From: Devosia insulae DS-56 | GTDB taxonomy: Bacteria; Pseudomonadota; Alphaproteobacteria; Rhizobiales; Devosiaceae | Direction: 5' to 3' | Length of the DNA stretch: 64,000 nucleotides | NCBI RefSeq assembly: GCF_000970465.2 | Contig: NZ_LAJE02000363.1 | Span: forward strand, 1-64,000 | Shown: one piece after another, positions 1-64,000 of the stretch | Layout: the number at the start of each line of letters is the position of its first letter | Position numbering within the stretch: position 1 is the first letter of the stretch | The notes under the pieces: model-generated | What the model was told of the DNA's origin: nothing | The model's input: only the letters and a program-made list of their open reading frames with translations | Database searches by the model: none | Position numbers and translations under genes: made by a program

Positions 1-106
1 TTCATGGCGTCCTCCATCGTTGTCTAGGTGGCAACGCATCAGAGGCGGTGGGGTTTCCCGCTCCCGACGATCCTGCCATCATCGCACGAAGTCGGAGACC
101 TCGCCC

Positions 107-571
107 ATGACCCCATTCGAGCGCATCACCACCGAGGTTCGGGCCCAGATTCCGCTGGTCCGCGCCATGGAGGCTGCACTCGGCAAGCAACGAGCGCATG
201 CGCTGGTCCGGGCGGCGCTCGACCAGGCCAACCGCGCCATCGTCGCCCAACGCGGCGCGCTGCTCGATATCCCCACGCTCGCCACAGAGTTTGCCGGTTT
301 CGGCGAAGGGGTGCGCTACGAATTCGAAACGCTGGAAGAGACCGACACGCTGCTGCGCAACCAGGTCAACCACTGCGACTACGCCGAGTTCATGGAACAG
401 ATCGGCGCCCGCGACCTCGGTGAACTGTTGATCTGCAATGGCGATTTCGCCATGGCCGACGAGCTCGGGCTAAGGCTCGAACGGACGAAGACCTGCATGA
501 ACGGCGATGGCATGTGCGACTTCTGCTATCATGTGAAGAGTGCGGCGGCGCCGCCGTCCGTCTCTGCCTAG
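107..571 (+). CDS. L-2-amino-thiazoline-4-carboxylate hydrolase-like protein (PF14196 type)
   Basis: Protein of 154 residues. The C-terminal segment with a Cys-rich CMNGDGMCDFCY stretch, preceded by a Thr-Lys-Thr, resembles the end of the ATC hydrolase family, whose founding member opens the thiazoline ring to N-carbamoyl-L-cysteine. That family is broad and mostly uncharacterised, so the substrate here is not established. I chose the ATG at 107; an in-frame TTG at 20 would add a basic, low-complexity extension typical of non-coding upstream sequence. No signal peptide. The gene stands alone on the plus strand, convergent with the P1 peptidase (10-bp gap). An M20 amidohydrolase lies 11 kb away; carbamoyl-cysteine amidases also belong to M20, but a link is speculation. 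Confidence 0.6.
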   Translation: MTPFERITTEVRAQIPLVRAMEAALGKQRAHALVRAALDQANRAIVAQRGALLDIPTLATEFAGFGEGVRYEFETLEETDTLLRNQVNHCDYAEFMEQIGARDLGELLICNGDFAMADELGLRLERTKTCMNGDGMCDFCYHVKSAAAPPSVSA

Positions 572-581
572 TCGCGGGCGA

Positions 582-1586
582 TCAACTCCCCCATCTCTCG
601 CGCCAGGTCGGCACCGGATCATCAGGAGCTGGGGTTGCGAGGTAGATGGCCCGCGCCATGGCTCTACTGAGGCACACCGCCGCCGCGTGCCCGAGTTGCA
701 AGGCGTTCAGCACCGGCGTGGTGATCGGTCTTGCGCCGGTCGACACCGAGAAGATCAGGTCGCCATCCACTTGGGTGTGAGCCGGGCTGGCGCCGCGGGC
801 GATACCGTCCTGGGCTGCGACGGCGAGGCGCTTCAACTGTGCCTTGGTGAGGTCGGCATCGGTGGCGACGATGGCGATGGTGGTGTTGGAGATCGGCGTC
901 ACCCAGTCGCGCTTCGAGCGCGCCGTTTGCTCGAATGGCAACGGCCCGGGCAGCGGGCCGAGGCCGCCGAACTCGCCATTCGCCTCGAACGGCGCGGCCC
1001 AGAAATGCCTGCTGTCGCCCATAGTGACGCTGCCCGTCGGGTTCGCCACCACCAGCGCCCCGACGGTGAAGCCGCCGGGGATCACCAGCGAGGCTGAACC
1101 GAGCCCGCCTTTGAGGTTGGCCGTCAGCGCGCCGACGCCGGCGCCCGCCGTACCGAGGGCGAAATCCTCTCGGGCGTTGGCGAGCGCCTGAGCGCCAAGC
1201 GCCCGATAGGGGTTCTCGTCCCAGTCCTTGTCGCCATTGTTGAGCAGGTCGAAGATGATGGCGCCGGGGACGATCGGCACCGTGGCCTTCTCCACTCGGA
1301 AGCCGCGACCAAGCTTCCGCAGCCCATCGGTGACGCCGGACGCGGCGTCGAGGCCGAAGGCGGAGCCGCCCGACAGCACCAGCGCGTCGATGTCCTCGAC
1401 CAGCTTGTCCGGCGCCAGCAGTTCGGTCTCGCGCGAGCCGGGCGAGCCGCCCATCACGTCGACCGAGGCGCGGAACGGCTTGTCGGCCACCAGCACGGTG
1501 GTGCCGGTCTTGATCTGGTGATCCTCGGCATTGCCGACGCGCAGGCCGGCGACATCGGTGATCAGGTTGCGCGGTCCGGGTTGCAT
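582..1586 (-). CDS. P1 family (S58, DmpA-type) peptidase / aminopeptidase
   Basis: Protein of 334 residues with the S58 fold signature: TDVAGLRVG near the N-terminus, GGSAFGLDAA at about 73-82, KGGLGSAS at about 159-166 and an NTTIAIVATDA block at about 234-244. In this family the precursor cleaves itself before the Thr/Ser nucleophile; by alignment from memory that is Asn234-Thr235, giving alpha and beta chains. Members remove N-terminal residues from small peptides or amides (DmpA, BapA). Cytoplasmic, no signal peptide. It lies downstream of the TTC38-like gene on the same strand (121-bp gap), so co-transcription is possible. Exact specificity cannot be read from sequence. Confidence 0.85.
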   Translation of the reverse strand: MQPGPRNLITDVAGLRVGNAEDHQIKTGTTVLVADKPFRASVDVMGGSPGSRETELLAPDKLVEDIDALVLSGGSAFGLDAASGVTDGLRKLGRGFRVEKATVPIVPGAIIFDLLNNGDKDWDENPYRALGAQALANAREDFALGTAGAGVGALTANLKGGLGSASLVIPGGFTVGALVVANPTGSVTMGDSRHFWAAPFEANGEFGGLGPLPGPLPFEQTARSKRDWVTPISNTTIAIVATDADLTKAQLKRLAVAAQDGIARGASPAHTQVDGDLIFSVSTGARPITTPVLNALQLGHAAAVCLSRAMARAIYLATPAPDDPVPTWRERWGS

Positions 1587-1707
1587 CCGGGCTCCTTCAG
1601 GGGATTCTGGGTTGACTCACCTTACCCAACCCGATCGACCGGGTCATTCCCGTGCTCGTAGGAGTTCTGCTTCCCCTCGCTCGGTATGCGCTGGGCGCAC
1701 GGGTCGG

Positions 1708-3030
1708 TCAGGCGGCCGTACCCAGCCGTTCGTTGACCAGCGCCAATGCCTGGCTGACCGGCACGCCGTCCGGGTCCCAGGTGCGGCGCATTTCCAGCAT
1801 CTGCTGGGCGATCGCCCAGTTGCCGAGCTTCAGGTGCGCATCGAGCAGCAGTTGCCCGAACAGGTCGCGCTGCGCGTGACTGCCGCCAATCTCGGCCATC
1901 CGCGGATTGGCGACCGAAAGCCACTTAGCCGCTGCTGCGTAGTCGCCTCGCGCATGCGCCAGGACGCCGCGCGCCGCCGGTAAAGCCACCTCCTGCCAGA
2001 CCACCCGATCGAAAGCCGAGGAGGTCGCGGCCTTCTCCTCGACGGCGCGCATCAGCTCGTCGGCCTCGAGGCGTTCGGCTCGAGCCAGCCCGTAGAGATA
2101 TTGCAATGTCAGGAAGGGCTGGATGGTGTCGCGCCCCCTGCCCTGCATATGGTTCGCCACATCCTCCCAGCGGTTGCCGACATCCATGCCGGCGACCTCC
2201 ATGCGGGCCAGCAGCGACACGGCGCCAACCTGATCCTGCGAATAGCTCGGCTCGATGCCCCAGACATGGTTGTCGTAAGCGTCGAACACCGCCGCATGGT
2301 CACCCTGGCTGATGTGGAACAGCGCCTTGTGCCACCAGTTGTGGGTGTACATGAAGGAGTTGAGATCGACCCAGGTCCGCTGCGCCTCGGCGAGGAACTG
2401 CACCCCCTCCGCGACGCGGCCCGTGCCCAGCATCACATGCGCCAGCGCGTGCTGCGCCCATGGCTCCTTAGTTTTCAGTTTCAGCGCCAGCCGCGCCTCG
2501 CGCTCGGCGGTTTCGAGGTAGTGCAACTGCTCGTAGCCGAAGGCCAGCATGCCGTGGATATGCGGGTTATCGGCGTTTGCCGCCTCCGCTGCCTTGGCGA
2601 TGCGCAGCATGTTGGCGGCGTCGCCACGGTTGAAGCTGAAATACTGGTGCAGCTTCACCGAGGTGAGGTCGCGCGGATAGCGCGCGACGAGCTCGTCGCC
2701 GATCGCCTGCACACGAGGGATATCGTCGGCGATCCAGCGCTCGAGCTGCGCCAGCAGCATGCGCTCGCGTTCGTTGGCACCGGCGGCAGCAGCCTCGGCC
2801 CGCGCGAGGTACTTGCCGGCCATAGCCTTGGCCCCGTCGGCCTCGAGGAACATCCAGGTGAAACCGGCATAGGTATTGGCCAGCACGGCGTCCGGCTCGC
2901 CGTCGGCTGCGGCAATGATGTTGGCGGCCTTCTTCTCGTAGCCGAGGAAGCCGGTGACAAAATCGTCGATCCCCTGCAGCGTCGCTGAAGAGGCGCGGCT
3001 CACTTCATTTCCGAGGGCGTCCTGTGCCAT
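1708..3030 (-). CDS. TTC38-like tetratricopeptide repeat protein
   Basis: Protein of 440 residues. It is helical and repetitive throughout and contains the hallmark THNWWHKALFH motif, a VWG...SQDQVGAVSLL segment and DVGNRWEDVA, all typical of the TTC38 family found in bacteria and animals. The biochemical role of that family is unknown. I chose the ATG at 3030; the frame is open to 3252, but that stretch is basic and crosses the divergent promoter of the alpha/beta hydrolase. The N-terminus MAQDALGNEV matches family starts. No signal peptide or membrane segment. Confidence 0.8.
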   Translation of the reverse strand: MAQDALGNEVSRASSATLQGIDDFVTGFLGYEKKAANIIAAADGEPDAVLANTYAGFTWMFLEADGAKAMAGKYLARAEAAAAGANERERMLLAQLERWIADDIPRVQAIGDELVARYPRDLTSVKLHQYFSFNRGDAANMLRIAKAAEAANADNPHIHGMLAFGYEQLHYLETAEREARLALKLKTKEPWAQHALAHVMLGTGRVAEGVQFLAEAQRTWVDLNSFMYTHNWWHKALFHISQGDHAAVFDAYDNHVWGIEPSYSQDQVGAVSLLARMEVAGMDVGNRWEDVANHMQGRGRDTIQPFLTLQYLYGLARAERLEADELMRAVEEKAATSSAFDRVVWQEVALPAARGVLAHARGDYAAAAKWLSVANPRMAEIGGSHAQRDLFGQLLLDAHLKLGNWAIAQQMLEMRRTWDPDGVPVSQALALVNERLGTAA

Positions 3031-3223
3031 GTTCGCACTGGGCAGGATTGCGTTTCGTTGAACCGCACTCCTGCTCCAGGTCCTTGTTTTGTCGCGAGAT
3101 CGAACCGGAAAGGTCTGCAACCTTTCCTGATCACGCTCCAGCCATTTGTCCAACCGGTCAAATATAGACCTCGCGCCGAACCTGTCCACGCTGGCGCCGA
3201 GCAAAAACAATCGAGATTGCCGC

Positions 3224-4000
3224 ATGCCTGAGTTCAAGAACGGCGCTGCCACCGTGCACTACGAAATCCTCGGCGAAGGCAAGCCGCTGCTGCTGCTTGC
3301 GGGCACGGCGAGCGATGGCGCCAGTTGGGGCCCACTGCTGCCGCTGCTCCCCGGCCGGCAGCTGATCCTGATCGATAATCGCGGCTCCGGCCGGACGCGG
3401 GTCGAAGGCCCGATCGAACTCGCCGAGATGGTCGCCGACTGCGCAGCGCTGCTCGATCACCTCGGGCTCGAGCGGGTCGAGGTGATCGGACACTCGCTCG
3501 GCGGCTTCCTTGGCCTGGCGCTGGCCGCCACCCATCCCAGCCGGGTCAGTCGACTGGTGACGATGGGCGCCGGCACCATCAGCCCCAAGGCGCGAGTGCT
3601 GTTCCGCGACCTGTCGCGACTCTATTTCACCGTGCCGCCGCCAGATTGGTTCCGCCTGCTCTTCCAGTGGCTGTTCTCGACGCCGTTCTTTGCCGACGAG
3701 GCGAACGTCGCGGCTGCCGCGGCGGCTTCGACGGCCTACCCGCACCGCCAGTCGCCCGGCGATTTCGCCCGGCAGGTCGTGGCGATCGATCGCGGCATGA
3801 TCGTCGACCTCTCGACGGTCGCCTGCGAGGTGCTGGCGCTCTCGGGCGATCTCGACCTGCTCGCACCGTTTGGCGCGGTCGAGGAACTGCACGGCAAGGT
3901 GCCGCGCTTCACTCACGCACCGATCGCCAACGCCGCCCACTCGCTACATTGGGAAGCGCCAGCGGCGGTAGCGAGGGAGATCAATGGCTTTCTCCGCTGA
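3224..4000 (+). CDS. alpha/beta hydrolase
   Basis: Protein of 258 residues with the nucleophile elbow GHSLGG, an oxyanion-loop region LLLLAGTASDG, an acidic residue in the SGDLDLLAP segment and the catalytic His in AAHSLHWEAP. This is the complete Ser-Asp-His triad of the alpha/beta hydrolase fold. The start ATG at 3224 is followed by MPEFKNGAA, the usual family beginning; the upstream in-frame ATG at 3146 would overlap the divergent promoter. Substrate unknown; esterase, lactonase or 3-oxoadipate enol-lactonase-like are all possible. Divergent from the TTC38-like gene with 193 bp between starts. Confidence 0.8.
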   Translation: MPEFKNGAATVHYEILGEGKPLLLLAGTASDGASWGPLLPLLPGRQLILIDNRGSGRTRVEGPIELAEMVADCAALLDHLGLERVEVIGHSLGGFLGLALAATHPSRVSRLVTMGAGTISPKARVLFRDLSRLYFTVPPPDWFRLLFQWLFSTPFFADEANVAAAAAASTAYPHRQSPGDFARQVVAIDRGMIVDLSTVACEVLALSGDLDLLAPFGAVEELHGKVPRFTHAPIANAAHSLHWEAPAAVAREINGFLR

Positions 4001-4020
4001 CGTGACAGGACCGTGCGCTC

Positions 4021-4155
4021 GGCGCCCCTCACCCGAACCCTCTCCCCCGCGGACGCTCTCGCGTCCGCTAGGCGGGGCGAGGGGACGCATTTTGCACCGC
4101 CAGTGCCACAACGCCCCCTCGCCCCTCTGGGGAGAGGGACGGGGTGAGGGGCGCC
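4021..4155. repeat. long intergenic palindromic element (CCCTCTCCCC family)
   Basis: Outer arms 4021-4047 and about 4129-4155 are near-perfect inverted repeats (GGCGCCCCTCACCC...CCCTCTCCCC against its complement). A second hairpin, GCGGACG-CTCTC-GCGTCCGC, lies inside at about 4049-4068. This kind of 'ccctctcccc' palindrome is a common dispersed intergenic repeat in Hyphomicrobiales. It sits between two convergent genes, so it may also serve as a bidirectional transcription stop. Confidence 0.75.
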
Positions 4156-4194
4156 AAGCGCACCGGCCCAGAGAGACACGACGGCATAGCGAGC

Positions 4195-4935
4195 CTAAAT
4201 CACCCGGCCACCATCAACCTCCAGCGCCACACCCGTGATCATCGAGGCTTCGTCGGAGCAGAGGAAGCAGGCGGCGTTGCCCATGTCCTCGGGGGTCGAG
4301 AAGCGGCCGAGTGGGATGGTCGAGAGGAATTTTGCCCGGATTTCAGGCGTGTCCTCGCCCATGAAGGTCTTGAGCAACGGCGTCTCGCCGGCCACTGGGT
4401 TGATGGCATTGACCCTGATGCCCAGCGGCGCCAGCTCGACCGCCATCGACTTGGTTGCCGTTACCATCCAGCCCTTCGACGCATTGTACCAGCTGAGCCG
4501 CGGCCGCGGGCTCACGGCGGCGGTGGAGGCGACATTGAGGATCGCGCCGGTTTTCCGCGCCTTGAAGTGCGGCACGAGGTGCCGTGCGGTCAGATAGACC
4601 GACTTCATGTTGACGTTGAACACCCGATCAAAATCGGCCTCGGAAATCTCGTCCAACGCCGCTGGTAAGTGTGAGACGCCGGCATTGTTGACGAGGATAT
4701 CGACCTTGCCGAAGGCCATCAGCGCCGCCGCTGCCAGCTGATTGACGCTCGCATCCTTGCTGACATCGACATGGCCGGCCTTCTGGCCCAGCTCGCGCGC
4801 CAGCGCCTCGGCGCCTTCGAGGTTGATATCGGCGATCAGCACTTTCGCACCCTCGGCAGCAAACTTCCGCGCGATGCCGGCGCCAAATCCCGATGCGCCG
4901 CCCGTAACGATGGCGACCTTGCCTTCCAGTCTCAT
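4195..4935 (-). CDS. SDR family oxidoreductase
   Basis: Protein of 246 residues, a classical short-chain dehydrogenase. The cofactor loop TGGASGFG is at 11-18, Asp36 after beta-2 predicts NAD(H) preference, NNAG is at 83-86, and the catalytic residues are Ser137, Tyr150 and Lys154 (YNASK). The C-terminal DGG motif is present. It starts 4 bp downstream of the aldehyde dehydrogenase stop codon and is the last gene of the ABC-transporter operon. Together they could oxidise an alcohol/aldehyde product of the imported compound. Annotation as 3-oxoacyl-ACP reductase or glucose 1-dehydrogenase would be over-specific. Confidence 0.88.
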   Translation of the reverse strand: MRLEGKVAIVTGGASGFGAGIARKFAAEGAKVLIADINLEGAEALARELGQKAGHVDVSKDASVNQLAAAALMAFGKVDILVNNAGVSHLPAALDEISEADFDRVFNVNMKSVYLTARHLVPHFKARKTGAILNVASTAAVSPRPRLSWYNASKGWMVTATKSMAVELAPLGIRVNAINPVAGETPLLKTFMGEDTPEIRAKFLSTIPLGRFSTPEDMGNAACFLCSDEASMITGVALEVDGGRVI

Positions 4936-4939
4936 GAAA

Positions 4940-6394
4940 TCACCCGTGCCATGCGGCCACTGTCTTCAACACCGAGAAGCCGTAGAGCGCCTCGAAACCT
5001 TTTTCGCGGCCATGGCCGGATTTGCCGACGCCACCGAAGGGCAGCTCGACGCCACCGCCTGCGCCGTAATTGTTCAGGAACACCTGGCCGGTCTTGATCG
5101 CCTTGGCCATCCGCATCTGCCGTCCGCCGTCGCGGGTCCAGACGCCGGCCACGAGGCCGAAATCCGTGCCGTTGGCGATCGCTACCGCTTCAGCCTCATC
5201 CTCGAACGGGATCACCACCTGCACCGGGCCAAAGATCTCGTCCTGCGCCAGCCGGTTGTCCGGGGAGACGTGCGAGAGCAGCGTCGGGGCCTGGTAGTGC
5301 CCACCCTGCGGCGCGTCGCCGACGACAGTGCCCTCTGCCGCGATCTCGGCGCCGCCGAGGTCACCGAGGAACCCGCCGACGATCTCTTTCTGTCGCTCCG
5401 ACACCAGCGGGCCGAGATCGAGATCGGCGATGGCCGGACCGACTTTCAGCGCCCGATAGCGACCGGCCATCCGCTGCAGCACCTCGTCATGGATCGACCG
5501 GTGCACCAGGATGCGCGAACTGGCCGAACAGGTCTGGCCGGCGTTCTGGATGCCGGCATTGATCAGGAACGGCAGCGCGCGGTCGAGGTCGGCGTCTTCG
5601 AACACCAGTTGCGGCGACTTGCCGCCGAGCTCCAGCGTCACCGGCACGACATTGTTGGCCGCCGCATGCTGGATCAGCTTGCCGACGCCGACTGAGCCGG
5701 TGAACGAGATGTGGTTGACGCCAGGATGCGCGGTCAGCGCGGCGCCGGCTTCCGCGCCCAGCCCGGGGACGACATTCAGTGCGCCGGCTGGCAAGCCGGC
5801 TTCCTCAGCGATCCGAGCGAAGGCGATGGCCGTAAGGCACGCCTCTTCCGCCGGTTTCAGCACCGCGGCATTGCCCATCGCCAGGGCACCGGTCACCGAG
5901 CGGCCGATGATCTGCATCGGGTAGTTCCAGGGGATGATGTGCGCTGTCACCCCATGCGGCTCGCGCAGCGTGTAGACGGTGTAGCCATCGAGATAGGGGA
6001 TGGTCTCGCCATGGACCTTGTCGCAGGCACCGCCGTAGAATTCGAGATAGCGCGCGAGCGCCTGCGCATCGGCCCGGGCCTGTTTCAGCGGTTTGCCGAC
6101 ATCGAGTGCCTCGATGCGGGCGAGGTCATCGACCCGCTCCAGCACCTTCTGCCCGATGCGGGTGAGGATCCGACCGCGCTCTGCCGCGGGTGTCCGGCCC
6201 CACTCGCCAGCCAGCGCCACCTGCGCCGCCGCCACCGCCGCATCGACATCTGCCGCCTTGCCCCGGGCGATCTGGCCGATGGTCTCGCCGGTCGAGGGGT
6301 TCTCGATCGGCAGGTAGTCGCCGCCTTGTGGTGCGACCCAGCGGCCGCCGATGAAGCACTTGGTGGGATCGAAGAACAGGTTCAGGTCGGTCAT
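4940..6394 (-). CDS. NAD(P)-dependent aldehyde dehydrogenase family protein
   Basis: Protein of 484 residues, full length for the ALDH superfamily. Visible are PWNYP with Asn157, the FTGSVGVG nucleotide-loop segment at 231-238, the general base Glu255 (LELGGKSP) and the nucleophile Cys289 (GQTCSA). Similar to betaine/gamma-aminobutyraldehyde or 4-hydroxymuconic-type dehydrogenases, but specificity is not determinable. I chose the ATG at 6394 (MTDLNLFF) over an in-frame start at 6451 that would overlap the ATPase gene. It follows the ABC ATPase by 28 bp and precedes the SDR by 4 bp, in one operon. Confidence 0.88.
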   Translation of the reverse strand: MTDLNLFFDPTKCFIGGRWVAPQGGDYLPIENPSTGETIGQIARGKAADVDAAVAAAQVALAGEWGRTPAAERGRILTRIGQKVLERVDDLARIEALDVGKPLKQARADAQALARYLEFYGGACDKVHGETIPYLDGYTVYTLREPHGVTAHIIPWNYPMQIIGRSVTGALAMGNAAVLKPAEEACLTAIAFARIAEEAGLPAGALNVVPGLGAEAGAALTAHPGVNHISFTGSVGVGKLIQHAAANNVVPVTLELGGKSPQLVFEDADLDRALPFLINAGIQNAGQTCSASSRILVHRSIHDEVLQRMAGRYRALKVGPAIADLDLGPLVSERQKEIVGGFLGDLGGAEIAAEGTVVGDAPQGGHYQAPTLLSHVSPDNRLAQDEIFGPVQVVIPFEDEAEAVAIANGTDFGLVAGVWTRDGGRQMRMAKAIKTGQVFLNNYGAGGGVELPFGGVGKSGHGREKGFEALYGFSVLKTVAAWHG

Positions 6395-6422
6395 ATCAAA
6401 CTCGTCTCTGCCGCGGTCGTGG

Positions 6423-8042
6423 CTATGCGCCCGCGGCCTCGCGCTTGGCAAGCGCGGCCTCGAGGTTAGGTGTCGCCGCCAGTAGCTCCTGCGTGTACGG
6501 GTGCCTGGGCGACCGGAACACTTCCTCAGTCGCGCCGTCCTCGACGATCTTGCCAGCCCGCATCACCAGCACCCGGTCGGTAATGGAGCGGACCACGGCG
6601 AGGTCGTGCGAGATGAACAGGTAGCTGAGCTGCAGCCGGTCGGAGAGCTCGGCGAGGAGGTCCAGCACCTGCGCCCTGACGGAGACATCGAGCGCCGACA
6701 CCGCCTCATCGAGGATGATCAGGCTCGGTTCGATGATCAGCGCCCGGGCAATGGCGATGCGCTGCCGCTGGCCGCCGGAGAATTCGTGCACGTATTTCTC
6801 GCCATCGGCGGCAGAGAGCCCGACCTCCTCCAGCGCTCGCGCGATGCGCTTGTCACGCTCGGCACCTGATGGAGCGGCTGAGCCGAGCAGATGAAACGGC
6901 TCGCTGACCAGCCGGTCGACCCTATGGCGCGGGTTGAAGCTGCCATAAGGGTCCTGGAACACCACCTGCAGCTGCCGGCGGGTGGCAAAGCTGGCGCCCT
7001 TCTTGGGGTCGATCGGCTCACCTGCAATGGCGATGCGACCACCCTGGGTTGGCTCCAGCGCTATGATGGCGCGGGCCAGCGTGGACTTGCCGCAACCGGA
7101 CTCCCCGACCAGCCCGACATTTTCGCCCTTCTCGATCCTGAGGCTCACGCCATCGACGGCGCGCAACACCTTGCGCTTTTCGAACAGACCGCGACGCGGC
7201 AACGGGTATTCCCGCACCACATCGTCGACGGCTAGTACCGGGGTGCCACCGACCACGGCCGGCGGGATGCGCGGCGGAACATGCGAGGACGCCTCGAACA
7301 GCGCTTTCGAGTAGGGATGCTGCAGGTTGCGGAACAGCTGGACGGTCGGCCCGGCCTCCACCACCTCGCCCTGCCGCATGATCGACACCTTATCGGCGAG
7401 CCCGGCGATCACCCCGAGATCGTGGGTGATGAACATGAGCCCCATGCCGTCTTCGTCGACCAGCTTCTGCAGCAACCTCAGGATCGCGGCCTGGGTGGTC
7501 ACGTCGAGCGCGGTGGTCGGCTCATCGGCGATCAACAGCTTTGGCCGCATGGCGATGGCCATGGCGATCACCACGCGCTGCCGCTGGCCGCCGCTCAGTT
7601 CGTGCGGATAACGATCGAGCGGGAAGCGCGAGGTGGGCAGTTCGACGCGCTCCAGGGTCTGCCGCGCGACTTCCAGCGCCTCACGTCGTCCAAGCCTCCC
7701 ATGCACCATGGCGGTTTCGGCCACCTGGTCGCCAATGGTCTTGACCGGGTTCAGCGCCGTCATCGGCTCCTGGAACACCATGCCGACGGTGCCGCCGCGG
7801 ATCTTCCGCATCTCGGCGTCCGGCAGGCCTAGGACTTCGCGGCCCTCCAGCTTCACCGAACCTGATGTCTTCGCGCCGAACGGCAGCAGTTGCATGACAC
7901 TCAGCGCCGTCATCGATTTGCCGGAGCCGCTCTCGCCGATGACCCCGAGGATTTCTCCGGCATCCACCGACAGATCGATATCGCGCAGGATCGGAAACTT
8001 GCCGATCGACAGCTGCAGGTCTTTGACGTCGAGCAGCGCCAT
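6423..8042 (-). CDS. dipeptide/opine-type ABC transporter, fused double ATPase
   Basis: Protein of 539 residues made of two complete nucleotide-binding domains, equivalent to a DppD-DppF fusion. Domain 1 has Walker A GESGSGKS at 36-43, signature LSGGQRQRV and Walker B LLIADEP. Domain 2 has GESGCGKS at about 315, signature FSGGQRQRI and Walker B LIILDEA. Oligopeptide-type C-terminal regions follow each domain. The start ATG overlaps the permease stop by one base (TGATG), indicating translational coupling. It powers the importer formed by the two permeases and the periplasmic protein upstream. Confidence 0.93.
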
Positions 8043-8908
8043 CAGCGGTTCCGCCTCAGGCGTGGATCGAAGATATCGCGCAGCCCGTCACCGAGGAGGT
8101 TCACCCCCAGCACCATCAGCACGATGGTGAGGCCCGGCACCAAGGCGACGTGCGGCGCGAGGCTGATCATGGTCTGGCTGTCGGCCAGCATCTTGCCCCA
8201 GCTTGGGGTCGGCGGCTGCACGCCGAGCCCGACATAGGCCAGCGCCGCTTCGGCAAGGATGCCGAGGGCGAACTGGATGGTCGCCTGCACCACCAGCGTG
8301 TTGAAGATGTTGGGCAGGATATGCTCGAACGAGATGCGCGCGGCGCCCTTGCCCGAGACCCGCGCCGCCATGATGAACTCGCGTTGCCACAGGCTCAGTG
8401 CCCCAGCTCGCGCCAGGCGCGCGAAGACCGGCATGTTGTAGAGCCCGACGGCAATGATGGCGTTGACTGCACCCGGCCCGAACACCGCAGTGATCAGGAT
8501 GGCGATCAGCAACGCCGGAAAGGCGAAAACCAGGTCGTTGGCGCGCATCAGCACATCATCGAGCAGCGTGCCGCGCCGCGCCGCGGCCCAGAGCCCGATC
8601 GGCACGCCGATCACCATGGCGACGCTCACCGCGATGAAGGCCACGGCGATCGAGGTGCGGGCCCCCACCATGATCATCGAGAGGATATCGCGGCCGAAAT
8701 GGTCGGTGCCGAGCCAATGCTCCGCCGATGGCGGCTTCAGCTTGTTGGGGATGTTCTGGAGCAGATAATCGTACGGCGTCCAGACGAACGAGAGCAGCGC
8801 CGCGAGGACGAAGACCAGGGTGATCGCTGCGCCGATGAGGAAATTCGGCGAGCGGAGCGCCGCCTGCAGCAGGCTGTCGCGGGTGGCGGGCGCGGCAATA
8901 GCGCTCAT
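8042..8908 (-). CDS. ABC transporter permease (DppC type)
   Basis: Protein of 288 residues with about six membrane helices, an N-terminal periplasmic loop containing HWLGTDHFGRDI (a DppC/OppC hallmark) and the cytoplasmic EAA-type loop REFIMAARVSGKG. The ATG at 8908 overlaps the upstream permease stop by four bases (ATGA), which fixes the start; the frame stays open upstream only within the other permease gene. Second transmembrane subunit of the peptide/opine-type importer. Confidence 0.93.
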   Translation of the reverse strand: MSAIAAPATRDSLLQAALRSPNFLIGAAITLVFVLAALLSFVWTPYDYLLQNIPNKLKPPSAEHWLGTDHFGRDILSMIMVGARTSIAVAFIAVSVAMVIGVPIGLWAAARRGTLLDDVLMRANDLVFAFPALLIAILITAVFGPGAVNAIIAVGLYNMPVFARLARAGALSLWQREFIMAARVSGKGAARISFEHILPNIFNTLVVQATIQFALGILAEAALAYVGLGVQPPTPSWGKMLADSQTMISLAPHVALVPGLTIVLMVLGVNLLGDGLRDIFDPRLRRNR

Positions 8909-9852
8909 CGCGTCGCCCTCCTGAGCCTGGGGTCGACCAGTGCATAGGTGATGTCGACGAGGAAGGTGACGAGGATCACCGCGAACACCAGCAGCATCAC
9001 CACCGACTTCACCACGATCAGGTCGCGCGAGGTGATGCCCTGGAACACCAGCCGGCCGAGCCCGGGCAGGAAGAAGACATTCTCGATGATGATCGCCCCT
9101 GCGAGCAGGAACGAGAACTGCAGCCCGATGATGGTCAGCACCGGGATCAGCGCGTTGCGCAGCGCATGCCGCCACAGCGTCTGCCCCTGGCTCAAGCCCT
9201 TGGCCCGGGCCGAGCGGATGTAGTCCTCACCCAGGGTGTCCAGCAGTGAGGATCGCATGACGCGCGCGAGGATCGAGGCCTGTGGCAGCGCCAGAGCCAC
9301 GGCCGGCAACGTCAGCGCCTTCAGCGCCAAGAGCGGATCCTGCCAGCCGGGGAAGCCGCCGGCGGAGAACCACCGGAGGGTGATCGAGAACAGCAGCACC
9401 AGCAGCATGGCGAACCAGAAGTTCGGCACAGCGAGGCCGACCTGCGTCGCGCCCATGATACCGACATCGGTGGCCGAGTTGCGCCTGACCGCAGCAAGAA
9501 TGCCGACTGGAAAGGCGATCAGGGTCGACAGCGCCAGCGCATAGATGGCGAGCGGCAGCGAGATCCAGATGCGATCGGCGATCAGCCCCGAGACCGGCAC
9601 CTTGTAGGTGTAGCTGATACCAAAATCGCCGTGCAGCAGCCCCAGCACCCAAGTGAAATAGCGCTCGAGCAGTGGCCCATCGAGACCGAGCGCGGTGCGC
9701 AGCGCCGCAGTCGCTTCAGGCGTGGCATTGAGCCCGAGCATGAACTGCGCCGGATCGCCCGGCACCACCTCGAGCACGAGGAAAATGACGATCGAAGCAG
9801 CGATCAGGCTAAGGACGAGGGAGACCAGGCGGCCGAGGATGAAGGAGGGCAT
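8905..9852 (-). CDS. ABC transporter permease (DppB type)
   Basis: Protein of 315 residues. It starts with the FILGRLVSLV... helix typical of DppB/GsiC, followed by VVPGDPAQFMLG, GDFGISY and the EAA loop EDYIRSARAKGL. About six membrane helices. It overlaps the next permease by 4 bp. It is separated from the substrate-binding protein gene by 204 bp containing a palindromic repeat; the SBP gene on the same strand probably leads the operon, and the repeat may trim the transcript and lower expression of the membrane components relative to the SBP. Confidence 0.93.
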   Translation of the reverse strand: MPSFILGRLVSLVLSLIAASIVIFLVLEVVPGDPAQFMLGLNATPEATAALRTALGLDGPLLERYFTWVLGLLHGDFGISYTYKVPVSGLIADRIWISLPLAIYALALSTLIAFPVGILAAVRRNSATDVGIMGATQVGLAVPNFWFAMLLVLLFSITLRWFSAGGFPGWQDPLLALKALTLPAVALALPQASILARVMRSSLLDTLGEDYIRSARAKGLSQGQTLWRHALRNALIPVLTIIGLQFSFLLAGAIIIENVFFLPGLGRLVFQGITSRDLIVVKSVVMLLVFAVILVTFLVDITYALVDPRLRRATR

Positions 9853-9904
9853 TAGCGGGTGCCCCCGCTCGTGCGGTCGGAAACAATCGTCGTTTCACCA
9901 CAGG

Positions 9905-9984
9905 TGTCATTCCAGCGAAAGCTGGGACCCATTTCTCCCCCCGAGCAGGCGGTGAGTTGGGTCCCAGCTTTCGCTGGGATGACA
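9905..9984. repeat. REP/REPIN-like palindromic repeat
   Basis: Inverted arms TGTCATTCCAGCGAAAGCTGGGACCC (9905-9930) and its near-perfect complement (about 9959-9984), with a central spacer. Each arm is itself a small hairpin (CCAGC-GAAA-GCTGG). It lies between the SBP gene and the permease genes of one operon. It belongs to the same GTCAT-headed family as the elements at 16666, 27422 and 29239. Confidence 0.8.
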
Positions 9985-10056
9985 TCGCGGCTGTGGGAGG
10001 GGCTGGTGATCAAACGCATCAGAGTGGGAGGCGGGCATTGCCCGCCTCCCAAACAC

Positions 10057-11547
10057 TCACTCTTCCCAGGACACGCCGGTGAGGTCGGTCGCCTGAGTGG
10101 GGGCGTTGTCCCACATGCCCTTGAGCTTGGCGTTCTCGACCCCGACCTTGGCCAGTTCGAACAGGAAGCCGACGGCATAGTTGTCGGCGAGATTCTTTTC
10201 GGCCGCCTTGGTCAGCTCCGAACGCTTGGCCGGATCGGCAGTCACCGCGAGGTCGGCGATGATCTGCTTGAAGTCGGCATTGTTGTACTGGAAGTAGTAC
10301 CCATCGCGCGCGAAAATCCCGATATCGTTGGGCTCGGTGTGCGAGATGATGGTCAGGTCGTAGTTCTTGTCGGTGAACACCTCGCTGAGCCACTGCGCCC
10401 ATTCGAGGTTGGTCACTTCGGTCTTGATACCGACCGCCGCCAGCTGGCTGGCGATGATCTCGCCGCCACGGCGGGCATAGCCCTCGACCGGCGGCAGCTT
10501 CAGCGACAGCGTCAGATCGGTGACGCCGGCCTCGGCCAGCAGCGCCTTCGACTTTTCCGGGTCGTAGTTCGACTGCGCGGTCAGGTCGATATAGTCCGGG
10601 TTGGCCGGCGACAGGAAGGTGCCGATCGGGGTGCCGTAACCGAACATCGCGCCATCGATGATCGCCTGGCGGTCGATGGCATGGGCGATGGCTTCGCGTA
10701 CCTTGACGTTGTCCAGCGGCGCCTTGCCGTTGTTCATGGTCAGGATGGTCTCGCCTTCGGTCGAGCCGATCACCACGCGGAAGCGCGGATCGTTCTGGAA
10801 CTGCGCCACCGTCTCGGGCGCCGGGAAGTTCGGGAAAGTGTCGACGTCGCCGGCCTGCAGCGCCGCAAAGGCAGCGGTCGGGTCGGCGATGAACTTGAAG
10901 GTTGCGCCTTCGAGCGCCACCGGCGTGCCCCAATAGGCCTGGTTCTTTTCGAGCGTGATGCTGTCGCCCTCGACCCGGTCCTTGAAGCTGAATGGGCCGG
11001 TGCCGATCGGGTTGGTTTTGTTGGCGTCGGCGCTTTCCGGCGCCACGATCACCGCATCGCCCCAGGCGAGGTTGTAGATCAGGTTGCCGTCCGGTTGCTT
11101 CAGCGTCAGTTTGACCGTCGCGGGATCGACCACCTCGACCGAGGCGATCGAAGCGTAGAGCGCCTTCTGGGCGTTCAACGAGCCCTCGGCATTGATGCGG
11201 TCGAGCGAGAATTTCACGTCGTCGGCGTTGAAATCGGTGCCGTCGTGGAACTTGGCGCCTTCGACCAGATGGAAGGTGTAAGTCAGGCCGTCCTCGGAAA
11301 TCTCCCAGGATTTGGCCAATGCCGGCACGACGCTGCCATCGGCGATGATGCGGGTCAGACCCTCGAAGACGTTGGCATAGAGCACTTCGTCGACGGCGGC
11401 CGCGGCCTCAGCAGTCGGGTCAAGGCTCGGCGGCTCGAGCACGAGGCCGACCTTCACGTCGGTCCGCGCCTGGGCGAATGCCGGCGTCATCGCGGTGGTC
11501 ATTGCCAATGCGCCGGCGAGAGCCAGCACGACCAGTGATCTGCGCAT
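10057..11547 (-). CDS. ABC transporter substrate-binding protein (peptide/opine family 5)
   Basis: Protein of 496 residues with a Sec signal peptide (MRRSLVVLALAGALAMTT..., predicted cleavage after AFA at 25). The mature SBP family 5 (DppA/OppA) body includes SLDPTAEAAA, VPALAKSWEISEDGLTYTFHL and GTGPFSFK. The ATG at 11547 has a good ribosome-binding site, AGAAGG, eight bases upstream. It binds the substrate in the periplasm and delivers it to the permeases encoded downstream. Ligand class is peptides, opines or similar; no residue read-out distinguishes these. Confidence 0.92.
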   Translation of the reverse strand: MRRSLVVLALAGALAMTTAMTPAFAQARTDVKVGLVLEPPSLDPTAEAAAAVDEVLYANVFEGLTRIIADGSVVPALAKSWEISEDGLTYTFHLVEGAKFHDGTDFNADDVKFSLDRINAEGSLNAQKALYASIASVEVVDPATVKLTLKQPDGNLIYNLAWGDAVIVAPESADANKTNPIGTGPFSFKDRVEGDSITLEKNQAYWGTPVALEGATFKFIADPTAAFAALQAGDVDTFPNFPAPETVAQFQNDPRFRVVIGSTEGETILTMNNGKAPLDNVKVREAIAHAIDRQAIIDGAMFGYGTPIGTFLSPANPDYIDLTAQSNYDPEKSKALLAEAGVTDLTLSLKLPPVEGYARRGGEIIASQLAAVGIKTEVTNLEWAQWLSEVFTDKNYDLTIISHTEPNDIGIFARDGYYFQYNNADFKQIIADLAVTADPAKRSELTKAAEKNLADNYAVGFLFELAKVGVENAKLKGMWDNAPTQATDLTGVSWEE

Positions 11548-11687
11548 GATTATCCCTTCTGTTTCCGACCGCTTACCCCCGCGGTCTTGAGGCGATCCTA
11601 GGATGCTTCCGGCTTCAGGTGAACCGGCTGCACGGCGCGATTTGCGCGTCACGCATAGCTTGCGGGAAACGGCTTTCCACGCAAGCC

Positions 11688-13004
11688 TCACGCGGCGCGA
11701 TCCGGCCCTAGCAGGTCGAGCAGCGTCAGCGCCATGACCTTGGCCGAATCCAGCATATCGTCGACGCCGACCCACTCGTCCGGCTGGTGCGCCAGATCGA
11801 GGATGCCGGGACCATAGGCGATGCAGTTTTTCAATCGGCCGATCCGGTCGATATGCTTCTGGTCGTAAGTGCCGGGCGAGACGACATATTCCGGAGAGAC
11901 GCCGATCACCTCGCCAATTGCCTTGGCCACAGAGCGGACGACCGGGGCGTCCTTCTCTGTCATGGTCGGCGAGATGGTCCAGAGATCGCGGATTTCGTAG
12001 CTGAAGCCCAGTCGCTCGGCCTTCAGCTTCTCGAGCAGGTCGATCACTTCCTGCCGCACGGCAACGGGGCTTTCCTCGATCAGATAGCGCCGGTCGATGA
12101 CGATGCGGGCCGAATGCGCCACCACCGGCGCCGGAAAGCCGGTGAAGCCGCCCTCGGGTTCGGCCTGGCCGCCATGGATCGAGTTGATGTTCATGGTCGA
12201 TTGCCGTGCACCCGGCGGCACCACCGGCATTTCGGTGCGTTTCTGGCTCAGTGCCGGATAGAGCACATCCTCGAACTGCCGCAGCACCGCCGCCATGTGG
12301 CGGATGGCGCTGTCGCCGAGAAACGGCATCGAGCCGTGGGCGATCCGCCCGAAGGTCTCGATCTCGGCCCACCAGACACCACGGTGTCCGAGGCAGATCC
12401 GATCCTTGTTGAGCGGCTCGGGGATGATGACGTGCTGCACGCGCTCCGGCGAGAAATAGCCCTGCTCAGCGAGGTAGGCGACGCCTCCGAAGCCGCCGGT
12501 CTCCTCGTCTGCCGTCCCGGAAATCTCGATGGCGCCGCGATAGTCCGGCACCACATCGGCGAAGGCCTCGGCGGCGATGATCGAGGCGGCGAGCCCGCCC
12601 TTCATGTCGCAGGTGCCGCGGCCATAGATTCGACCATCCTTCAGTTCGCCGCCGAATGGGTCGAAGGTCCAGCCGCGGCCGACCTCCACCACGTCGTGGT
12701 GCGAATTGAAGTGTACGGTGTCGCCCGGCCCGGCGCCCTCGCGACGCGCCACCACATTCCAGCGCGGGTACTTGTCGCTGTCGCCTGGCTTGCCCTCAGC
12801 ACGAATCAATTCAACGGCATAGCCGCCTTTGCTCAAGCGACCTGCGAGGTATTCGCAAATCTCGCGGTAGTTGTTGCCCGGCGGATTGACCGTTGGAATG
12901 CGGATCAGATCCTGCGTCAGGGCGATCAGGTCGTCGCGCCGGGCGTTGATCTCGGCGGTGAGGCGCGGCTTCACGTCAGCCGGCAGCGAGGGTGCAATCG
13001 TCAT
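11688..13004 (-). CDS. M20 family metallohydrolase (ArgE/DapE-type deacylase)
   Basis: Protein of 438 residues. Metal ligands of the M20 fold are visible: His102-x-Asp104 (SHHD), Asp133 in GTCDMKGG, the catalytic Glu-Glu in DEETGG (166-170), Glu196 in IIPEP and a late His in LAHQPDE. A dimerisation domain follows LGHRGVWW. The enzyme cleaves an amide bond of an N-acyl amino acid or small peptide using one or two zinc ions. It lies 140 bp upstream of the SBP gene on the same strand, so its substrate is probably what the transporter imports. It is not a HyuC-type carbamoylase by sequence feel. Confidence 0.88.
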   Translation of the reverse strand: MTIAPSLPADVKPRLTAEINARRDDLIALTQDLIRIPTVNPPGNNYREICEYLAGRLSKGGYAVELIRAEGKPGDSDKYPRWNVVARREGAGPGDTVHFNSHHDVVEVGRGWTFDPFGGELKDGRIYGRGTCDMKGGLAASIIAAEAFADVVPDYRGAIEISGTADEETGGFGGVAYLAEQGYFSPERVQHVIIPEPLNKDRICLGHRGVWWAEIETFGRIAHGSMPFLGDSAIRHMAAVLRQFEDVLYPALSQKRTEMPVVPPGARQSTMNINSIHGGQAEPEGGFTGFPAPVVAHSARIVIDRRYLIEESPVAVRQEVIDLLEKLKAERLGFSYEIRDLWTISPTMTEKDAPVVRSVAKAIGEVIGVSPEYVVSPGTYDQKHIDRIGRLKNCIAYGPGILDLAHQPDEWVGVDDMLDSAKVMALTLLDLLGPDRAA

Positions 13005-13058
13005 GGCGCGGCAGACTGTTGCCCGCCGCGCGCCCTGTCAATGCGGCGCCCGCGAACG

Positions 13059-13442
13059 TCAGCTCGGCTCGTCGCCGATGGCAAGGATGTTGCCTTCGGA
13101 ATCCTTGAACCATGCGCCGTGGTACGGGCCCATTTTGGCCATGCCGTTCTCGGTCTTCAGGCCGGGAAAGTCATAGTCCTCGAACTTCACGCCACGTTCT
13201 CTCAGCATCTGCATATCGGCCGCGACATCGCTGGAACTGAAAGCCATGGCGGTGTTCTGCGCGGTCCCGGCGAACTGCGTCTCATAAAGCTGGAAGCCGG
13301 AGCCGCCAGCGAGGCGGTAGACGATACCGATCGGCAACTCCTCGGCCGGTTCGAGTCCCAGTTTATCGCGATACCAGGCCTTGGCCCGGGCGAGGTTGGA
13401 GGCAGGGATGGTCGCGTAGGCACGGTGGTCGGACAGAAGCAT
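13059..13442 (-). CDS. VOC (glyoxalase/bleomycin resistance fold) protein
   Basis: Protein of 127 residues, one VOC module pair: AYATIPASNLARAKAWYRDKLGL at the N-terminus and GAWFKDSEGNILAIGD at the C-terminus, with the usual glutamine/glutamate ligand positions partly present. VOC proteins range from metalloenzymes to binding proteins; the substrate cannot be inferred. It is 54 bp from the M20 gene on the same strand and divergent from mtnN. Confidence 0.8.
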   Translation of the reverse strand: MLLSDHRAYATIPASNLARAKAWYRDKLGLEPAEELPIGIVYRLAGGSGFQLYETQFAGTAQNTAMAFSSSDVAADMQMLRERGVKFEDYDFPGLKTENGMAKMGPYHGAWFKDSEGNILAIGDEPS

Positions 13443-13516
13443 CTGCTCCTCCGTTGCATGAGCCGCTTTTCGAGCTTACGCCTCCGGCTCCTGCCTGAAA
13501 ATCCGGACGAGTCCTC

Positions 13517-14152
13517 ATGCCCTTTGCTTCCCGCACGCCCGGCGCGGCCGACATCCTGTATGTCATGGCGCTCGACAACGAGTACGGCCCGCACCTCCGC
13601 TCGCGCATCACGCCGCTGATGACTGGGGTCGGCCCGGTGGAAGCGGCCATCGTGGTCACGCACGCGCTTGCCAAACTCGATGCTGCGGGGAAGCTCCCGG
13701 CGCTGGTGGTGTCATTAGGCTCGGCTGGCTCGGCGAAGCTGGAGCAGACCGGGGTCTACCAGGCGACTTCGGTCGATTATCGCGACATGGACGCCTCGCC
13801 GCTAGGGTTCGAGCCCGGTGTCACCCCCCTGCTCGATCAGCCGGCGATCATTGCGCTTGGCCCGTTCGTGCCGGAAATCGCCAAGGCGACGCTCTCGACC
13901 GGCGCCAATGTGGTGTCGGGCGCCGCATATCGAGGGATCAGTGCCGACATGGTCGATATGGAGACCTATGCCGTGCTGCGGGCCTGCCAGCGCTTCAAGG
14001 TGCCACTCATCGCGCTGCGCGGTATCTCTGATGGCGACGAGGAGTTGGGCCATCTCGACGATTGGACGCGCTACCTGCACCTCGTCGACGAAAAGCTGGC
14101 GCATGCCGTCGACCTGCTGGAAGCAGCGATCGCCAGCGGCACGCTGGAGTAA
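13517..14152 (+). CDS. mtnN: 5'-methylthioadenosine/S-adenosylhomocysteine nucleosidase-like
   Basis: Protein of 211 residues of the PNP/UDP phosphorylase superfamily. It carries a TGVGPVEAA loop, a VSLGSAGS motif, the MVDMET segment with the ribose-binding Glu and a RGISDGDEE segment with the catalytic Asp. It hydrolyses the glycosidic bond of MTA/SAH in methionine salvage and the SAM cycle. About 20 residues shorter than the E. coli enzyme. Single gene, divergent from the VOC gene, 74 bp apart. Confidence 0.85.
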   Translation: MPFASRTPGAADILYVMALDNEYGPHLRSRITPLMTGVGPVEAAIVVTHALAKLDAAGKLPALVVSLGSAGSAKLEQTGVYQATSVDYRDMDASPLGFEPGVTPLLDQPAIIALGPFVPEIAKATLSTGANVVSGAAYRGISADMVDMETYAVLRACQRFKVPLIALRGISDGDEELGHLDDWTRYLHLVDEKLAHAVDLLEAAIASGTLE

Positions 14153-14157
14153 GCGCT

Positions 14158-14472
14158 CTAGCGCTGCTTGTTCTTTCGGCTGCGCTGCCAGTTGGTCCAC
14201 TTGCGCTGCACCCAGAAGCTCAGCCGGTTCAGCGGCCCCTGCAGGAACGGCAGGTCGAGCGCCAGCAGGAACAGACCAAGCGGCAGCATCCAGACACCGA
14301 GCAGTGGCAGGAAGCTGAAGACGCCACCCAGAATCAGCAGGATGCCGAGCGGGATGCGCACGATCCGCGAGGAGGGCTTGCGGATCCACGCGAGAAAGCC
14401 GGTTGAAGCGGGTACAGCACGGCCGATCCTGTCGAACTGCCGGTGCAGCCTCGCACCTTCCTTGCCTGTCAT
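14158..14472 (-). CDS. small membrane protein of unknown function
   Basis: Protein of 104 residues with two closely spaced hydrophobic segments (RIPLGILLILGGVFSFLPLLG and MLPLGLFLLALDLPFLQ) followed by a basic, Trp-containing tail rich in Arg/Lys. The ATG at 14472 has a GGGG ribosome-binding stretch; longer in-frame starts upstream are possible but look non-coding. Tail-to-tail with mtnN (5-bp gap). Function not recognised. Confidence 0.7.
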   Translation of the reverse strand: MTGKEGARLHRQFDRIGRAVPASTGFLAWIRKPSSRIVRIPLGILLILGGVFSFLPLLGVWMLPLGLFLLALDLPFLQGPLNRLSFWVQRKWTNWQRSRKNKQR

Positions 14473-14727
14473 CGTGGTCCCCTTTTTCCCAGTGGTTGCA
14501 ACGCATTTGGGCATCGGGACCGGCGCATCAAACCGGTGACGGTGGCTTTTTGTCCCGTTCGAGACCTTGAAATCGAGGTTTCGCTCACCGCAGCACACGA
14601 AAGGCTTACTTCGACAGGATCGAAAAACCGGGCTAGGATGATGTTCGAGACGCAGTGGCGGTTACCGCCGGGCGTAGCACACGCCAAGCGGCGACCGTCC
14701 TGGCTCCCCATTTCGAGGAGGATGGAG
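14473..14727. other. divergent intergenic region
   Basis: About 255 bp separating the small membrane protein gene (minus) and the DUF2189 gene (plus). It must hold both promoters, but I recognise no operator, repeat or RNA gene in it. Confidence 0.5.
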
Positions 14728-15531
14728 ATGGTCGGCTTTCACGTGCTCACCAATGCGGAACGGCTCGATGTTCCCGAGATCCGCCGTATCGGCTTCGACG
14801 ACCTTACGGGCGCCCTGGCCGAGGGCTGGCGCGATTTCTGGCAACGGCCGTCACATTTGGCCTTCCTGGGCCTAATCTATCCGCTGGTCGGCGCCATGCT
14901 GGCCGTCTGGACCTCCGGCAACAATTCCTGGCCATTGCTGTTCCCGTTGATTTCCGGCTTTGCGCTGGTTGGCCCGTTCCTGGCGCTGCCGATCTACGAG
15001 ATGAGCCGACGACAGGAGCAGGGTCTCGATACCCACTGGCGCGCCGCCTTCGAGGTGTTCAGGACCCCGGCCTTCGCATCAATCGCCGCGCTGGGCGTGA
15101 TGATGCTGATCGTCTTCACCGTCTGGCTGATGACGGCGCAGTTCATCTACGAAACGTTCTTCGGCCCGGGCTCGCCCCCGACTCTGATGGCCTTCGTCAA
15201 CGAGGTGCTGACCACGTCCGCCGGCCAGCAGCTGATGATCTGGGGTAACCTGATCGGCTTCGTGTTCGCGGCCTTCGTGCTGGCGACCATGGTGGTCTCG
15301 ATCCCGCTGCTGCTCGATCGCGACCTTGGCACTGCCATCGCCGTGCAGACCTCGCTACGGGTGACGCTGAAGAACCCGCTGCAGATCGCCGCCTGGGGCT
15401 TCATCGTCGCGGCGCTGCTGGTCATCGGCACGATTCCGCTGCTGGTCGGGCTCAGTATCGTGGTGCCGGTGCTCGGCCACGCCACCTGGCATCTCTACCG
15501 CCGTGCCGTGGTTCCGGCCGGCGGACGTTAA
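14728..15531 (+). CDS. DUF2189 integral membrane protein
   Basis: Protein of 267 residues with about six hydrophobic helices and the DUF2189 N-terminal signature (RRIGFDDLTGALAEGWRDF, then a helix ending at PLV). Function unknown; the family is widespread in Alphaproteobacteria. The ATG at 14728 is preceded by AGGAGG (14716-14721) at six-base spacing; the ATG at 14722 directly abuts the AGGAGG and is unlikely. The stop codon (TAA, 15529-15531) lies inside a CtrA box. Confidence 0.8.
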   Translation: MVGFHVLTNAERLDVPEIRRIGFDDLTGALAEGWRDFWQRPSHLAFLGLIYPLVGAMLAVWTSGNNSWPLLFPLISGFALVGPFLALPIYEMSRRQEQGLDTHWRAAFEVFRTPAFASIAALGVMMLIVFTVWLMTAQFIYETFFGPGSPPTLMAFVNEVLTTSAGQQLMIWGNLIGFVFAAFVLATMVVSIPLLLDRDLGTAIAVQTSLRVTLKNPLQIAAWGFIVAALLVIGTIPLLVGLSIVVPVLGHATWHLYRRAVVPAGGR

Positions 15532-15543
15532 CTACTCGTTAAC
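15528..15543 (+). promoter_or_regulatory. perfect CtrA-box (TTAA-N7-TTAAC)
   Basis: TTAA CTACTCG TTAAC matches the alphaproteobacterial CtrA consensus exactly, overlapping the stop codon of the DUF2189 gene and lying about 138 bp upstream of the small membrane protein gene at 15681. TTAA words are rare in this GC-rich sequence, which raises the weight of the match. Binding is inferred, not shown. Confidence 0.55.
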
Positions 15544-15574
15544 GGATTGCGCTCAAATTTATCGAGCTTAAGTA

Positions 15575-15613
15575 GAGGGCAGGACGACGCTACCGACTGG
15601 TAGCCCTGCCCTC
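15575..15613 (+). ncRNA. strong hairpin, candidate leader or small RNA
   Basis: GAGGGCAGG (15575-15583) pairs perfectly with CCTGCCCTC (15605-15613); inside, GCTACC pairs with GGTAGC around a GACT loop, with a five-base ACGAC bulge on the 5' side only. No T-run follows, so it is not a classical intrinsic terminator. It lies between the CtrA box and the gene at 15681. Confidence 0.4.
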
Positions 15614-15680
15614 GCCCAGTTTCCGGAACCCCGAAAGCCGCTGTCGCGTTAGCACCTCATACCCATTGAGGAGCAGTTGC

Positions 15681-16016
15681 ATGGCCCGTTCGCGCGGATT
15701 TGACCTTTCGCACTTCACCGACGACGCACAGGACCGGTTCGGCCGCCAATTCTCGAGCCTCGCACGCGATGCGAGCCACCTGTCCGATGCGCTCAGTCGT
15801 TACAGCGCTGGCGCACGGCATGATGTCGGCCACTTCGCCCACGACCTCGCCGATGGCGCGATGCATCAGGGCGCCGTCGCAGCACGCGTGCTCGGCAAGC
15901 AGGCGTGGAAGGCCGGTAAGGCTGTCCGCCGCGATCCGGCGCCGACCATGGCGGCGCTGGTCGGCATCGCCTGCCTTGTCACCCTGGTGATGGCATCGGG
16001 CGCACGCCGCCACTGA
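15681..16016 (+). CDS. small single-pass membrane protein, unknown
   Basis: Protein of 111 residues: a polar, His/Asp/Arg-rich amphipathic N-terminal region (FDLSHFTDDAQDRF, RHDVGHFAHDLADGA) and one C-terminal transmembrane helix (APTMAALVGIACLVTLVMASG) with a short basic tail. The overall shape resembles ElaB/DUF883-type tail-anchored proteins, but I cannot claim membership. The ATG at 15681 has GAGGAG upstream. Preceded by a CtrA box and a hairpin. Confidence 0.65.
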   Translation: MARSRGFDLSHFTDDAQDRFGRQFSSLARDASHLSDALSRYSAGARHDVGHFAHDLADGAMHQGAVAARVLGKQAWKAGKAVRRDPAPTMAALVGIACLVTLVMASGARRH

Positions 16017-16021
16017 CATCC

Positions 16022-16037
16022 TCAACGCCGCGTTAAC
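16022..16037 (+). promoter_or_regulatory. near-consensus CtrA-box
   Basis: TCAA CGCCGCG TTAAC: one mismatch to TTAA-N7-TTAAC, located 77 bp upstream of the SleB-like gene. The spacing between half-sites is right. Weaker evidence than the perfect boxes at 15528 and 29168. Confidence 0.35.
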
Positions 16038-16113
16038 TCCGGTACGTGCATTCTAGGGAGCACGGGCAGCGTCAGCCCGGCTCCTTAGTTGTGTTCGCGT
16101 TCTGGAGTCATCG

Positions 16114-16611
16114 TTGGCAGGGTCACTCAAGCTGCTGTTCGCGGCGCCGATGCTGTTGAGCCTCGTCGCCGGCTGCGCCACTTTCTCACTCGGCGGCCTC
16201 TCCTCGCGCGATTGCCTGGCGCGCGCCATGTACTTCGAATCCAATCGCTCGAGCGAAGACGGCATGCTGGCCGTCGGCACGGTGGTGATGAACCGAGTTG
16301 CCGACAAGCGCTATCCGCAGTCGGTCTGCGGTGTCGTCGGGCAGAAGAACCAGTTCGCCCCCGGCGTGCTGAACAAGAAGATGACCGAGAAGCGCTCCGC
16401 GGCATTGGCCTACAGCGTTGCCGACCGGGTGCTGCGCGGCGCCCGCCATCCGACGCTGTCGCGCGACGTGAAGCACTTCCACACCGCCGGCTACCGCTTC
16501 TCGTACAACAACATGTTCTACGTGCTGGAAGCGGGCGGGAACAATTTCTACGAGAAGCGCAAAGCCGGTACCTTCACCAACAATCCATTCTCGGCGCTGG
16601 CCTATTGGTGA
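16114..16611 (+). CDS. SleB-type cell wall hydrolase, predicted lipoprotein
   Basis: Protein of 165 residues. A signal peptide with lipobox VAGC (Cys21) predicts an outer- or inner-membrane lipoprotein. The hydrolase_2 (SleB) domain follows: CLARAMYFESN with the conserved Glu, GMLAVGTVVMNRV, YPQSVCGVV and KHFHTAGY. Such domains cleave peptidoglycan (lytic transglycosylase/amidase activity). The start is a TTG at 16114 with GGAG six bases upstream; no ATG could include the signal peptide. A near-consensus CtrA site lies upstream, fitting a role in cell-wall remodelling. Confidence 0.85.
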   Translation: MAGSLKLLFAAPMLLSLVAGCATFSLGGLSSRDCLARAMYFESNRSSEDGMLAVGTVVMNRVADKRYPQSVCGVVGQKNQFAPGVLNKKMTEKRSAALAYSVADRVLRGARHPTLSRDVKHFHTAGYRFSYNNMFYVLEAGGNNFYEKRKAGTFTNNPFSALAYW

Positions 16612-16665
16612 GAGCCGTTGGGCGTGTCACCCTTGAGTTGCGCTCGGTGATAGACCTGCCCACGG

Positions 16666-16759
16666 CGTCATCCCCGCGAAGGCGGGGACCCAGTGGGACC
16701 TCTCAGCCTCAGCGGGTGCCGCAGCATCCCACTAGGTTCCCGCCTGCGCGGGAATGACG
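16666..16759. repeat. REP/REPIN-like palindromic repeat
   Basis: Arms CGTCATCCCCGCGAAGGCGGGGACC (from 16666) and GGTTCCCGCCTGCGCGGGAATGACG (to 16759) are inverted, with a further internal pair GTGGGA/TCCCAC. Same family and same 'GTCAT outside' orientation as the elements at 9905 and 27422. Lies in the 230-bp gap between sleB-like and exoD; nothing else is recognisable there. Confidence 0.8.
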
Positions 16760-16841
16760 TCGGTGATGGACTGAGACAGTGTGCCTCGCTGGATGGTGTT
16801 GAGCCGCCTCGCCGACTGCTGCATCTCGATGGTGAAACGCT

Positions 16842-17525
16842 CTAAACCGCCGGCACTGGTGGCGGCGCGCCTAGCCCGAAGAAGCTGAGCACCAGGCTGA
16901 CCGTCCAGGTGATCAGCACCCAGTAGATGCCACCCACCACCACGGTCGAGACGATCCCCACCAGGGCGCCCAGTATGATCCAGATGCCATCGCGCTCAAG
17001 CAGGCCAAGGGCGATGATGCAGATGGCGATCGACGGGGCCATGTTGGCGCCCGGGATCGGCAGCAGCACCAGCAGCGCCATGACGAAGGCCACGAAGCCG
17101 GCGAAGTAGACTGCCGGGCGCTTGGCCAGAAACTCGAAGCGCGGCTTCATGATGCCTTCGGCCCGGGCCAGCCAGGGCGAAGCCGCTTTCATCACACGGT
17201 GGAAATCGACGCGGCTCAGCGACCGATCGGTGATGATCCGCGGCAACCAGGCGTTCATCCCCAGCATCAGCTGGGCAGTCAGAAACACCAGCGGTGCACC
17301 GACGACCGCCGAAACGCCAGGGGGCATCGGCAATGCGGTGATGATGGCGAAAATGAACATCAGCGCGCCGAGCGCCCGGCGCTTCAGCGCTTCCAGGAGA
17401 TCGCCGATGGAGATCCGCTCTCGATCCTCCGCCGTTGCAATGGCCATCAGAATGGCCGAGAGGCGATCCGCTCCCTCGGCCTGGTCTACCTTCGAAAGGT
17501 CACTCTCACCCTGCCGTTCTGTCAT
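16842..17525 (-). CDS. exoD: ExoD family exopolysaccharide synthesis protein
   Basis: Protein of 227 residues with about four to five membrane helices and the ExoD signature (LLEALKRRALGALMFIFAIITALPMPPGVSAV, near-duplicate membrane hairpins, LPIPGANMAPSIAI). In Sinorhizobium meliloti exoD affects exopolysaccharide production and alkali tolerance; the mechanism is unknown. Cytosolic N-terminal tail with acidic residues. Stands alone, 53 bp downstream of the DUF2076 gene on the same strand. Confidence 0.85.
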   Translation of the reverse strand: MTERQGESDLSKVDQAEGADRLSAILMAIATAEDRERISIGDLLEALKRRALGALMFIFAIITALPMPPGVSAVVGAPLVFLTAQLMLGMNAWLPRIITDRSLSRVDFHRVMKAASPWLARAEGIMKPRFEFLAKRPAVYFAGFVAFVMALLVLLPIPGANMAPSIAICIIALGLLERDGIWIILGALVGIVSTVVVGGIYWVLITWTVSLVLSFFGLGAPPPVPAV

Positions 17526-17578
17526 CGGCCGCGATCATGCCCAGCGATTCCCCGATGCGGCAACCCCATGGGGCTGCG

Positions 17579-18235
17579 TCAGAAATCCCCACCCATGTCG
17601 AAGCCGCCGCCATCGCCGCCACCAAGGTCGCCCCAATCCCCGCCGGACTGGTCACCGCCATCCTGGCCAGCACCTTGATCCTGCTCGTTGACATTGTCGT
17701 TACCGGCGTCGGTGGCGGGCTGGTCGTTGGCTGAGCTCTCGGCAGCATGCGCGCCGCCGGCGCCGAACAGCGAACCGATGGCGCTACCGAGCAGCACACC
17801 GCCGGCAACGCCCAGCGCGGTCTGTGCAGCTCCGGCGAGGAAGCCGCCGCCCTGCCCCATCTGCCCGCGCTGATTGCGGTTATCGACCGGCTCGTCCTGA
17901 CGATCCCAGGGGCTGCGGTTACGCTGCACCTGCTGGTTGTCGTCGTAGCGGTTCTGGCGGCCGCGACCATCGTCGAACAGGCCACCGAACATGCCGCCGC
18001 GCCCCTTCTCCTCGACCTCGCGTTCCAGCTCCTCGATGCGCCGCTCGGCGACCTCGAGGGCGTGCTGTTGCACCAGAATGGTCTGCGCCATGTAGTAAGG
18101 CGCGCCCGGCTGCCGGACGATCTCGCGATCGATCAAGTCCTGCGCCTCGGGGTCGCGCTGGGGGTTCTTGCGCTCGACGTCGGCAAGCCGATGGAACAGG
18201 CCTTCGATGGCGCGGCGGTCTTCAGGGTTCAGCAT
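17579..18235 (-). CDS. DUF2076 domain protein
   Basis: Protein of 218 residues. The N-terminal MLNPEDRRAIEGLFHRL and PYYMAQTILVQQHAL segments are the DUF2076 hallmark, followed by a coiled coil (ALEVAERRIEELEREVEEK). Then come a polar Arg/Asn/Gln linker, a hydrophobic glycine-rich segment (FLAGAAQTALGVAGGVLLGSAIGSLFG) and an acidic Gly/Asp-rich tail. Often annotated as a periplasmic ligand-binding sensor protein, but no signal peptide is seen. The ATG at 18235 matches the domain start; an upstream extension to 18592 would cover the divergent promoter. Confidence 0.75.
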   Translation of the reverse strand: MLNPEDRRAIEGLFHRLADVERKNPQRDPEAQDLIDREIVRQPGAPYYMAQTILVQQHALEVAERRIEELEREVEEKGRGGMFGGLFDDGRGRQNRYDDNQQVQRNRSPWDRQDEPVDNRNQRGQMGQGGGFLAGAAQTALGVAGGVLLGSAIGSLFGAGGAHAAESSANDQPATDAGNDNVNEQDQGAGQDGGDQSGGDWGDLGGGDGGGFDMGGDF

Positions 18236-18407
18236 CTTCAGTCTCCAATGTTGAACGATGCCGAAAACATGGGGACCGTAGCCGGCCCTCACAATGGGTA
18301 CGGTGGCCATAATTGGACATGAGGGGTCACCAGGCCGCCGGAGCAGGAATGTCCATTGACTTGCCGCGCCGGTCGGCGAAGCTTTCGGCGAGAACAGCGA
18401 GGCCAGC

Positions 18408-19067
18408 ATGTCCAGCGATGATGATCTTCCCGAAGACAGTAAGCTCACCAAGACCAAGTCGCGCTGGGCCGAACTCGGCAAATTTCTCACCGGGCAGCTG
18501 TCGCGGCCCGAGGATGCCCGGCTGCCGCCTGGCCAGCACCTGGTGAAGAACTGGCCGATCCTCGATCTCGGGCAGACGCCGAACGTCTCCAAGGAGGTCT
18601 GGCGCCTTGATATCGCCGGTCAGGTCGAGCGCCCGCAGACGTGGTCGTTCGACGATCTGATGGCGCAGCCGCAGGCCGACAAGCTCAACGATATCCACTG
18701 CGTCACCAGTTGGTCGCGCTACGACAACCACTGGAAGGGCGTCACCACGCACCAGCTGATGGATGCGGTCGGCGTAAAGCCGGAGGCGCGTTTCGTGCTG
18801 TTCACCTCGAATGACGGCTACACCACCAACATGGCGATCGAGGATTTCGCCTCCGAGGACGCGCTGATCGCCCATACCTGGGAGAATGAGCCGCTCAGCC
18901 GCGACCATGGCGGGCCGGTGCGGCTGGTGGTGCCGCACCTCTATTTCTGGAAGAGCCCGAAATGGCTGAAGCGCATCGAGTTCGCCGAGCGCGACCATCG
19001 CGGCTTCTGGGAAGTGCGCGGCTATCACAACCACGCCGATCCGTGGAAGGAAGAGCGCTACTCCTGA
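18408..19067 (+). CDS. cytoplasmic sulfite-oxidase-like molybdopterin oxidoreductase
   Basis: Protein of 219 residues of the SUOX/YedY fold. Cys98 in DIHCVTSWS is the expected molybdenum ligand; VWRLDIAGQVERP, HGGPVRLVVPHLYFWKSPKW and GFWEVRGYHNHADPW are family hallmarks. There is no Tat or Sec signal, and it is much shorter than MsrP/YedY, so it belongs to the cytoplasmic short type of unknown substrate. No partner haem gene adjacent. Its 3' end overlaps the end of the formyltransferase-like gene by 10 bp (convergent). Confidence 0.85.
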   Translation: MSSDDDLPEDSKLTKTKSRWAELGKFLTGQLSRPEDARLPPGQHLVKNWPILDLGQTPNVSKEVWRLDIAGQVERPQTWSFDDLMAQPQADKLNDIHCVTSWSRYDNHWKGVTTHQLMDAVGVKPEARFVLFTSNDGYTTNMAIEDFASEDALIAHTWENEPLSRDHGGPVRLVVPHLYFWKSPKWLKRIEFAERDHRGFWEVRGYHNHADPWKEERYS

Positions 19068-19954
19068 TCGAGCCGCCGGAGCGCTTCGACCAGAACCAGC
19101 CGGTCACGTGTCCTCTGCAGGGCGGTATTCCGCACCAGCACCACTCGTGCATCGGCGACGTCTAGCGTCACCGAAAAAGCCTGGAGCGACGGCGGCTTGC
19201 CGGTGGCCGGACCGAGGACCCGTCGAACGCGGCGTACCGAAGCCGGCCGTATCCGCCAAGGGAGCGGCACGCCGATGTGATAGGACGTGCCACCCGCGGC
19301 GAGGGTCCGTTCGACCTCGGCAACGGTCAGATGCGGCCCGATCTCGCCATCCTCGGCCACCTTGCGATAGAAGCCACCGACCTGCGGGCGTGCTTCGGTC
19401 GCCCCCACGAGATAGGCCGGCAGCGCCTCGCGGGCCAACCGGCGGCAGGCGGCAGCGTGCTGCGCCACCCACATGGTATAGCTCCGTGCCGCGGCGTCGT
19501 AGGGCAGCGACCTTTGGGCGATAATCGGTCCCTCATCGATACCGGGGGACAGCACATGCGCCGTGACCCCGGAACAGGTGTTCTCCTTGCCGTCAAGCAG
19601 TGCGCCGAGCAACGGCGTAGGCCCTCGATAGGCTGGCAGCAGCGAGGGATGGAAGTTCACCGCACGATTACCGAACAGATCGAGCAGTCTGGGCGGCACG
19701 ATCATCATGGTCATGCAGGTGATCAGCGTATCGACGCCGAGTGCGGCAATAGCCGTTTCAGCGTCGGCCCAGTCACGCAGGCGCGGCACCGTGACGGCGG
19801 GGATGGCGTGGCGCTGCAGCAGCAGCCGAGCGCTCCAGCGCGGTGAGATGACGTCGCCCAATCGCAGCCGCGTGGCTGGATTGGCCGACGTCCAGAACGC
19901 GGCAACCGTATTGCCGCTCTCGAGCCAGCCGCGCAAGGCGGCCGAGGCGAGCAA
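19058..19954 (-). CDS. formyltransferase family protein (methionyl-tRNA formyltransferase-like)
   Basis: At least 298 residues. The formyl-transfer motif NFHPSLLPAYRG (Asn100, His102) and the Asp in SPGIDEGP (Asp140) are the catalytic triad of the Fmt/PurN fold. The C-terminal part is not a clear Fmt OB domain, so it is more likely a sugar/other formyltransferase relative. The only standard start in the unique region is TTG at 19954, but the same frame upstream (to about 20005) reads ARALFIGADSLLASAAL, which looks like the missing first Rossmann strand. The true start is therefore probably upstream, overlapping the DUF1993 gene, with a non-standard start codon. Listed coordinates are the conservative version. 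Confidence 0.7.
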   Translation of the reverse strand: MLASAALRGWLESGNTVAAFWTSANPATRLRLGDVISPRWSARLLLQRHAIPAVTVPRLRDWADAETAIAALGVDTLITCMTMMIVPPRLLDLFGNRAVNFHPSLLPAYRGPTPLLGALLDGKENTCSGVTAHVLSPGIDEGPIIAQRSLPYDAAARSYTMWVAQHAAACRRLAREALPAYLVGATEARPQVGGFYRKVAEDGEIGPHLTVAEVERTLAAGGTSYHIGVPLPWRIRPASVRRVRRVLGPATGKPPSLQAFSVTLDVADARVVLVRNTALQRTRDRLVLVEALRRLDQE

Positions 19955-19988
19955 ACTATCGGCGCCGATGAAGAGCGCCCGGGCCGTG

Positions 19989-20492
19989 TCAGCCGCCCGT
20001 AAAATCGCGCTTGCCGATCGGCACGCCGTTATGGCGCAGGATCGCGTAGGCCGAGGTGATGTGGAAGAAGATCTGCGGCACGGCGTTGAGCGTCACGTGC
20101 TCAATGGCCGGAACCTGAGTGTCCTCGCCGCGCACTTTCAGCGTCAGCATCTTGGCTTCGCTGCCGGCCAGATCGGCCTCGGAGAAGGTTGCCACGAACT
20201 CCAGCGCCTTTTTCAGCCGGGCGCGGAGGTCGGCCAGGCTCGTCTCGTTGTCTTCCCAGCTCGGCGGGGTGCGGCCGGTCAGCCGCGCCAGCGTGAACTT
20301 GATGCGGTCGGTGGTCGATTGTACCTGGAACGACAGCGGGTGCATGTCGGGCGCCAGCCGCGACGACACCAGCACCTCCGGCTTGATCTTCCGTTCGGCG
20401 GCATTGGCCTCGGCCTTCACCAGGATGGCGTCGAGGTTGTTGAGGTAGCGCGTGAACACCGGAACGGTGATCGCGTACATGGAAAGCGACAT
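19989..20492 (-). CDS. DUF1993 family protein
   Basis: Protein of 167 residues. MYAITVPVFTRYLNNLDAILVKAE and HVTLNAVPQIFFHITSAYAILRHNGVPIGKRDF are the start and end of the DUF1993 domain, related to the DinB four-helix fold. Soluble, function unknown. Probably co-transcribed with the formyltransferase-like gene downstream; the two frames likely overlap. Confidence 0.85.
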   Translation of the reverse strand: MSLSMYAITVPVFTRYLNNLDAILVKAEANAAERKIKPEVLVSSRLAPDMHPLSFQVQSTTDRIKFTLARLTGRTPPSWEDNETSLADLRARLKKALEFVATFSEADLAGSEAKMLTLKVRGEDTQVPAIEHVTLNAVPQIFFHITSAYAILRHNGVPIGKRDFTGG

Positions 20493-20524
20493 AACTAGTC
20501 CTCAGGGTTTGATCAGGCTGGAAA

Positions 20525-21055
20525 TCACCAGCTGTGGTCGACGCTGCGCTCGCGCGGCTCGGGCTGGGCGATGGAAGGCCAGTAATAGTCCTCGGGCAGG
20601 ACCACCTGGAAGTCATAGGTAACGAGTTTGTCGCCATCGACGGCAATGGCGATCGAATGGGCGCCGACGGGATCGCCCGGCGCAACGCACCAGCTATGGC
20701 TGAACCAGCCCTCGCCGTCGAGTTCGGGCGTAAAGGTACGGGTCGCAACTTTGCCGTCGGCCGAAACATCGATGCCATCGTCCGGGTCGGTCGCGAGCGT
20801 CCCCCAATCCTCGAGCGGCACCGGCAGGCTGAGGATTTCGGTGGCGGTTTTGGGCGCGGGGCCCTCGGCCAGCCGCACATACCAGTTGTAGCAGGCGTTT
20901 CCCGCCAGCAGCGGCACGACGGTATCGTTCAGCACCTCGTCTTCGCCGGCATAGCGGAAGGTAACCTGGAACACCGAATCGACCATCTCGGCCGCCAGCG
21001 CAGGAACACTGCCGGAGACCAGAAGAACCACGAGGATCGGCAGTTTCCGGTGCAT
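20525..21055 (-). CDS. secreted protein of unknown function
   Basis: Protein of 176 residues with a Sec signal peptide (MHRKLPILVVLLVSGSVPALA) and a polar mature domain with two cysteines (NACYNWYVRL, HSWCVAPGD) that could form a disulfide. The ATG at 21055 has GGAGG five bases upstream; the longer open frame to 21286 is rejected because it runs through the divergent gene. I do not recognise the family. It is 32 bp upstream of the DUF1993 gene on the same strand. Confidence 0.65.
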   Translation of the reverse strand: MHRKLPILVVLLVSGSVPALAAEMVDSVFQVTFRYAGEDEVLNDTVVPLLAGNACYNWYVRLAEGPAPKTATEILSLPVPLEDWGTLATDPDDGIDVSADGKVATRTFTPELDGEGWFSHSWCVAPGDPVGAHSIAIAVDGDKLVTYDFQVVLPEDYYWPSIAQPEPRERSVDHSW

Positions 21056-21167
21056 CTTTCCTCCCATTCGTGGGCCGGACCTTAGCCCGCCATCCCGGGC
21101 TTCGGAAGGGGATTTGACTGTGAAGTGGCGTGGTGGTCCCCTGCCCTCACATCCTGGAGCCAAGCAC

Positions 21168-21626
21168 ATGGCCGAGCAGAAGACTGTGCCGACCACAGCC
21201 GACGTCGGGGCATTCCTCGCCGCAATCGAGCAGGAACAGCGCCGCGCCGACGCGGCGCGGCTGGTCGAGCTGATGTATGCCCGCACCGGCGAGCCGCCCC
21301 AGATGTGGTCTGGCGGGATCGTCGGCTTCGGGCAATACCACTACCGCTACGCCTCTGGGCACGAGGGCGATTCCTGTCTCGTCGGCTTCTCGCCGCGTAA
21401 GTCAGAATTCAGCATCTACCTGGTGGGCATATACTTTCCCGACAGCACGGACACCGCGCGGCTGCTCCTCGACAGGTTGGGCAAGCACAGGATGGGCAAG
21501 GCGTGCCTGTACGTGAAACGCCTGAGCGATATCGACGAGGCCGTGCTTGGCCAGCTCGTCACATTGTCCGTTACCAAGCTTCGCGAACACTACGCGTGGA
21601 CCCGCGAACCTCTCGGTAAGCATTGA
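21168..21626 (+). CDS. DUF1801 family protein
   Basis: Protein of 152 residues. MWSGGIVGFGQYHYRYASGHEGDSCLVGFSPRKSEFSIYL and GKACLYVKRLSDIDEAVL match the DUF1801 (YdhG-like) domain, a frataxin-like fold of unknown function. The ATG at 21168 has GGAG nine bases upstream. Single gene, divergent from the secreted protein gene. Confidence 0.82.
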   Translation: MAEQKTVPTTADVGAFLAAIEQEQRRADAARLVELMYARTGEPPQMWSGGIVGFGQYHYRYASGHEGDSCLVGFSPRKSEFSIYLVGIYFPDSTDTARLLLDRLGKHRMGKACLYVKRLSDIDEAVLGQLVTLSVTKLREHYAWTREPLGKH

Positions 21627-21726
21627 TGTAATGTGCGGGCTTCGGTCATATTGTCCTCCGTTTCAAGGTGTTAGCCTCGCAACCGCGGACGTTGCCGACC
21701 TCCGGCAGCGCATTGGAGAAAGCCTC

Positions 21727-22209
21727 ATGAGCGTCGTTCGGTATCTTGCCGGCGTGGTCGCCGGCCTCATCATCATCCTTGCCAGCCTCACCCCAACTTA
21801 CGCGCAAGACATGGAAACGCGGGTGATCGTGCCCGACGTACCCGGCGGCGCCCTGTTCACCGGCTGCTACCAGGTGCAGCAGCGCCTTTACGGCCCCTAT
21901 CGTATGACGTTCTGCCTCGAGCAGCGCGGTACCTACACCGTGCGTGGCGGCGGCGTGCGCTGCGACGGTCGCCTGACCTGGAGTGCCCGTGGTCGTGACA
22001 TCAACATTCAGTTGAAGCGCACCTCATGCGGCAACGGCGTCGCCTGGAGCGCCGACCGCATGACCTGCCGCGGCGGCAACCTGCTGCCGGCTTTCCTCGC
22101 GCAGATCATCGTTCCCGACCTGCCGGTGCTGCAGACACTGCGCTGCACCTACACCCCCTCGGTTTCGAGCGAGCGCCCGACGCAGATCACTGCCCGTCGC
22201 GTCGACTGA
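21727..22209 (+). CDS. secreted cysteine-containing protein, unknown
   Basis: Protein of 160 residues with a clear signal peptide (MSVVRYLAGVVAGLIIILASLTPTYA) and a basic mature domain containing six cysteines (GCYQVQ, TFCLEQ, VRCDGR, TSCGNG, MTCRGG, LRCTYT). Even cysteine number and spacing suggest disulfides, hence a periplasmic or exported protein. GGAG lies upstream of the ATG at 21727. Family not recognised. Confidence 0.65.
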   Translation: MSVVRYLAGVVAGLIIILASLTPTYAQDMETRVIVPDVPGGALFTGCYQVQQRLYGPYRMTFCLEQRGTYTVRGGGVRCDGRLTWSARGRDINIQLKRTSCGNGVAWSADRMTCRGGNLLPAFLAQIIVPDLPVLQTLRCTYTPSVSSERPTQITARRVD

Positions 22210-22548
22210 CATCGCCGGCGGGTCACCGACATCGCCCTGTCATCGGCACAAAATAAGAGGGCCACGAACCATTTCTGGTTCGTGGCCCTGAGAAGCGCCG
22301 GCCGCACTGTTGAGGGCTTGGGGGCAGCGGCGGGCAACTTCTCCTGCGTTCACCGGTGCATGGGTCGTTTGCAGTAGTCCGATGAACTCCACTCTAAGAT
22401 GGGTGTGCTTTGCGGCATGAAAAGTGCCTTCACCGGAAGGTGAAGAACATGAACAGCTCGTAAGGTGCGCCGATTGCCCAACAGCCGCGAAGCCCCTATG
22501 GATGGGCTGCAAAGCGGTGCCTCGCACCGCCTTGCCAACGAGAAGAAC
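22210..22548 (+). promoter_or_regulatory. amn leader region with three hairpins
   Basis: This 339-bp gap holds three strong hairpins: 22258-22288 (AGGGCCACGAACC...GGTTCGTGGCCCT), 22428-22445 (CTTCACC-GGAA-GGTGAAG, a GNRA-type tetraloop) and 22514-22530 (GCGGTGC-CTC-GCACCGC), the last ending 18 bases before the amn ATG. The first is preceded by AAAATAAG, so on the minus strand it would look like a terminator with a T-rich tail; on the plus strand it lacks one. The others could control amn translation. Confidence 0.4.
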
Positions 22549-24024
22549 ATGGACACCATCACTCCCCCGGGTCTGCCGCAGAAGCCGTTTACCGATCCGC
22601 ACGCCGCCTGGGCTTATGTCGCCGAAATCTACCACCGCAATACCGGCTTCATCCGTGAGCAACTGCTGGGCCTGACGCGCGGCCGCGTCCCCAAGGGGCG
22701 GGTGCGGGCGTTTTACCCGGAAGTGCAGGTCACCTCGCGCAGCTACGGCAAGACCGACAGCACCCTGCCCTATGGGTACCTGCATACGCCGGGTATCTAC
22801 CGCACCACGATCACCGCGCCCGACCTGTTCAAGAACTACCTGATCGAGCAGTTCGAGGTGATCCTCAGGAACCATGGCGGCGCCATCGAAGTCGGCGAGT
22901 CTTCGACCCGGATCCCCTTGCATTTCGCCATTCCCTCGACCGAGCGGATCGATGGCGAGGCGATCAACGCCCTGCCGATCCCGCTGCGCGACCTGTTCGA
23001 CGTGCCCGACCTGCAGGATACCGACGACGAGATCGCCAACGGCACGTTCGTGCCGCCGCCCGGCGGCCCCTATCCGCTGGCGCATTTCACCGCGCCGCGG
23101 GTCGACTATTCGCTGCAGCGGCTCAGCCACTACACCGGCACCGAGGCCGAGCATTTCCAGAACTTCGTGATCTTCACGAACTACGGCTTCTACATGGATG
23201 AGTTCGCCCGCGTGGCCGAACGCTACATGCAGGAGGGACACCCGGAATATGACAGTTTCGTCGAGCCCGGTGGGTTTGCAACGCTCAATCAGCGGCTCGG
23301 CGGCGGCACTTCCGGCCTCCGCGCCACGCGCACCCCGCAGATGCCGGCACTGCATCTGACCATGCCGCGCAACCGCGGCATCACCATCGTCAACATCGGC
23401 GTCGGGCCTTCCAACGCCAAGACCATCACCGACCATATCGCGGTGCTGCGGCCACATGCCTGGATCATGCTCGGCCACTGCGCCGGGCTCCGCAACTCGC
23501 AGGAGCTCGGCGACTACGTGCTGGCCCACGCCTACCTGCGTGAAGATCACGTGCTCGATGCCGACTTGCCGGTCACCGTGCCGATCCCGGCGCTCGCCGA
23601 AGTGCAGGTGGCTCTCGAAAAGGCGGTGGCCGAGATCACCCATCTCGAGGGCATCGAGACCAAGCGCATCATGCGCACCGGCACCGTCGCGACCTTCGAC
23701 AACCGCAACTGGGAACTGCGTGACCAGGCCTCGATCACCCGGCAGCTGTCGCAATCGCGCGCCGTCGCCCTCGACATGGAATCGGCCACCATCGCCGCCA
23801 ACGGTTTTCGGTTCCGCGTCCCCTACGGCACCCTGCTCTGCGTTTCCGACAAGCCACTGCACGGCGAACTGAAACTCCCCGGCATGGCCTCGGACTTCTA
23901 TCGCACCCAGGTCAACCGCCACTTCCAGATCGGCCTGAGGGCGATGGAAATCCTGCGTGACCAGCCGCCGGAGCGGCTGCATTCGCGCAAGCTTCGGAGC
24001 TTTGCCGAGACGGCGTTCCAGTAG
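22549..24024 (+). CDS. amn: AMP nucleosidase
   Basis: Protein of 491 residues (E. coli Amn 484). The N-terminal Amn domain includes RAFYPEVQVTSRSYGKTDSTLPYG and the C-terminal PNP-type catalytic domain includes NIGVGPSNAKT, IMLGHCAGLRN, DYVLAHAY and LDMESATIAANGF. It cleaves AMP to adenine and ribose 5-phosphate, regulating the adenylate pool. The ATG at 22549 (MDTITPPG) is preferred; ATG 22498 would lie in the hairpin region. Single gene after a long leader. Confidence 0.93.
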   Translation: MDTITPPGLPQKPFTDPHAAWAYVAEIYHRNTGFIREQLLGLTRGRVPKGRVRAFYPEVQVTSRSYGKTDSTLPYGYLHTPGIYRTTITAPDLFKNYLIEQFEVILRNHGGAIEVGESSTRIPLHFAIPSTERIDGEAINALPIPLRDLFDVPDLQDTDDEIANGTFVPPPGGPYPLAHFTAPRVDYSLQRLSHYTGTEAEHFQNFVIFTNYGFYMDEFARVAERYMQEGHPEYDSFVEPGGFATLNQRLGGGTSGLRATRTPQMPALHLTMPRNRGITIVNIGVGPSNAKTITDHIAVLRPHAWIMLGHCAGLRNSQELGDYVLAHAYLREDHVLDADLPVTVPIPALAEVQVALEKAVAEITHLEGIETKRIMRTGTVATFDNRNWELRDQASITRQLSQSRAVALDMESATIAANGFRFRVPYGTLLCVSDKPLHGELKLPGMASDFYRTQVNRHFQIGLRAMEILRDQPPERLHSRKLRSFAETAFQ

Positions 24025-24075
24025 CGCTATTGCAATCAGAGGAGCGTAACCTATCCTCTAGGCAGGAGAGTTGAG

Positions 24076-24366
24076 ATGCGCCCATCTGAAGTGCTTGAAC
24101 AGAATCGCAAGCTGGTTCGCGACATGGTGGCACGCTCTCCAGCTCGCAACCCTCGGGTCTTTGGCTCGGTGCTCCACGGCACCGACACCGAAGATAGTGA
24201 CATCGACATTCTCGTCGACGCGCCCGCGGGGACGACGATGCTGCATTTGATCGGCTTGGAACGCGAGCTTCGCGACCGGTTGGGTGTTCGAGTTCAGGTG
24301 CTCACGCCAGGTGATCTAGGACGTCGGTTCCGCGATCGAGTGTTGGCAGAGGCACAACCGATTTGA
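24076..24366 (+). CDS. mntA: MntA-type nucleotidyltransferase antitoxin
   Basis: Protein of 96 residues, a minimal nucleotidyltransferase. VFGSVLHG and DSDIDILVD give the GS...DxD motif (Gly30-Ser31, Asp42 and Asp44). In relatives the third acidic residue sits in 'VRVDVVTPGDL'; here it is Gln74 (VRVQVLTPGDL), so metal binding may be impaired. MntA antitoxins neutralise HepT by transferring AMP to the toxin. It overlaps hepT by 4 bp, the standard order of the module. Confidence 0.85.
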   Translation: MRPSEVLEQNRKLVRDMVARSPARNPRVFGSVLHGTDTEDSDIDILVDAPAGTTMLHLIGLERELRDRLGVRVQVLTPGDLGRRFRDRVLAEAQPI

Positions 24367-24743
24367 GCGACGAGCGGATCGCTAGTCATCTCGATGCAAT
24401 CTACGACGCAGCTTCGGGTGCACCGGAGATCATCGAGCATCTCTCCAAAGCTGAGTTTCTGACAAACCGGACAGCGAAGCTGGCGGCGGTAATGACGCTG
24501 GTCATTATCGGCGAGGCGGCTGCTCGGATTCTTCAACAGCATCCCGAGTATGCGGCCAGCCACCCCGAGATTCCCTGGCCGAACATCCGAAGCATGAGAA
24601 ATCGCGGGGCCCACGGATACGATGACCTCAACTTTGAGACTGTCTGGGACACCGTGACGAACGACCTGCCTGTCCTTGCTGCACAGACCAAGCTTCTGCT
24701 CGGCGAATTCGGCGGCCCCCTACCTCCTCAAATCGGTTCGTAG
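24363..24743 (+). CDS. hepT: HepT-like ribonuclease toxin
   Basis: Protein of 126 residues of the HEPN superfamily (DUF86). The catalytic RX4HXY motif is intact: Arg79-NRGA-His84-Gly-Tyr86. The Tyr is the residue AMPylated by MntA in characterised pairs. The start is TTG at 24363, overlapping the mntA stop (translational coupling). Its last 16 bp overlap the end of the convergent Dabb gene. Confidence 0.85.
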   Translation: MSDERIASHLDAIYDAASGAPEIIEHLSKAEFLTNRTAKLAAVMTLVIIGEAAARILQQHPEYAASHPEIPWPNIRSMRNRGAHGYDDLNFETVWDTVTNDLPVLAAQTKLLLGEFGGPLPPQIGS

Positions 24744-25018
24744 TCGATCTCGAGGAACTTCTCGACCTCGCGGTCCCAGCGCTCTTTCACGAACTTCACG
24801 TGCTTGGCATGCTCGTTGTAAGCCGTGTAGGCGGCCTGGTCGGCGAACTCCATCGAGAAGCCGAACTCGTAGTCGTTCTTCTTCGAGGTCTGCCGCAGTT
24901 GCTCGAATTTCTTGACGCCCGGGATTTCCTTCAGCACCAGCGCGTCGCGGAGGAAAGCCTTCTCCATCAAGGAACCGTGCGCGTGTTTCAAATTGAAGAC
25001 TACAGTATGTCTGATCAT
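24728..25018 (-). CDS. Dabb (stress-responsive alpha/beta barrel) domain protein
   Basis: Protein of 96 residues with the Dabb signature: [11 protein letters not shown] at the start, LRDALVLKEIPGVKKFE in the middle and YNEHAKHVKFVKERW near the end. Ferredoxin-like dimeric fold; roles range from stress protein to cyclase, unknown here. The ATG overlaps the maeB stop by one base (TGATG), so it is translationally coupled to maeB. Confidence 0.85.
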   Translation of the reverse strand: MIRHTVVFNLKHAHGSLMEKAFLRDALVLKEIPGVKKFEQLRQTSKKNDYEFGFSMEFADQAAYTAYNEHAKHVKFVKERWDREVEKFLEIDYEPI

Positions 25019-27309
25019 CAGGACCTCTCCCCCAATGCAACCGCTTCGCTGGCGGCAATTGCCGTCATATTGACGATTCCGCGGCTGGTGGTCGAGGGGG
25101 CAAGAATATGGGCCGGGGCGCGCGGCCCCATCAGGATCGGGCCGACGGCCAGCGCGTTGTTCATTTCCTTGAGCAGCGTCATCGACAGGTTGGCGCTGTC
25201 GAGGTTGGGGAACAGCAACAGGTTTGCCTCGCCCTTCAGCACCGATTCCGGGATGTAGCGGCTGCGCAGCTCGTCGTTGAGGGCCAGGTCGCCCTGCATC
25301 TCGCCCTCGATGATCATCTCGGGCGCCACGGCTTTCAGCTTCTGGTAGGCCTCGCGCATCTTATAGGCGGTGTCGCCGTCGCGCGAGCCGAAGTTCGAGT
25401 AGCTGAGCAGCGCCGCTCGCGCTTCGATGTTGAAGCGCTTGAGGTGGTCGCGCGCCTGCAGCGCGATGGCCACCAGCTCGTCCGGAGTCGGATCCATGTT
25501 GACGTAGGTGTCGGCGAGGAAGAACACGCCGCGCGGCATGATCAGCATCGACAGCGCCGAAACGTCCTTCACCCCCTCCTGCAGCCCGATGATCGAGCGG
25601 ATGTCGCGCACATGCTTGATGAATCGGCCCTGGAAGCCGCAGAGCATGGCATCAGCATCGCCGCGCTTCACCGACAGCGCCGCGATCACCGTGGTGTTGG
25701 TGCGGACGATCGTCCTGGCGATATCGGGGGTCACGCCGTTGCGGCCGACTAAGGAGTGGAACAGCTCGACATAATCGCGATAGCGCGGGTCGTCCTCGGG
25801 GTTCACCACCTCGAAATCGCGGCCCGGCTTGATGGTCAGCCCGAAGCGTTGCAACCGGCTTTCAATGACCTGTGGGCGGCCGATCAGGATCGGCAGCGCC
25901 ATGCGGTCCTCGATCATCACCTGCGCAGCGCGCAGCACCCGCTCGTCTTCGCCGTCGGCAAAGGCGACGCGCTTCTGCTGGCCGATCACCTTGTCGATCA
26001 CCGGCTTCATGACGAGGCCCGAGCGGAAGACGAAGCGGTTGAGGCTGTCGTGATAGGCCTGGAAATTGGTGATCGGGCGCTTGGCCACGCCCGACTCCAT
26101 CGCCGCCCGCGCCACCGCCGGCGCGATGCGGAGGATCAGCCGCTGATCGAACGGGTTCGGGATGATGTGCTCGGGTCCGTACACCGCCGGCTGCCCCGAG
26201 GGCGACACTTCCAGCCCCGGATCATGCGCCAGCTTGGCGATCGCCTGGGCGGCCGCGAGCTTCATTTCCTCATTGATGGTGGTGGCGCCGACATCCAGCG
26301 CGCCGCGGAAGATGAAGGGGAAGCAGAGGACGTTGTTGACCTGGTTGGGATAGTCCGAGCGCCCGGTGCAGACCATCGCGTCGGGGCGGATTTCCTTGGC
26401 CACCTCGGGCATGATTTCGGGGTTCGGGTTGGCGAGCGCCAGGATCAGCGGATTCGGGCCCATCTTCTGCAGCATTTCGGGCTTCAGCGCCCCAGCCGCC
26501 GAAAGACCGAGGAAGATGTCGGCGCCGTCGATCACTTCGGCCAGGGTCGTAGCGTTCGACTGCCGGCAGAAGCGGCCGCGCCACTTGTCGTTGACGTCGT
26601 CGCGCTTGTCAGTCAGCAGTCCGTCCTTGTCGGCCACCCAGATGTTCTCGAGCCGGGCGCCCAAAGCGACGAGGATGTTGAGGCAGGCGATGGCCGCCGC
26701 TCCTGCCCCGGAGGTGCAGATCTTCACGTCCTCGATCTTCTTGCCGCTGAGCTCCAGCCCGTTCAGCACCGCGGCGCCGACGATGATCGCGGTGCCGTGC
26801 TGATCATCATGGAAGACCGGGATCTTCATGCGCTCGCGCAGCGCTTCCTCGATGGCGAAGCACTCGGGCGCCTTGATGTCCTCGAGATTGATGCCGCCGA
26901 AGGTCGGCTCGAGCGGCCGCACCACCTCGATGAATCTCTGCGGATCGGCCTCGTCGATCTCGATGTCGAAAACGTCGATGCCGGCGAACTTCTTGAAGAG
27001 CACGGCCTTGCCCTCCATCACCGGTTTACTGGCCAGCGCGCCGATATGGCCGAGGCCGAGCACCGCGGTGCCGTTCGAGATAACCGCTACGAGGTTGCCA
27101 CGCGAGGTGTACTTGGTCACCGCCTCGGGATCGGCGGCGATCTCCTCGCAAGGGGCCGCCACACCGGGCGAATAGGCCAGCGACAGATCGCGCTGATTGC
27201 CGAGCGGCTTGGTCGCCTGAATCTCAAGCTTTCCGGGCTTGGGGAACTGGTGGAAATGCAGCGCGGCTTCACGCAGCGCCTTCTTCTGTTCGGTCAAGTC
27301 GGCAGACAT
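25018..27309 (-). CDS. maeB: NADP-dependent malic enzyme with phosphotransacetylase-like tail
   Basis: Protein of 763 residues. Residues about 1-430 form the malic enzyme part ([54 protein letters not shown]). Residues about 435-763 form a PTA-like domain that in this family is regulatory and lacks transacetylase activity. It converts malate to pyruvate, CO2 and NADPH. The ATG at 27309 has GGGAGGG five bases upstream; a GTG at 27315 overlaps that site and is rejected. Long MaeB forms are usual in Rhizobiales. Confidence 0.93.
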
Positions 27310-27421
27310 AAACACCCTCCCGGAAACTCAGGAGTGAGTGCCACTAATCGAGGGCGATGAAAAGGCGGGGATCGAGGGAAACTGAAGGGGGATTTTCCTC
27401 CATCGCTTCCTCAACCACCGG

Positions 27422-27504
27422 GTCATCCCCGCGAAAGCGGGGACCTCCGTTTGCGATGCCTCGGTGCGCACAAAAACAGAGGTTCCCGCTTTCGCGGGAA
27501 TGAC
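27422..27504. repeat. REP/REPIN-like palindromic repeat (GTCAT outside)
   Basis: Arm 27422-27452 (GTCATCCCCGCGAAAGCGGGGACCTCCGTTT) and inverted arm about 27474-27504 (AACAGAGGTTCCCGCTTTCGCGGGAATGAC), 20-bp spacer. Each arm folds by itself (CCCGCGAAAGCGGG). Immediately downstream of the EAL gene; its partner at 29239 lies upstream of that gene. Confidence 0.85.
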
Positions 27505-27527
27505 TCCGAGTATGAGGCGGCAAGCCC

Positions 27528-29117
27528 CTAAGCTGCGCTCACCTGAACCAGCCCCGGCAGCACTACCGGGGCATTCAGAGCCCGCGCCAGATCGCGGAAA
27601 GCGCCGGCCTTGAGCGCTGGGGCGAAGAGATAGCCCTGCGCCTGCACCACGCCGCGCGCCCTCAGGTACAGCGCCTGGGCCTCTGTCTCGACGCCCTCGG
27701 CGACGATCTCGGTGCCGAGGTCGCGCGCCATGGCGATCAACCCGTCGAGCACCGGCACCGGTGCCCCCTCGGGTTTGATCATGTCGACGAACACCCGGTC
27801 GATCTTCACCACATCGACGCCGAGCGTCTGGAGGTACGCGAGGTTCGAGTGCCCGGTGCCGGCGTCGTCCATCGCGAGCTTACAGCCCAGCGCGTGCAGC
27901 CCGGCAATGACGCTCTGCGCCTGAGCCATTTTCTCGAGCGGCTTCCGCTCGGTGATCTCGAACACCAGTTGGCGGAAGCTGATCGGCGAGTTGGCGAAGA
28001 TGGTGTGCACGTCGTCGACCACCGTGCCGTCGCGGAAATGGCCTTCGAACAGGTTGATCGAGACCTTGAGGTCCGGCATGTCGCCGCAAAGCGCGCTGAG
28101 GTCGGCTTTGACCTGCTGCATCAGGCTGACCGTCATCGGCAACGCCAGTCCGGTGACCTCGGCATAGTCGATGAAGGCGCCCGGCGGCACCACCTCGCCG
28201 TTCTTCTTCTCCCACCGGCACAGCACCTCGCAGCCGGCCAGCGCACCGGTCCGGAGATTGATCACCGGCTGGTAGTAGGGTTTCAGCTCCCCCGCGGCGA
28301 TTGCCCGCTCGAGGTCGAAGGCCGGCAGGTCAGACCGGCGGACATATTGCAGGGCGAGAATCAGGAACGCCCCGCACATCAGAGCTGCTACCACGGTGAA
28401 GCTCGCGTCGAGATCGCCGTAGTCGGCCCGCACGATGGCGAACGGCACCGCCGCTGCGACACGGATCGGCAGTTCACCGGCAAAGCTTTCGGCGGTGACG
28501 AACTCGATATTGCCGCGATTATCGTAGGCCTTGGGGTCGCCGACGGTAACGATCTCCGCCCCGTCGGTCAGCGACACCCGCATCATCGAGGTCGGCTTCA
28601 GTCCGTTCAGCAGGCTATCCGGCTCGGCCGCCAGAATCGGCACGAAGGCCGAGACTTTTCGCGTCGTGCCGAAGGCCTGTGTCACCTTCAGCGCGGGCAT
28701 CCGGAGGTCGGCGTATTTCGCCACCTCGAGGGTCTCGGTCTGGTTAGGCACCGACAGCGGGCGCGACAGCGGCGAGTATTTCACGTCCTTGCCGAGCGCG
28801 TCGCAGTACTGCACCCCGTCGGCATTCTCGACCAGCACCTGCTTCAGATAGAGGCTCACCTCCATCTGCCGATGCACGTTGGCAATGAAGCTCGGCGTAC
28901 AGAGCGAAGGGCTCTCGGCAAGGATGCGCCGAAGCGACGAGATGGCGTCATAGGCCGTCGCCTGCACCCGGCTCGCCACTGCATCGACCGATTGCTGCAG
29001 CAGCGCCCGCTCGCGCACCCGCACGTAGGAATCGAGCAGGAAATCCACGGCCATGACCGGCAGGAACGCGGCAATGGCCGCGAGCAGCATCAGCACATGG
29101 ACATACCTGGACTTCAA
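27528..29117 (-). CDS. CSS-motif/EAL cyclic-di-GMP phosphodiesterase
   Basis: Protein of 529 residues. TM1 is at about 8-28, a periplasmic CSS-like sensor domain with Cys73 (LCTPSF) and Cys105 (VQYCDA) spans about 30-235, TM2 is at about 240-260, and the EAL domain spans about 265-515. The EAL catalytic set looks complete: EVL (297-299), SINL, FEITE, MDDAGTGHS, VVKIDR, VAEGVE and AQGYLF. In E. coli CSS-EAL enzymes the redox state of the cysteines controls activity. It degrades c-di-GMP, lowering sessility signals. A perfect CtrA box lies 51 bp upstream of the ATG. Flanked on both sides by palindromic repeats. Confidence 0.9.
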   Translation of the reverse strand: MKSRYVHVLMLLAAIAAFLPVMAVDFLLDSYVRVRERALLQQSVDAVASRVQATAYDAISSLRRILAESPSLCTPSFIANVHRQMEVSLYLKQVLVENADGVQYCDALGKDVKYSPLSRPLSVPNQTETLEVAKYADLRMPALKVTQAFGTTRKVSAFVPILAAEPDSLLNGLKPTSMMRVSLTDGAEIVTVGDPKAYDNRGNIEFVTAESFAGELPIRVAAAVPFAIVRADYGDLDASFTVVAALMCGAFLILALQYVRRSDLPAFDLERAIAAGELKPYYQPVINLRTGALAGCEVLCRWEKKNGEVVPPGAFIDYAEVTGLALPMTVSLMQQVKADLSALCGDMPDLKVSINLFEGHFRDGTVVDDVHTIFANSPISFRQLVFEITERKPLEKMAQAQSVIAGLHALGCKLAMDDAGTGHSNLAYLQTLGVDVVKIDRVFVDMIKPEGAPVPVLDGLIAMARDLGTEIVAEGVETEAQALYLRARGVVQAQGYLFAPALKAGAFRDLARALNAPVVLPGLVQVSAA

Positions 29118-29167
29118 GCGAATCCGCCCCCAACGGAGATAGGCAACAAATGCCTAGCGGGCGGACT

Positions 29168-29183
29168 TTAAGAGAGTGTTAAC
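29168..29183 (+). promoter_or_regulatory. perfect CtrA-box upstream of the EAL gene
   Basis: TTAA GAGAGTG TTAAC is an exact match to the CtrA consensus TTAA-N7-TTAAC, 51 bp upstream of the EAL start codon. A CtrA dimer here would sit where a -35 region is expected, a common activator position. Inferred from sequence only. Confidence 0.6.
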
Positions 29184-29238
29184 GGTGATTGGCCGGCCGT
29201 CCCGGAATGGGACGGTGGTGGTTGGCGGCTGCCATCGC

Positions 29239-29358
29239 AAAACGGAGGTTCCCGCTTTCGCGGGAATGACCCGGTGGTTGGGACCGGGACGGGGACAACG
29301 ACGCGGACCGACGCTCACACCCACTGAGTCATTCCCGTGAAAGCGGGAACCTCCGTTT
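29239..29358. repeat. REP/REPIN-like palindromic repeat (GTCAT inside)
   Basis: Arms 29239-29269 (AAACGGAGGTTCCCGCTTTCGCGGGAATGAC) and 29328-29358 (its inverse with one or two changes) enclose a 58-bp spacer. The units are the same as those at 27422, but their order is swapped so that GTCAT faces inwards. Lies in the 227-bp stretch between the EAL promoter and the end of aspS; nothing else is visible there. Confidence 0.85.
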
Positions 29359-29412
29359 GGGATATCGTCGCTCGCTAGGAAGAGAAGGGGCGCCCGGAGG
29401 CGCCCCTGAAAC

Positions 29413-31185
29413 TCACTTCGTGTCGGCGATCACCCGCACGTGTAGCTCGCGCAGCTGCTTGGGCTCGGCCGGGCTTGGGGCGCCCATCAGCAGGTCTTCG
29501 GCCTGCTGGTTCATCGGGAACAGCGTGATCTCGCGCAGGTTCTGTGCGCCGCAGATCAGCATGACGATGCGGTCGATGCCGAAGGCAGCGCCGCCATGCG
29601 GCGGGGCGCCGTACTGGAAGGCGCGGTAGAGGCCGCCGAACTGCTCCTCGACCTCGGTGCGCGACTTGCCGGTCAGTTCGAACGCCTTGACCATGGTCTC
29701 GGGCAGCTGGTTACGGATCGAACCAGAGGCGATCTCAAAACCGTTGCAGACCGCGTCGTACTGGAACGCCTTGATGGTCAGTGGATCCTGACTGTTCAGC
29801 GCCTCGATGCCACCCTGCGGCATCGAGAACGGGTTGTGCGCGAAGTCGAGGCGCTTTTCCTCCTCGCTCCACTCGTAGAACGGGAAGTCGACGATCCAGC
29901 AGAGCTTGAACTGGTCGAGCTCAGTCAGGTTGAGATCGAGACCGATCTTCACCCGCGCCTCGCCGGCGAACTTGTACATCTTGTCCGGGCGGCCGAGCAC
30001 GAAGAACACCGCATCGCCGTCGGCGAGGCCGAGCTGGGTGCGGATCGCCGCCGTGCGCTCTTCGCCGATGTTCTTGGCCACCGGACCCGAACCTGCCCCG
30101 TCCTTGAAGAAAATGTAGCCGAGGCCCGGCTGGCCCTGGCCCTGGGCCCAGGCGTTCATGCGATCGCAGAAGGCGCGGCTGCCGCCGGTCCTCGCCGGAA
30201 TGGCCCAGACTTCTACCTTGGCGTCGCTGGCGATCTGGTTGGCGAACACACCGAACCCCGAGCCACGGAAGTGCTCGGTGACCTGCTGCATCTCGATCGG
30301 GTTGCGCAGGTCGGGCTTGTCCGAGCCGTACTTGCGGACCGCCGTGTCATACGGGATGCGCGGCCACTCCGTCGTCACGGGTTTGCCGTCGGCGAACTCC
30401 TCGAACAATCCTGATATCACCGGCTGCATGGTGTCCCAGATTTCTTCCTGGGTGACGAAGCTCATCTCGAGGTCGAGCTGGTAGAACTCACCCGGCAGGC
30501 GGTCGGCGCGCGGATCCTCGTCGCGGAAGCACGGCGCGATCTGGAAGTAGCGATCGAAGCCGGCCACCATCAGCAGTTGCTTGTACTGCTGCGGCGCCTG
30601 CGGCAGGGCGAAGAATTTGCCGGGGTGGATGCGGCTCGGCACCAGGAAGTCGCGGGCGCCTTCCGGCGACGACGCGGTGAGGATCGGGGTCGAGTATTCG
30701 GCAAAGCCGATATCGCCCATGCGGCGGCGCATCGACGAGATCACCTTGGTGCGCTTGACGATGTTGGCATGCAACGTCTCGCGACGCAGGTCGAGGAAGC
30801 GGTACTTGAGGCGAATGTCTTCGGGATAGTCCGGCTCGGCGAACACCGGCAGCGGCAGCTCGGTGGCTTCGCTCAGCACTTCGAGCTCGCGGATAAACAC
30901 TTCGACCTGGCCGGTCGGCTGCTTGCCGTTGACCGTTTCGGGCGTGCGCTGCTTCACCTCGCCATCGACCCGGATCACCCACTCGGAGCGCACCGTCTCG
31001 GCCAGCTTGAACGCCTTGGAATCGGGATCGATCACCAGCTGGGTCAGCCCATAGTGGTCGCGCAGGTCGATGAACAGCAGGCCGCCGTGATCGCGGACGC
31101 GATGCACCCAACCGCTGAGGCGCACATTATTGCCCACGTCACCCTGACGAAGGGCGGCGCAGGTGTGGGTGCGGTAGCGGTGCAT
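29413..31185 (-). CDS. aspS: aspartate--tRNA ligase (probably non-discriminating)
   Basis: Protein of 590 residues from the ATG at 31185 ([13 protein letters not shown], the usual rhizobial start; an ATG at 31194 would add three residues). It has an OB anticodon-binding domain, a class II catalytic core with [11 protein letters not shown] (motif 2) and [11 protein letters not shown] (motif 3), and the bacterial GAD insertion. It charges tRNA-Asp. Because gatCAB is also in this window, it likely also makes Asp-tRNA-Asn for transamidation, as in many Alphaproteobacteria, though this needs checking against an asnS elsewhere. Confidence 0.95.
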
Positions 31186-31406
31186 TTCACTCATCTCTTG
31201 TCTCTGAGGCAGGCGGATTTCGGGGCCGGACAAGCGCACGCGAGGGCGCAATTGTCAAGTTGAGCGGCCCCGATCCAGGGTGCAGGGAAGCACGGGAGGC
31301 CGGGCGGCCACGCCGAGCAACCGTGACTTATTCGCCACTCTGTGCTCGCCATTCGCGTGTCCCACTGTTATTCAGGTTTGGTAAGCCTTGTGACGAAAGA
31401 GTCTTG
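31186..31406. other. divergent aspS/rnd promoter region
   Basis: About 220 bp between the divergent starts. I recognise no repeat, T-box or hairpin of note. Confidence 0.4.
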
Positions 31407-32576
31407 ATGGAGCTCATTACTTCGACCGACGTGCTCGCCGCCTTTTCGAAGCGCGCCGCCGGTTATGATTTCGTGACGGTCGATACCGAGTTCCTGCGCG
31501 AAACCACCTACTGGCCGAAGCTCTGCCTCTTACAGGCGGCAACCCCCGACGAAGCGGTGCTGATCGACCCGCTCGCGCCCGGCCTCGATTTGTCGCCGTT
31601 CTTCAAGCTCCTCGCCAATGACAAGGTCCGCAAGGTTTTCCATGCCGCCCGGCAGGACATCGAAATCTTCGTCAAGCTGACCGGCAAGGTACCCGCCAAT
31701 ATCTTCGACACCCAGGTCGCCGCTTCCGTCTGCGGCTTCGGTGACAGCGTCAGCTACGACAACCTGGTCCGCTCGATCACCAAGGTCGAACTCGACAAAT
31801 CCTCCCGCTTCACCGACTGGTCGGCCCGGCCGCTCTCCGAAAAGCAGAAGGTTTACGCCCTCGCCGACGTCACCCACCTGCGCGACGTCTATGCAGCGCT
31901 GCTCAAGCAGGTCGACGATACCGGCCGCTGGGACTGGGTGGAAGACGAGCTGGCGGTACTCGAGTCGATCCACACCTATGTGGTGCAGCCCGAGCACGCC
32001 TGGGAACGGCTCAAGGCCCGCCTCGCCAAGCCACGCGACGTCGCTGCGCTGAAGGCGCTGGCCGCCTGGCGCGAGCAACGCGCGCAGGATACCGACCAGC
32101 CGCGCAGCCGCATCCTCAAGGACGACGCGCTGATCGAGCTGGCCATGCAGCGCCCGCTCAACCCCGAGAGTTTCGACAAGCTGCGCGCCGTGCAGCGCGG
32201 CTATGGCCGCTCGTCGGCTGCCGGCGAGATCGTCTCGATCCTCAAGGATGTGGAAGCGCTGGGCAAGACCGACCTGCCCAAGTTGCCCGACCGCCACCGC
32301 GGCCCCTCGCCGAAGGGCGCTGTCGGCGACCTGCTGCGCGTACTGCTCAAGTCCGTCGCCGAGGACAACGGCGTCGCCTCGCGCATCATCGCCACCTCGG
32401 ACGATATCGACGCGCTGGTGCTCGATGACGATGCGGACGTGCCGGCACTTAAGGGCTGGCGCCGCAAGCTGTTCGGCGACAAGGCGCTCGCCATCAAGCA
32501 CGGCAAGCTCGGCCTCGCGGCGAGCAAGAAGGGCGTCATCGAGATCGAGATCATCGACGACGACGACGAAGAGTAG
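31407..32576 (+). CDS. rnd: ribonuclease D
   Basis: Protein of 389 residues. The DEDDy 3'-5' exonuclease motifs are complete: Asp26-Thr-Glu28 (VDTEF), Asp84 (ARQDIEIF) and Tyr150/Asp154 (YALADVTHL). An HRDC domain follows at about 210-290 and a short acidic tail ends in DDDDEE. It trims the 3' ends of tRNA precursors and other stable RNAs. I chose the ATG at 31407 (MELITST); the frame is open further upstream, but that part is Arg-rich and non-coding in character. Confidence 0.93.
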   Translation: MELITSTDVLAAFSKRAAGYDFVTVDTEFLRETTYWPKLCLLQAATPDEAVLIDPLAPGLDLSPFFKLLANDKVRKVFHAARQDIEIFVKLTGKVPANIFDTQVAASVCGFGDSVSYDNLVRSITKVELDKSSRFTDWSARPLSEKQKVYALADVTHLRDVYAALLKQVDDTGRWDWVEDELAVLESIHTYVVQPEHAWERLKARLAKPRDVAALKALAAWREQRAQDTDQPRSRILKDDALIELAMQRPLNPESFDKLRAVQRGYGRSSAAGEIVSILKDVEALGKTDLPKLPDRHRGPSPKGAVGDLLRVLLKSVAEDNGVASRIIATSDDIDALVLDDDADVPALKGWRRKLFGDKALAIKHGKLGLAASKKGVIEIEIIDDDDEE

Positions 32577-32587
32577 GGCCGAGCGCC

Positions 32588-34126
32588 CTACCCCGCCACG
32601 ACATCGGTGAGCTTGATCCCCACCACACCAGCCAGCTGATCCAGCCGGCCACGCAAGTGCTCGCCGTCGAGGAAGGCGAGGTCGGCCGGCAGGTTGAGCT
32701 TCAGAATGCCCTTGTCGACGAAGAAGCCGACGCGCGGCAGTACGCCGGGCATGGCCGCGGACATCGGATAGGCGACCCGGAACGCCGCGCCCAAGAGGCG
32801 CGCCCGGGCGCTCATCGCCGGGCCGGAGAGCGCCAGGAGCGCCTGGCTCATTGATTTCTGCTTCAGCCCCATATAGCGGACCGCCAACACCTCGGCGAGG
32901 AAGGCGCGGCCCGGATGATCTACGCCGGTGGCCGAGCCATAGGCGACCATGTCGACCGCCTGCTCACCACGGTAATCGGGGTGACCGCGCCAGCCGATAT
33001 CGGCGAGGTAACAGGCGACCTTGCGCAGCCGGGTCTCTTCCGCCGTCTCGGTGATCCCCAAGGTGGTCAGCAGCTCGGCGGTGAAATCGATCAGGTCCTC
33101 GGCATGCGCCGGTGAGCGGGAGCGCAGCACACTCATCTGCTCGGCGGTCTGCATCAGCGGATCGACGGCGCGCTCCTCGTCATCGAGCAAGCCATAGAGG
33201 TAGCCCTCGCGCACGCCCAAAGCCGAGAACACCACGGCGTCGAACTTGCCGGCCTTCAGCACCTCGATCAGCACCGCCGCGCCATAGGGCACGAGATCGC
33301 GCCGGCCGGAGCTGACATGTTCCGAGCCAGTGTAGGGTTTGCTCGCCGCCGTCGCCGCGACGATGTCTTCGCACAGCTTCAGCATGTCGCTGGCCTTGAC
33401 CGCATAGTGCTGGACCATATGCAGCGGGTAGTCGCGCAGCACCTGATGCACCTTGGCGAGCGAACGCCAGGTGCCACCAATGGCGCAGAAGCTGCCGCCC
33501 TGCCCGTCCATCAGCTTGGATTTCTTCAGCCGTTGCTTGGCGATGGCCTGGGCCTTGGAGGGCGAGACGTCGGAATCGTCCTGCAGACGGATAACGCCGA
33601 GTTCATGCGTCTCGCCGGTCGAATCGGTGCCGCCGGCGATGGAGGACAGCTCGAGGCTGCCGCCGCCGAGGTCGCCGACCACGCCGACAAAGCCGGGCAT
33701 GCCGGAGATGGCACCGAGCGCGGCGAAGTGCGCCTCCTCGGCCCCCGACAGCACGGTCACCTTGGCGCCCATGATCTCTTCGACGGCGTCGACGAAGGCC
33801 TTGGAATTGGAAGCTTCGCGCACCGCCGAGGTGGCGAGGATATGGGTAGTTCCCGCCCGCATCAGTTTCGACACCAGTGCGAAGCGCTGGATCGCGGTCA
33901 GCGCGCGGTCGATATTCTCGTAGGCGATCTTGCCGGTCTGGGCGAGACCGCGGCCCAGGGCGCAGGCAGTCTTCTCGTTATAGAGCGGGGTCAGCGAGCG
34001 GGCATGCCGCTCATAGACCACCAGGCGTACCGAGTTGGACCCGATATCGAGCACGGCAACAGGTCGCGCGCCCTTCAGGCGGCCCTGCGCGGTGGGGTCG
34101 GCGTCGACGCCCCAGTATTGGTTCAC
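32588..34126 (-). CDS. ppx: exopolyphosphatase (Ppx/GppA)
   Basis: Protein of 512 residues of the actin-like ASKHA fold. Phosphate loop 1 is [11 protein letters not shown] and loop 2 is [10 protein letters not shown]; an HD-like C-terminal domain follows ([15 protein letters not shown]). It removes terminal phosphates from polyphosphate and may act on pppGpp. Its ATG overlaps the ppk stop by 4 bp, so synthesis and breakdown of polyphosphate are coupled in one operon. Convergent with rnd. Confidence 0.93.
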
Positions 34127-36297
34127 TGGCTTCTCTCTTCGTTGTCGCGCTTCAGCGCCGTACCGCGGCCCGACAGGCTCGCATGCGTCATGAAGTAGTC
34201 GTGCGCATTGTAGGGCTCTTCGCCCTCCTTGGGCTTGATCCTATCGGAACTGCCGTCCGGAAGCACCTCCCAGCTTTGCTGGTTGTCCTTCAAATATGCC
34301 ACCATGGTCCGGTCGAGGATCTGCTCGTGCACCGTGGTGTTGAGAATCGGCACCATCACCTCGACGCGCCAATCGAGGTTGCGCAGCATAATGTCAGCCG
34401 AACTCATATAGACCTTGGCCTTGCGCGAGGGCAGTGGCGCCCCCTGCCCAAAACAGAAGATGCGGCTGTGTTCGAGGAACCGCCCGACCAGCGACTTCAC
34501 CCGGATATTGTCCGAGAAGCCCGGGATACCGGGCCGCAGGCAGCAGATGCCGCGCACGATCAGCTCGATCTTCACGCCCTTGCGGCTAGCATCGTAGAGC
34601 GCGTCGATGATCTCGGGATCGACCAGCGCGTTCATCTTCAGCCAGATATTGGCCGGCTCGTTCCGCTCGGCGAACTCGACCTCGCGGGCGATGTGGTCGA
34701 GCAGCGTCTGCCTGAGCGTCACCGGTGAGAAGGCGATCGCCTCCATCTCGGCGGGCCGGGCATAACCGGTGATGAAGTTGAAGACGCGGGCGACGTCACG
34801 GGTAATCGATGGCTCGGTCGTGAAGTAGCTGAGGTCGGTGTAAATCTTAGCGGTGATCGGGTGATAGTTGCCGGTGCCGAGATGGCAGTAGCTCACGAGC
34901 TTGCCGCCCTCGCGGCGTACCACTTGGCTCATCTTGGCGTGTGTCTTCAACTCGATAAAGCCGAACACCACCTGCGCGCCAGCTCGTTCCAGGTCTCTGG
35001 CCCAGCGGATGTTGGCTTCTTCGTCGAAGCGCGCCTTGAGTTCCACCAGCGCGGTCACGGTCTTGCCCGCTTCCGCCGCCTGCACCAGCGCCTTGACGAT
35101 CGGGCTGTCGCGCGAGGTACGGTAGAGCGTCTGCTTGATTGCCACCACGTCGGGGTCGCGCGCCGCCTGCATCAGGAACTGCGCCACCACGTCGAAGCTC
35201 TCGAAGGGATGGTGGACCAACAGGTCCTTGGCGCGGATGGCAGCGAAGATATCGCCGTTGAAATCGCGGACGCGCTCGGGGAAACGCGGCTGGTAGGGTG
35301 GGAACCGCAGGTCGGCCCGGTCGATGTCACAGATCTTGGATGCATCGGCGAGCCCGAGAAACCCCTCGACCTCGAACGTATCCGTCGGCCCGACGCCAAG
35401 CCGCTCCGAGATGTGGCGGCGCAGCGCCCGTGGCATCTTCTTTTCGATCTCGAGGCGGATCACCATGCCGCGGCGGCGCTGACGCAGCGCGGATTCGAAC
35501 TCCACCACCAGGTCGGCGGCTTCGTCGTCGATTTCGATTTCGCTGTCGCGGATGATGCGGAAGGCGCCCGAGCCCGACACCTGGTAGCCCGGAAACATCT
35601 TGTCGATGAACCGGTTGATCAGGGTGTCGATGGTCACCACTTCGACCCGGTTCGGCGCCGCCAACTCGTTGGGCAGCGTGACGAAGCGATCGAGGTTGGA
35701 GGGCACGCGCACCAGGGCGGTGAGCGTCTGCGTCGTTCCCTCGCGCACCATCTCGAAGGCCAGGGTGAAGCCGAGATTGGGGATAAAGGGGAACGGATGC
35801 GCCGGATCGACCGCGATCGGCGTCAGCACCGGGAAGATCTCCTCACGGAACAGCTTTTGCAGGTATCTCACCTGTTCCGGGGTCAGGTCGTCGGCCTCGT
35901 GGATCACCACGTCCTTGGCGAACAGTTCCTCGCGCAGCTGCTGCCAGTGATCCTGCTGTTCGAGGTGCAGGTGCTGGGCCAGAGTGGCGATCTCTTCGAG
36001 CTGCTCGGCCGGCGACAGTCCGTCTGCACTCTGCTTGGTGAGGCCGGCGCGCAGCTGGCCCTTCAGCCCGGCGACGCGCACCATGAAGAACTCGTCGAGA
36101 TTGTTGGCCGAGATCGATACGAAGCGCAGTCGCTCGAGCAGCGGGTGATTGACGTTCCCCGCCTCCTCCAGCACGCGCATGTTGAACTGCAGCCAGCTGA
36201 CCTCGCGGTTGACGAAACGCGCCGGGCTCTGGCGCAGCTCGGCAACGTCCGGCGCCTCCTGTTGCGGCTGTTCGGCGATTTCGCTCATCTCATTCAT
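34123..36297 (-). CDS. ppk: polyphosphate kinase 1
   Basis: Protein of 724 residues. Domains N ([17 protein letters not shown]), H, C1 and C2 are present. The autophosphorylated His lies in LKTHAKM, a second conserved His in [11 protein letters not shown], and GTGNYHP and [16 protein letters not shown] complete the active site. It makes polyphosphate from ATP. The ATG at 36297 overlaps the last codons of hda by 8 bp (GATGAATGA), giving translational coupling. Confidence 0.95.
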
Positions 36298-37021
36298 CGT
36301 CGTCGGCTCCGAGGTCGAGGGCCAGCTGTCGGTCATCACGCGCCGCGCTCCGCTGCCTGAGCGCTTCGCCGGCAATGGCGCGAGTGATGGCAGTACCACG
36401 CTCGAGCGCCATGCGGTCCATCATTGACGCAAGGGCAACCGCCTCTTCCGACGATCGTTCCATGCGCGCCACCAGATAGGCGATGATCCTGGGTTCAACA
36501 GCCACCTGACGATCGTCGAACAGCTTCACGAACATCTGTGACAATTGGATATCGTCGCTCAGTGACACGGTGAAATGCGCCGCGAGTCGAGCCCGCGATT
36601 TCAAATCATCGGTCGCGAACGGCCAGTTTGCAACGGGCTCGCGCGCCGTCAGCAACAGCGGACGGCGGTCGCGCATCGATTGGTTGAACAAGTGGAACAG
36701 CTCGGCCTCGGCGTAACCTGCCCTGTCGGCATCCTCGAGCACCAGAGGCTGCGTGCCACCGTCGCGCGACAGCGCCTCGGTGGTCTCGGGCGTGGCATGC
36801 TCGGCCCCTGCCCGCTCGGCCCAGATGCGCGACAAATGCGACTTGCCGGAACTCGCCGGCCCTTCGATCAGCGTCAGCGGACCCGGCCAGTGCGGGAAGG
36901 CCAGCACATGCGCGTGCGCCAGCCGGTTGCCCTCGCCGACGATGAAATCGTGCTCGGCATGCGAGGCCTCGTGTCCGAGGTCCAGCGCCAGCTGTCCGGC
37001 CCCGAGCTGCAGGTCGGTCAT
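36290..37021 (-). CDS. hda: DnaA-related regulatory ATPase Hda/HdaA
   Basis: Protein of 243 residues, a DnaA AAA+ module without the DNA-binding domain. Walker A is GPASSGKS (54-61), Walker B-like [10 protein letters not shown], and sensor/lid motifs TAREPVANW and DDLKSRARL. The beta-clamp-binding motif QLALDL is at 10-15, as expected for Hda, and an identical QLALDL recurs at 232-237 close to the C-terminus. Hda with the clamp stimulates ATP hydrolysis by DnaA and limits replication initiation. It overlaps the transporter gene by 4 bp and ppk by 8 bp. Confidence 0.88.
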
Positions 37022-38211
37022 TTCCCCGCCGTGGCGCGCGGCTTTCGCGCAGGCGTGGCGGCAGGCTCGGGAAGCGGCGCCGGCGGCGGCAGCTCGTCCG
37101 GGCCTAGATAGAGGCTCGACTGCTGGTACTTGGTCAGTGCAAAGCGCGTCAGCACGCCGGAAATAGCGGCCAGCGGCACTGCCAGCAGCAGCCCGACGAA
37201 GCCGAACAGCAGGGCGAAAGCGAACAGGGCGAACATCAGCCAGACCGGGTTGATGTTGATGCTCTGCCCGACGAGCTTGGGGTAGAGGATATTGCCCTCG
37301 AGGAACTGGCCGACGATGTAGATCATCAGGACGATCAGCACGAACACCCACTGATCAGGCCAGAATTGCACCAGCGCCACTGTCATCGACAACGCAAAGC
37401 CGACGAGGAAGCCGACGTAGGGCACAAAGCTCAAGAGCCCCCCGATCAGGCCGATGGCGAGGCCATAGTTGAGCCCCGCCAGGGTCAGCGCCGTGCAGTA
37501 ATAGACGCACAGCACCAGGATCACCGAGCCCTGCCCGCGGATCACGCCCGCCATGGCGCCGTCGATATCGGCAAGCACGCCGCGAATCTCGCTGCGATAG
37601 CGGCGCGGCAGCAGATCATCTACCTTCTTGACCATGCCTTCCCAGTCGACCAGAAGGTAGAACGCCACCACCGGGGTGATGAACAGCACGGCGATGGTAT
37701 TGATCACGGTGAGCCCGCTCTGCGCCAGCGTGCCGGTGACGAGACCGGCGAACTCGACGCCCCGACCGATCAGGTCGGTGAGGCTGCCCTCGAGCTGCGC
37801 CGTGCGCTCGGGGCCCAGCCATTCGGTGAACTGCGGCATCCATTGGCGCAGCAGGTCCTGCAGATCGGCAACATATCCGGGCAGACCCGCGATGAGCCCG
37901 CCGATCTGCACGGCAATCAGCGGCACAAGGGCCAGCAGCAGCCCGAGCAGCAGGATCAGCACCAGCAGCAGCACCAGCATGGAGCCCCAGGACCGGCCAA
38001 TCCCCAGCTTCTGCAACCAGTTGACCACCGGATTGAGCAGATAGGCCAGCGTCAGGCCGACGACGAACGGCAGGAGGATCGAGCGGAACACCCAGAGCAG
38101 CAGGATGGCTGCAACAAACAGCCCGGCCCAGATCATTACCTGATATCTTAGGCTCAAGGTCCCGGGCGTCTCTTGCGTGACTGAGGTGGAGCGGTTATCA
38201 GCGCTCGGCAA
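37018..38211 (-). CDS. AI-2E family (PerM-type) transporter
   Basis: About 397 residues. It has the AI-2E transporter family layout: two N-terminal helices (WAGLFVAAILLLWVFRSILLPFVVG), a central cytoplasmic domain (LPGYVADLQDLL...), then helices including GLLSFVPYVGFLVG and the family motif LEGNILYPKLVGQSININPVWLMFALF. The C-terminal tail is Pro/Arg/Lys-rich. The frame is open to 38259, but that would overlap purM; a TTG at 38211 with AGGGG upstream is a reasonable start, not certain. Family members move varied solutes; AI-2 itself is not implied. Confidence 0.85.
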   Translation of the reverse strand: MPSADNRSTSVTQETPGTLSLRYQVMIWAGLFVAAILLLWVFRSILLPFVVGLTLAYLLNPVVNWLQKLGIGRSWGSMLVLLLVLILLLGLLLALVPLIAVQIGGLIAGLPGYVADLQDLLRQWMPQFTEWLGPERTAQLEGSLTDLIGRGVEFAGLVTGTLAQSGLTVINTIAVLFITPVVAFYLLVDWEGMVKKVDDLLPRRYRSEIRGVLADIDGAMAGVIRGQGSVILVLCVYYCTALTLAGLNYGLAIGLIGGLLSFVPYVGFLVGFALSMTVALVQFWPDQWVFVLIVLMIYIVGQFLEGNILYPKLVGQSININPVWLMFALFAFALLFGFVGLLLAVPLAAISGVLTRFALTKYQQSSLYLGPDELPPPAPLPEPAATPARKPRATAGK

Positions 38212-38244
38212 TTCCGCTACCCCTGAAAATCTGGCGAACAGCCC

Positions 38245-39321
38245 ATGTCCGACGCGCAAAACGTGCCATCAAACGGGCTCTCGTACAAGCAGGCCGGCGT
38301 CGACATAGACGCAGGCAACGCGCTTGTCGAGGCCATCAAGCCCGCCGTCCGCTCCACCCGCCGCCCCGGTGCCGATGCCGAAATCGGCGGTTTTGGCGGG
38401 TTGTTCGACCTCAAGGCCGCCGGTTTCGTCGACCCGATCCTGGTCGCGGCCAATGACGGCGTGGGCACCAAGCTCAAGATCGCCATCGAAACCGGCAATA
38501 ATGGCAGCATCGGCATCGATCTCGTGGCGATGTGCGTCAACGACATCATCGTGCAGGGCGCCGAGCCGCTGTTCTTCCTCGACTACTTTGCCACCGGCAA
38601 GCTGGACGTCGCGACCGGCGCCGCCATCGTCGAGGGCATCGCCGAGGGCTGCCGCATCGCTGGCTGTGCGCTGATCGGCGGCGAAACCGCCGAGATGCCG
38701 GGCATGTATTCGGGCAAGGACTATGACCTCGCAGGCTTTGCGGTCGGCGCTGCCGAGCGCGGCACTCTATTGCCGCGCGAGGATGTCGAGGCCGGCGACG
38801 TGCTCGTCGCCATCGCCTCGTCGGGCGTCCACTCCAACGGCTATTCGCTGGTCCGCAAGATCGTCGAAGTCTCGGGCATCGACTGGTACCTGCCCGCCCC
38901 GTTCGAGCCGGGCAAATCGCTGAGCGACGCGCTGCTGGTTCCCACCCGGATCTATGTGAAGCCGCTGCTCTCGGCGCTGAAGGCCGGCATCGGCATCAAG
39001 GCGCTCGCTCACATCACCGGTGGCGGCTTCATCGACAATATCCCGCGCGTTCTGCCCGACAGCCTCTCGGCCCATATCGAGCTCGACAAGGTCAGCGTGC
39101 CGAAAGTGTTCGGCTGGCTGGCCCGGGTCGGTGGCATGAACGAGCGCGAGATGCTCCGTACCTTCAACTGCGGCGTCGGCATGCTCTGCGCCGTGTCGAA
39201 GCAAGACGCGAGCAAACTCGTCGAACACCTTGCTGCGGCTGGAGAAACCGCCGCCATCGTCGGTGAGCTGCGCCCCCGTAGCGGTGAGCCGGTAACGTTC
39301 GAAGGCGCGCTCGCGCTCTGA
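38245..39321 (+). CDS. purM: phosphoribosylformylglycinamidine cyclo-ligase
   Basis: Protein of 358 residues. [16 protein letters not shown] at the N-terminus, [40 protein letters not shown] and FNCGVGM are PurM hallmarks. It closes the imidazole ring to AIR in de novo purine synthesis, using ATP. It starts divergently from the AI-2E gene, and the two N-termini are very close (34 bp). The stop overlaps the next start by one base. Confidence 0.96.
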
Positions 39322-39803
39322 TGGCTGGGCCCGGCGGTCGACTGATCATCGTCTGCGGCCTGCCCGGCGCGGGCAAGACCACAGTTGCGACCGCGCTGGC
39401 CGAGCGTCACGACGGCGTCCGCTATTCACCGGATGACTGGATGGATGCGCTCGGCATCAACCTCTGGGACGAGGCGAAGCGTGCCGGGATCGAGCAGCTG
39501 CAATGGCGGCAGGCACAGAGCCTCCTGGCGCTCGGCGGCACGGCCATCATCGAGTGGGGCACCTGGGCCCGTTCGGAGCGCGACGCGCTGCGCGACGGGG
39601 CTCGCGCGTTGGGCGCCGCAGTCGAACTCGTCCACATGGATGCCCCAATCGACGAGCTCCTCGAACGCGTTAGCAAGCGCGGCAGGGAATCACCGCCGAT
39701 CGATCGCGCCATGCTAGAAGAAGCCTCGCGCGCCTTCGAACGGCCGACCGCCGAAGAACTCGCCCTCTACGATCCTCCAGCAAAGGCCCCGCCCCGTGAC
39801 TGA
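39321..39803 (+). CDS. P-loop kinase (zeta-toxin/AAA_33-like) between purM and purN
   Basis: Protein of 160 residues with Walker A GLPGAGKTT, an RYSPDDWMDALG segment resembling the acceptor-binding region of small phosphotransferases, and HMDAPIDELLERVSKR late. The substrate is unknown. It is joined to purM by TGATG and overlaps purN by 8 bp, so it is cotranslated with the purine genes. Confidence 0.8.
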   Translation: MAGPGGRLIIVCGLPGAGKTTVATALAERHDGVRYSPDDWMDALGINLWDEAKRAGIEQLQWRQAQSLLALGGTAIIEWGTWARSERDALRDGARALGAAVELVHMDAPIDELLERVSKRGRESPPIDRAMLEEASRAFERPTAEELALYDPPAKAPPRD

Positions 39804-40392
39804 GCCGAAAAAGCGCGTTGCCATCCTGATCTCCGGCCGCGGGTCAAACATGACTGCGCTGATCGAGGCCGCCAAGGCGCCCGACTATCCGGCCGAGATC
39901 GTCGGCGTGTTTGCCAACAAGCCGGATGCCGGCGGGCTGCAGATCGCCGCCGGCCAGGGCATTGCCACGGCGTGGCGCTGGCACAAGGACTATCCAAGCC
40001 GTACCGGGTTCGAGCTGGCCTTGTCGGACGTACTGAAGCTGTGGCGGCCCGATTTCATCGCGCTCGCCGGCTTCATGCGCCTGTTCACGCCTGAGTTCAC
40101 CGAGAAGTGGCAAGGCCGGATGCTCAACGTCCACCCCGCACTGCTGCCGCTGCACAAGGGTCTCCATCCACAGCAGCAGGCGATCGACGCAGGCGACAGC
40201 GAGAGCGGCTGCACCGTACATTTCGTCACCGCGGGCACCGACGAAGGCCCGACCATTCTGCAGCGCCGCGTGCCGATTCTGCCCGGCGACACCGCCGAGA
40301 CGCTCGGCGCCCGCATCCTCGTCGAGGAGCACATCGCTTACCCTGAGGCATTGGCCATGCTGGCGCGCGGCGAGGTCAGCTTCGCCGGCTGA
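39796..40392 (+). CDS. purN: phosphoribosylglycinamide formyltransferase
   Basis: Protein of 198 residues. ILISGRGSNMTALIEA, NVHPALLPLHKGLHP (catalytic Asn and His) and TAGTDEGPTI (catalytic Asp) define PurN. It transfers a formyl group from 10-formyl-THF to GAR. The start is GTG at 39796, inside the kinase gene. The insertion of a kinase between purM and purN distinguishes this operon from the usual purMN pair. Confidence 0.95.
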   Translation: MTEPKKRVAILISGRGSNMTALIEAAKAPDYPAEIVGVFANKPDAGGLQIAAGQGIATAWRWHKDYPSRTGFELALSDVLKLWRPDFIALAGFMRLFTPEFTEKWQGRMLNVHPALLPLHKGLHPQQQAIDAGDSESGCTVHFVTAGTDEGPTILQRRVPILPGDTAETLGARILVEEHIAYPEALAMLARGEVSFAG

Positions 40393-41355
40393 TCAAGCGG
40401 CGATCGCCGAGCGACCGCGCCAGATCATGTAGACATTGGCCCGGTCGTAAGGCGAGCCTTCGCGGATCGCCGGCTGATGCTCGAAGCCGGTGCGCTCGTA
40501 AAGGTGGATCGCCGACTCGAGCCGCGTGTTGGTCTCAAGGAACAGCCGAGTGCCGCCGAGCCGCTGGAACTCGGTGATCGCCGCCTCGATCAGCTTCCTG
40601 CCGATGCCGACACCCTGCGCGGCGGGGTCGACACCCATCTTGGTCAGCTCGTATTCGCCGGGCGCATGCTGCTTCAGCGCGCAGGTGCCGACAACCGCAT
40701 CGCCGAGCAGCGCAAACAGCACCGCGCCGCCATGCTCGACGATCGCCTCGGGGTTCGACATCACCTCGATGTCATAGGGCTCCAGCACGAAGTAGCGCTC
40801 CAGCCACATGGCGTTGAGCCGGTAGAAATGCGTGCGCAGGTCCGGACTGAGCGGCACGATCCGCACCGCCTCCTGGCTGTAGGCGCGCGCCTTCGCCGTG
40901 ATGATGTCGGCCAGCCCCGGCGCCGCCACCTGCTCGAGCTCCGCCAGCAATGTCTTCGGATCGAGCCCGGCGCCGGCGACCCGTTCCTCCAGCGCATCGC
41001 GGATTGCCCGCCATAGCGGTTTGGCCCTCTGCAGCGCCGTCTCGGCCTTGGCCGTCAGCGTCAGCCGCCGCGTCCGGCGGTCACCGGCATCGCTCGCGGT
41101 GCTCACCCAGCCATCGCGGACCAGCCGCGTCGTCAGCTGGCTGATGGCCGAATGGGTCTGCCCGACAGCGCCGGCGATCTCGCCCACCGTCATCGGACCG
41201 CGATCGTGCAGCAGCCTGAGGATCGGGAACCAGCGCCCCTGCAGCTCGATGCCGTGCTGCCCGTAGACCTCGTCCGCCATGGCATAGAGCTGGTCGCTGA
41301 TCGCCTTGAGCTGACTGCCCAGCGCGAGCAGTCCCATATCGCCGAGATAGGTCAT
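40393..41355 (-). CDS. MarR-family regulator fused to GNAT acetyltransferase
   Basis: Protein of 320 residues. A MarR winged-helix domain spans about 1-145 (GPMTVGEIAGAVGQTHSAISQLTTRLVRDGWV is the recognition helix region, followed by DAGDRRTRRLTLT for the wing). A GNAT domain spans about 165-315 (FALLGDAVVGTCAL, ELTKMGVDPAAQGVGIGRKLIEAA, LFLETNTRLESAIHLYERTGF). The fusion suggests a regulator that also acetylates, or whose DNA binding is sensed through acetyl-CoA. The ATG at 41355 has GGAGG at eight-base spacing. A strong palindrome lies just upstream. Confidence 0.88.
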   Translation of the reverse strand: MTYLGDMGLLALGSQLKAISDQLYAMADEVYGQHGIELQGRWFPILRLLHDRGPMTVGEIAGAVGQTHSAISQLTTRLVRDGWVSTASDAGDRRTRRLTLTAKAETALQRAKPLWRAIRDALEERVAGAGLDPKTLLAELEQVAAPGLADIITAKARAYSQEAVRIVPLSPDLRTHFYRLNAMWLERYFVLEPYDIEVMSNPEAIVEHGGAVLFALLGDAVVGTCALKQHAPGEYELTKMGVDPAAQGVGIGRKLIEAAITEFQRLGGTRLFLETNTRLESAIHLYERTGFEHQPAIREGSPYDRANVYMIWRGRSAIAA

Positions 41356-41371
41356 CTCAGGGTCCTCCAAC

Positions 41372-41397
41372 AAGATATGTAAGTACTAACATATCTT
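41372..41397 (-). promoter_or_regulatory. palindromic operator of the MarR-GNAT gene
   Basis: AAGATATGT-AAGTACTA-ACATATCTT: perfect 9-bp arms around an 8-bp centre that itself contains AGTACT. It sits 16 bp upstream of the MarR start codon, consistent with autoregulation by a MarR dimer. AT-rich against a GC-rich background. Confidence 0.7.
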
Positions 41398-41417
41398 ACT
41401 ACCGCCCGCCAGATGCC

Positions 41418-41966
41418 TCACTTCCTCGGGTGGTCCGCGGTGCACCACACCTCGGCTTCGGCAATGAAGGCGCTCGACATCGGCTGCGATGCGTCCAGCC
41501 GAATGGAGCCCGCCAGTTGCGTGCCGTCGACGGTGATGCGCCCCTCCCGGCACGGAATCCACACCGTGGACAGGATGTTGGGCGTGCCACCGAGGTCGTA
41601 GTCGTCCTTGCGGGTGAGGTAGCGCTCGATCGGGCCGGTGATTTCCACCGTCACGTCGTCAGCCGAGGCACTGAGGCCCGCCCCGAGATCGAGGTCGAAG
41701 CGCACTGGGGCAATGGTGAACTCGGGCTCGGACCAGGCGATATCGGCGCTGACGCTCCTGATGTGGCGATTGAACTCGGCGCCGAGCCACGCCCCGAGTT
41801 CGAGATCCGGAGCAATGATCCGGATCCGCCCGGGCACCCCGAGCACCAGCGCCTGCCCGGCGCCCCGCAGCGACCAGTCCACCCGCCAGATCGAGGCATA
41901 GGCCGTCGCCCGCTCCCCGTCATACAACGTCACGCAGGGGTTCGCGCCCATCAGCCGAAGTGTCAT
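41418..41966 (-). CDS. conserved protein of unknown function
   Basis: Protein of 182 residues, soluble, predicted mostly beta (MTLRLMGANPCVTLYDGERATAYASI, APVRFDLDLGAGL, EITGPIERYL). The ATG at 41966 has GGAGGG eight bases upstream. It ends 21 bp before the MarR operator region on the same strand. I do not recognise a family. Confidence 0.55.
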   Translation of the reverse strand: MTLRLMGANPCVTLYDGERATAYASIWRVDWSLRGAGQALVLGVPGRIRIIAPDLELGAWLGAEFNRHIRSVSADIAWSEPEFTIAPVRFDLDLGAGLSASADDVTVEITGPIERYLTRKDDYDLGGTPNILSTVWIPCREGRITVDGTQLAGSIRLDASQPMSSAFIAEAEVWCTADHPRK

Positions 41967-42123
41967 GCCAGCAGCCCTCCATTCGCCCGCTATGTAGGCA
42001 TGACCCGGGCGCGCACCGGGCATCGGCCCCCACATCACCGGAATCGATTGCAGCCATCGTCAAAATCGGTTCGACGCGACTCTGGTTTGTGGTCCATGTT
42101 CCGGCCCTCTCGAGGACTATCGG

Positions 42124-42510
42124 ATGCCATCGACCCGACTTGAAACCCGCGCCGGCTGGATCGGCGATCGCCATGAGCAGCTGATCGCAGCGGTGCAGCG
42201 CGCACTGGTCGAGGGCATCCGCATCCCGGAGCAGGATCGCGACATCCGGATTCTCGAGTATCCCGCGCATGCCTTCGCGCCGCCGAACGGCAAGGGCGCC
42301 AACTACACCATCGTCGAAATCTCGCTGTTCACCGGCCGCTCGGTCGACGCCAAGCGCCGGCTCTATGCCGCGCTGGTCAACGAGCTGGGCGCCTACGGCA
42401 TCACCCCGTCCGATCTCAAGGTTGTGCTGCACGACGTGCCGCGCGAGAACTGGGGGCTGGGCGGCAAGGCCGCCGTGGATATCGAACTCGGCTTCAAGGT
42501 CGAAGTCTGA
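42124..42510 (+). CDS. tautomerase family protein (Tautomerase_2 type)
   Basis: Protein of 128 residues beginning Met-Pro, so the catalytic Pro1 typical of tautomerases is available after Met removal. EALVEGIRIPEQDRDIRILEYP-like and VEISLFTGRSVDAKRRLYAALV segments match PF14552 members. The reaction is unknown. Followed after 13 bp by the EamA transporter gene. Confidence 0.8.
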   Translation: MPSTRLETRAGWIGDRHEQLIAAVQRALVEGIRIPEQDRDIRILEYPAHAFAPPNGKGANYTIVEISLFTGRSVDAKRRLYAALVNELGAYGITPSDLKVVLHDVPRENWGLGGKAAVDIELGFKVEV

Positions 42511-42523
42511 AGGAGCCGTACCG

Positions 42524-43414
42524 ATGAAACTGCAATACTGGCTGCTCATCATCCTGCTCGGCGCCGTTTGGGGCTGTTCGTTCCTGTTCAACGCCGTGCT
42601 GATCCGCGAGATCAGCCCGCTCTGGGTCGCCGCCGGCCGCGTCTCTATCGGCGCCGCAATCTGCTGGCTGGTGTTCTTTGCCACCCGCAAGAAGCTGCCC
42701 ACTGATCCCAACCTCTACTGGCAGTTCCTCGTCCTCGGCATCCTCAACTACGCCATCCCGTTCGCCCTGTTCCCCTTTGCCGAGCAGACCGTCGCCAGCT
42801 CGATCGTCGGCGTCATCAACGGCATGACCCCGATGACCACGGTGATTGTCTCCCAGCTCTGGCCGGGTGGCGAGAAGGCCACCTGGAACAAGGTGGTTGG
42901 CGTCGCCGTCGGCTTTGCCGGCGCGGTGATCCTCGCCCTGCCCTCGCTCGGCGTCGGCGCGTCGGCGCAGATCATTGGCCTCCTCGCCGCGTTCGTCGCG
43001 ACACTGTGCTATGCGCTGACCCTCAACTACGCGCGCCGCTTCGCCAAGGTCGAGCCCTATGCCGTGGCCTCGGCCTCGCTCACCGGCGCGGCGCTGGTCT
43101 CGGTTCCCATCGCGCTGTTCTTCTCGGGCATCCCGATCATCACCCGCCCCGAGACTTGGGGGGCGCTGTTCGGCATCTCGGTGTTCTCGACCAGCTTCAG
43201 CTTCCTGCTCGTCTACTGGCTGCTGCCGCGCGTCGGCGCCACCAACCTGTCGCTCAACACCTTCATCACGCCGATTTCGGCGATTCTGCTCGGCGTGCTG
43301 GTGCTGCACGAGCGCTTCGAGTTGATCCACATCCTCGGCATCATCGTGATCTTCCTCGGCCTGGTTTTCATCGACGGCCGACTGGTCAAGGGCTGGCGCA
43401 AGGCGCCGGCATGA
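42524..43414 (+). CDS. EamA/DMT family transporter (RhaT-like)
   Basis: Protein of 296 residues with ten predicted helices in two EamA repeats (AVWGCSFLFNAVLI in the first, GAVILALPSLGVG / LLGVLVLHERFE in the second). Drug/metabolite exporter superfamily; substrate unknown. AGGAG precedes the ATG at 42524. It overlaps the following VOC gene by 4 bp, forming tautomerase-transporter-VOC, which could be a small export and modification unit. Confidence 0.88.
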   Translation: MKLQYWLLIILLGAVWGCSFLFNAVLIREISPLWVAAGRVSIGAAICWLVFFATRKKLPTDPNLYWQFLVLGILNYAIPFALFPFAEQTVASSIVGVINGMTPMTTVIVSQLWPGGEKATWNKVVGVAVGFAGAVILALPSLGVGASAQIIGLLAAFVATLCYALTLNYARRFAKVEPYAVASASLTGAALVSVPIALFFSGIPIITRPETWGALFGISVFSTSFSFLLVYWLLPRVGATNLSLNTFITPISAILLGVLVLHERFELIHILGIIVIFLGLVFIDGRLVKGWRKAPA

Positions 43415-43764
43415 CGGTCAAGCGCATCGTCGCAAACATCGCGGCCGAGGATCTATCTGCCGCCAAGCGGTTCTACGGTGATGTGCTCGGGCTGGACCAA
43501 CTGATGGATCTCGGCTGGATCGTTACCTATGGCTCGTCGGCGCAGATGAGCGTGCAGGTGAGCGTGGCCCGTGAGGGCGGCTCGGGCACGCCCGTGCCCG
43601 ATCTCTCGATCGAGGTCGATGATCTCGACGCCACCCTCGCCAGGGTTCGTACCGCAGGATTTGCGGTTGAGTATGGCCCTGTCGACGAAGCATGGGGCGT
43701 CCGTCGCTTCTATGTCCGCGACCCATTCGGGCGGTTGGTCAATATCCTCACCCACCTCGACTAG
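43411..43764 (+). CDS. VOC fold protein
   Basis: Protein of 117 residues: KRIVANIAAEDLSAAKRFYGDVLGL at the start and RRFYVRDPFGRLVNILTHLD at the end, a standard glyoxalase/bleomycin resistance-type pair. The ATG overlaps the EamA stop (ATGA). Confidence 0.82.
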   Translation: MTVKRIVANIAAEDLSAAKRFYGDVLGLDQLMDLGWIVTYGSSAQMSVQVSVAREGGSGTPVPDLSIEVDDLDATLARVRTAGFAVEYGPVDEAWGVRRFYVRDPFGRLVNILTHLD

Positions 43765-43831
43765 CGTTCAGCCACGGTTCAGGTTGGCGCCTTAGTTTCC
43801 CCAGTCATCATATGACCTGAGGAGGCCATCC

Positions 43832-44416
43832 GTGTTCATTGGAACCATCGACGAGAAAGACGCCACCGGAGCGATTGCCGACATCTACGCATCAGAAGCG
43901 AGCGTCCTAGGATACGTGATGGAGGGCACCAAGTGCTGGACCGCCCTGCCGCACATCGCGCCGATGGTCGAGCACCTGCTGCATGCGGCACGCAACAATT
44001 TCTCGCTGGGGCTGGTGAGCTGGCGCCTGATCACCCTGGTCGCCGCCAAGCAGATCCCCTCGACCTACTGCTCACACGTTTATGCCAAATTGCTGGTCAG
44101 TGACCTTGGCTCGAAAGAGAAGGTGCTCGCCATCCAGCACGATTTCCGCAGCGCCGGCCTCGCGGCGAAGACTGTGGCGATGCTGGCCTATGCCGAGCAG
44201 GTCGCCCGTGACGCCAGCCTCATTACCGAAAGCGATATCGAGGCGCTGCGCAAGCACGGCTTCAGTGATCGCGAGATCGCCGACATCGCGTTCTGCGCCG
44301 CCTATCGGAGCTTCATGAGCCGCTATTTCGATGCCGTGGGCGCCACGCCCGAATCCACCTGGCTCGACCCCGATCCGGCGTTTCGCGCCGCGATGACGGT
44401 GGGCAAGCCCGTTTGA
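43832..44416 (+). CDS. carboxymuconolactone decarboxylase/AhpD-like family protein
   Basis: Protein of 194 residues, helical. HLLHAARNNFSLGLVSWRLITLVAAKQI followed by STYCSHVYAKLL shows the CMD/AhpD helix pair, but the AhpD CxxC is reduced to a single Cys here, so it belongs to the peroxidase-related subgroup and probably is not a standard alkylhydroperoxidase. GTG start at 43832 after GAGGAGG. Confidence 0.78.
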   Translation: MFIGTIDEKDATGAIADIYASEASVLGYVMEGTKCWTALPHIAPMVEHLLHAARNNFSLGLVSWRLITLVAAKQIPSTYCSHVYAKLLVSDLGSKEKVLAIQHDFRSAGLAAKTVAMLAYAEQVARDASLITESDIEALRKHGFSDREIADIAFCAAYRSFMSRYFDAVGATPESTWLDPDPAFRAAMTVGKPV

Positions 44417-44417
44417 G

Positions 44418-44903
44418 CTACCAGACAGGCCGCGATACGGCGTCGCGGTCTCCTGGCTGCTGCTGGTCGATGGCGGTGTCGCGATCGACCTCCTCGATGA
44501 TCACATCCTCGCGCATGGCGAGTTGTGCGGTCGGCGTCGACACGTCGATCACCATGCCGTTGAGGTCGCGGATCAACCCGCGGGTCTGGCCATAATCGAG
44601 CGCGATGGCCTCCGACACCACGTCGGCGCCCATGGCTCTCGCCCGGTCGAGCACTTCGAACACATCATCGACCTCGAAGGTCAGATAGGTCCCCTCGTGC
44701 ATGCCCCAGGCATGGCGCGGGGTGAACTGGCTCATCTGGTCGATCAATCCGATCTGGACATTCGCCTGGCCCTTGGGGGTCAGCACGACGAACCAGTCGC
44801 TGTCGTAGATGGTCTCCAGCCCGAACAGCTCCTTGTAGAATTTTGTGCTGTCGGCGAGGTCTTTGCAGAGGACGTTGAACAGAACACGATTGAGCACGGA
44901 CAT
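44418..44903 (-). CDS. VOC fold protein with C-terminal tail
   Basis: Protein of 161 residues: LFNVLCKDLADSTKFYKELFGLE start and TRGLIRDLNGMVIDVST end of the VOC fold, plus a 35-residue polar tail (IIEEVDRDTAIDQQQPGD...). The conserved segment GTYLTFEVDDVFEVLDRA is present. Role unknown. Convergent with the AhpD-like gene (1-bp gap). Confidence 0.8.
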   Translation of the reverse strand: MSVLNRVLFNVLCKDLADSTKFYKELFGLETIYDSDWFVVLTPKGQANVQIGLIDQMSQFTPRHAWGMHEGTYLTFEVDDVFEVLDRARAMGADVVSEAIALDYGQTRGLIRDLNGMVIDVSTPTAQLAMREDVIIEEVDRDTAIDQQQPGDRDAVSRPVW

Positions 44904-45023
44904 GGCGGCCTCCGGTTGACGAGTGTCTTCGTCAACGACGGGAGCCGGCGAGGGTTCCGGCAGCCATGCCCATTCGTGAAGTTGGCGCGCCGGGGGATGG
45001 TCGCCGCGCGACCGAGGGATCCG

Positions 45024-45317
45024 TCAGCCGTCAAACCCCTCGACGATGGCGAAATTCGCGGAGCTCGCGCCGAGGCGGGTCTGCATGCCCTGCTGGTATT
45101 CCTCGGAGTGGTAGGCACGCAGCGCGTGTTCGTAGCTCGGGAACTCGACCACCACGACGCGAGGGCCGACGGTGCCCTCGACAACGCTTTGCTGGCCGCC
45201 ACGGACGATGAACCGGCCGGCATTGGCGGCAAGGAACGCGCGAACAAACGCCTGATACTGCTTATCGACCTCGAGGTCGGTGACCTCGAGATTGACGACC
45301 CAGTATCCTTTCGCCAC
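45024..45317 (-). CDS. DUF1330 domain protein
   Basis: Protein of 97 residues: KGYWVVNLEVTDLEVDKQYQAF, GRFIVRGGQ, VVVEFPSYEHALRAYHSEEYQ. This is the DUF1330 dimeric alpha+beta barrel; function unknown. It begins 10 bp downstream of gatB, likely same transcript. Confidence 0.86.
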   Translation of the reverse strand: MAKGYWVVNLEVTDLEVDKQYQAFVRAFLAANAGRFIVRGGQQSVVEGTVGPRVVVVEFPSYEHALRAYHSEEYQQGMQTRLGASSANFAIVEGFDG

Positions 45318-45327
45318 CGGCGCCTCC

Positions 45328-46827
45328 CTATTCGAGCCCGAGCTTCTTCTTCAGGATCTCGTTCAGCGCCTGCGGGTTGGCCTTGCCGCCCGAGGCTTTC
45401 ATGGCCTGGCCGACGAACCAGCCGATCAGGGTGGGCTTGGCCTGCACCTTGGCCACCTGGTCGGGGTTGGCAGCGATGATCTCGTCGACCACCTTCTCGA
45501 TGGCGCCGAGGTCGGTCACCTGCTTCATGCCGCGCCGCTCGACGATCTCGGCCGGCTCGCCGTCGGGCTCCTCGGCGATGATTACCTGCAGCAGGTCCTT
45601 GGCGCCCTTGGACGAAATGGTCCCGGCCGCCACGAGGTCGACGATGCCGGCGATCTGGTGCGGCTTGATGTGGGTCTCGAAAGCCGAGAGCCCCTGGCTG
45701 TTGGCATAGGCAGCGATGTCGCCGGTGACGAGGTTGGCCACCGCCTTGCCGTCACGCTTGCTCCCGCCGTGCTTGACCGCCGCCTCATAGTAGTCGGCCG
45801 TCTCGCGCTCCAGCGTCAGCACCATCGCATCGTAGGACGTCACGCCGTACTCGGAAACGAAGCGTGCTTCCTTCTCGTCGGGCAGTTCCGGCAGGTGCTG
45901 CGCCAGATCGTCGATGAAGGCCTGATCGAACTCCAGCGGCAACAGGTCCGGGTCGGGGAAGTAGCGATAGTCGTGCGCCTCTTCCTTACTCCGCATCGAA
46001 CGGGTCTCGCCGGTCTTGGGGTCGTAGAGCCGGGTCTCCTGGTCGATCGAGCCACCGGCCTCGAGGATGTCGATCTGGCGACGCGCCTCGAACTCGATGG
46101 CCTGGCCGGCAAAACGGATGGAGTTGACGTTCTTGATCTCGCAGCGCGTGCCGAACTCGCCGCCGGGCTTGCGCACCGAGACGTTGATATCGGCGCGCAT
46201 CGAGCCCTGCTCCATATTGCCGTCGCAGGTGCCGAGATAGCGCAAGATGCTGCGCAGCTTGCCGAGGTAGGTCCTGGCTTCTTCCGAGTTACGCAGGTCG
46301 GGCTTCGAAACGATCTCCATCAGGGCCACGCCCGACCGGTTCAGGTCGACGAAGCTCATGGACGGGTGCTGGTCGTGGATCGACTTGCCGGCGTCCTGCT
46401 CGAGGTGCAGCCGCTCGATGCCGATCTCGATGCGCTCGCCGCCCATGTCGAGGAATACCGAGCCCTCGCCGACGATCGGGTCCTTGAACTGGGAAATCTG
46501 GTAGCCCTGCGGCAGGTCCGGATAGAAGTAGTTCTTGCGATCGAAGATCGAACGCTTGTTGATCTTGGCCTTCAACCCGAGCCCGGTCCGCACCGCCTGA
46601 CGCACGCACTCTTCGTTGATCACCGGCAGCATGCCGGGCATCGCGGCGTCGACGAAGCTGACATTGGAGTTCGGCGGCGAGCCGAACTCGGTCGACGAGC
46701 CCGAGAACAGCTTGCTCTCCGAGGTCACCTGCGCATGCACTTCCATGCCGATGACGATCTCCCAGTCCCCGGTGGCTCCCTGGATGAAGCTCTTGGGGTT
46801 GGGCGTGCGGGTATCGATAAGGGTCAT
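45328..46827 (-). CDS. gatB: aspartyl/glutamyl-tRNA(Asn/Gln) amidotransferase subunit B
   Basis: Protein of 499 residues. [48 protein letters not shown] and [11 protein letters not shown] are GatB hallmarks, with the C-terminal YqeY-like tail. It activates the misacylated tRNA for amidation with ammonia from GatA. gatC and gatA lie 2.5-6 kb away on the same strand, so GatCAB genes are split here. Confidence 0.95.
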
Positions 46828-46948
46828 GGGCTAAGGCTCTTGTTCATTCCGACTTTGTCTATGGCATAGCCGAGCGCCGCAGAAAACTTCTCTGCGCGCC
46901 AAACTTCGGCAAAACCGCGCCGTGGTGTCCCGGCAGAGGCGCCGGGGC

Positions 46949-47461
46949 TCACGGGCGCGGGGTCACGATGCGGAGCACGGCGTCCAGCACGTCGTCGAGA
47001 GGGCCACCGGTATCGATCTCGTGAGTCGCGCCGGCGCGCAGGATCGGCTCGACCTCGCGGATCAGTTGGAGGACACGCTCTGCCTCTGCCTCTCCCTCGC
47101 CCTTGCCGTAGTCGTTGCTGGTTCGGGCCGCGAGGCGTTCTGCTACGACACACTCAGGCGCGCTCAGCAGCACCACGGCATCGAGCCGCGGGTAGAACTG
47201 CCCCTGGTTGGGTGAACAGCCACTGATGACGAGGATACCGTCACCGTCGTCAGCCAGCAGGTCGGTGACGCGATCATCACGCCAGACCCAGTCACGCCCG
47301 GCCTCGACCGGCGTTCCCGGCGCGTTATCCTCGACGATGTCGACCCAATACGACCAGGCATCGGTGTCGAGGTCGACAGCCCGGTAGCCGCGCGCAGCAA
47401 TTGCCGCGGTGAGGGTCGATTTGCCGGTGGCTGACATCCCGGTCAGCAGGATCCGCCTCAT
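46949..47461 (-). CDS. P-loop nucleotide kinase-like protein
   Basis: Protein of 170 residues: Walker A TGMSATGKST at 7-16, RAVDLDTDAWSYW after it, and SGCSPNQGQFYPRLDAVVLLSAPE in the middle (a shikimate-kinase-like layout). Substrate unknown. Its ATG overlaps the GNAT stop by 4 bp, so the two genes are coupled. Confidence 0.8.
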   Translation of the reverse strand: MRRILLTGMSATGKSTLTAAIAARGYRAVDLDTDAWSYWVDIVEDNAPGTPVEAGRDWVWRDDRVTDLLADDGDGILVISGCSPNQGQFYPRLDAVVLLSAPECVVAERLAARTSNDYGKGEGEAEAERVLQLIREVEPILRAGATHEIDTGGPLDDVLDAVLRIVTPRP

Positions 47462-47976
47462 TCGTCGTCGTTCAACGGACCACGATAGGGGGCAAGGCGC
47501 TTTTCCAGCCGGACGCTGGTTTGCGGGTCGCTACCGGTGGCGCCTTCGCGCTTCAGCACCAGGATGCGATAGCCCTGGTGCTGGTAGAAGTTCACCGCGC
47601 GTACGTTGTCGCTCAGCGTATCGAGCTGCACCCGGTCGGCGCCCTCGAGCTCGATGATCGATTCCATGCGGCGCAGCAGCAGCGTGCCGATGCCCTGGTT
47701 CTGCAGTGATGGCGTCACGAACAGATAGGGGATGTAAGGGCGACTGCGCGCTCGAGCGCACCAGCCTACCGGCGCGCTGTCGATGTCGGCGACGATGGTG
47801 CGGTCGAGCAGTTCGTGCACGGCGATGCCCAGCCGGCGTTTCTCGTTCGCCCGACTCGCCGCCTCACCGCTGAGGAAAGGCTGCAGATCCCGTTCCCACG
47901 CCAGCAAGGCGATATCGGCAAGACGTTCTGCCTCGCTCGCCACAGCCTTGCGGATCGTGATCTCCGGCGACGTCAT
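47458..47976 (-). CDS. GNAT acetyltransferase
   Basis: Protein of 172 residues with the GNAT acetyl-CoA loop (PYLFVTPSLQNQGIGTLLLRRME) and NVRAVNFYQHQGYRILVLKRE. The ATG at 47976 has GGAG upstream; a GTG at 47988 is also in frame. Coupled to the P-loop kinase by ATGA, a pairing that may reflect a shared small-molecule substrate. Confidence 0.85.
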   Translation of the reverse strand: MTSPEITIRKAVASEAERLADIALLAWERDLQPFLSGEAASRANEKRRLGIAVHELLDRTIVADIDSAPVGWCARARSRPYIPYLFVTPSLQNQGIGTLLLRRMESIIELEGADRVQLDTLSDNVRAVNFYQHQGYRILVLKREGATGSDPQTSVRLEKRLAPYRGPLNDDE

Positions 47977-48004
47977 CGAAGTCTCCACTCCGCCCCAGAC
48001 TAGC

Positions 48005-48313
48005 TCAGCCGTGGCGCTTGCGTGCAGCGATAATGCCCTTTTCGTAGTTCACATTCCAGTTGATCAGCGTGCGCCAGATCAACTCCGCCTGATCTTCGTC
48101 GAGATCGAGCTCCTCGGCGCGCTTGCGCTGCTTGGCAATGATCGCCTCGATGCGGGTCGGATCATAAGCCTCGTGCGGGTCGGTCTTGATCTCCGCCATG
48201 CGCGTCACATAGCCGTGCCGTTCGGCGAGCAGGCTTAAGAGGGCCTGATCGATCCGGTCGATCTCGAGGCGCACATCTTCCTTGGTCTGGCATTCGGCGG
48301 GGGCTTTGGTCAC
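48005..48313 (-). CDS. chorismate mutase (AroQ type)
   Basis: Protein of 102 residues, all helical: VRLEIDRIDQALLSLLAERHGYVTRMAEIK, then DPTRIEAIIAKQRKRAEEL and an IWRTLINWNVNYEKG tail. Arg, Lys and Glu positions match the AroQ fold. It converts chorismate to prephenate for Phe/Tyr. The GTG at 48313 is the only sensible start; upstream frame is non-coding. Confidence 0.86.
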   Translation of the reverse strand: MTKAPAECQTKEDVRLEIDRIDQALLSLLAERHGYVTRMAEIKTDPHEAYDPTRIEAIIAKQRKRAEELDLDEDQAELIWRTLINWNVNYEKGIIAARKRHG

Positions 48314-48620
48314 GGGACGCACTCGGCGGATTAGCAGGAGTTGCTGGTTTGCACCGCCGCGCCATTGTTTGCAACCGACCACTGGTCGAGGCGTCGATCG
48401 GCGGCTATTCATCCGCCGTTCAGCGGCCCGGCGATATCGCGGCGCCGTCAAAAAGTGGACTGCCCTATGTCTAGCAAAGTTGAGATTGCGTAATACCCCG
48501 TCCGCCCGCTGAGCCCGCAGGGCCGGCGACGTGTTTGCGACGGGGTTTCTGGAACCAGGCAGCTGCCAGGCGAGATGCTGGCCGCGGCCCTTTTCCACGC
48601 ATCCTCAGGCTAGATTTCTC
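48314..48620. other. intergenic region, no recognised feature
   Basis: About 307 bp between the chorismate mutase and yjhX-like genes (divergent). I see no tRNA, repeat or strong hairpin. Confidence 0.4.
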
Positions 48621-48878
48621 ATGGATATTTCCCGCCACGAGCAGCGGGTGCTGCACGTCCTGGCACAGGGCGGCAAGATCGTTGCGCTCAAATCCGACAA
48701 TGGCAAACTCATCGGCGTCGAATGTTTCAACCGCGATGGCTGGCTGATGCAGCAATGCAGCCTGCCGCTGTTCAAGAAGCTTAAGGCCAAAAAGGCGATC
48801 GCCTCCAGCAACGGCCACCCGTACCGCATCACCCGACGCGGGCTAGAGCTCGCGAGGAGCGAGTTCGACAACCGCTGA
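48621..48878 (+). CDS. yjhX: YjhX (TopAI)-family protein
   Basis: Protein of 85 residues, the same length as E. coli YjhX. MDISRHEQRVLHVLAQGG, GWLMQQCSLPLFKKLK and YRITRRGLELAR match UPF0386. E. coli YjhX (TopAI) is a topoisomerase I inhibitor toxin paired with the GNAT-like antitoxin YjhQ; no such partner is adjacent here. The nearest GNAT (47458) is on the other strand, with chorismate mutase between. Confidence 0.86.
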   Translation: MDISRHEQRVLHVLAQGGKIVALKSDNGKLIGVECFNRDGWLMQQCSLPLFKKLKAKKAIASSNGHPYRITRRGLELARSEFDNR

Positions 48879-48882
48879 ATGC

Positions 48883-48917
48883 GCAGAGAGCCCCGGATCA
48901 GCTCCGGGCTCTCCTGC
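48883..48917 (+). terminator. hairpin downstream of yjhX
   Basis: GAGAGCCCCGGA-TCAG-CTCCGGGCTCTC (with a small internal mismatch), five bases after the yjhX stop codon. No clear T-tract, so a stem-only or Rho-assisted stop between two convergent genes. Confidence 0.5.
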
Positions 48918-48939
48918 AATCAGTCGTTGCCTCAAGTGC

Positions 48940-49254
48940 TTAGTGCTGCGTGACGCCGCTCAGCTCGCGAGCGATGTGTTCCCACTCGGCCGAGACGCTG
49001 GCCGTGGCGCGCTTGCGGCCGGCGCGACGATACCAGTAGTCGGCATTGCCCATATCGGCTTCGATCCAGTGCAGCAGCGCATGCACCCAATCGAACTCGA
49101 AGGTGCCTTCCATCGCCTGGACGATCCGGTGCGCCTCTTCCCATTCGGGACCGACGCGCAGCTCGCCCTTCTTCATCCACCACAAAGCCTGCAGGGGCTT
49201 GGACATATCCTTGGGCGGGGCCGACCAGTCTAGGGTCGTGAACACATCGGCCAT
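48940..49254 (-). CDS. hypothetical soluble protein
   Basis: Protein of 104 residues, Trp-rich and acidic (ALWWMKKGELRVGPEWEEAHRIVQ, FDWVHALLHWIEADMGNADYWYRRAG). The ATG at 49254 has GAGG upstream. I do not recognise the family, though similar short proteins are common in Rhizobiales. It lies 112 bp downstream of gatA on the same strand. Confidence 0.65.
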   Translation of the reverse strand: MADVFTTLDWSAPPKDMSKPLQALWWMKKGELRVGPEWEEAHRIVQAMEGTFEFDWVHALLHWIEADMGNADYWYRRAGRKRATASVSAEWEHIARELSGVTQH

Positions 49255-49366
49255 GGAGCCAATCCTCTGAAACGAAACCACCGGTCTGGCCGGGAGGTCG
49301 ACAAGTCTCAATTTGCGCATGGGCGGCAAATAGTGCCGAAACCGCTATGGTTCAAGCGGTTTCCGA

Positions 49367-50851
49367 TCACCACCACTTGTCAGGGCTGAAGTCGATGCCG
49401 GCCGAACGCTCGATGACGCGGCCCGCGGCGAACAGCGTTTCCTCGTCGAACGGCTTGCCGATCAGCTGCAATCCGAGCGGCAGGCCGGCGCCGTCCTTGC
49501 CGGCCGGCACGGCGATGCCCGGCAGGCCGGCCATGTTCACGGTCACCGTGAAGACGTCGTTGAGGTACATCTTGACCGGGTCGGCCTTCATGTCCTCGTC
49601 GCCGATGCCGAATGCCGCCGACGGTGTCGCCGGGGTCAGGATGGCGTCGACGCCGTCGTTGAAGACGATCTCGAAATCGCGCTTGATCAGTGTGCGGACC
49701 TTCTGCGCCTGGACGTAGTAGGCGTCGTAGTAGCCCGCCGACAGCACATAGGTGCCGATCATGATGCGGCGTTTCACCTCGCGGCCAAAGCCATCGGCGC
49801 GGGTCAGCTCGTAGAGGTCGGTGATGTCCTTGCCGGTATCACGCAGGCCGTATTTCACCCCGTCATAGCGGGCAAGGTTCGAAGAGGCCTCGGCCGGCGC
49901 CACGATGTAATAGGCGGGCAGCGCATATTTGGTGTGCGGCAGCGAGATGTCGCGCACCGTCGCGCCTTCGGCCTTCAGCCAGGCGATGCCCTGCTGCCAC
50001 AGCGCCTCGATCTCGGCGGGCATGCCGTCCATGCGGTACTCACGCGGAATGCCGATAACGAGGCCTTTGACGCCGCGCTCCACCGCCGCCGCGAAATCCG
50101 GCACGGCAAGATCGACGCTGGTCGAGTCCTTCGGATCGAACCCCGACATCGAGGTCATCATGATCGCCGCATCCTCGACGGTGCGGGCGATCGGTCCGGC
50201 CTGGTCGAGCGAGGAGGCAAACGCCACCACACCCCAGCGCGAGCAGCGGCCGTAGGTCGGCTTGATGCCGACGGTGCCGGTCAGCGCCGCCGGCTGGCGG
50301 ATCGAGCCGCCTGTATCGGTGGCCGTCGCCGCGGCGCAGAGCCAGGATGAAACCGCCGCCGCCGAGCCGCCGGACGAACCGCCGGGCACCAGCTGCGCGT
50401 TGGAGTTGTTCGCCCGCCACGGGTTGATCACCGGGCCGTAGTAGCTCGTCTCGTTGGACGAACCCATGGCGAACTCGTCCATGTTGAGCTTGCCCAGCAT
50501 CACGGCGCCATCGCGCCACAGGTTGCTGGTGACGCTCGATTCGTATTCCGGCTTGAAACTATCGAGGATGTGGCTCGCCGCCTGGGTGTGCACGCCCTTG
50601 GTGGCGAACAGGTCCTTGATGCCGAGCGGGATGCCTTCGAGCGGACCGCCCTGCCCGGCCGCGAGTTTTGCGTCGCTGGCCTTGGCCTGCGCACTGGCCT
50701 GCTCGGCGGTCACTGCCACATAAGCATTAAGCTTGGCGTTGCCGCCCTCGATGGCGCTCAGGTAGGCGCCGGTGAGTTCGCTCGAAGTGAACTCCCTGGC
50801 CTTGAGTCCGGCACGGGCAGCAGCGAGGGTCAGGCGGGTAAGGTCGGTCAA
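49367..50851 (-). CDS. gatA: Asp/Glu-tRNA(Asn/Gln) amidotransferase subunit A
   Basis: Protein of 494 residues, amidase-signature family. The Ser-cisSer-Lys catalytic set is visible in [10 protein letters not shown] (Lys) and [12 protein letters not shown] (Ser-Ser), with GGSIRQPAA. It supplies ammonia by hydrolysing glutamine for the transamidation step. Downstream of gatC with a GNAT gene inserted between. Confidence 0.96.
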
Positions 50852-50947
50852 AGGCTTGGCTCGCGGGGAAAGGACGCGGGGGGAGATGTCGACCGCCGTT
50901 CCTATAGCTGTGTGGCGATTATCGCAACATTGGCAACACGCATCGCA

Positions 50948-51430
50948 TCAGGCGACGGCGGGTTGCCCGATCTGCTTTTCGAAGAACGCCGACCATTCGC
51001 TGTCGGGGTAATCGAGGAATGGCCCGCGCGCGGTGAAGCCGGCATTGGTGTAGAGCCGGTGCGCCTCCGACATGCCTGGGCCGGTGCCGGTCTCGAGCAG
51101 CAGGTGCGAGATGCCCTTGGACCGCGCCAGCTCGGTGATCGCCGCCAAGAGCGCCGACCCCACCCGTTGCCCGCGCACCGACGGACGGGTGTACATGCGC
51201 TTGACCTCGCCCTCGGTGGCCGAGATCGCTTTCAGCGCGCCGCAGCCAACGGCTTCGCCGACGGCATTGCGCGCCACGAACACCGTGGTGTCGGCGCCGG
51301 CCATCTGCTCGACCGTCATCTTGAACTGGAACTCCAGCGGCGACAGCGGAATCAGGTGCGCGTTGAGTTCTTCGACCAGCCCGCGGACATCATCCTGCAG
51401 CGGCGTCTCGATGGCGATGGTGACGGTCAT
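50948..51430 (-). CDS. GNAT acetyltransferase within gatC-gatA
   Basis: Protein of 160 residues: VARNAVGEAVGCGAL, KRMYTRPSVRGQRVGSALLAAI (acetyl-CoA loop) and HRLYTNAGFTARGP. It starts 5 bp after gatC and ends 96 bp before gatA. Substrate unknown. Confidence 0.86.
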   Translation of the reverse strand: MTVTIAIETPLQDDVRGLVEELNAHLIPLSPLEFQFKMTVEQMAGADTTVFVARNAVGEAVGCGALKAISATEGEVKRMYTRPSVRGQRVGSALLAAITELARSKGISHLLLETGTGPGMSEAHRLYTNAGFTARGPFLDYPDSEWSAFFEKQIGQPAVA

Positions 51431-51435
51431 ATCAG

Positions 51436-51723
51436 TTACTCGACGACCTTGGGCACCATGAAGAAGTTGTCTTCCGTCAGCGGTGCGTTGGCGACGATCT
51501 TTTCGGGGTAGCCGCCATCGGTGACCTTGTCCTCGCGGCGGCGCAGCGTCATCGGCATCACCGAGGTCATCGGCTCGACGCCACTCACATCGACCTCGCC
51601 CAGTTGCTCGACGAAGCCCAGAATGGTGTTGAGCTCGTTGCGATAGGTCTCGACTTCGCCCTCCTCGATGCGGATGCGGGCCAGGCGCCCAATACGCTTC
51701 ACGGTGGCGGCATCTACCGACAT
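51436..51723 (-). CDS. gatC: Asp/Glu-tRNA amidotransferase subunit C
   Basis: Protein of 95 residues, usual size. [12 protein letters not shown] at the N-terminus and [26 protein letters not shown] are the GatC motif; it links GatA and GatB. First gene of the gatC-GNAT-gatA cluster. Confidence 0.95.
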
Positions 51724-51805
51724 GGGGTCACTCCGAAGGTCACGATTTCCGGCGTTCTAGCAATGGAAGCGCGCGAAGAACAACGAAAAGCGTTGATGGG
51801 CGCCA

Positions 51806-52321
51806 TCAAACTTCCAGCGCCATGCCGGTTTCCAGGGCCACCAGCGCCGTGCCGTCGAGCCGGTCGCGCAGCGCTGCAAACGCCCGCTCCACCACCGCGT
51901 CGGGCCCTGCGACCGCAATCAGTCGTGGCCCGAGGGCCTCGAGCGCAGTGGCCGCCAGCCGGTCGCCCTCGGTGCCGAACACCACAATCACAGCGTCTCG
52001 AGCCCAGCGCCCGGCCTTCGGCACGGCCCGGGACAGCAACAGCAACGGCGCTTCTCCGATCGCCGCAATCAGCGCGCCGCCTTCGAGACCATGCGTCGTC
52101 ACCTCGCCCAGCACATCTTCATCGAGCATCGAGCCTGGCCGCCCGGGCTGCCAGAGCACCGGATCGATTTCAGGCAGGCTGCCGTCGAGTGCAAATGTCG
52201 CGTCAGCACCCGACACCAGCTCCTCCGGATCGACGCCGCTGACCCTAGCGGGATCAGCCACGAGGATCTTGCCGCCGATGTGAATGCGGATGGTGGTGCC
52301 GCCGAACCAGGTAAGTTTCAT
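51806..52321 (-). CDS. metallo-beta-lactamase-fold-like protein, metal motif not visible
   Basis: Protein of 171 residues. The start MKLTWFGGTTIRIHIGGKILVADP looks like the opening strands of UPF0173-type MBL-fold hydrolases, but the HxHxDH zinc motif is absent, so it is likely non-catalytic or not a true MBL protein. Its start overlaps the parE stop by 4 bp, making it the third gene of the CopG-ParE unit. Confidence 0.55.
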   Translation of the reverse strand: MKLTWFGGTTIRIHIGGKILVADPARVSGVDPEELVSGADATFALDGSLPEIDPVLWQPGRPGSMLDEDVLGEVTTHGLEGGALIAAIGEAPLLLLSRAVPKAGRWARDAVIVVFGTEGDRLAATALEALGPRLIAVAGPDAVVERAFAALRDRLDGTALVALETGMALEV

Positions 52322-52593
52322 CGCTCTTCACGCATATGGAAAACCCGGGCTACGCGGATCTGATCCGGCAGCACCTCATATTGAATCTCGTAAGTATCGA
52401 CGAAGAGGCGCCGAAGCTCGACCTCGCCAGTGTCCTCAATCCGCTCCCCGGCCCGAGGGTATTCCAGTAGTCGGTTCGGCGCCGAGATCAGGGCTTGAAC
52501 GACGCGCGCAGCAACTTGCTGACTCTTGCCGCTGAGGAACTCTTCAAGCCGAACGAGGTCGAGGGAAGCCCTGTTCGTCCAGTGTACCCTCAC
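52318..52593 (-). CDS. ParE/RelE-family toxin
   Basis: Protein of 91 residues: VHWTNRASLDLVRLEEFL at the start, RLLEYPRAGERIEDTGEVELRRLFVDTYEIQYEVLPDQIRVARVFHMREER at the end, the ParE-like beta-hairpin layout. ParE toxins inhibit gyrase, RelE toxins cut mRNA; the ParE form fits better. Overlaps the antitoxin by 4 bp. Confidence 0.85.
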   Translation of the reverse strand: MRVHWTNRASLDLVRLEEFLSGKSQQVAARVVQALISAPNRLLEYPRAGERIEDTGEVELRRLFVDTYEIQYEVLPDQIRVARVFHMREER

Positions 52594-52862
52594 GGCTTGC
52601 GCGGCCTTGGTGGCGGCAATGGATTGTCCGTACCGAGGCTATTAGCCCACGCCACCATTTCCTCGTGAGGTATCGTGCCGATGCGATCAGCTTCCGCTAA
52701 CGCTTCGAGAGAGAGACGGGTCTTCTCTTCCTCCCAGTCCACCCAGTTGGAAAGCGCCTGCTTGACGATCCAGGCTCGGGAGCGCTCCATGGATTCGGCG
52801 TAGCGGTCTACTTTTTCCGCCAGTTCCTCAGGAATATGTGCCGTCAGGACTCGGGTGCTCAT
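52590..52862 (-). CDS. CopG/RHH antitoxin of the ParE pair
   Basis: Protein of 90 residues. The N-terminal ribbon-helix-helix TRVLTAHIPEELAEKVDRYAESMERSRAWIVKQAL is the DNA-binding domain; the acidic/Pro-rich C-terminus (DNPLPPPRPRKP) should bind the toxin. The ATG at 52862 (MSTRV) is chosen over a TTG at 52877. It is divergent from ruvX, 46 bp apart. Confidence 0.85.
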   Translation of the reverse strand: MSTRVLTAHIPEELAEKVDRYAESMERSRAWIVKQALSNWVDWEEEKTRLSLEALAEADRIGTIPHEEMVAWANSLGTDNPLPPPRPRKP

Positions 52863-52874
52863 GGCAATCGTCTC

Positions 52875-52899
52875 CAATCAAACCTAATCATAGTGATTG
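52875..52899. promoter_or_regulatory. candidate RHH antitoxin operator
   Basis: CAATCA (52875-52880), AATCA (52886-52890) and TGATT(G) (52894-52899) form overlapping direct and inverted repeats; the AATCA copies are spaced by one helical turn, as expected for RHH dimers. It lies in the short gap between the antitoxin and ruvX, so it may affect both. Confidence 0.45.
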
Positions 52900-52908
52900 A
52901 CCGCGATT

Positions 52909-53370
52909 ATGCCAACCGAGAACGACCTCACCGCCCTCCCCGCCACCGGCAAACTGCTCGGCCTCGACCTCGGCACCAAGACCATTGGCGTGGCGATTTC
53001 GGACGGCATGCGCTACTCGGCGACGCCGCTCGAGACCATCAGGCGGCTGAAGTTCACTCAGGATGCGATCCGGCTGCAGGAACTGATTGCCGAGAATGAC
53101 GCTGTCGGTATCGTGCTGGGGCTGCCGCTCAACATGGATGGCTCTGAAGGACCGCGCGTCCAGTCGACCCGCGCCTTTGCCCGCAACCTCGCCCCCAAGA
53201 TCGCCATCCCCATCGTGTTCTGGGATGAGCGGCTTTCCACTTCGGCTGTAACCCGCACGCTGATCGAGGCCGATGTGCGCCGCGACAAGCGTGCCGAGGT
53301 GGTCGATAAGCTGGCGGCGAGCTACATCCTGCAAGGAGCGTTGGAACGGCTGCGCCGAGGCGCGCTGTAG
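52909..53370 (+). CDS. ruvX: Holliday junction resolvase RuvX (YqgF)
   Basis: Protein of 153 residues from the ATG at 52909. [31 protein letters not shown] and WDERLST are the RNase H-like YqgF motifs (Asp20 and the DER). In bacteria it acts in 16S rRNA 5' maturation and/or recombination. A TTG at 52897 is also in frame. Confidence 0.9.
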
Positions 53371-53389
53371 CCGATCGGTCTCGTGGAAA

Positions 53390-53410
53390 ATGTACGGCTG
53401 GACTGTACAT
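53390..53410 (+). promoter_or_regulatory. inverted repeat upstream of pyrB
   Basis: ATGTAC-N9-GTACAT, perfect 6-bp arms, 48 bp upstream of the pyrB ATG and 20 bp after the ruvX stop. Resembles a dimeric-repressor operator; the protein is unknown. Confidence 0.4.
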
Positions 53411-53458
53411 GCTCGGCCCCTCGCGTTAGACCCCCGCGAACATTCGGAACGGAGCGGC

Positions 53459-54438
<980 letters not shown>

Positions 54439-54442
<4 letters not shown>

Positions 54443-55752
54443 GCAAGCCATTCGTCATCGCCAATGCCCGCATCGTCGACCCCGCCAGCAACCATGACGC
54501 TCCCGGTGCCGTGCTGGTGGAAGATGGCGTGATCACCGGCATCACCAACGGTGCGCCGCAAGGTATTCCTGACGGCGCCGAGACCTATGATGCCCAAGGC
54601 CTCGTCGTCGCGCCGGGCCTCATCGATATGCGCGTGTTCACCGGCGAGCCCGGGCACGAATACCGCGAGACCCTAGCCAGCGCGGCAGCAGCCGCGGCGG
54701 CCGGCGGCGTCACCAGCTTCGTCTTGATGCCCGACACCACGCCGGTGATCGACGATGGGGCGCTGGTCGATTTCATCCTGCGTCGCGCCGGGGCGAAGGC
54801 ATCGGTCAACATCCTGCCGGCCGCCGCCATCACCCGCGGTCTCAGGGGCGAGGAGATCACCGAGTTCGGCCTCCTGAAAGAAGCCGGTGCGGTGGCGCTG
54901 ACCGATGGGCGCGAGTCGATCCAGTCGGCTGGGCTGCTGCGCGCCGCCTTCACCTATGCCCGCAATTTCGACCTGCCGGTCATCCACCACCTCGCCGAGC
55001 GCACGCTGGTCGGCGACGGCGTGATGAACGAAGGTGCACTGGCGACGATCTCCGGCCTCAAGGGCATTCCGGTCGAAGCCGAGACCATCCCGCTGGCTCG
55101 CGACCTGCAGCTCGCCGCCCTCACCGGCGTCCGCTATCACGCGGCGCAGGTCTCGACTGGCGCCGCGGTGGAGCAGCTGGCGCTGGCCAAGCGGCGGCTC
55201 TCCACGGTCTCCGCCGGTGTCTCGATCAACAACCTGTCGCTCAACGAGAACGACGTCGCGCCGTATCGCTCGTTCTTCAAGCTGTCGCCGCCGCTCCGCT
55301 CCGAGGACGATCGTCGGGCGGTCATCGACGGGCTGAACTCCGGCGCCATCGACACCATCCATTCGGGTCATGACCCGCAGGATACCGAGGTGAAGCGCCA
55401 ACCGTTCGCCGAGGCCTCGGATGGCGCCATCGGGCTCGAGACCCTGCTCGCCGCGGCGCTCCGCCTGCTGCACTCGGGCGACGTGCCACTGTTCACCCTG
55501 CTGCGCGCCATGACCAGTCGACCGGCAGAACTGCTCGGCCTTGCGTCCGGCCGCATCGCGGTCGGCGCCCCGGCGGACCTGATCATCTTCGATCCAGAGT
55601 TCCCCTGGGTGGTCAAGGATATGGCGCTGCGCTCACGCTCACGCAACTCGGCCTTCGAGGGGGCGCGCATGCAGGGCGCCGTGATGCATACGTTCGTTGC
55701 AGGCCGTCCGGTCTTCAGCCATGCTGCGACTGCTGAGGGGGCCGACGCATGA
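54439..55752 (+). CDS. pyrC: dihydroorotase-like protein lacking catalytic metal ligands
   Basis: Protein of 437 residues of the amidohydrolase fold, full length. The usual HxH motif after PGLIDM is replaced by Arg65-Val-Phe67. The zinc-ligand region YHxAHVST reads YHAAQVST (Gln237), and the catalytic Asp of the TDHAPH motif is Gly310 (SGHDPQ). This pattern matches the non-catalytic PyrC'/PyrX type that supports PyrB assembly in Pseudomonas. It should not hydrolyse dihydroorotate; an active dihydroorotase is expected elsewhere. Overlaps pyrB and plsY by 4 bp. Confidence 0.9.
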
Positions 55753-56378
55753 ACTTTCTGATCGCGACTGTACTGGGGTATCTCCTCGGCTCGATCCCGT
55801 TTGGCCTGTTGCTGACGCGTGCCGTCGGCATCGACATCCGCGCCGTCGGCTCGGGCAATATCGGCGCCACCAATGTGCTGCGCACCGGCAACCGCTGGCT
55901 CGCTGCCGCAACCCTGCTGCTCGATGCCGGCAAGGGCGCTGCCGCGGTGCTGCTGGCGCGCTACTTCCTTGTCCCAGGCGCCGAGCCGTTGCAGGCCGAG
56001 TTCATCGTCTACGGCGCCGGCATCGGCGCGTTCTTCGGCCACGTCTTCCCGGTCTGGCTCGGGTTCAAGGGCGGCAAGGGCGTCGCCACCTATATCGGCG
56101 TGCTGCTGGCCTGGAACTGGGTGGTCGGCCTCATCTTCTGTGCGGTGTGGCTGCTGATCGCCGTCGCCCGCCGCTTCTCGTCGCTGGCGGCGCTCACCGC
56201 CGCTGCGACGGCCCCGGTCTTCGCCTATGCCCTCGCCGGCACCGATATGCAGGGCTTCACCTTCGCCGCGGCCTGCGCTTTGCTCAGCTTCGTGCTCTAT
56301 TTCAAGCACTGGCAGAATATCCGCCGGCTGTGGAATGGCACAGAGCCGAAGATCGGCTCGGAAAAGCCCAAGGCCTGA
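55749..56378 (+). CDS. plsY: acyl-phosphate:glycerol-3-phosphate acyltransferase PlsY
   Basis: Protein of 209 residues with about five to six helices and the three PlsY motifs: GSIPFGLL (motif 1), GSGNIGATNVLRT (motif 1/2 region) and GFKGGKGVAT (motif 3). It starts phospholipid synthesis at the inner membrane. Coupled to the pyrC-like gene by ATGA. Confidence 0.95.
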   Translation: MNFLIATVLGYLLGSIPFGLLLTRAVGIDIRAVGSGNIGATNVLRTGNRWLAAATLLLDAGKGAAAVLLARYFLVPGAEPLQAEFIVYGAGIGAFFGHVFPVWLGFKGGKGVATYIGVLLAWNWVVGLIFCAVWLLIAVARRFSSLAALTAAATAPVFAYALAGTDMQGFTFAAACALLSFVLYFKHWQNIRRLWNGTEPKIGSEKPKA

Positions 56379-56381
56379 GCC

Positions 56382-57500
56382 ATGGCGCGTGACGGCATCG
56401 CATTGACGCCGTCGCAACGCACCGCGTGGCTGCGGCTCATCCGCACCGACAATGTCGGGCCGCAGACCTTCCGCCAATTAGTCAGCCGCGAGGGCTCAGC
56501 TGAAGCGGCGGTGGACGCCCTGCCCGGTCTGCTCAAGCGCTCGAACACTGCTGCCCGCACCCCCTCAATCGCTGAAGCCGAGGACGAGATCGCCGGCACC
56601 GAGCGGCTCGGCGCCCGCTTCGTCGGTTCGGGCGAACCCGATTACCCACCGCTGCTCCGCTACATCTCGGGCGCCCCGCCGCTGGTCGCCATCGCCGGCG
56701 GCACCAATCTCGATTGGTGGCACGCCGTCGCCATCGTCGGGGCGCGCAACGCCTCCACGGCCGGCCAGAAGTTCGCACAGATGCTGGCAATCGATCTGGG
56801 CGAGGCGGGCTACACCGTGGTCTCCGGCCTGGCCCGCGGCATCGATACGGCGGCGCACAAGGCGGCGCTCCGCACCGGTACCGTGGCCGTGCTGGCCGGC
56901 GGGCTCAACCATATCTACCCCCACGAGAACATCGCGCTGGCGCACCACATCGTCGAGAACGGCGGCGCGCTGCTCACCGAGATGCCGCTCGGCTGGGAGC
57001 CGCGGGCCCGCGACTTCCCGCGCCGCAACCGGCTCGTCTCCGGCCTCAGCCTTGGTACCGTGGTGGTCGAAGCCGCCAAGCGCTCCGGCTCGCTGATCAC
57101 CGCCCGGCTGGCGCTGGAGCAGAACCGCGAAGTGTTCGCCGTCCCGGGCTCGCCGCTCGATCCGCGTGCCGAGGGCGGCAATGCGCTGATTCAGCAGGGC
57201 GCCAAGCTGATCACCGGCGCCGCCGACATCATTGAGACGCTGCGTGAAGCCGATCCGTCGCGCAGCAGCCTGTTCGAGCCCGACTGGCTGCCGGAGAACG
57301 ACGGGCTCGAGGCCGCGCCGCCATCGAACGACGAGCGGGCTCGGCTGATCGATGCCCTCAGCTTTACCCCGATCCCGGTCGACGATGTCATCCGGTCGAC
57401 CGGCATCGCCATCGGCCGCGTGCAGACGCTGTTGCTCGAACTCGACCTCGAGGGCCGGGTCGAATGGTCAAGCGGGCAATTGGTGGCGCTCCGCCCCTGA
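56382..57500 (+). CDS. dprA: DNA processing protein DprA
   Basis: Protein of 372 residues. N-terminal SAM-like domain, then the Rossmann DprA core (VGARNASTAGQKFA, SGLARGIDTAAH, GGLNHIYPHEN, RDFPRRNRLVSGLS, AVPGSPLDPRAEGGN) and a C-terminal winged-helix DML1-like domain. It loads RecA onto incoming single-stranded DNA in transformation. Starts 3 bp after plsY. Its end overlaps a convergent membrane protein gene by 33 bp. Confidence 0.95.
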   Translation: MARDGIALTPSQRTAWLRLIRTDNVGPQTFRQLVSREGSAEAAVDALPGLLKRSNTAARTPSIAEAEDEIAGTERLGARFVGSGEPDYPPLLRYISGAPPLVAIAGGTNLDWWHAVAIVGARNASTAGQKFAQMLAIDLGEAGYTVVSGLARGIDTAAHKAALRTGTVAVLAGGLNHIYPHENIALAHHIVENGGALLTEMPLGWEPRARDFPRRNRLVSGLSLGTVVVEAAKRSGSLITARLALEQNREVFAVPGSPLDPRAEGGNALIQQGAKLITGAADIIETLREADPSRSSLFEPDWLPENDGLEAAPPSNDERARLIDALSFTPIPVDDVIRSTGIAIGRVQTLLLELDLEGRVEWSSGQLVALRP

Positions 57501-58814
57501 GCGATCTGGCCACAGGCCCACGATGGCGAACCCGGCCCAGATCACCGCTATCGACAGTGTTGCCGGCAACCACCCCCCTTGGAAGAACGCCGGCAGCAGG
57601 TAGTCGAACAAGGGGTCTCCAAACTGGGGTGGCGACATCGGGTCGACGCTGGCCACCACGAACGAAATAAAGAGGCTCGCGAGCAGCAGCAGCAGCGCCA
57701 CCACCTTGGCGGGCAAGCCAGGCGGCCATGCAAAGGCCAGCGCCAAAGAGGCCAGTGGCAGAGCCGCAACGAGGTGGCGCGGCCCCGTCGAGGAGCCACC
57801 GTCCCAGTAATAGTAGCCGGCATTGATCAAGAGGAAGCTCAGCACCACGCCGGCGATCACGACGGCGATGCCTCGTGTCGGCAGGTACCTGAACATCGCC
57901 CATAGCCCGATCGGCACCAGCAGCAGCACCGGCGCCAGCGGCAACAGGCCTCGGTAGCGGCCGAACAGCAGTTCTCCAAGCACCATTGGCTGCGGCAAGC
58001 CGATGCCGAAGAAGCCCTGCTGCATGCCGGCAAAGCCCTGGACCTGCGAGTATCCCAGCCGGAATGGCGAGGCGAAGGCCAGCTGGTTGTAGACCAGCAG
58101 CGGCATCAGCCCGATAAGCCCGCCGATCGCCAGCCCGGTGAAGGTCTTAATGCGTTGCTCGGAGCGCAGCAGAATGAACAGCCCCACCAGGGCTCCGGCC
58201 GGCGCGGCCGTTAGGTCGACGACGAGGAGGAAGCCGAGCAACAGCCCGGCCACCGGCGCCACCCACCCCGCCGGGCGGTTCAGCACCGCGAACGCCATCG
58301 CTCCGGTCAGCATCGCTCCCGAAAGCGCGTGCGCGAACAATGTCGCCGACCAACCGAAATATGGCGTCCCTACCGCCAGGGCAGAGGCCGCGAAGGTGGC
58401 AGCTCCATGGCTCGCCCCCAACCGCGCCGCCATCAGATAGACCAGCAGCACTGCCAATGCGGCCGGCAGCACTATGACGGTGATCGCCGCGATACGGATA
58501 TAGGTCTCGAGCGCCGTGGGATCCGACGGATCGCTGGTCGCGCCGGTCGCCTCCAGCACCGCACGTGTCGCCATCACCGACGGCACCGCCAGCATGGAAA
58601 CGCCGGGCGGCTTGTCGGCGTAGTAGTGGCCGTCGAAGGAGGACCTGTCGATCGTGTAGGCCGCCAGCTGGTCGATATCGACGCGTCCTTCGCTGAGAGA
58701 GAGGGCGAGCGCGATGCGGGTCACATGCTGTGGATTGAACGGGTCCTGCGGCGCCAGGCGCGCAAAGGCGATGAACGCCAGCAGGAAGATGATCGCGGCT
58801 TTGACGATGCGCAT
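57468..58814 (-). CDS. polytopic membrane protein, GT39/GT-C-like glycosyltransferase family
   Basis: Protein of 448 residues with about ten to eleven helices. FDGHYYADKPPGVSMLAVP in the first periplasmic loop resembles the acidic-motif loop of ArnT/PMT-like glycosyltransferases that use polyprenyl-linked sugars. Role unassigned. The ATG at 58814 has a GGGGG site. Convergent with dprA (33-bp overlap) and divergent from topA. Confidence 0.75.
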   Translation of the reverse strand: MRIVKAAIIFLLAFIAFARLAPQDPFNPQHVTRIALALSLSEGRVDIDQLAAYTIDRSSFDGHYYADKPPGVSMLAVPSVMATRAVLEATGATSDPSDPTALETYIRIAAITVIVLPAALAVLLVYLMAARLGASHGAATFAASALAVGTPYFGWSATLFAHALSGAMLTGAMAFAVLNRPAGWVAPVAGLLLGFLLVVDLTAAPAGALVGLFILLRSEQRIKTFTGLAIGGLIGLMPLLVYNQLAFASPFRLGYSQVQGFAGMQQGFFGIGLPQPMVLGELLFGRYRGLLPLAPVLLLVPIGLWAMFRYLPTRGIAVVIAGVVLSFLLINAGYYYWDGGSSTGPRHLVAALPLASLALAFAWPPGLPAKVVALLLLLASLFISFVVASVDPMSPPQFGDPLFDYLLPAFFQGGWLPATLSIAVIWAGFAIVGLWPDRSGAERHQLPA

Positions 58815-58984
58815 GCCGTCCCCCAAGACGACATCCGCTTAGCACAAGTCCGTTTATGCATTGCTCCCGCCAACTTTCTTCCCCCTTAGGGGGAACGCCG
58901 GAGGGCGCCGCCACGCTGGTTGACAGCCCTAAGACGCTTCACCATGTTGCGCCGCGTTCGACCGCCACTCCCGAAAGCTTGACC

Positions 58985-61648
58985 ATGAAGCTCGTCATCG
59001 TTGAAAGTCCCAATAAGATCAAGACGATCAGCGGCTATCTCGGCAAGGACTACGAGGTCCTTGCAAGCTTCGGTCACGTCCGCGATCTGCCGGCCAAAGA
59101 TGGTTCGGTGCTGCCGGACGAAGACTTCGCGATGAGCTGGGAGGTCGACGCGGCGTCCAAGAAACGCCTCAACGATATCGGCAACGCGCTGAAGAATGCC
59201 GACGAGCTGATCCTCGCCACCGACCCGGATCGCGAAGGCGAAGCGATCTCGTGGCACGTGCTCGATGTGCTCAGGCAGAAGAAGCTGGTCAAGGACAAGC
59301 CGGTCCGGCGCGTCGTCTTCAACGCCATCACCCGGGACGCAATCACCGAGGCGATGCGCAATCCGCGCGACATCGATGAGCCACTGGTCGATGCCTATCT
59401 GGCGCGCCGCGCCCTCGACTATCTCGTCGGCTTTACCCTATCCCCGGTGCTGTGGCGGAAGCTCCCGGGCTCGCGCTCGGCCGGCCGCGTGCAGTCGGTG
59501 GCGTTGCGTGTCGTCTGCGACCGCGAGTCAGAGATCGAGAGGTTTCGTCCGCAGGAATACTGGTCGGTCGGCGCGCGCCTCAACGAAAAGGGCCGCAGCT
59601 TCGAGGCGCGGCTCTATTCAGTAGACGGCAAGCGGACCGACAAGCTCGACGTGGGCACCGGCTCCGAAGCAGAGGCGCTGAAGGCGGCAATCGAAGCCGG
59701 TACATTTTCCGTTACCGCCGTCGACAAGAAGCCCACCAAGCGCAATCCGTATGCCCCATTCAGCACCTCGAGCCTGCAGCAGGACGCGTCCTCGCGTCTT
59801 GGCTTTGCCCCGGCGCGCACCATGCAGATCGCGCAGCGCCTCTATGAGGACGGCATCATCACCTATATGCGAACCGACGCCGTGCAGATGGCGCCGGAAG
59901 GCATCGAGCAGGCCCGCCGCGCCATCGTGAAGAACTTTGGCGCCGACTACCTGCCCGAGAAGGCCCGCATCTACTCGACCAAGGCCAAGAACGCGCAGGA
60001 AGCGCACGAGGCGATCCGCCCGACCGATATGTTCCGTCACCCCGATACGCTGCGGGGCGACCCGGACAAGCACCGCCTGTACGAGCTGATCTGGAAGCGC
60101 ACGCTCGCCAGCCAGATGCGTTCGGCCGAGATCGAGCGCACCACGGCCGATATCTCGGTGTTTGCCACCAGCCGCGACATTGCGTTGCGCGCCGTCGGCT
60201 CGGTCGTCACTTTCCCCGGCTTCCTCGCGCTCTACGGCGTCGAAGCCAAGGAGGATCGCGATCCCAACGCCGAGGAAGACGAGGACAGCCGCGAGCTGCC
60301 GCCGCTCAATGTGGGAGACCGGCCGAAGCTGGAACAGGCGCTGATCGAGCAGCACTTCACGCAGCCGCCGCCGCGTTATTCAGAAGCCAGCCTGATCAAG
60401 AAGATGGAAGAGATCGGCATCGGTCGCCCGTCCACCTACGCCGCGACCATCTCGGTGCTGCAGGACCGGAACTACGTGCGGCTCGAAAAGCGCATGTTGA
60501 TCCCTGAGGATCGCGGCCGCATCGTCACCGCTTTCCTCGAGAGCTTCTTCACCCGCTATGTCGAGTATGGCTTCACTGCCGCGCTCGAAGAGCAGCTCGA
60601 CCTGATCTCGGACGGCAAGCTCGCCTGGAAGGACGTGCTGCGCGACTTCTGGAAGGATTTCCAGGGTCATGTCGAGGAGATCAAGGACCTGCGCGTCTCC
60701 GAGGTGCTCGATGCGCTCAACGAGATGCTGGCCGACCATATCTTCCCGGCCAAGGCCGACGGGTCCGATCCGCGCCGCTGCCCGAACTGCGGCGAAGGCC
60801 AGCTATCACTGAAGCTCGGCAAGTTCGGCGCTTTTATCGGCTGCTCGAATTATCCCGAATGCCGCTACACCATGCAGCTCTCCGATGCCGCAACCGGCGG
60901 CGCCAGCGAGGCCGGCGCCGGCGACGGCATCATCGGCACTGATCCCGAGAGCGGGCTCGAGGTGGCCTTGAAGTCGGGCCGTTTCGGTCCATATGTGCAA
61001 CTGGGCGAGGGCGCCGAGCCGAAACGCTCGTCGCTCCCCAAGGGGTGGACGCCCGACAGCCTGACGCTCGAAAAGGCGCTGCAGTTGCTGTCGCTGCCCC
61101 GCCCGGTCGGCAACCACCCGGAGACGGGCAAGCCGATCAGCGCCGGTATCGGCCGCTATGGGCCGTTCATCCTGCATGATGGCACCTATGCCAACCTTCC
61201 CGAGGTTGAAGAGGTGTTCACCGTTGGGCTCAACCGCGCGGTCGACCTGCTCGCCCAGAAGGCAGCAGGCGGCGGACGGTTCGGTCGCGGCGGTGGCGGT
61301 ACCCCGGCGGCGATCAAGACCTTCGAGCACGATGGCGGCACCATCTCGGTGCGCGCCGGCCGCTATGGCCCGTACGTGAATCAGGGCAAAGTGAACGCCA
61401 CGCTGCCCAAAGAAGTTAAGCCCGAGGACGTGACGATCGAGCAGGCGCTCGAACTGATCGCAGCCAAGGGCGGTGCATCCGGCACCAGGAAATCCTCGTC
61501 GCGGTCGGCCGGCGCCAAGAAGGCGCCAGCGAAGAAAGCGGCGGCCAAGAAGACGACAACCAAACCCGCGGCCAAGGCCAAGTCGACTGCAAAGACGGCG
61601 ACCAAGCCCAAACCCGCGGCGAAGACGAAGGCGGAGACACCCGCCTAA
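58985..61648 (+). CDS. topA: DNA topoisomerase I
   Basis: Protein of 887 residues. Toprim domain (VESPNKIKTI, ATDPDREGEAISWH), the central domain with the catalytic Tyr in ITYMRTDAVQM, one C4 zinc motif (CPNCGEGQ...CSNYPEC), several topoisomerase C-terminal repeats and a Lys/Ala/Pro-rich tail. Relaxes negative supercoils. The ATG at 58985 (MKLVIVESPN) is standard. The YjhX homologue in this window would be expected to target this enzyme. Confidence 0.96.
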   Translation: MKLVIVESPNKIKTISGYLGKDYEVLASFGHVRDLPAKDGSVLPDEDFAMSWEVDAASKKRLNDIGNALKNADELILATDPDREGEAISWHVLDVLRQKKLVKDKPVRRVVFNAITRDAITEAMRNPRDIDEPLVDAYLARRALDYLVGFTLSPVLWRKLPGSRSAGRVQSVALRVVCDRESEIERFRPQEYWSVGARLNEKGRSFEARLYSVDGKRTDKLDVGTGSEAEALKAAIEAGTFSVTAVDKKPTKRNPYAPFSTSSLQQDASSRLGFAPARTMQIAQRLYEDGIITYMRTDAVQMAPEGIEQARRAIVKNFGADYLPEKARIYSTKAKNAQEAHEAIRPTDMFRHPDTLRGDPDKHRLYELIWKRTLASQMRSAEIERTTADISVFATSRDIALRAVGSVVTFPGFLALYGVEAKEDRDPNAEEDEDSRELPPLNVGDRPKLEQALIEQHFTQPPPRYSEASLIKKMEEIGIGRPSTYAATISVLQDRNYVRLEKRMLIPEDRGRIVTAFLESFFTRYVEYGFTAALEEQLDLISDGKLAWKDVLRDFWKDFQGHVEEIKDLRVSEVLDALNEMLADHIFPAKADGSDPRRCPNCGEGQLSLKLGKFGAFIGCSNYPECRYTMQLSDAATGGASEAGAGDGIIGTDPESGLEVALKSGRFGPYVQLGEGAEPKRSSLPKGWTPDSLTLEKALQLLSLPRPVGNHPETGKPISAGIGRYGPFILHDGTYANLPEVEEVFTVGLNRAVDLLAQKAAGGGRFGRGGGGTPAAIKTFEHDGGTISVRAGRYGPYVNQGKVNATLPKEVKPEDVTIEQALELIAAKGGASGTRKSSSRSAGAKKAPAKKAAAKKTTTKPAAKAKSTAKTATKPKPAAKTKAETPA

Positions 61649-61659
61649 AGAAAGCGACA

Positions 61660-63951
61660 ATGGCGAGAGCGCCAAAAACCAAGACCACACCCAAGGGCCC
61701 ACGGCAGTTTGCCGTCGGCCAGCTCCCCTCACGCGAAGCCATCCTCGAAGCGATGGCGCAGCAGCCGACCCTTGATGGCAAGCGCGATCTGGCGCGCCAT
61801 TTCGGCATCCACGGCGACATGCGCACCCCGTTCAAGGTGCTGCTCAAGCAGATGGAGGGCGAGGGCTTTATCGCCCGGACCCGCAAGCAGATCCGGCCGA
61901 CCGCCGCCCTGCCCGCGGTCACCGTGCTCGACGTCCCTGCCGACGCCGACCCCGACAACCTGCACGCCTTCCCGGCGCAGTGGAACGACGAGGAAGGCGC
62001 GCGCCCGCGCGTCATGATCAAGCAGCCGCGGGATGCCCGCGTTGCTCCTGCCCCCGGCGATCGCATCCTGGCGCGGATCAGCGCCGGCGATGGCGAGCTG
62101 CCGGACTACACGGCGCGGGCGATGAAGATCCTCGACAAGCCGCGTCGCGGCCAGATCGGCATCGTCCGTATGGACGAGGATGGCGCGCGGCTGATCCCGG
62201 TCGATCGCAAGCAGAAGGAAATGCGCATCGACGGCGGCGATCTCGGCAGCGCCCGCGACGGCGACCTCGTCGAAGTCGAGATCAAGCTCACCGGCCGGCT
62301 GATGATTCCCAAGGCCAAGGTGACCAACGTCATCGGGAACCCCAAATCCGAGGGGGCGGTCTCGATGATCGCCATCCATAACCTCGAGATTCCTTACCGC
62401 TTCCCCGCCTCGGTGACGAAAGAAGCCGAAGACGCCAAGGAAACCACGATCAAGGGTCGCGAGGACTGGCGGCACATTCCGCTCGTCACCATCGACCCGG
62501 TCGATGCCAAGGACCACGACGACGCGGTCTATGCCGAGCCCGATACCGATCCGAAGAACGCCGGCGGCCACATCGTCTATGTCGCGATCGCCGACGTCGC
62601 AGCCTATGTCCGCCCCGGCACGGCGCTCGATCGCGAAGCCTATATCCGCGGCAATTCGGTCTACTTCCCCGACCGGGTGGTGCCGATGCTGCCCGAGCGC
62701 ATCTCGAACGACCTCTGCTCGCTGCGCGAGGGCGAGAACCGCCCGTCGCTGGCCGTCCGCATGGTGTTCGACCAGAACGGCAAAAAGCGCAGCCACAGCT
62801 TCCACCGTGTGCTGTTCCGCTCGGCCGCCAAACTCAACTACCAGCAGGCGCAGGCGGCGATCGACGGCAAGCCGGACGACAAGACCGGGCCGATCCTCGA
62901 CAGCATCCTCCGCCCGCTGTGGGCCGCCTACGGCGCCATGGCGAAGGCGCGGGACAATCGCGGACCACTCGACCTCGACCTGCCCGAGCGCAAGATCATC
63001 CTCGACAAGACCGGCATGGTCGTCGACGTGAAGGTGCCCGAGCGGCTCGATGCGCACCGGCTGATCGAAGAGATGATGATCGCCGCCAATGTCGCGGCCG
63101 CCGAAACGCTGGAAAAGCACAAAAGCGCCCTGCTCTACCGGGTGCACGATACGCCGAGCCAGGAGAAGCTGGTGGCGCTGCGCGACTTCCTGAGCTCGCT
63201 GCAGCTGCCGGCGCCGAAATCGGATGCAGTGCGGCCGGCGGATTTCAACCGCATCCTCGATAAGGCGCGGACCGACGGCAAGATCCAGCAGGTGTCGGAG
63301 ATCATCCTCCGCACCCAGGCGCAGGCCGAGTATGCCGCCGAGAACTACGGACATTTCGGCCTCAACCTCGACCGCTATGCGCACTTCACGTCGCCGATCC
63401 GCCGCTATGCCGACCTGATCGTGCACCGGGCGCTGATCAGTGCGCTGGACTTGGGTAAGGATGGGCTCACCGACGGCGAGATCGCCAAGCTGCCGGGCAT
63501 CGCCCAGCACATCTCGTCAACCGAGCGCCGCGCCATGCTGGCCGAACGCGAGACCATCGACCGGCTGCTGGCGCAGTTCCTTGCCGCGCATGTCAACGCC
63601 AAGTTCGAGGGCCGCATCTCGGGCGTCACCCGCTCGGGGCTGTTCGTGCGGCTGAGGGACACCGGCGCCGATGGCTTCATCCCCGCCTCGACGCTTGGCC
63701 AGGACTATTATCGCTTCGTCGAGGAGATGCAGGCGATGGTGGGCGACCGCACCGGCGAGACCTTCCGTATCGGCGACGATGTGAGCGTCCGGCTGCTCGA
63801 AGTCGCCCCGGTTGCCGGGGCGTTGCGCTTCGAACTGCTGAGCGAAGGCAGCCGCGGCGTTCCGTCATCTGGCGGGCGTCAACGCAAAGGACCATCTACC
63901 ACTCGAGGCAAGGCGGGCGCCTATCGCAAGCTCGCCAAACGAAAGAGATAG
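61660..63951 (+). CDS. rnr: ribonuclease R
   Basis: Protein of 763 residues: an N-terminal winged helix (LDGKRDLARHFGIHGDMRTPFKVLLKQME), a cold-shock domain, the RNB catalytic core with DPVDAKDHDDAVY, YAHFTSPIRRYADLIVHR and a C-terminal S1 domain (GVTRSGLFVRLRDTGADGFIP), then a basic tail. 3'-5' exoribonuclease for structured RNA. It starts 11 bp after topA, so likely the same transcript. Confidence 0.96.
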   Translation: MARAPKTKTTPKGPRQFAVGQLPSREAILEAMAQQPTLDGKRDLARHFGIHGDMRTPFKVLLKQMEGEGFIARTRKQIRPTAALPAVTVLDVPADADPDNLHAFPAQWNDEEGARPRVMIKQPRDARVAPAPGDRILARISAGDGELPDYTARAMKILDKPRRGQIGIVRMDEDGARLIPVDRKQKEMRIDGGDLGSARDGDLVEVEIKLTGRLMIPKAKVTNVIGNPKSEGAVSMIAIHNLEIPYRFPASVTKEAEDAKETTIKGREDWRHIPLVTIDPVDAKDHDDAVYAEPDTDPKNAGGHIVYVAIADVAAYVRPGTALDREAYIRGNSVYFPDRVVPMLPERISNDLCSLREGENRPSLAVRMVFDQNGKKRSHSFHRVLFRSAAKLNYQQAQAAIDGKPDDKTGPILDSILRPLWAAYGAMAKARDNRGPLDLDLPERKIILDKTGMVVDVKVPERLDAHRLIEEMMIAANVAAAETLEKHKSALLYRVHDTPSQEKLVALRDFLSSLQLPAPKSDAVRPADFNRILDKARTDGKIQQVSEIILRTQAQAEYAAENYGHFGLNLDRYAHFTSPIRRYADLIVHRALISALDLGKDGLTDGEIAKLPGIAQHISSTERRAMLAERETIDRLLAQFLAAHVNAKFEGRISGVTRSGLFVRLRDTGADGFIPASTLGQDYYRFVEEMQAMVGDRTGETFRIGDDVSVRLLEVAPVAGALRFELLSEGSRGVPSSGGRQRKGPSTTRGKAGAYRKLAKRKR

Positions 63952-63953
63952 CG

Positions 63954-64000
63954 ATGGCGGTCGAGATCGGTTTTGTGCGTGAGCAGCGCTCGCTGTGGAA
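63954..64000 (+). CDS. start of a gene cut by the window end
   Basis: ATG at 63954 follows the rnr stop by 2 bp, with GAAAGAG upstream. Only 15 codons (MAVEIGFVREQRSLW) are visible; the product cannot be named from this. Confidence 0.5.
   Translation, partial: MAVEIGFVREQRSLW

Follow-up and report, generated by a model that had tools for sequence, protein, structure and literature searches.

A conserved TTAA-N7-TTAA box marks a predicted CtrA-activated promoter of a membrane c-di-GMP phosphodiesterase gene in Devosia

The sequence at positions 29168-29183 of the 64-kb stretch of Devosia DNA analyzed here (the window) is very probably a CtrA-binding site within a CtrA-activated promoter of the sigma-70 type, which would drive expression of a membrane-bound c-di-GMP phosphodiesterase. 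Devosia is placed in the Devosiaceae (Hyphomicrobiales), and the closest named record is Devosia sp. Root413D1, at 96% protein identity. Since most of the closer relatives have kept this switch, a genuine regulatory connection seems more likely than coincidence.

A direct read-out of the window confirmed TTAAGAGAGTGTTAAC at 29168-29183. On the gene (minus) strand the box reads GTTAACACTCTCTTAAA, with half-sites at 29168-29171 and 29179-29182, and it extends from -65 to -51 relative to the start codon. The TTG start of the EAL gene lies at 29117 on the minus strand, 51 coordinates away with 50 nt between. Both the TTAA-N7-TTAAC sequence and the 51-bp distance agree with an earlier note on this DNA, which had also described the TTAAC consensus as exact. 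The match itself stands, but on the gene strand the box has its strict TTAAC end on the side facing away from the EAL gene. Given that the TTAA halves are palindromic, the agreement with the CtrA consensus holds despite this orientation. A plus-strand gene was rejected as the target of the box, since the next candidate that seemed plausible by eye is a 438-aa ORF from 31260.

TTAA is rare in this DNA, as previously remarked: the window has a G+C content of 65% and contains 12 TTAA words, and no TTAA-N7-TTAA pair arose in 100 dinucleotide shuffles. The window holds two such pairs (at 15528 and 29168) and no TTAA pair with any other spacer of 0-19. The second exact box, TTAACTACTCGTTAAC at 15528-15543, is preceded by G (palindromic ends); ~138 bp further on, at 15681, lies a 111-aa ORF that has no Pfam match. 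An inverted repeat of the REP-like TTCCCGC..GCGGGAA type (29240-29358; 47-nt arms, 87% complementary) separates the EAL gene from its neighbor, an aspartyl-tRNA synthetase gene by eye, and some relatives have words resembling it at the equivalent position. No Rfam match was obtained in the window.

The genome (5.75 Mb) encodes CtrA: a single protein lies far over the cut-off for this regulator (425.2 bits against 350), with the next match at 177.7 bits. A ChpT-type phosphotransferase is also encoded, as are GcrA, whose frame was reported with one TGA inside, and a methylase that carries PF01555 plus RAMA, lies behind a box and is, in our reading, CcrM. The region upstream of ctrA (L054, 1150-1480) is rich in TTAA half-sites, as if the gene were autoregulated.

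The motif is enriched across the same genome, where TTAA-N7-TTAA occurs at 24 places, compared with 4 for the N8 spacing and 5 for the reversed word AATT-N7-AATT. Strand matches to TTAAN7TTAAC number 26, and those to the reversed pattern 3. Summed over 19 genomes of the genus, the counts are 428 (N7), 63 (N8) and 153 (reversed AATT-N7-AATT). Genes neighboring the 24 places were taken from our own ORF script, and 20 of their proteins were given to Pfam, three of which had no match. The matches comprise flagellar proteins (FliX, FlgI and a rod protein, FlgB by eye), signaling proteins (an NtrC-type response regulator, a receiver protein, an Hpt protein and two GGDEF-EAL proteins), the CcrM-type methylase, HrcA and RNase PH, a sugar transferase, a UDP-GlcNAc 2-epimerase, a Sel1 protein, an EF-hand protein, a periplasmic binding protein and a GINT1_N-type protein. 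Several boxes thus precede classic CtrA targets (ccrM, flgB, fliX/flgI), and the Caulobacter promoters with CtrA motifs include ccrM and flagellar genes according to excerpts of PMC4287350. With a CtrA ortholog present, the motif enriched genome-wide and copies before known CtrA targets, the proposal that the sequence is a CtrA box is strongly supported, together with the conservation described next.

Conservation was assessed in 80 named loci, 69 of which contain orthologs of the EAL gene; these come mostly from Devosia, with Arsenicitalea and Pelagibacterium (both Devosiaceae) and metagenome-assembled genomes without a genus name. Loci L151-L161 were excluded (30-38% identity, with ten matching the EAL part only), and L136, where the contig starts inside the gene, was left out of the count, giving 68 orthologs with a readable upstream region. 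An exact TTAA-N7-TTAA is found at -55 to -69 in 55 of these 68, and its seven spacer bases vary among the orthologs that have it. The remaining 13 have one mismatch (nine), two mismatches (three) or no box (one). Because the 68 orthologs are related, the 55 exact boxes do not represent 55 independent events. Lack of conservation in relatives had been named beforehand as an outcome that would speak against the box; conservation is what we found. No further exact box was detected in the 432,035 bases of the ortholog loci.

Two other searches, in sets that overlap those above, gave similar results. A genus-level search found the exact box in 14 of 17 orthologs, and the 12 best-scoring of 20 additional same-family genomes all have it (12/12; this set overlaps the other genus sets); the additional same-family genome G145 (L211) has no exact box. 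The start region of the gene aligns in 17 same-genus orthologs, which mostly begin L/V-K-S-K/R from a TTG, a GTG or, once, an ATG codon. Within 150 bp upstream, spacers of 3-11 other than N7 occur in 0-5 of the 68 orthologs, with the exception of N6 (40/68), which arises because a third TTAA often lies 10 bp farther upstream. This third half-site (TTAA-N6-TTAA-N7-TTAA) is present in 40 of the 68 orthologs and absent from the window.

The sequence between the box and the start codon contains a candidate -10 element. A GCTA at 29155-29158 (minus strand) begins 9 nt downstream of the second TTAA, and [GC]NTA follows the second TTAA at an offset of 9 in 29 and of 10 in 21 of the exact-box orthologs, or 50 of 55 in all. 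If this is read as the -10 element, transcription is predicted to start at 29144 on the minus strand, ~27 nt before the TTG (±2 nt), and the 5' base of the box falls near -38. Full CtrA motifs in Caulobacter have their 5' base near -35, for example at -39 in ctrA P2, in the excerpts of PMC4287350. The conserved -10-like element would place the box near -35, an activator-class position. A dyad, TAGGCA-N5-TGCCTA (29140-29156, on neither strand in particular), overlaps the -10-like element, is present in the closest relatives and is perhaps an operator for a further regulator.

We also looked at this layout across the genome, where 18 of the 24 places have a predicted start 25-130 bp downstream, giving 21 box-gene pairs. 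[GC]NTA at 8-11 nt occurs in four of the 21 pairs, in each case at 9 nt: ccrM and three EAL genes. Given that only four pairs have it, the element is not general for the boxes of this genome. That ccrM and the EAL genes share the layout was noticed afterwards, not predicted beforehand. The loci concerned are L075, L071, L079 and window positions 29117-29183, and no others have the 9-nt layout. In the other families described below, [GC]NTA lies at an offset of 9-10 in six of 14 exact-box promoters.

This layout bears directly on whether CtrA would switch the gene on or off. It is unlikely, in our judgment, that CtrA represses the gene, or acts together with SciP/MucR-type repressors, so that the phosphodiesterase would be made in CtrA's absence. 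Caulobacter CtrA motifs can repress, as at -14, and the third TTAA 10 bp upstream in 40 of the 68 orthologs indicates that the site often comprises more than a single box; yet in the same excerpts of PMC4287350 full motifs near -35 constitute the activator class, and ccrM, listed there among the CtrA-motif promoters, has the identical layout here.

Activation by CtrA may extend to other EAL genes. The genome has 15 EAL matches, three of which carry the box 48, 50 or 56 bp before the start, compared with an expectation of 0.07 boxed EAL genes (hypergeometric P ~3e-5, for 24 boxed genes among an assumed total of 5500). The enrichment near EAL genes that the earlier note had suggested is therefore seen, with 3 of 15 matches boxed. 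The second gene (C203) encodes a PAS-PAS-GGDEF-EAL protein and the third (C357) a GGDEF-EAL protein with a CHASE4 match just under the cut-off and a GGDEF signature that is degenerate by eye; all three boxed EAL proteins keep the eight EAL positions discussed below. Counting the genome itself, an exact box precedes C203 in 14 of 18 readable genus members (19 loci, with L172 cut by the contig end; inexact in L169, L176, L178 and L180) and C357 in 11 of 13 (14 loci, with L204 cut; inexact in L201 and L203).

A second potential regulatory element lies beside the start codon. A GATTC, the CcrM-type GANTC, occupies 29120-29124 (minus strand; -7) and overlaps a GGA that may be the ribosome-binding site. 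Of the 68 orthologs, 49 have a GANTC no more than 25 nt from the start, compared with 4 that have one in the 60-nt stretch between -150 and -90, and the genome encodes both GcrA and CcrM. One could therefore propose that methylation acting through GcrA and CcrM at this site is the main control, with CtrA secondary, a view that we consider very improbable. Among the orthologs lacking GATTC, six of 25 have a GANTC with a different middle base, as this proposal would have it, but GA.CT is equally frequent (6/25), and over all orthologs the start-side pattern GG.TT (50/68) matches GA.TC (49/68). Moreover, the GANTC would lie at ~+20 from the predicted transcription start and overlap the possible ribosome-serving GGA, and none was listed close to the start codon of C203, the second EAL gene, in 15 of its loci. 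Methylation control through the start-codon GANTC is thus suggestive only. The whole window contains 75 GANTC, against ~207 expected from base composition.

To follow the predicted CtrA box beyond the family, we used an order-level alignment (A2) of 397 genomes, 162 of which gave a match at 1e-100. From these 162 genomes, 77 upstream regions were selected (60 fetched places plus 17 loci), representing 17 other families; the sequences are best hits, not proven orthologs, and the gene start was set by hand in L260, L263, L266 and L267. An exact box is present in 14 of the 77 regions, in every case at -53 to -68 from the modeled start. Its distribution is patchy, reaching seven of the 17 sampled families: f13 (3/4), f27 (1/8), f34 (2/8), f35 (1/1), f41 (1/14), f43 (4/4) and f52 (2/3). 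Spacers of 3-6, 8-10 and 12 were found in none of the 77 regions and N11 in one, and exact control words were found in 0-2. When one mismatch is permitted, N7 (34) still contrasts with the other spacers (2-10), but the control TTTA-N7-TTTA is as frequent as TTAA-N7-TTAA (34/77 each); weight can therefore be placed only on the exact counts and on the contrast between spacers.

All 11 upstream regions from f44 contain a one-mismatch box, with TTAA-N7-TTAG at -52 to -58 in nine loci. In this family (L245-L268) all 18 matching genomes show two matches of the EAL enzyme. No box with up to one mismatch was found in the sampled f10, f12, f15, f21, f24, f40 and f49 (20 regions). The inexact boxes of 13 of the 68 family orthologs and the lack of a box in these seven of 17 families indicate that CtrA control is not essential to the enzyme. 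That the box is a chance pair of AT-rich words serving no regulator is scarcely credible: AT-rich promoter DNA does favor TTAA, and the one-mismatch TTTA form is just as common across the order, but chance would hardly keep an exact box at a fixed place in 55 of 68 orthologs while its seven inner bases vary, or yield the observed spacing specificity and the excess over exact control words.

The gene behind the predicted CtrA-dependent promoter (27528-29117, minus strand) encodes a 529-aa protein consisting of a TM helix, a CSS-like periplasmic domain, a second TM helix and an EAL domain. The EAL domain (27618-28316, minus strand; residues 268-500) matches PF00563 with 215 bits (cut-off 31.3). 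It retains E297, N355, E387, D417, D418, K438, E474 and Q494, which we take to be the catalytic and metal-binding positions of EAL enzymes. With the domain and these eight residues intact, the protein is a predicted c-di-GMP phosphodiesterase. Its EAL part also matches NCBIfam PRK10551 (NF007839), which we take to represent PdeC, although only over residues 236-509 and with 196.6 bits, below the equivalog cut-off of 461.

The periplasmic region (28425-29015, minus strand; about residues 35-231) lies between the two TM helices, ahead of the EAL domain, and contains two cysteines, C73 and C105, that are conserved without exception in 43 sequences from the family and 27 from the order level. None of 17 Devosia proteins matched the CSS-motif family PF12792 at E 1. 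Among the 24 order-level proteins, ten homologs from other families were run against PF12792, and six exceeded its cut-off. The CSS assignment made in the earlier note holds by homology and by the two invariant cysteines, not by Pfam score, as Pfam does not recognize the domain in the Devosia protein. The same evidence supports the accompanying suggestion of a redox-type periplasmic sensor, in which the two cysteines would form a disulfide switch. In a structure model (mean pLDDT 83.9, pTM 0.52), long helices at residues 4-68 and 234-261 flank a mixed domain and presumably span the membrane. The best solved match in a fold search is the EAL domain of PA3825; because EAL structures dominate the matches, they do not inform the periplasmic domain.

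From these features we infer the following course of events. Phosphorylated CtrA would bind both TTAA halves across the -35 region, the box starting near -38, and would bring RNA polymerase to the GCTA serving as the -10 element 9 nt on, so that the transcript would begin with a short (~27-nt) leader. The phosphodiesterase would then reduce c-di-GMP at the times and places of CtrA activity, in the late predivisional or motile cell, and the periplasmic cysteine pair may tune its activity to the redox state. A feedback loop between c-di-GMP and CtrA is plausible by analogy with work on Caulobacter and Rhodobacter in excerpts of PMC9756655 and PMC7200025, the latter of which describes the Caulobacter loop mechanism.

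Several known systems share features with this arrangement. The Caulobacter crescentus full-motif promoters likewise have TTAA-N7-TTAA near -35/-39 and include ccrM and flagellar targets; the Devosia case differs from what the excerpts of PMC4287350 describe in its host, its CSS-like EAL target and its -10-like [GC]NTA at a fixed 9-10 nt, and in that the CtrA site is a predicted one. In Hyphomonas neptunium, six genes with predicted roles in c-di-GMP metabolism are under direct CtrA control (PMC7200025, in part), and loss of CtrA in Rhodobacter capsulatus changes the transcripts of c-di-GMP genes (as cited in the excerpts of PMC9756655). In both, as proposed here, CtrA affects genes with a predicted role in c-di-GMP synthesis or breakdown, so this kind of link is already known; the excerpts name no CSS-EAL enzyme, however, and the Devosia link was judged by sequence conservation across a family and outside it. 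The Devosia promoter would represent a new, well-conserved case of CtrA control of c-di-GMP genes.

The enzyme itself is similar to Escherichia coli PdeC (YjcC), a redox-responsive CSS-EAL phosphodiesterase with two TM helices, a two-cysteine periplasmic loop and a C-terminal EAL domain, the free-thiol form of which is more active, in the excerpts of PMC8846402. In contrast to PdeC, the first cysteine of the Devosia protein lies in SLCTP and not in CSS. In function, Caulobacter PdeA is a comparable phosphodiesterase, which helps keep c-di-GMP low in swarmer cells. According to the excerpts of PMC3764195, PdeA contains a GGDEF domain and is eliminated by proteolysis, whereas the Devosia enzyme has a periplasmic sensor region and would be controlled through a CtrA-type promoter. 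A literature search, which omitted most subscription papers, returned by title no study of CtrA in Devosia, and within the same scope no paper describing a CtrA link to a CSS-motif enzyme; neither c-di-GMP words nor TTAA occur in PMC2877005 or PMC4433202.

A broader proposal, tentative and in our view rather doubtful, is that Devosia, and patchily its order, has a 'CtrA-ccrM class' of promoters (TTAA-N7-TTAA, 9 nt, [GC]NTA and a start codon ~50 nt after the box) that fire several phosphodiesterases together with CcrM. c-di-GMP would then fall at each division, with periplasmic redox state vetoing or boosting the fall and methylation of the start-codon GANTC perhaps resetting it. The members found so far in the genome are ccrM and the three EAL genes.

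c-di-GMP is known to act on the CtrA pathway. Control in the opposite direction, from CtrA to c-di-GMP enzymes, has been reported in certain species, and the regulons differ greatly between them (PMC7200025, in excerpt). The predicted promoter would make one such regulatory arm visible as a long-conserved promoter throughout the family, with scattered occurrences in seven other families. It also provides named promoters and a simple prediction, that phosphodiesterase transcripts would peak with ccrM, in Devosia, which can be cultured.
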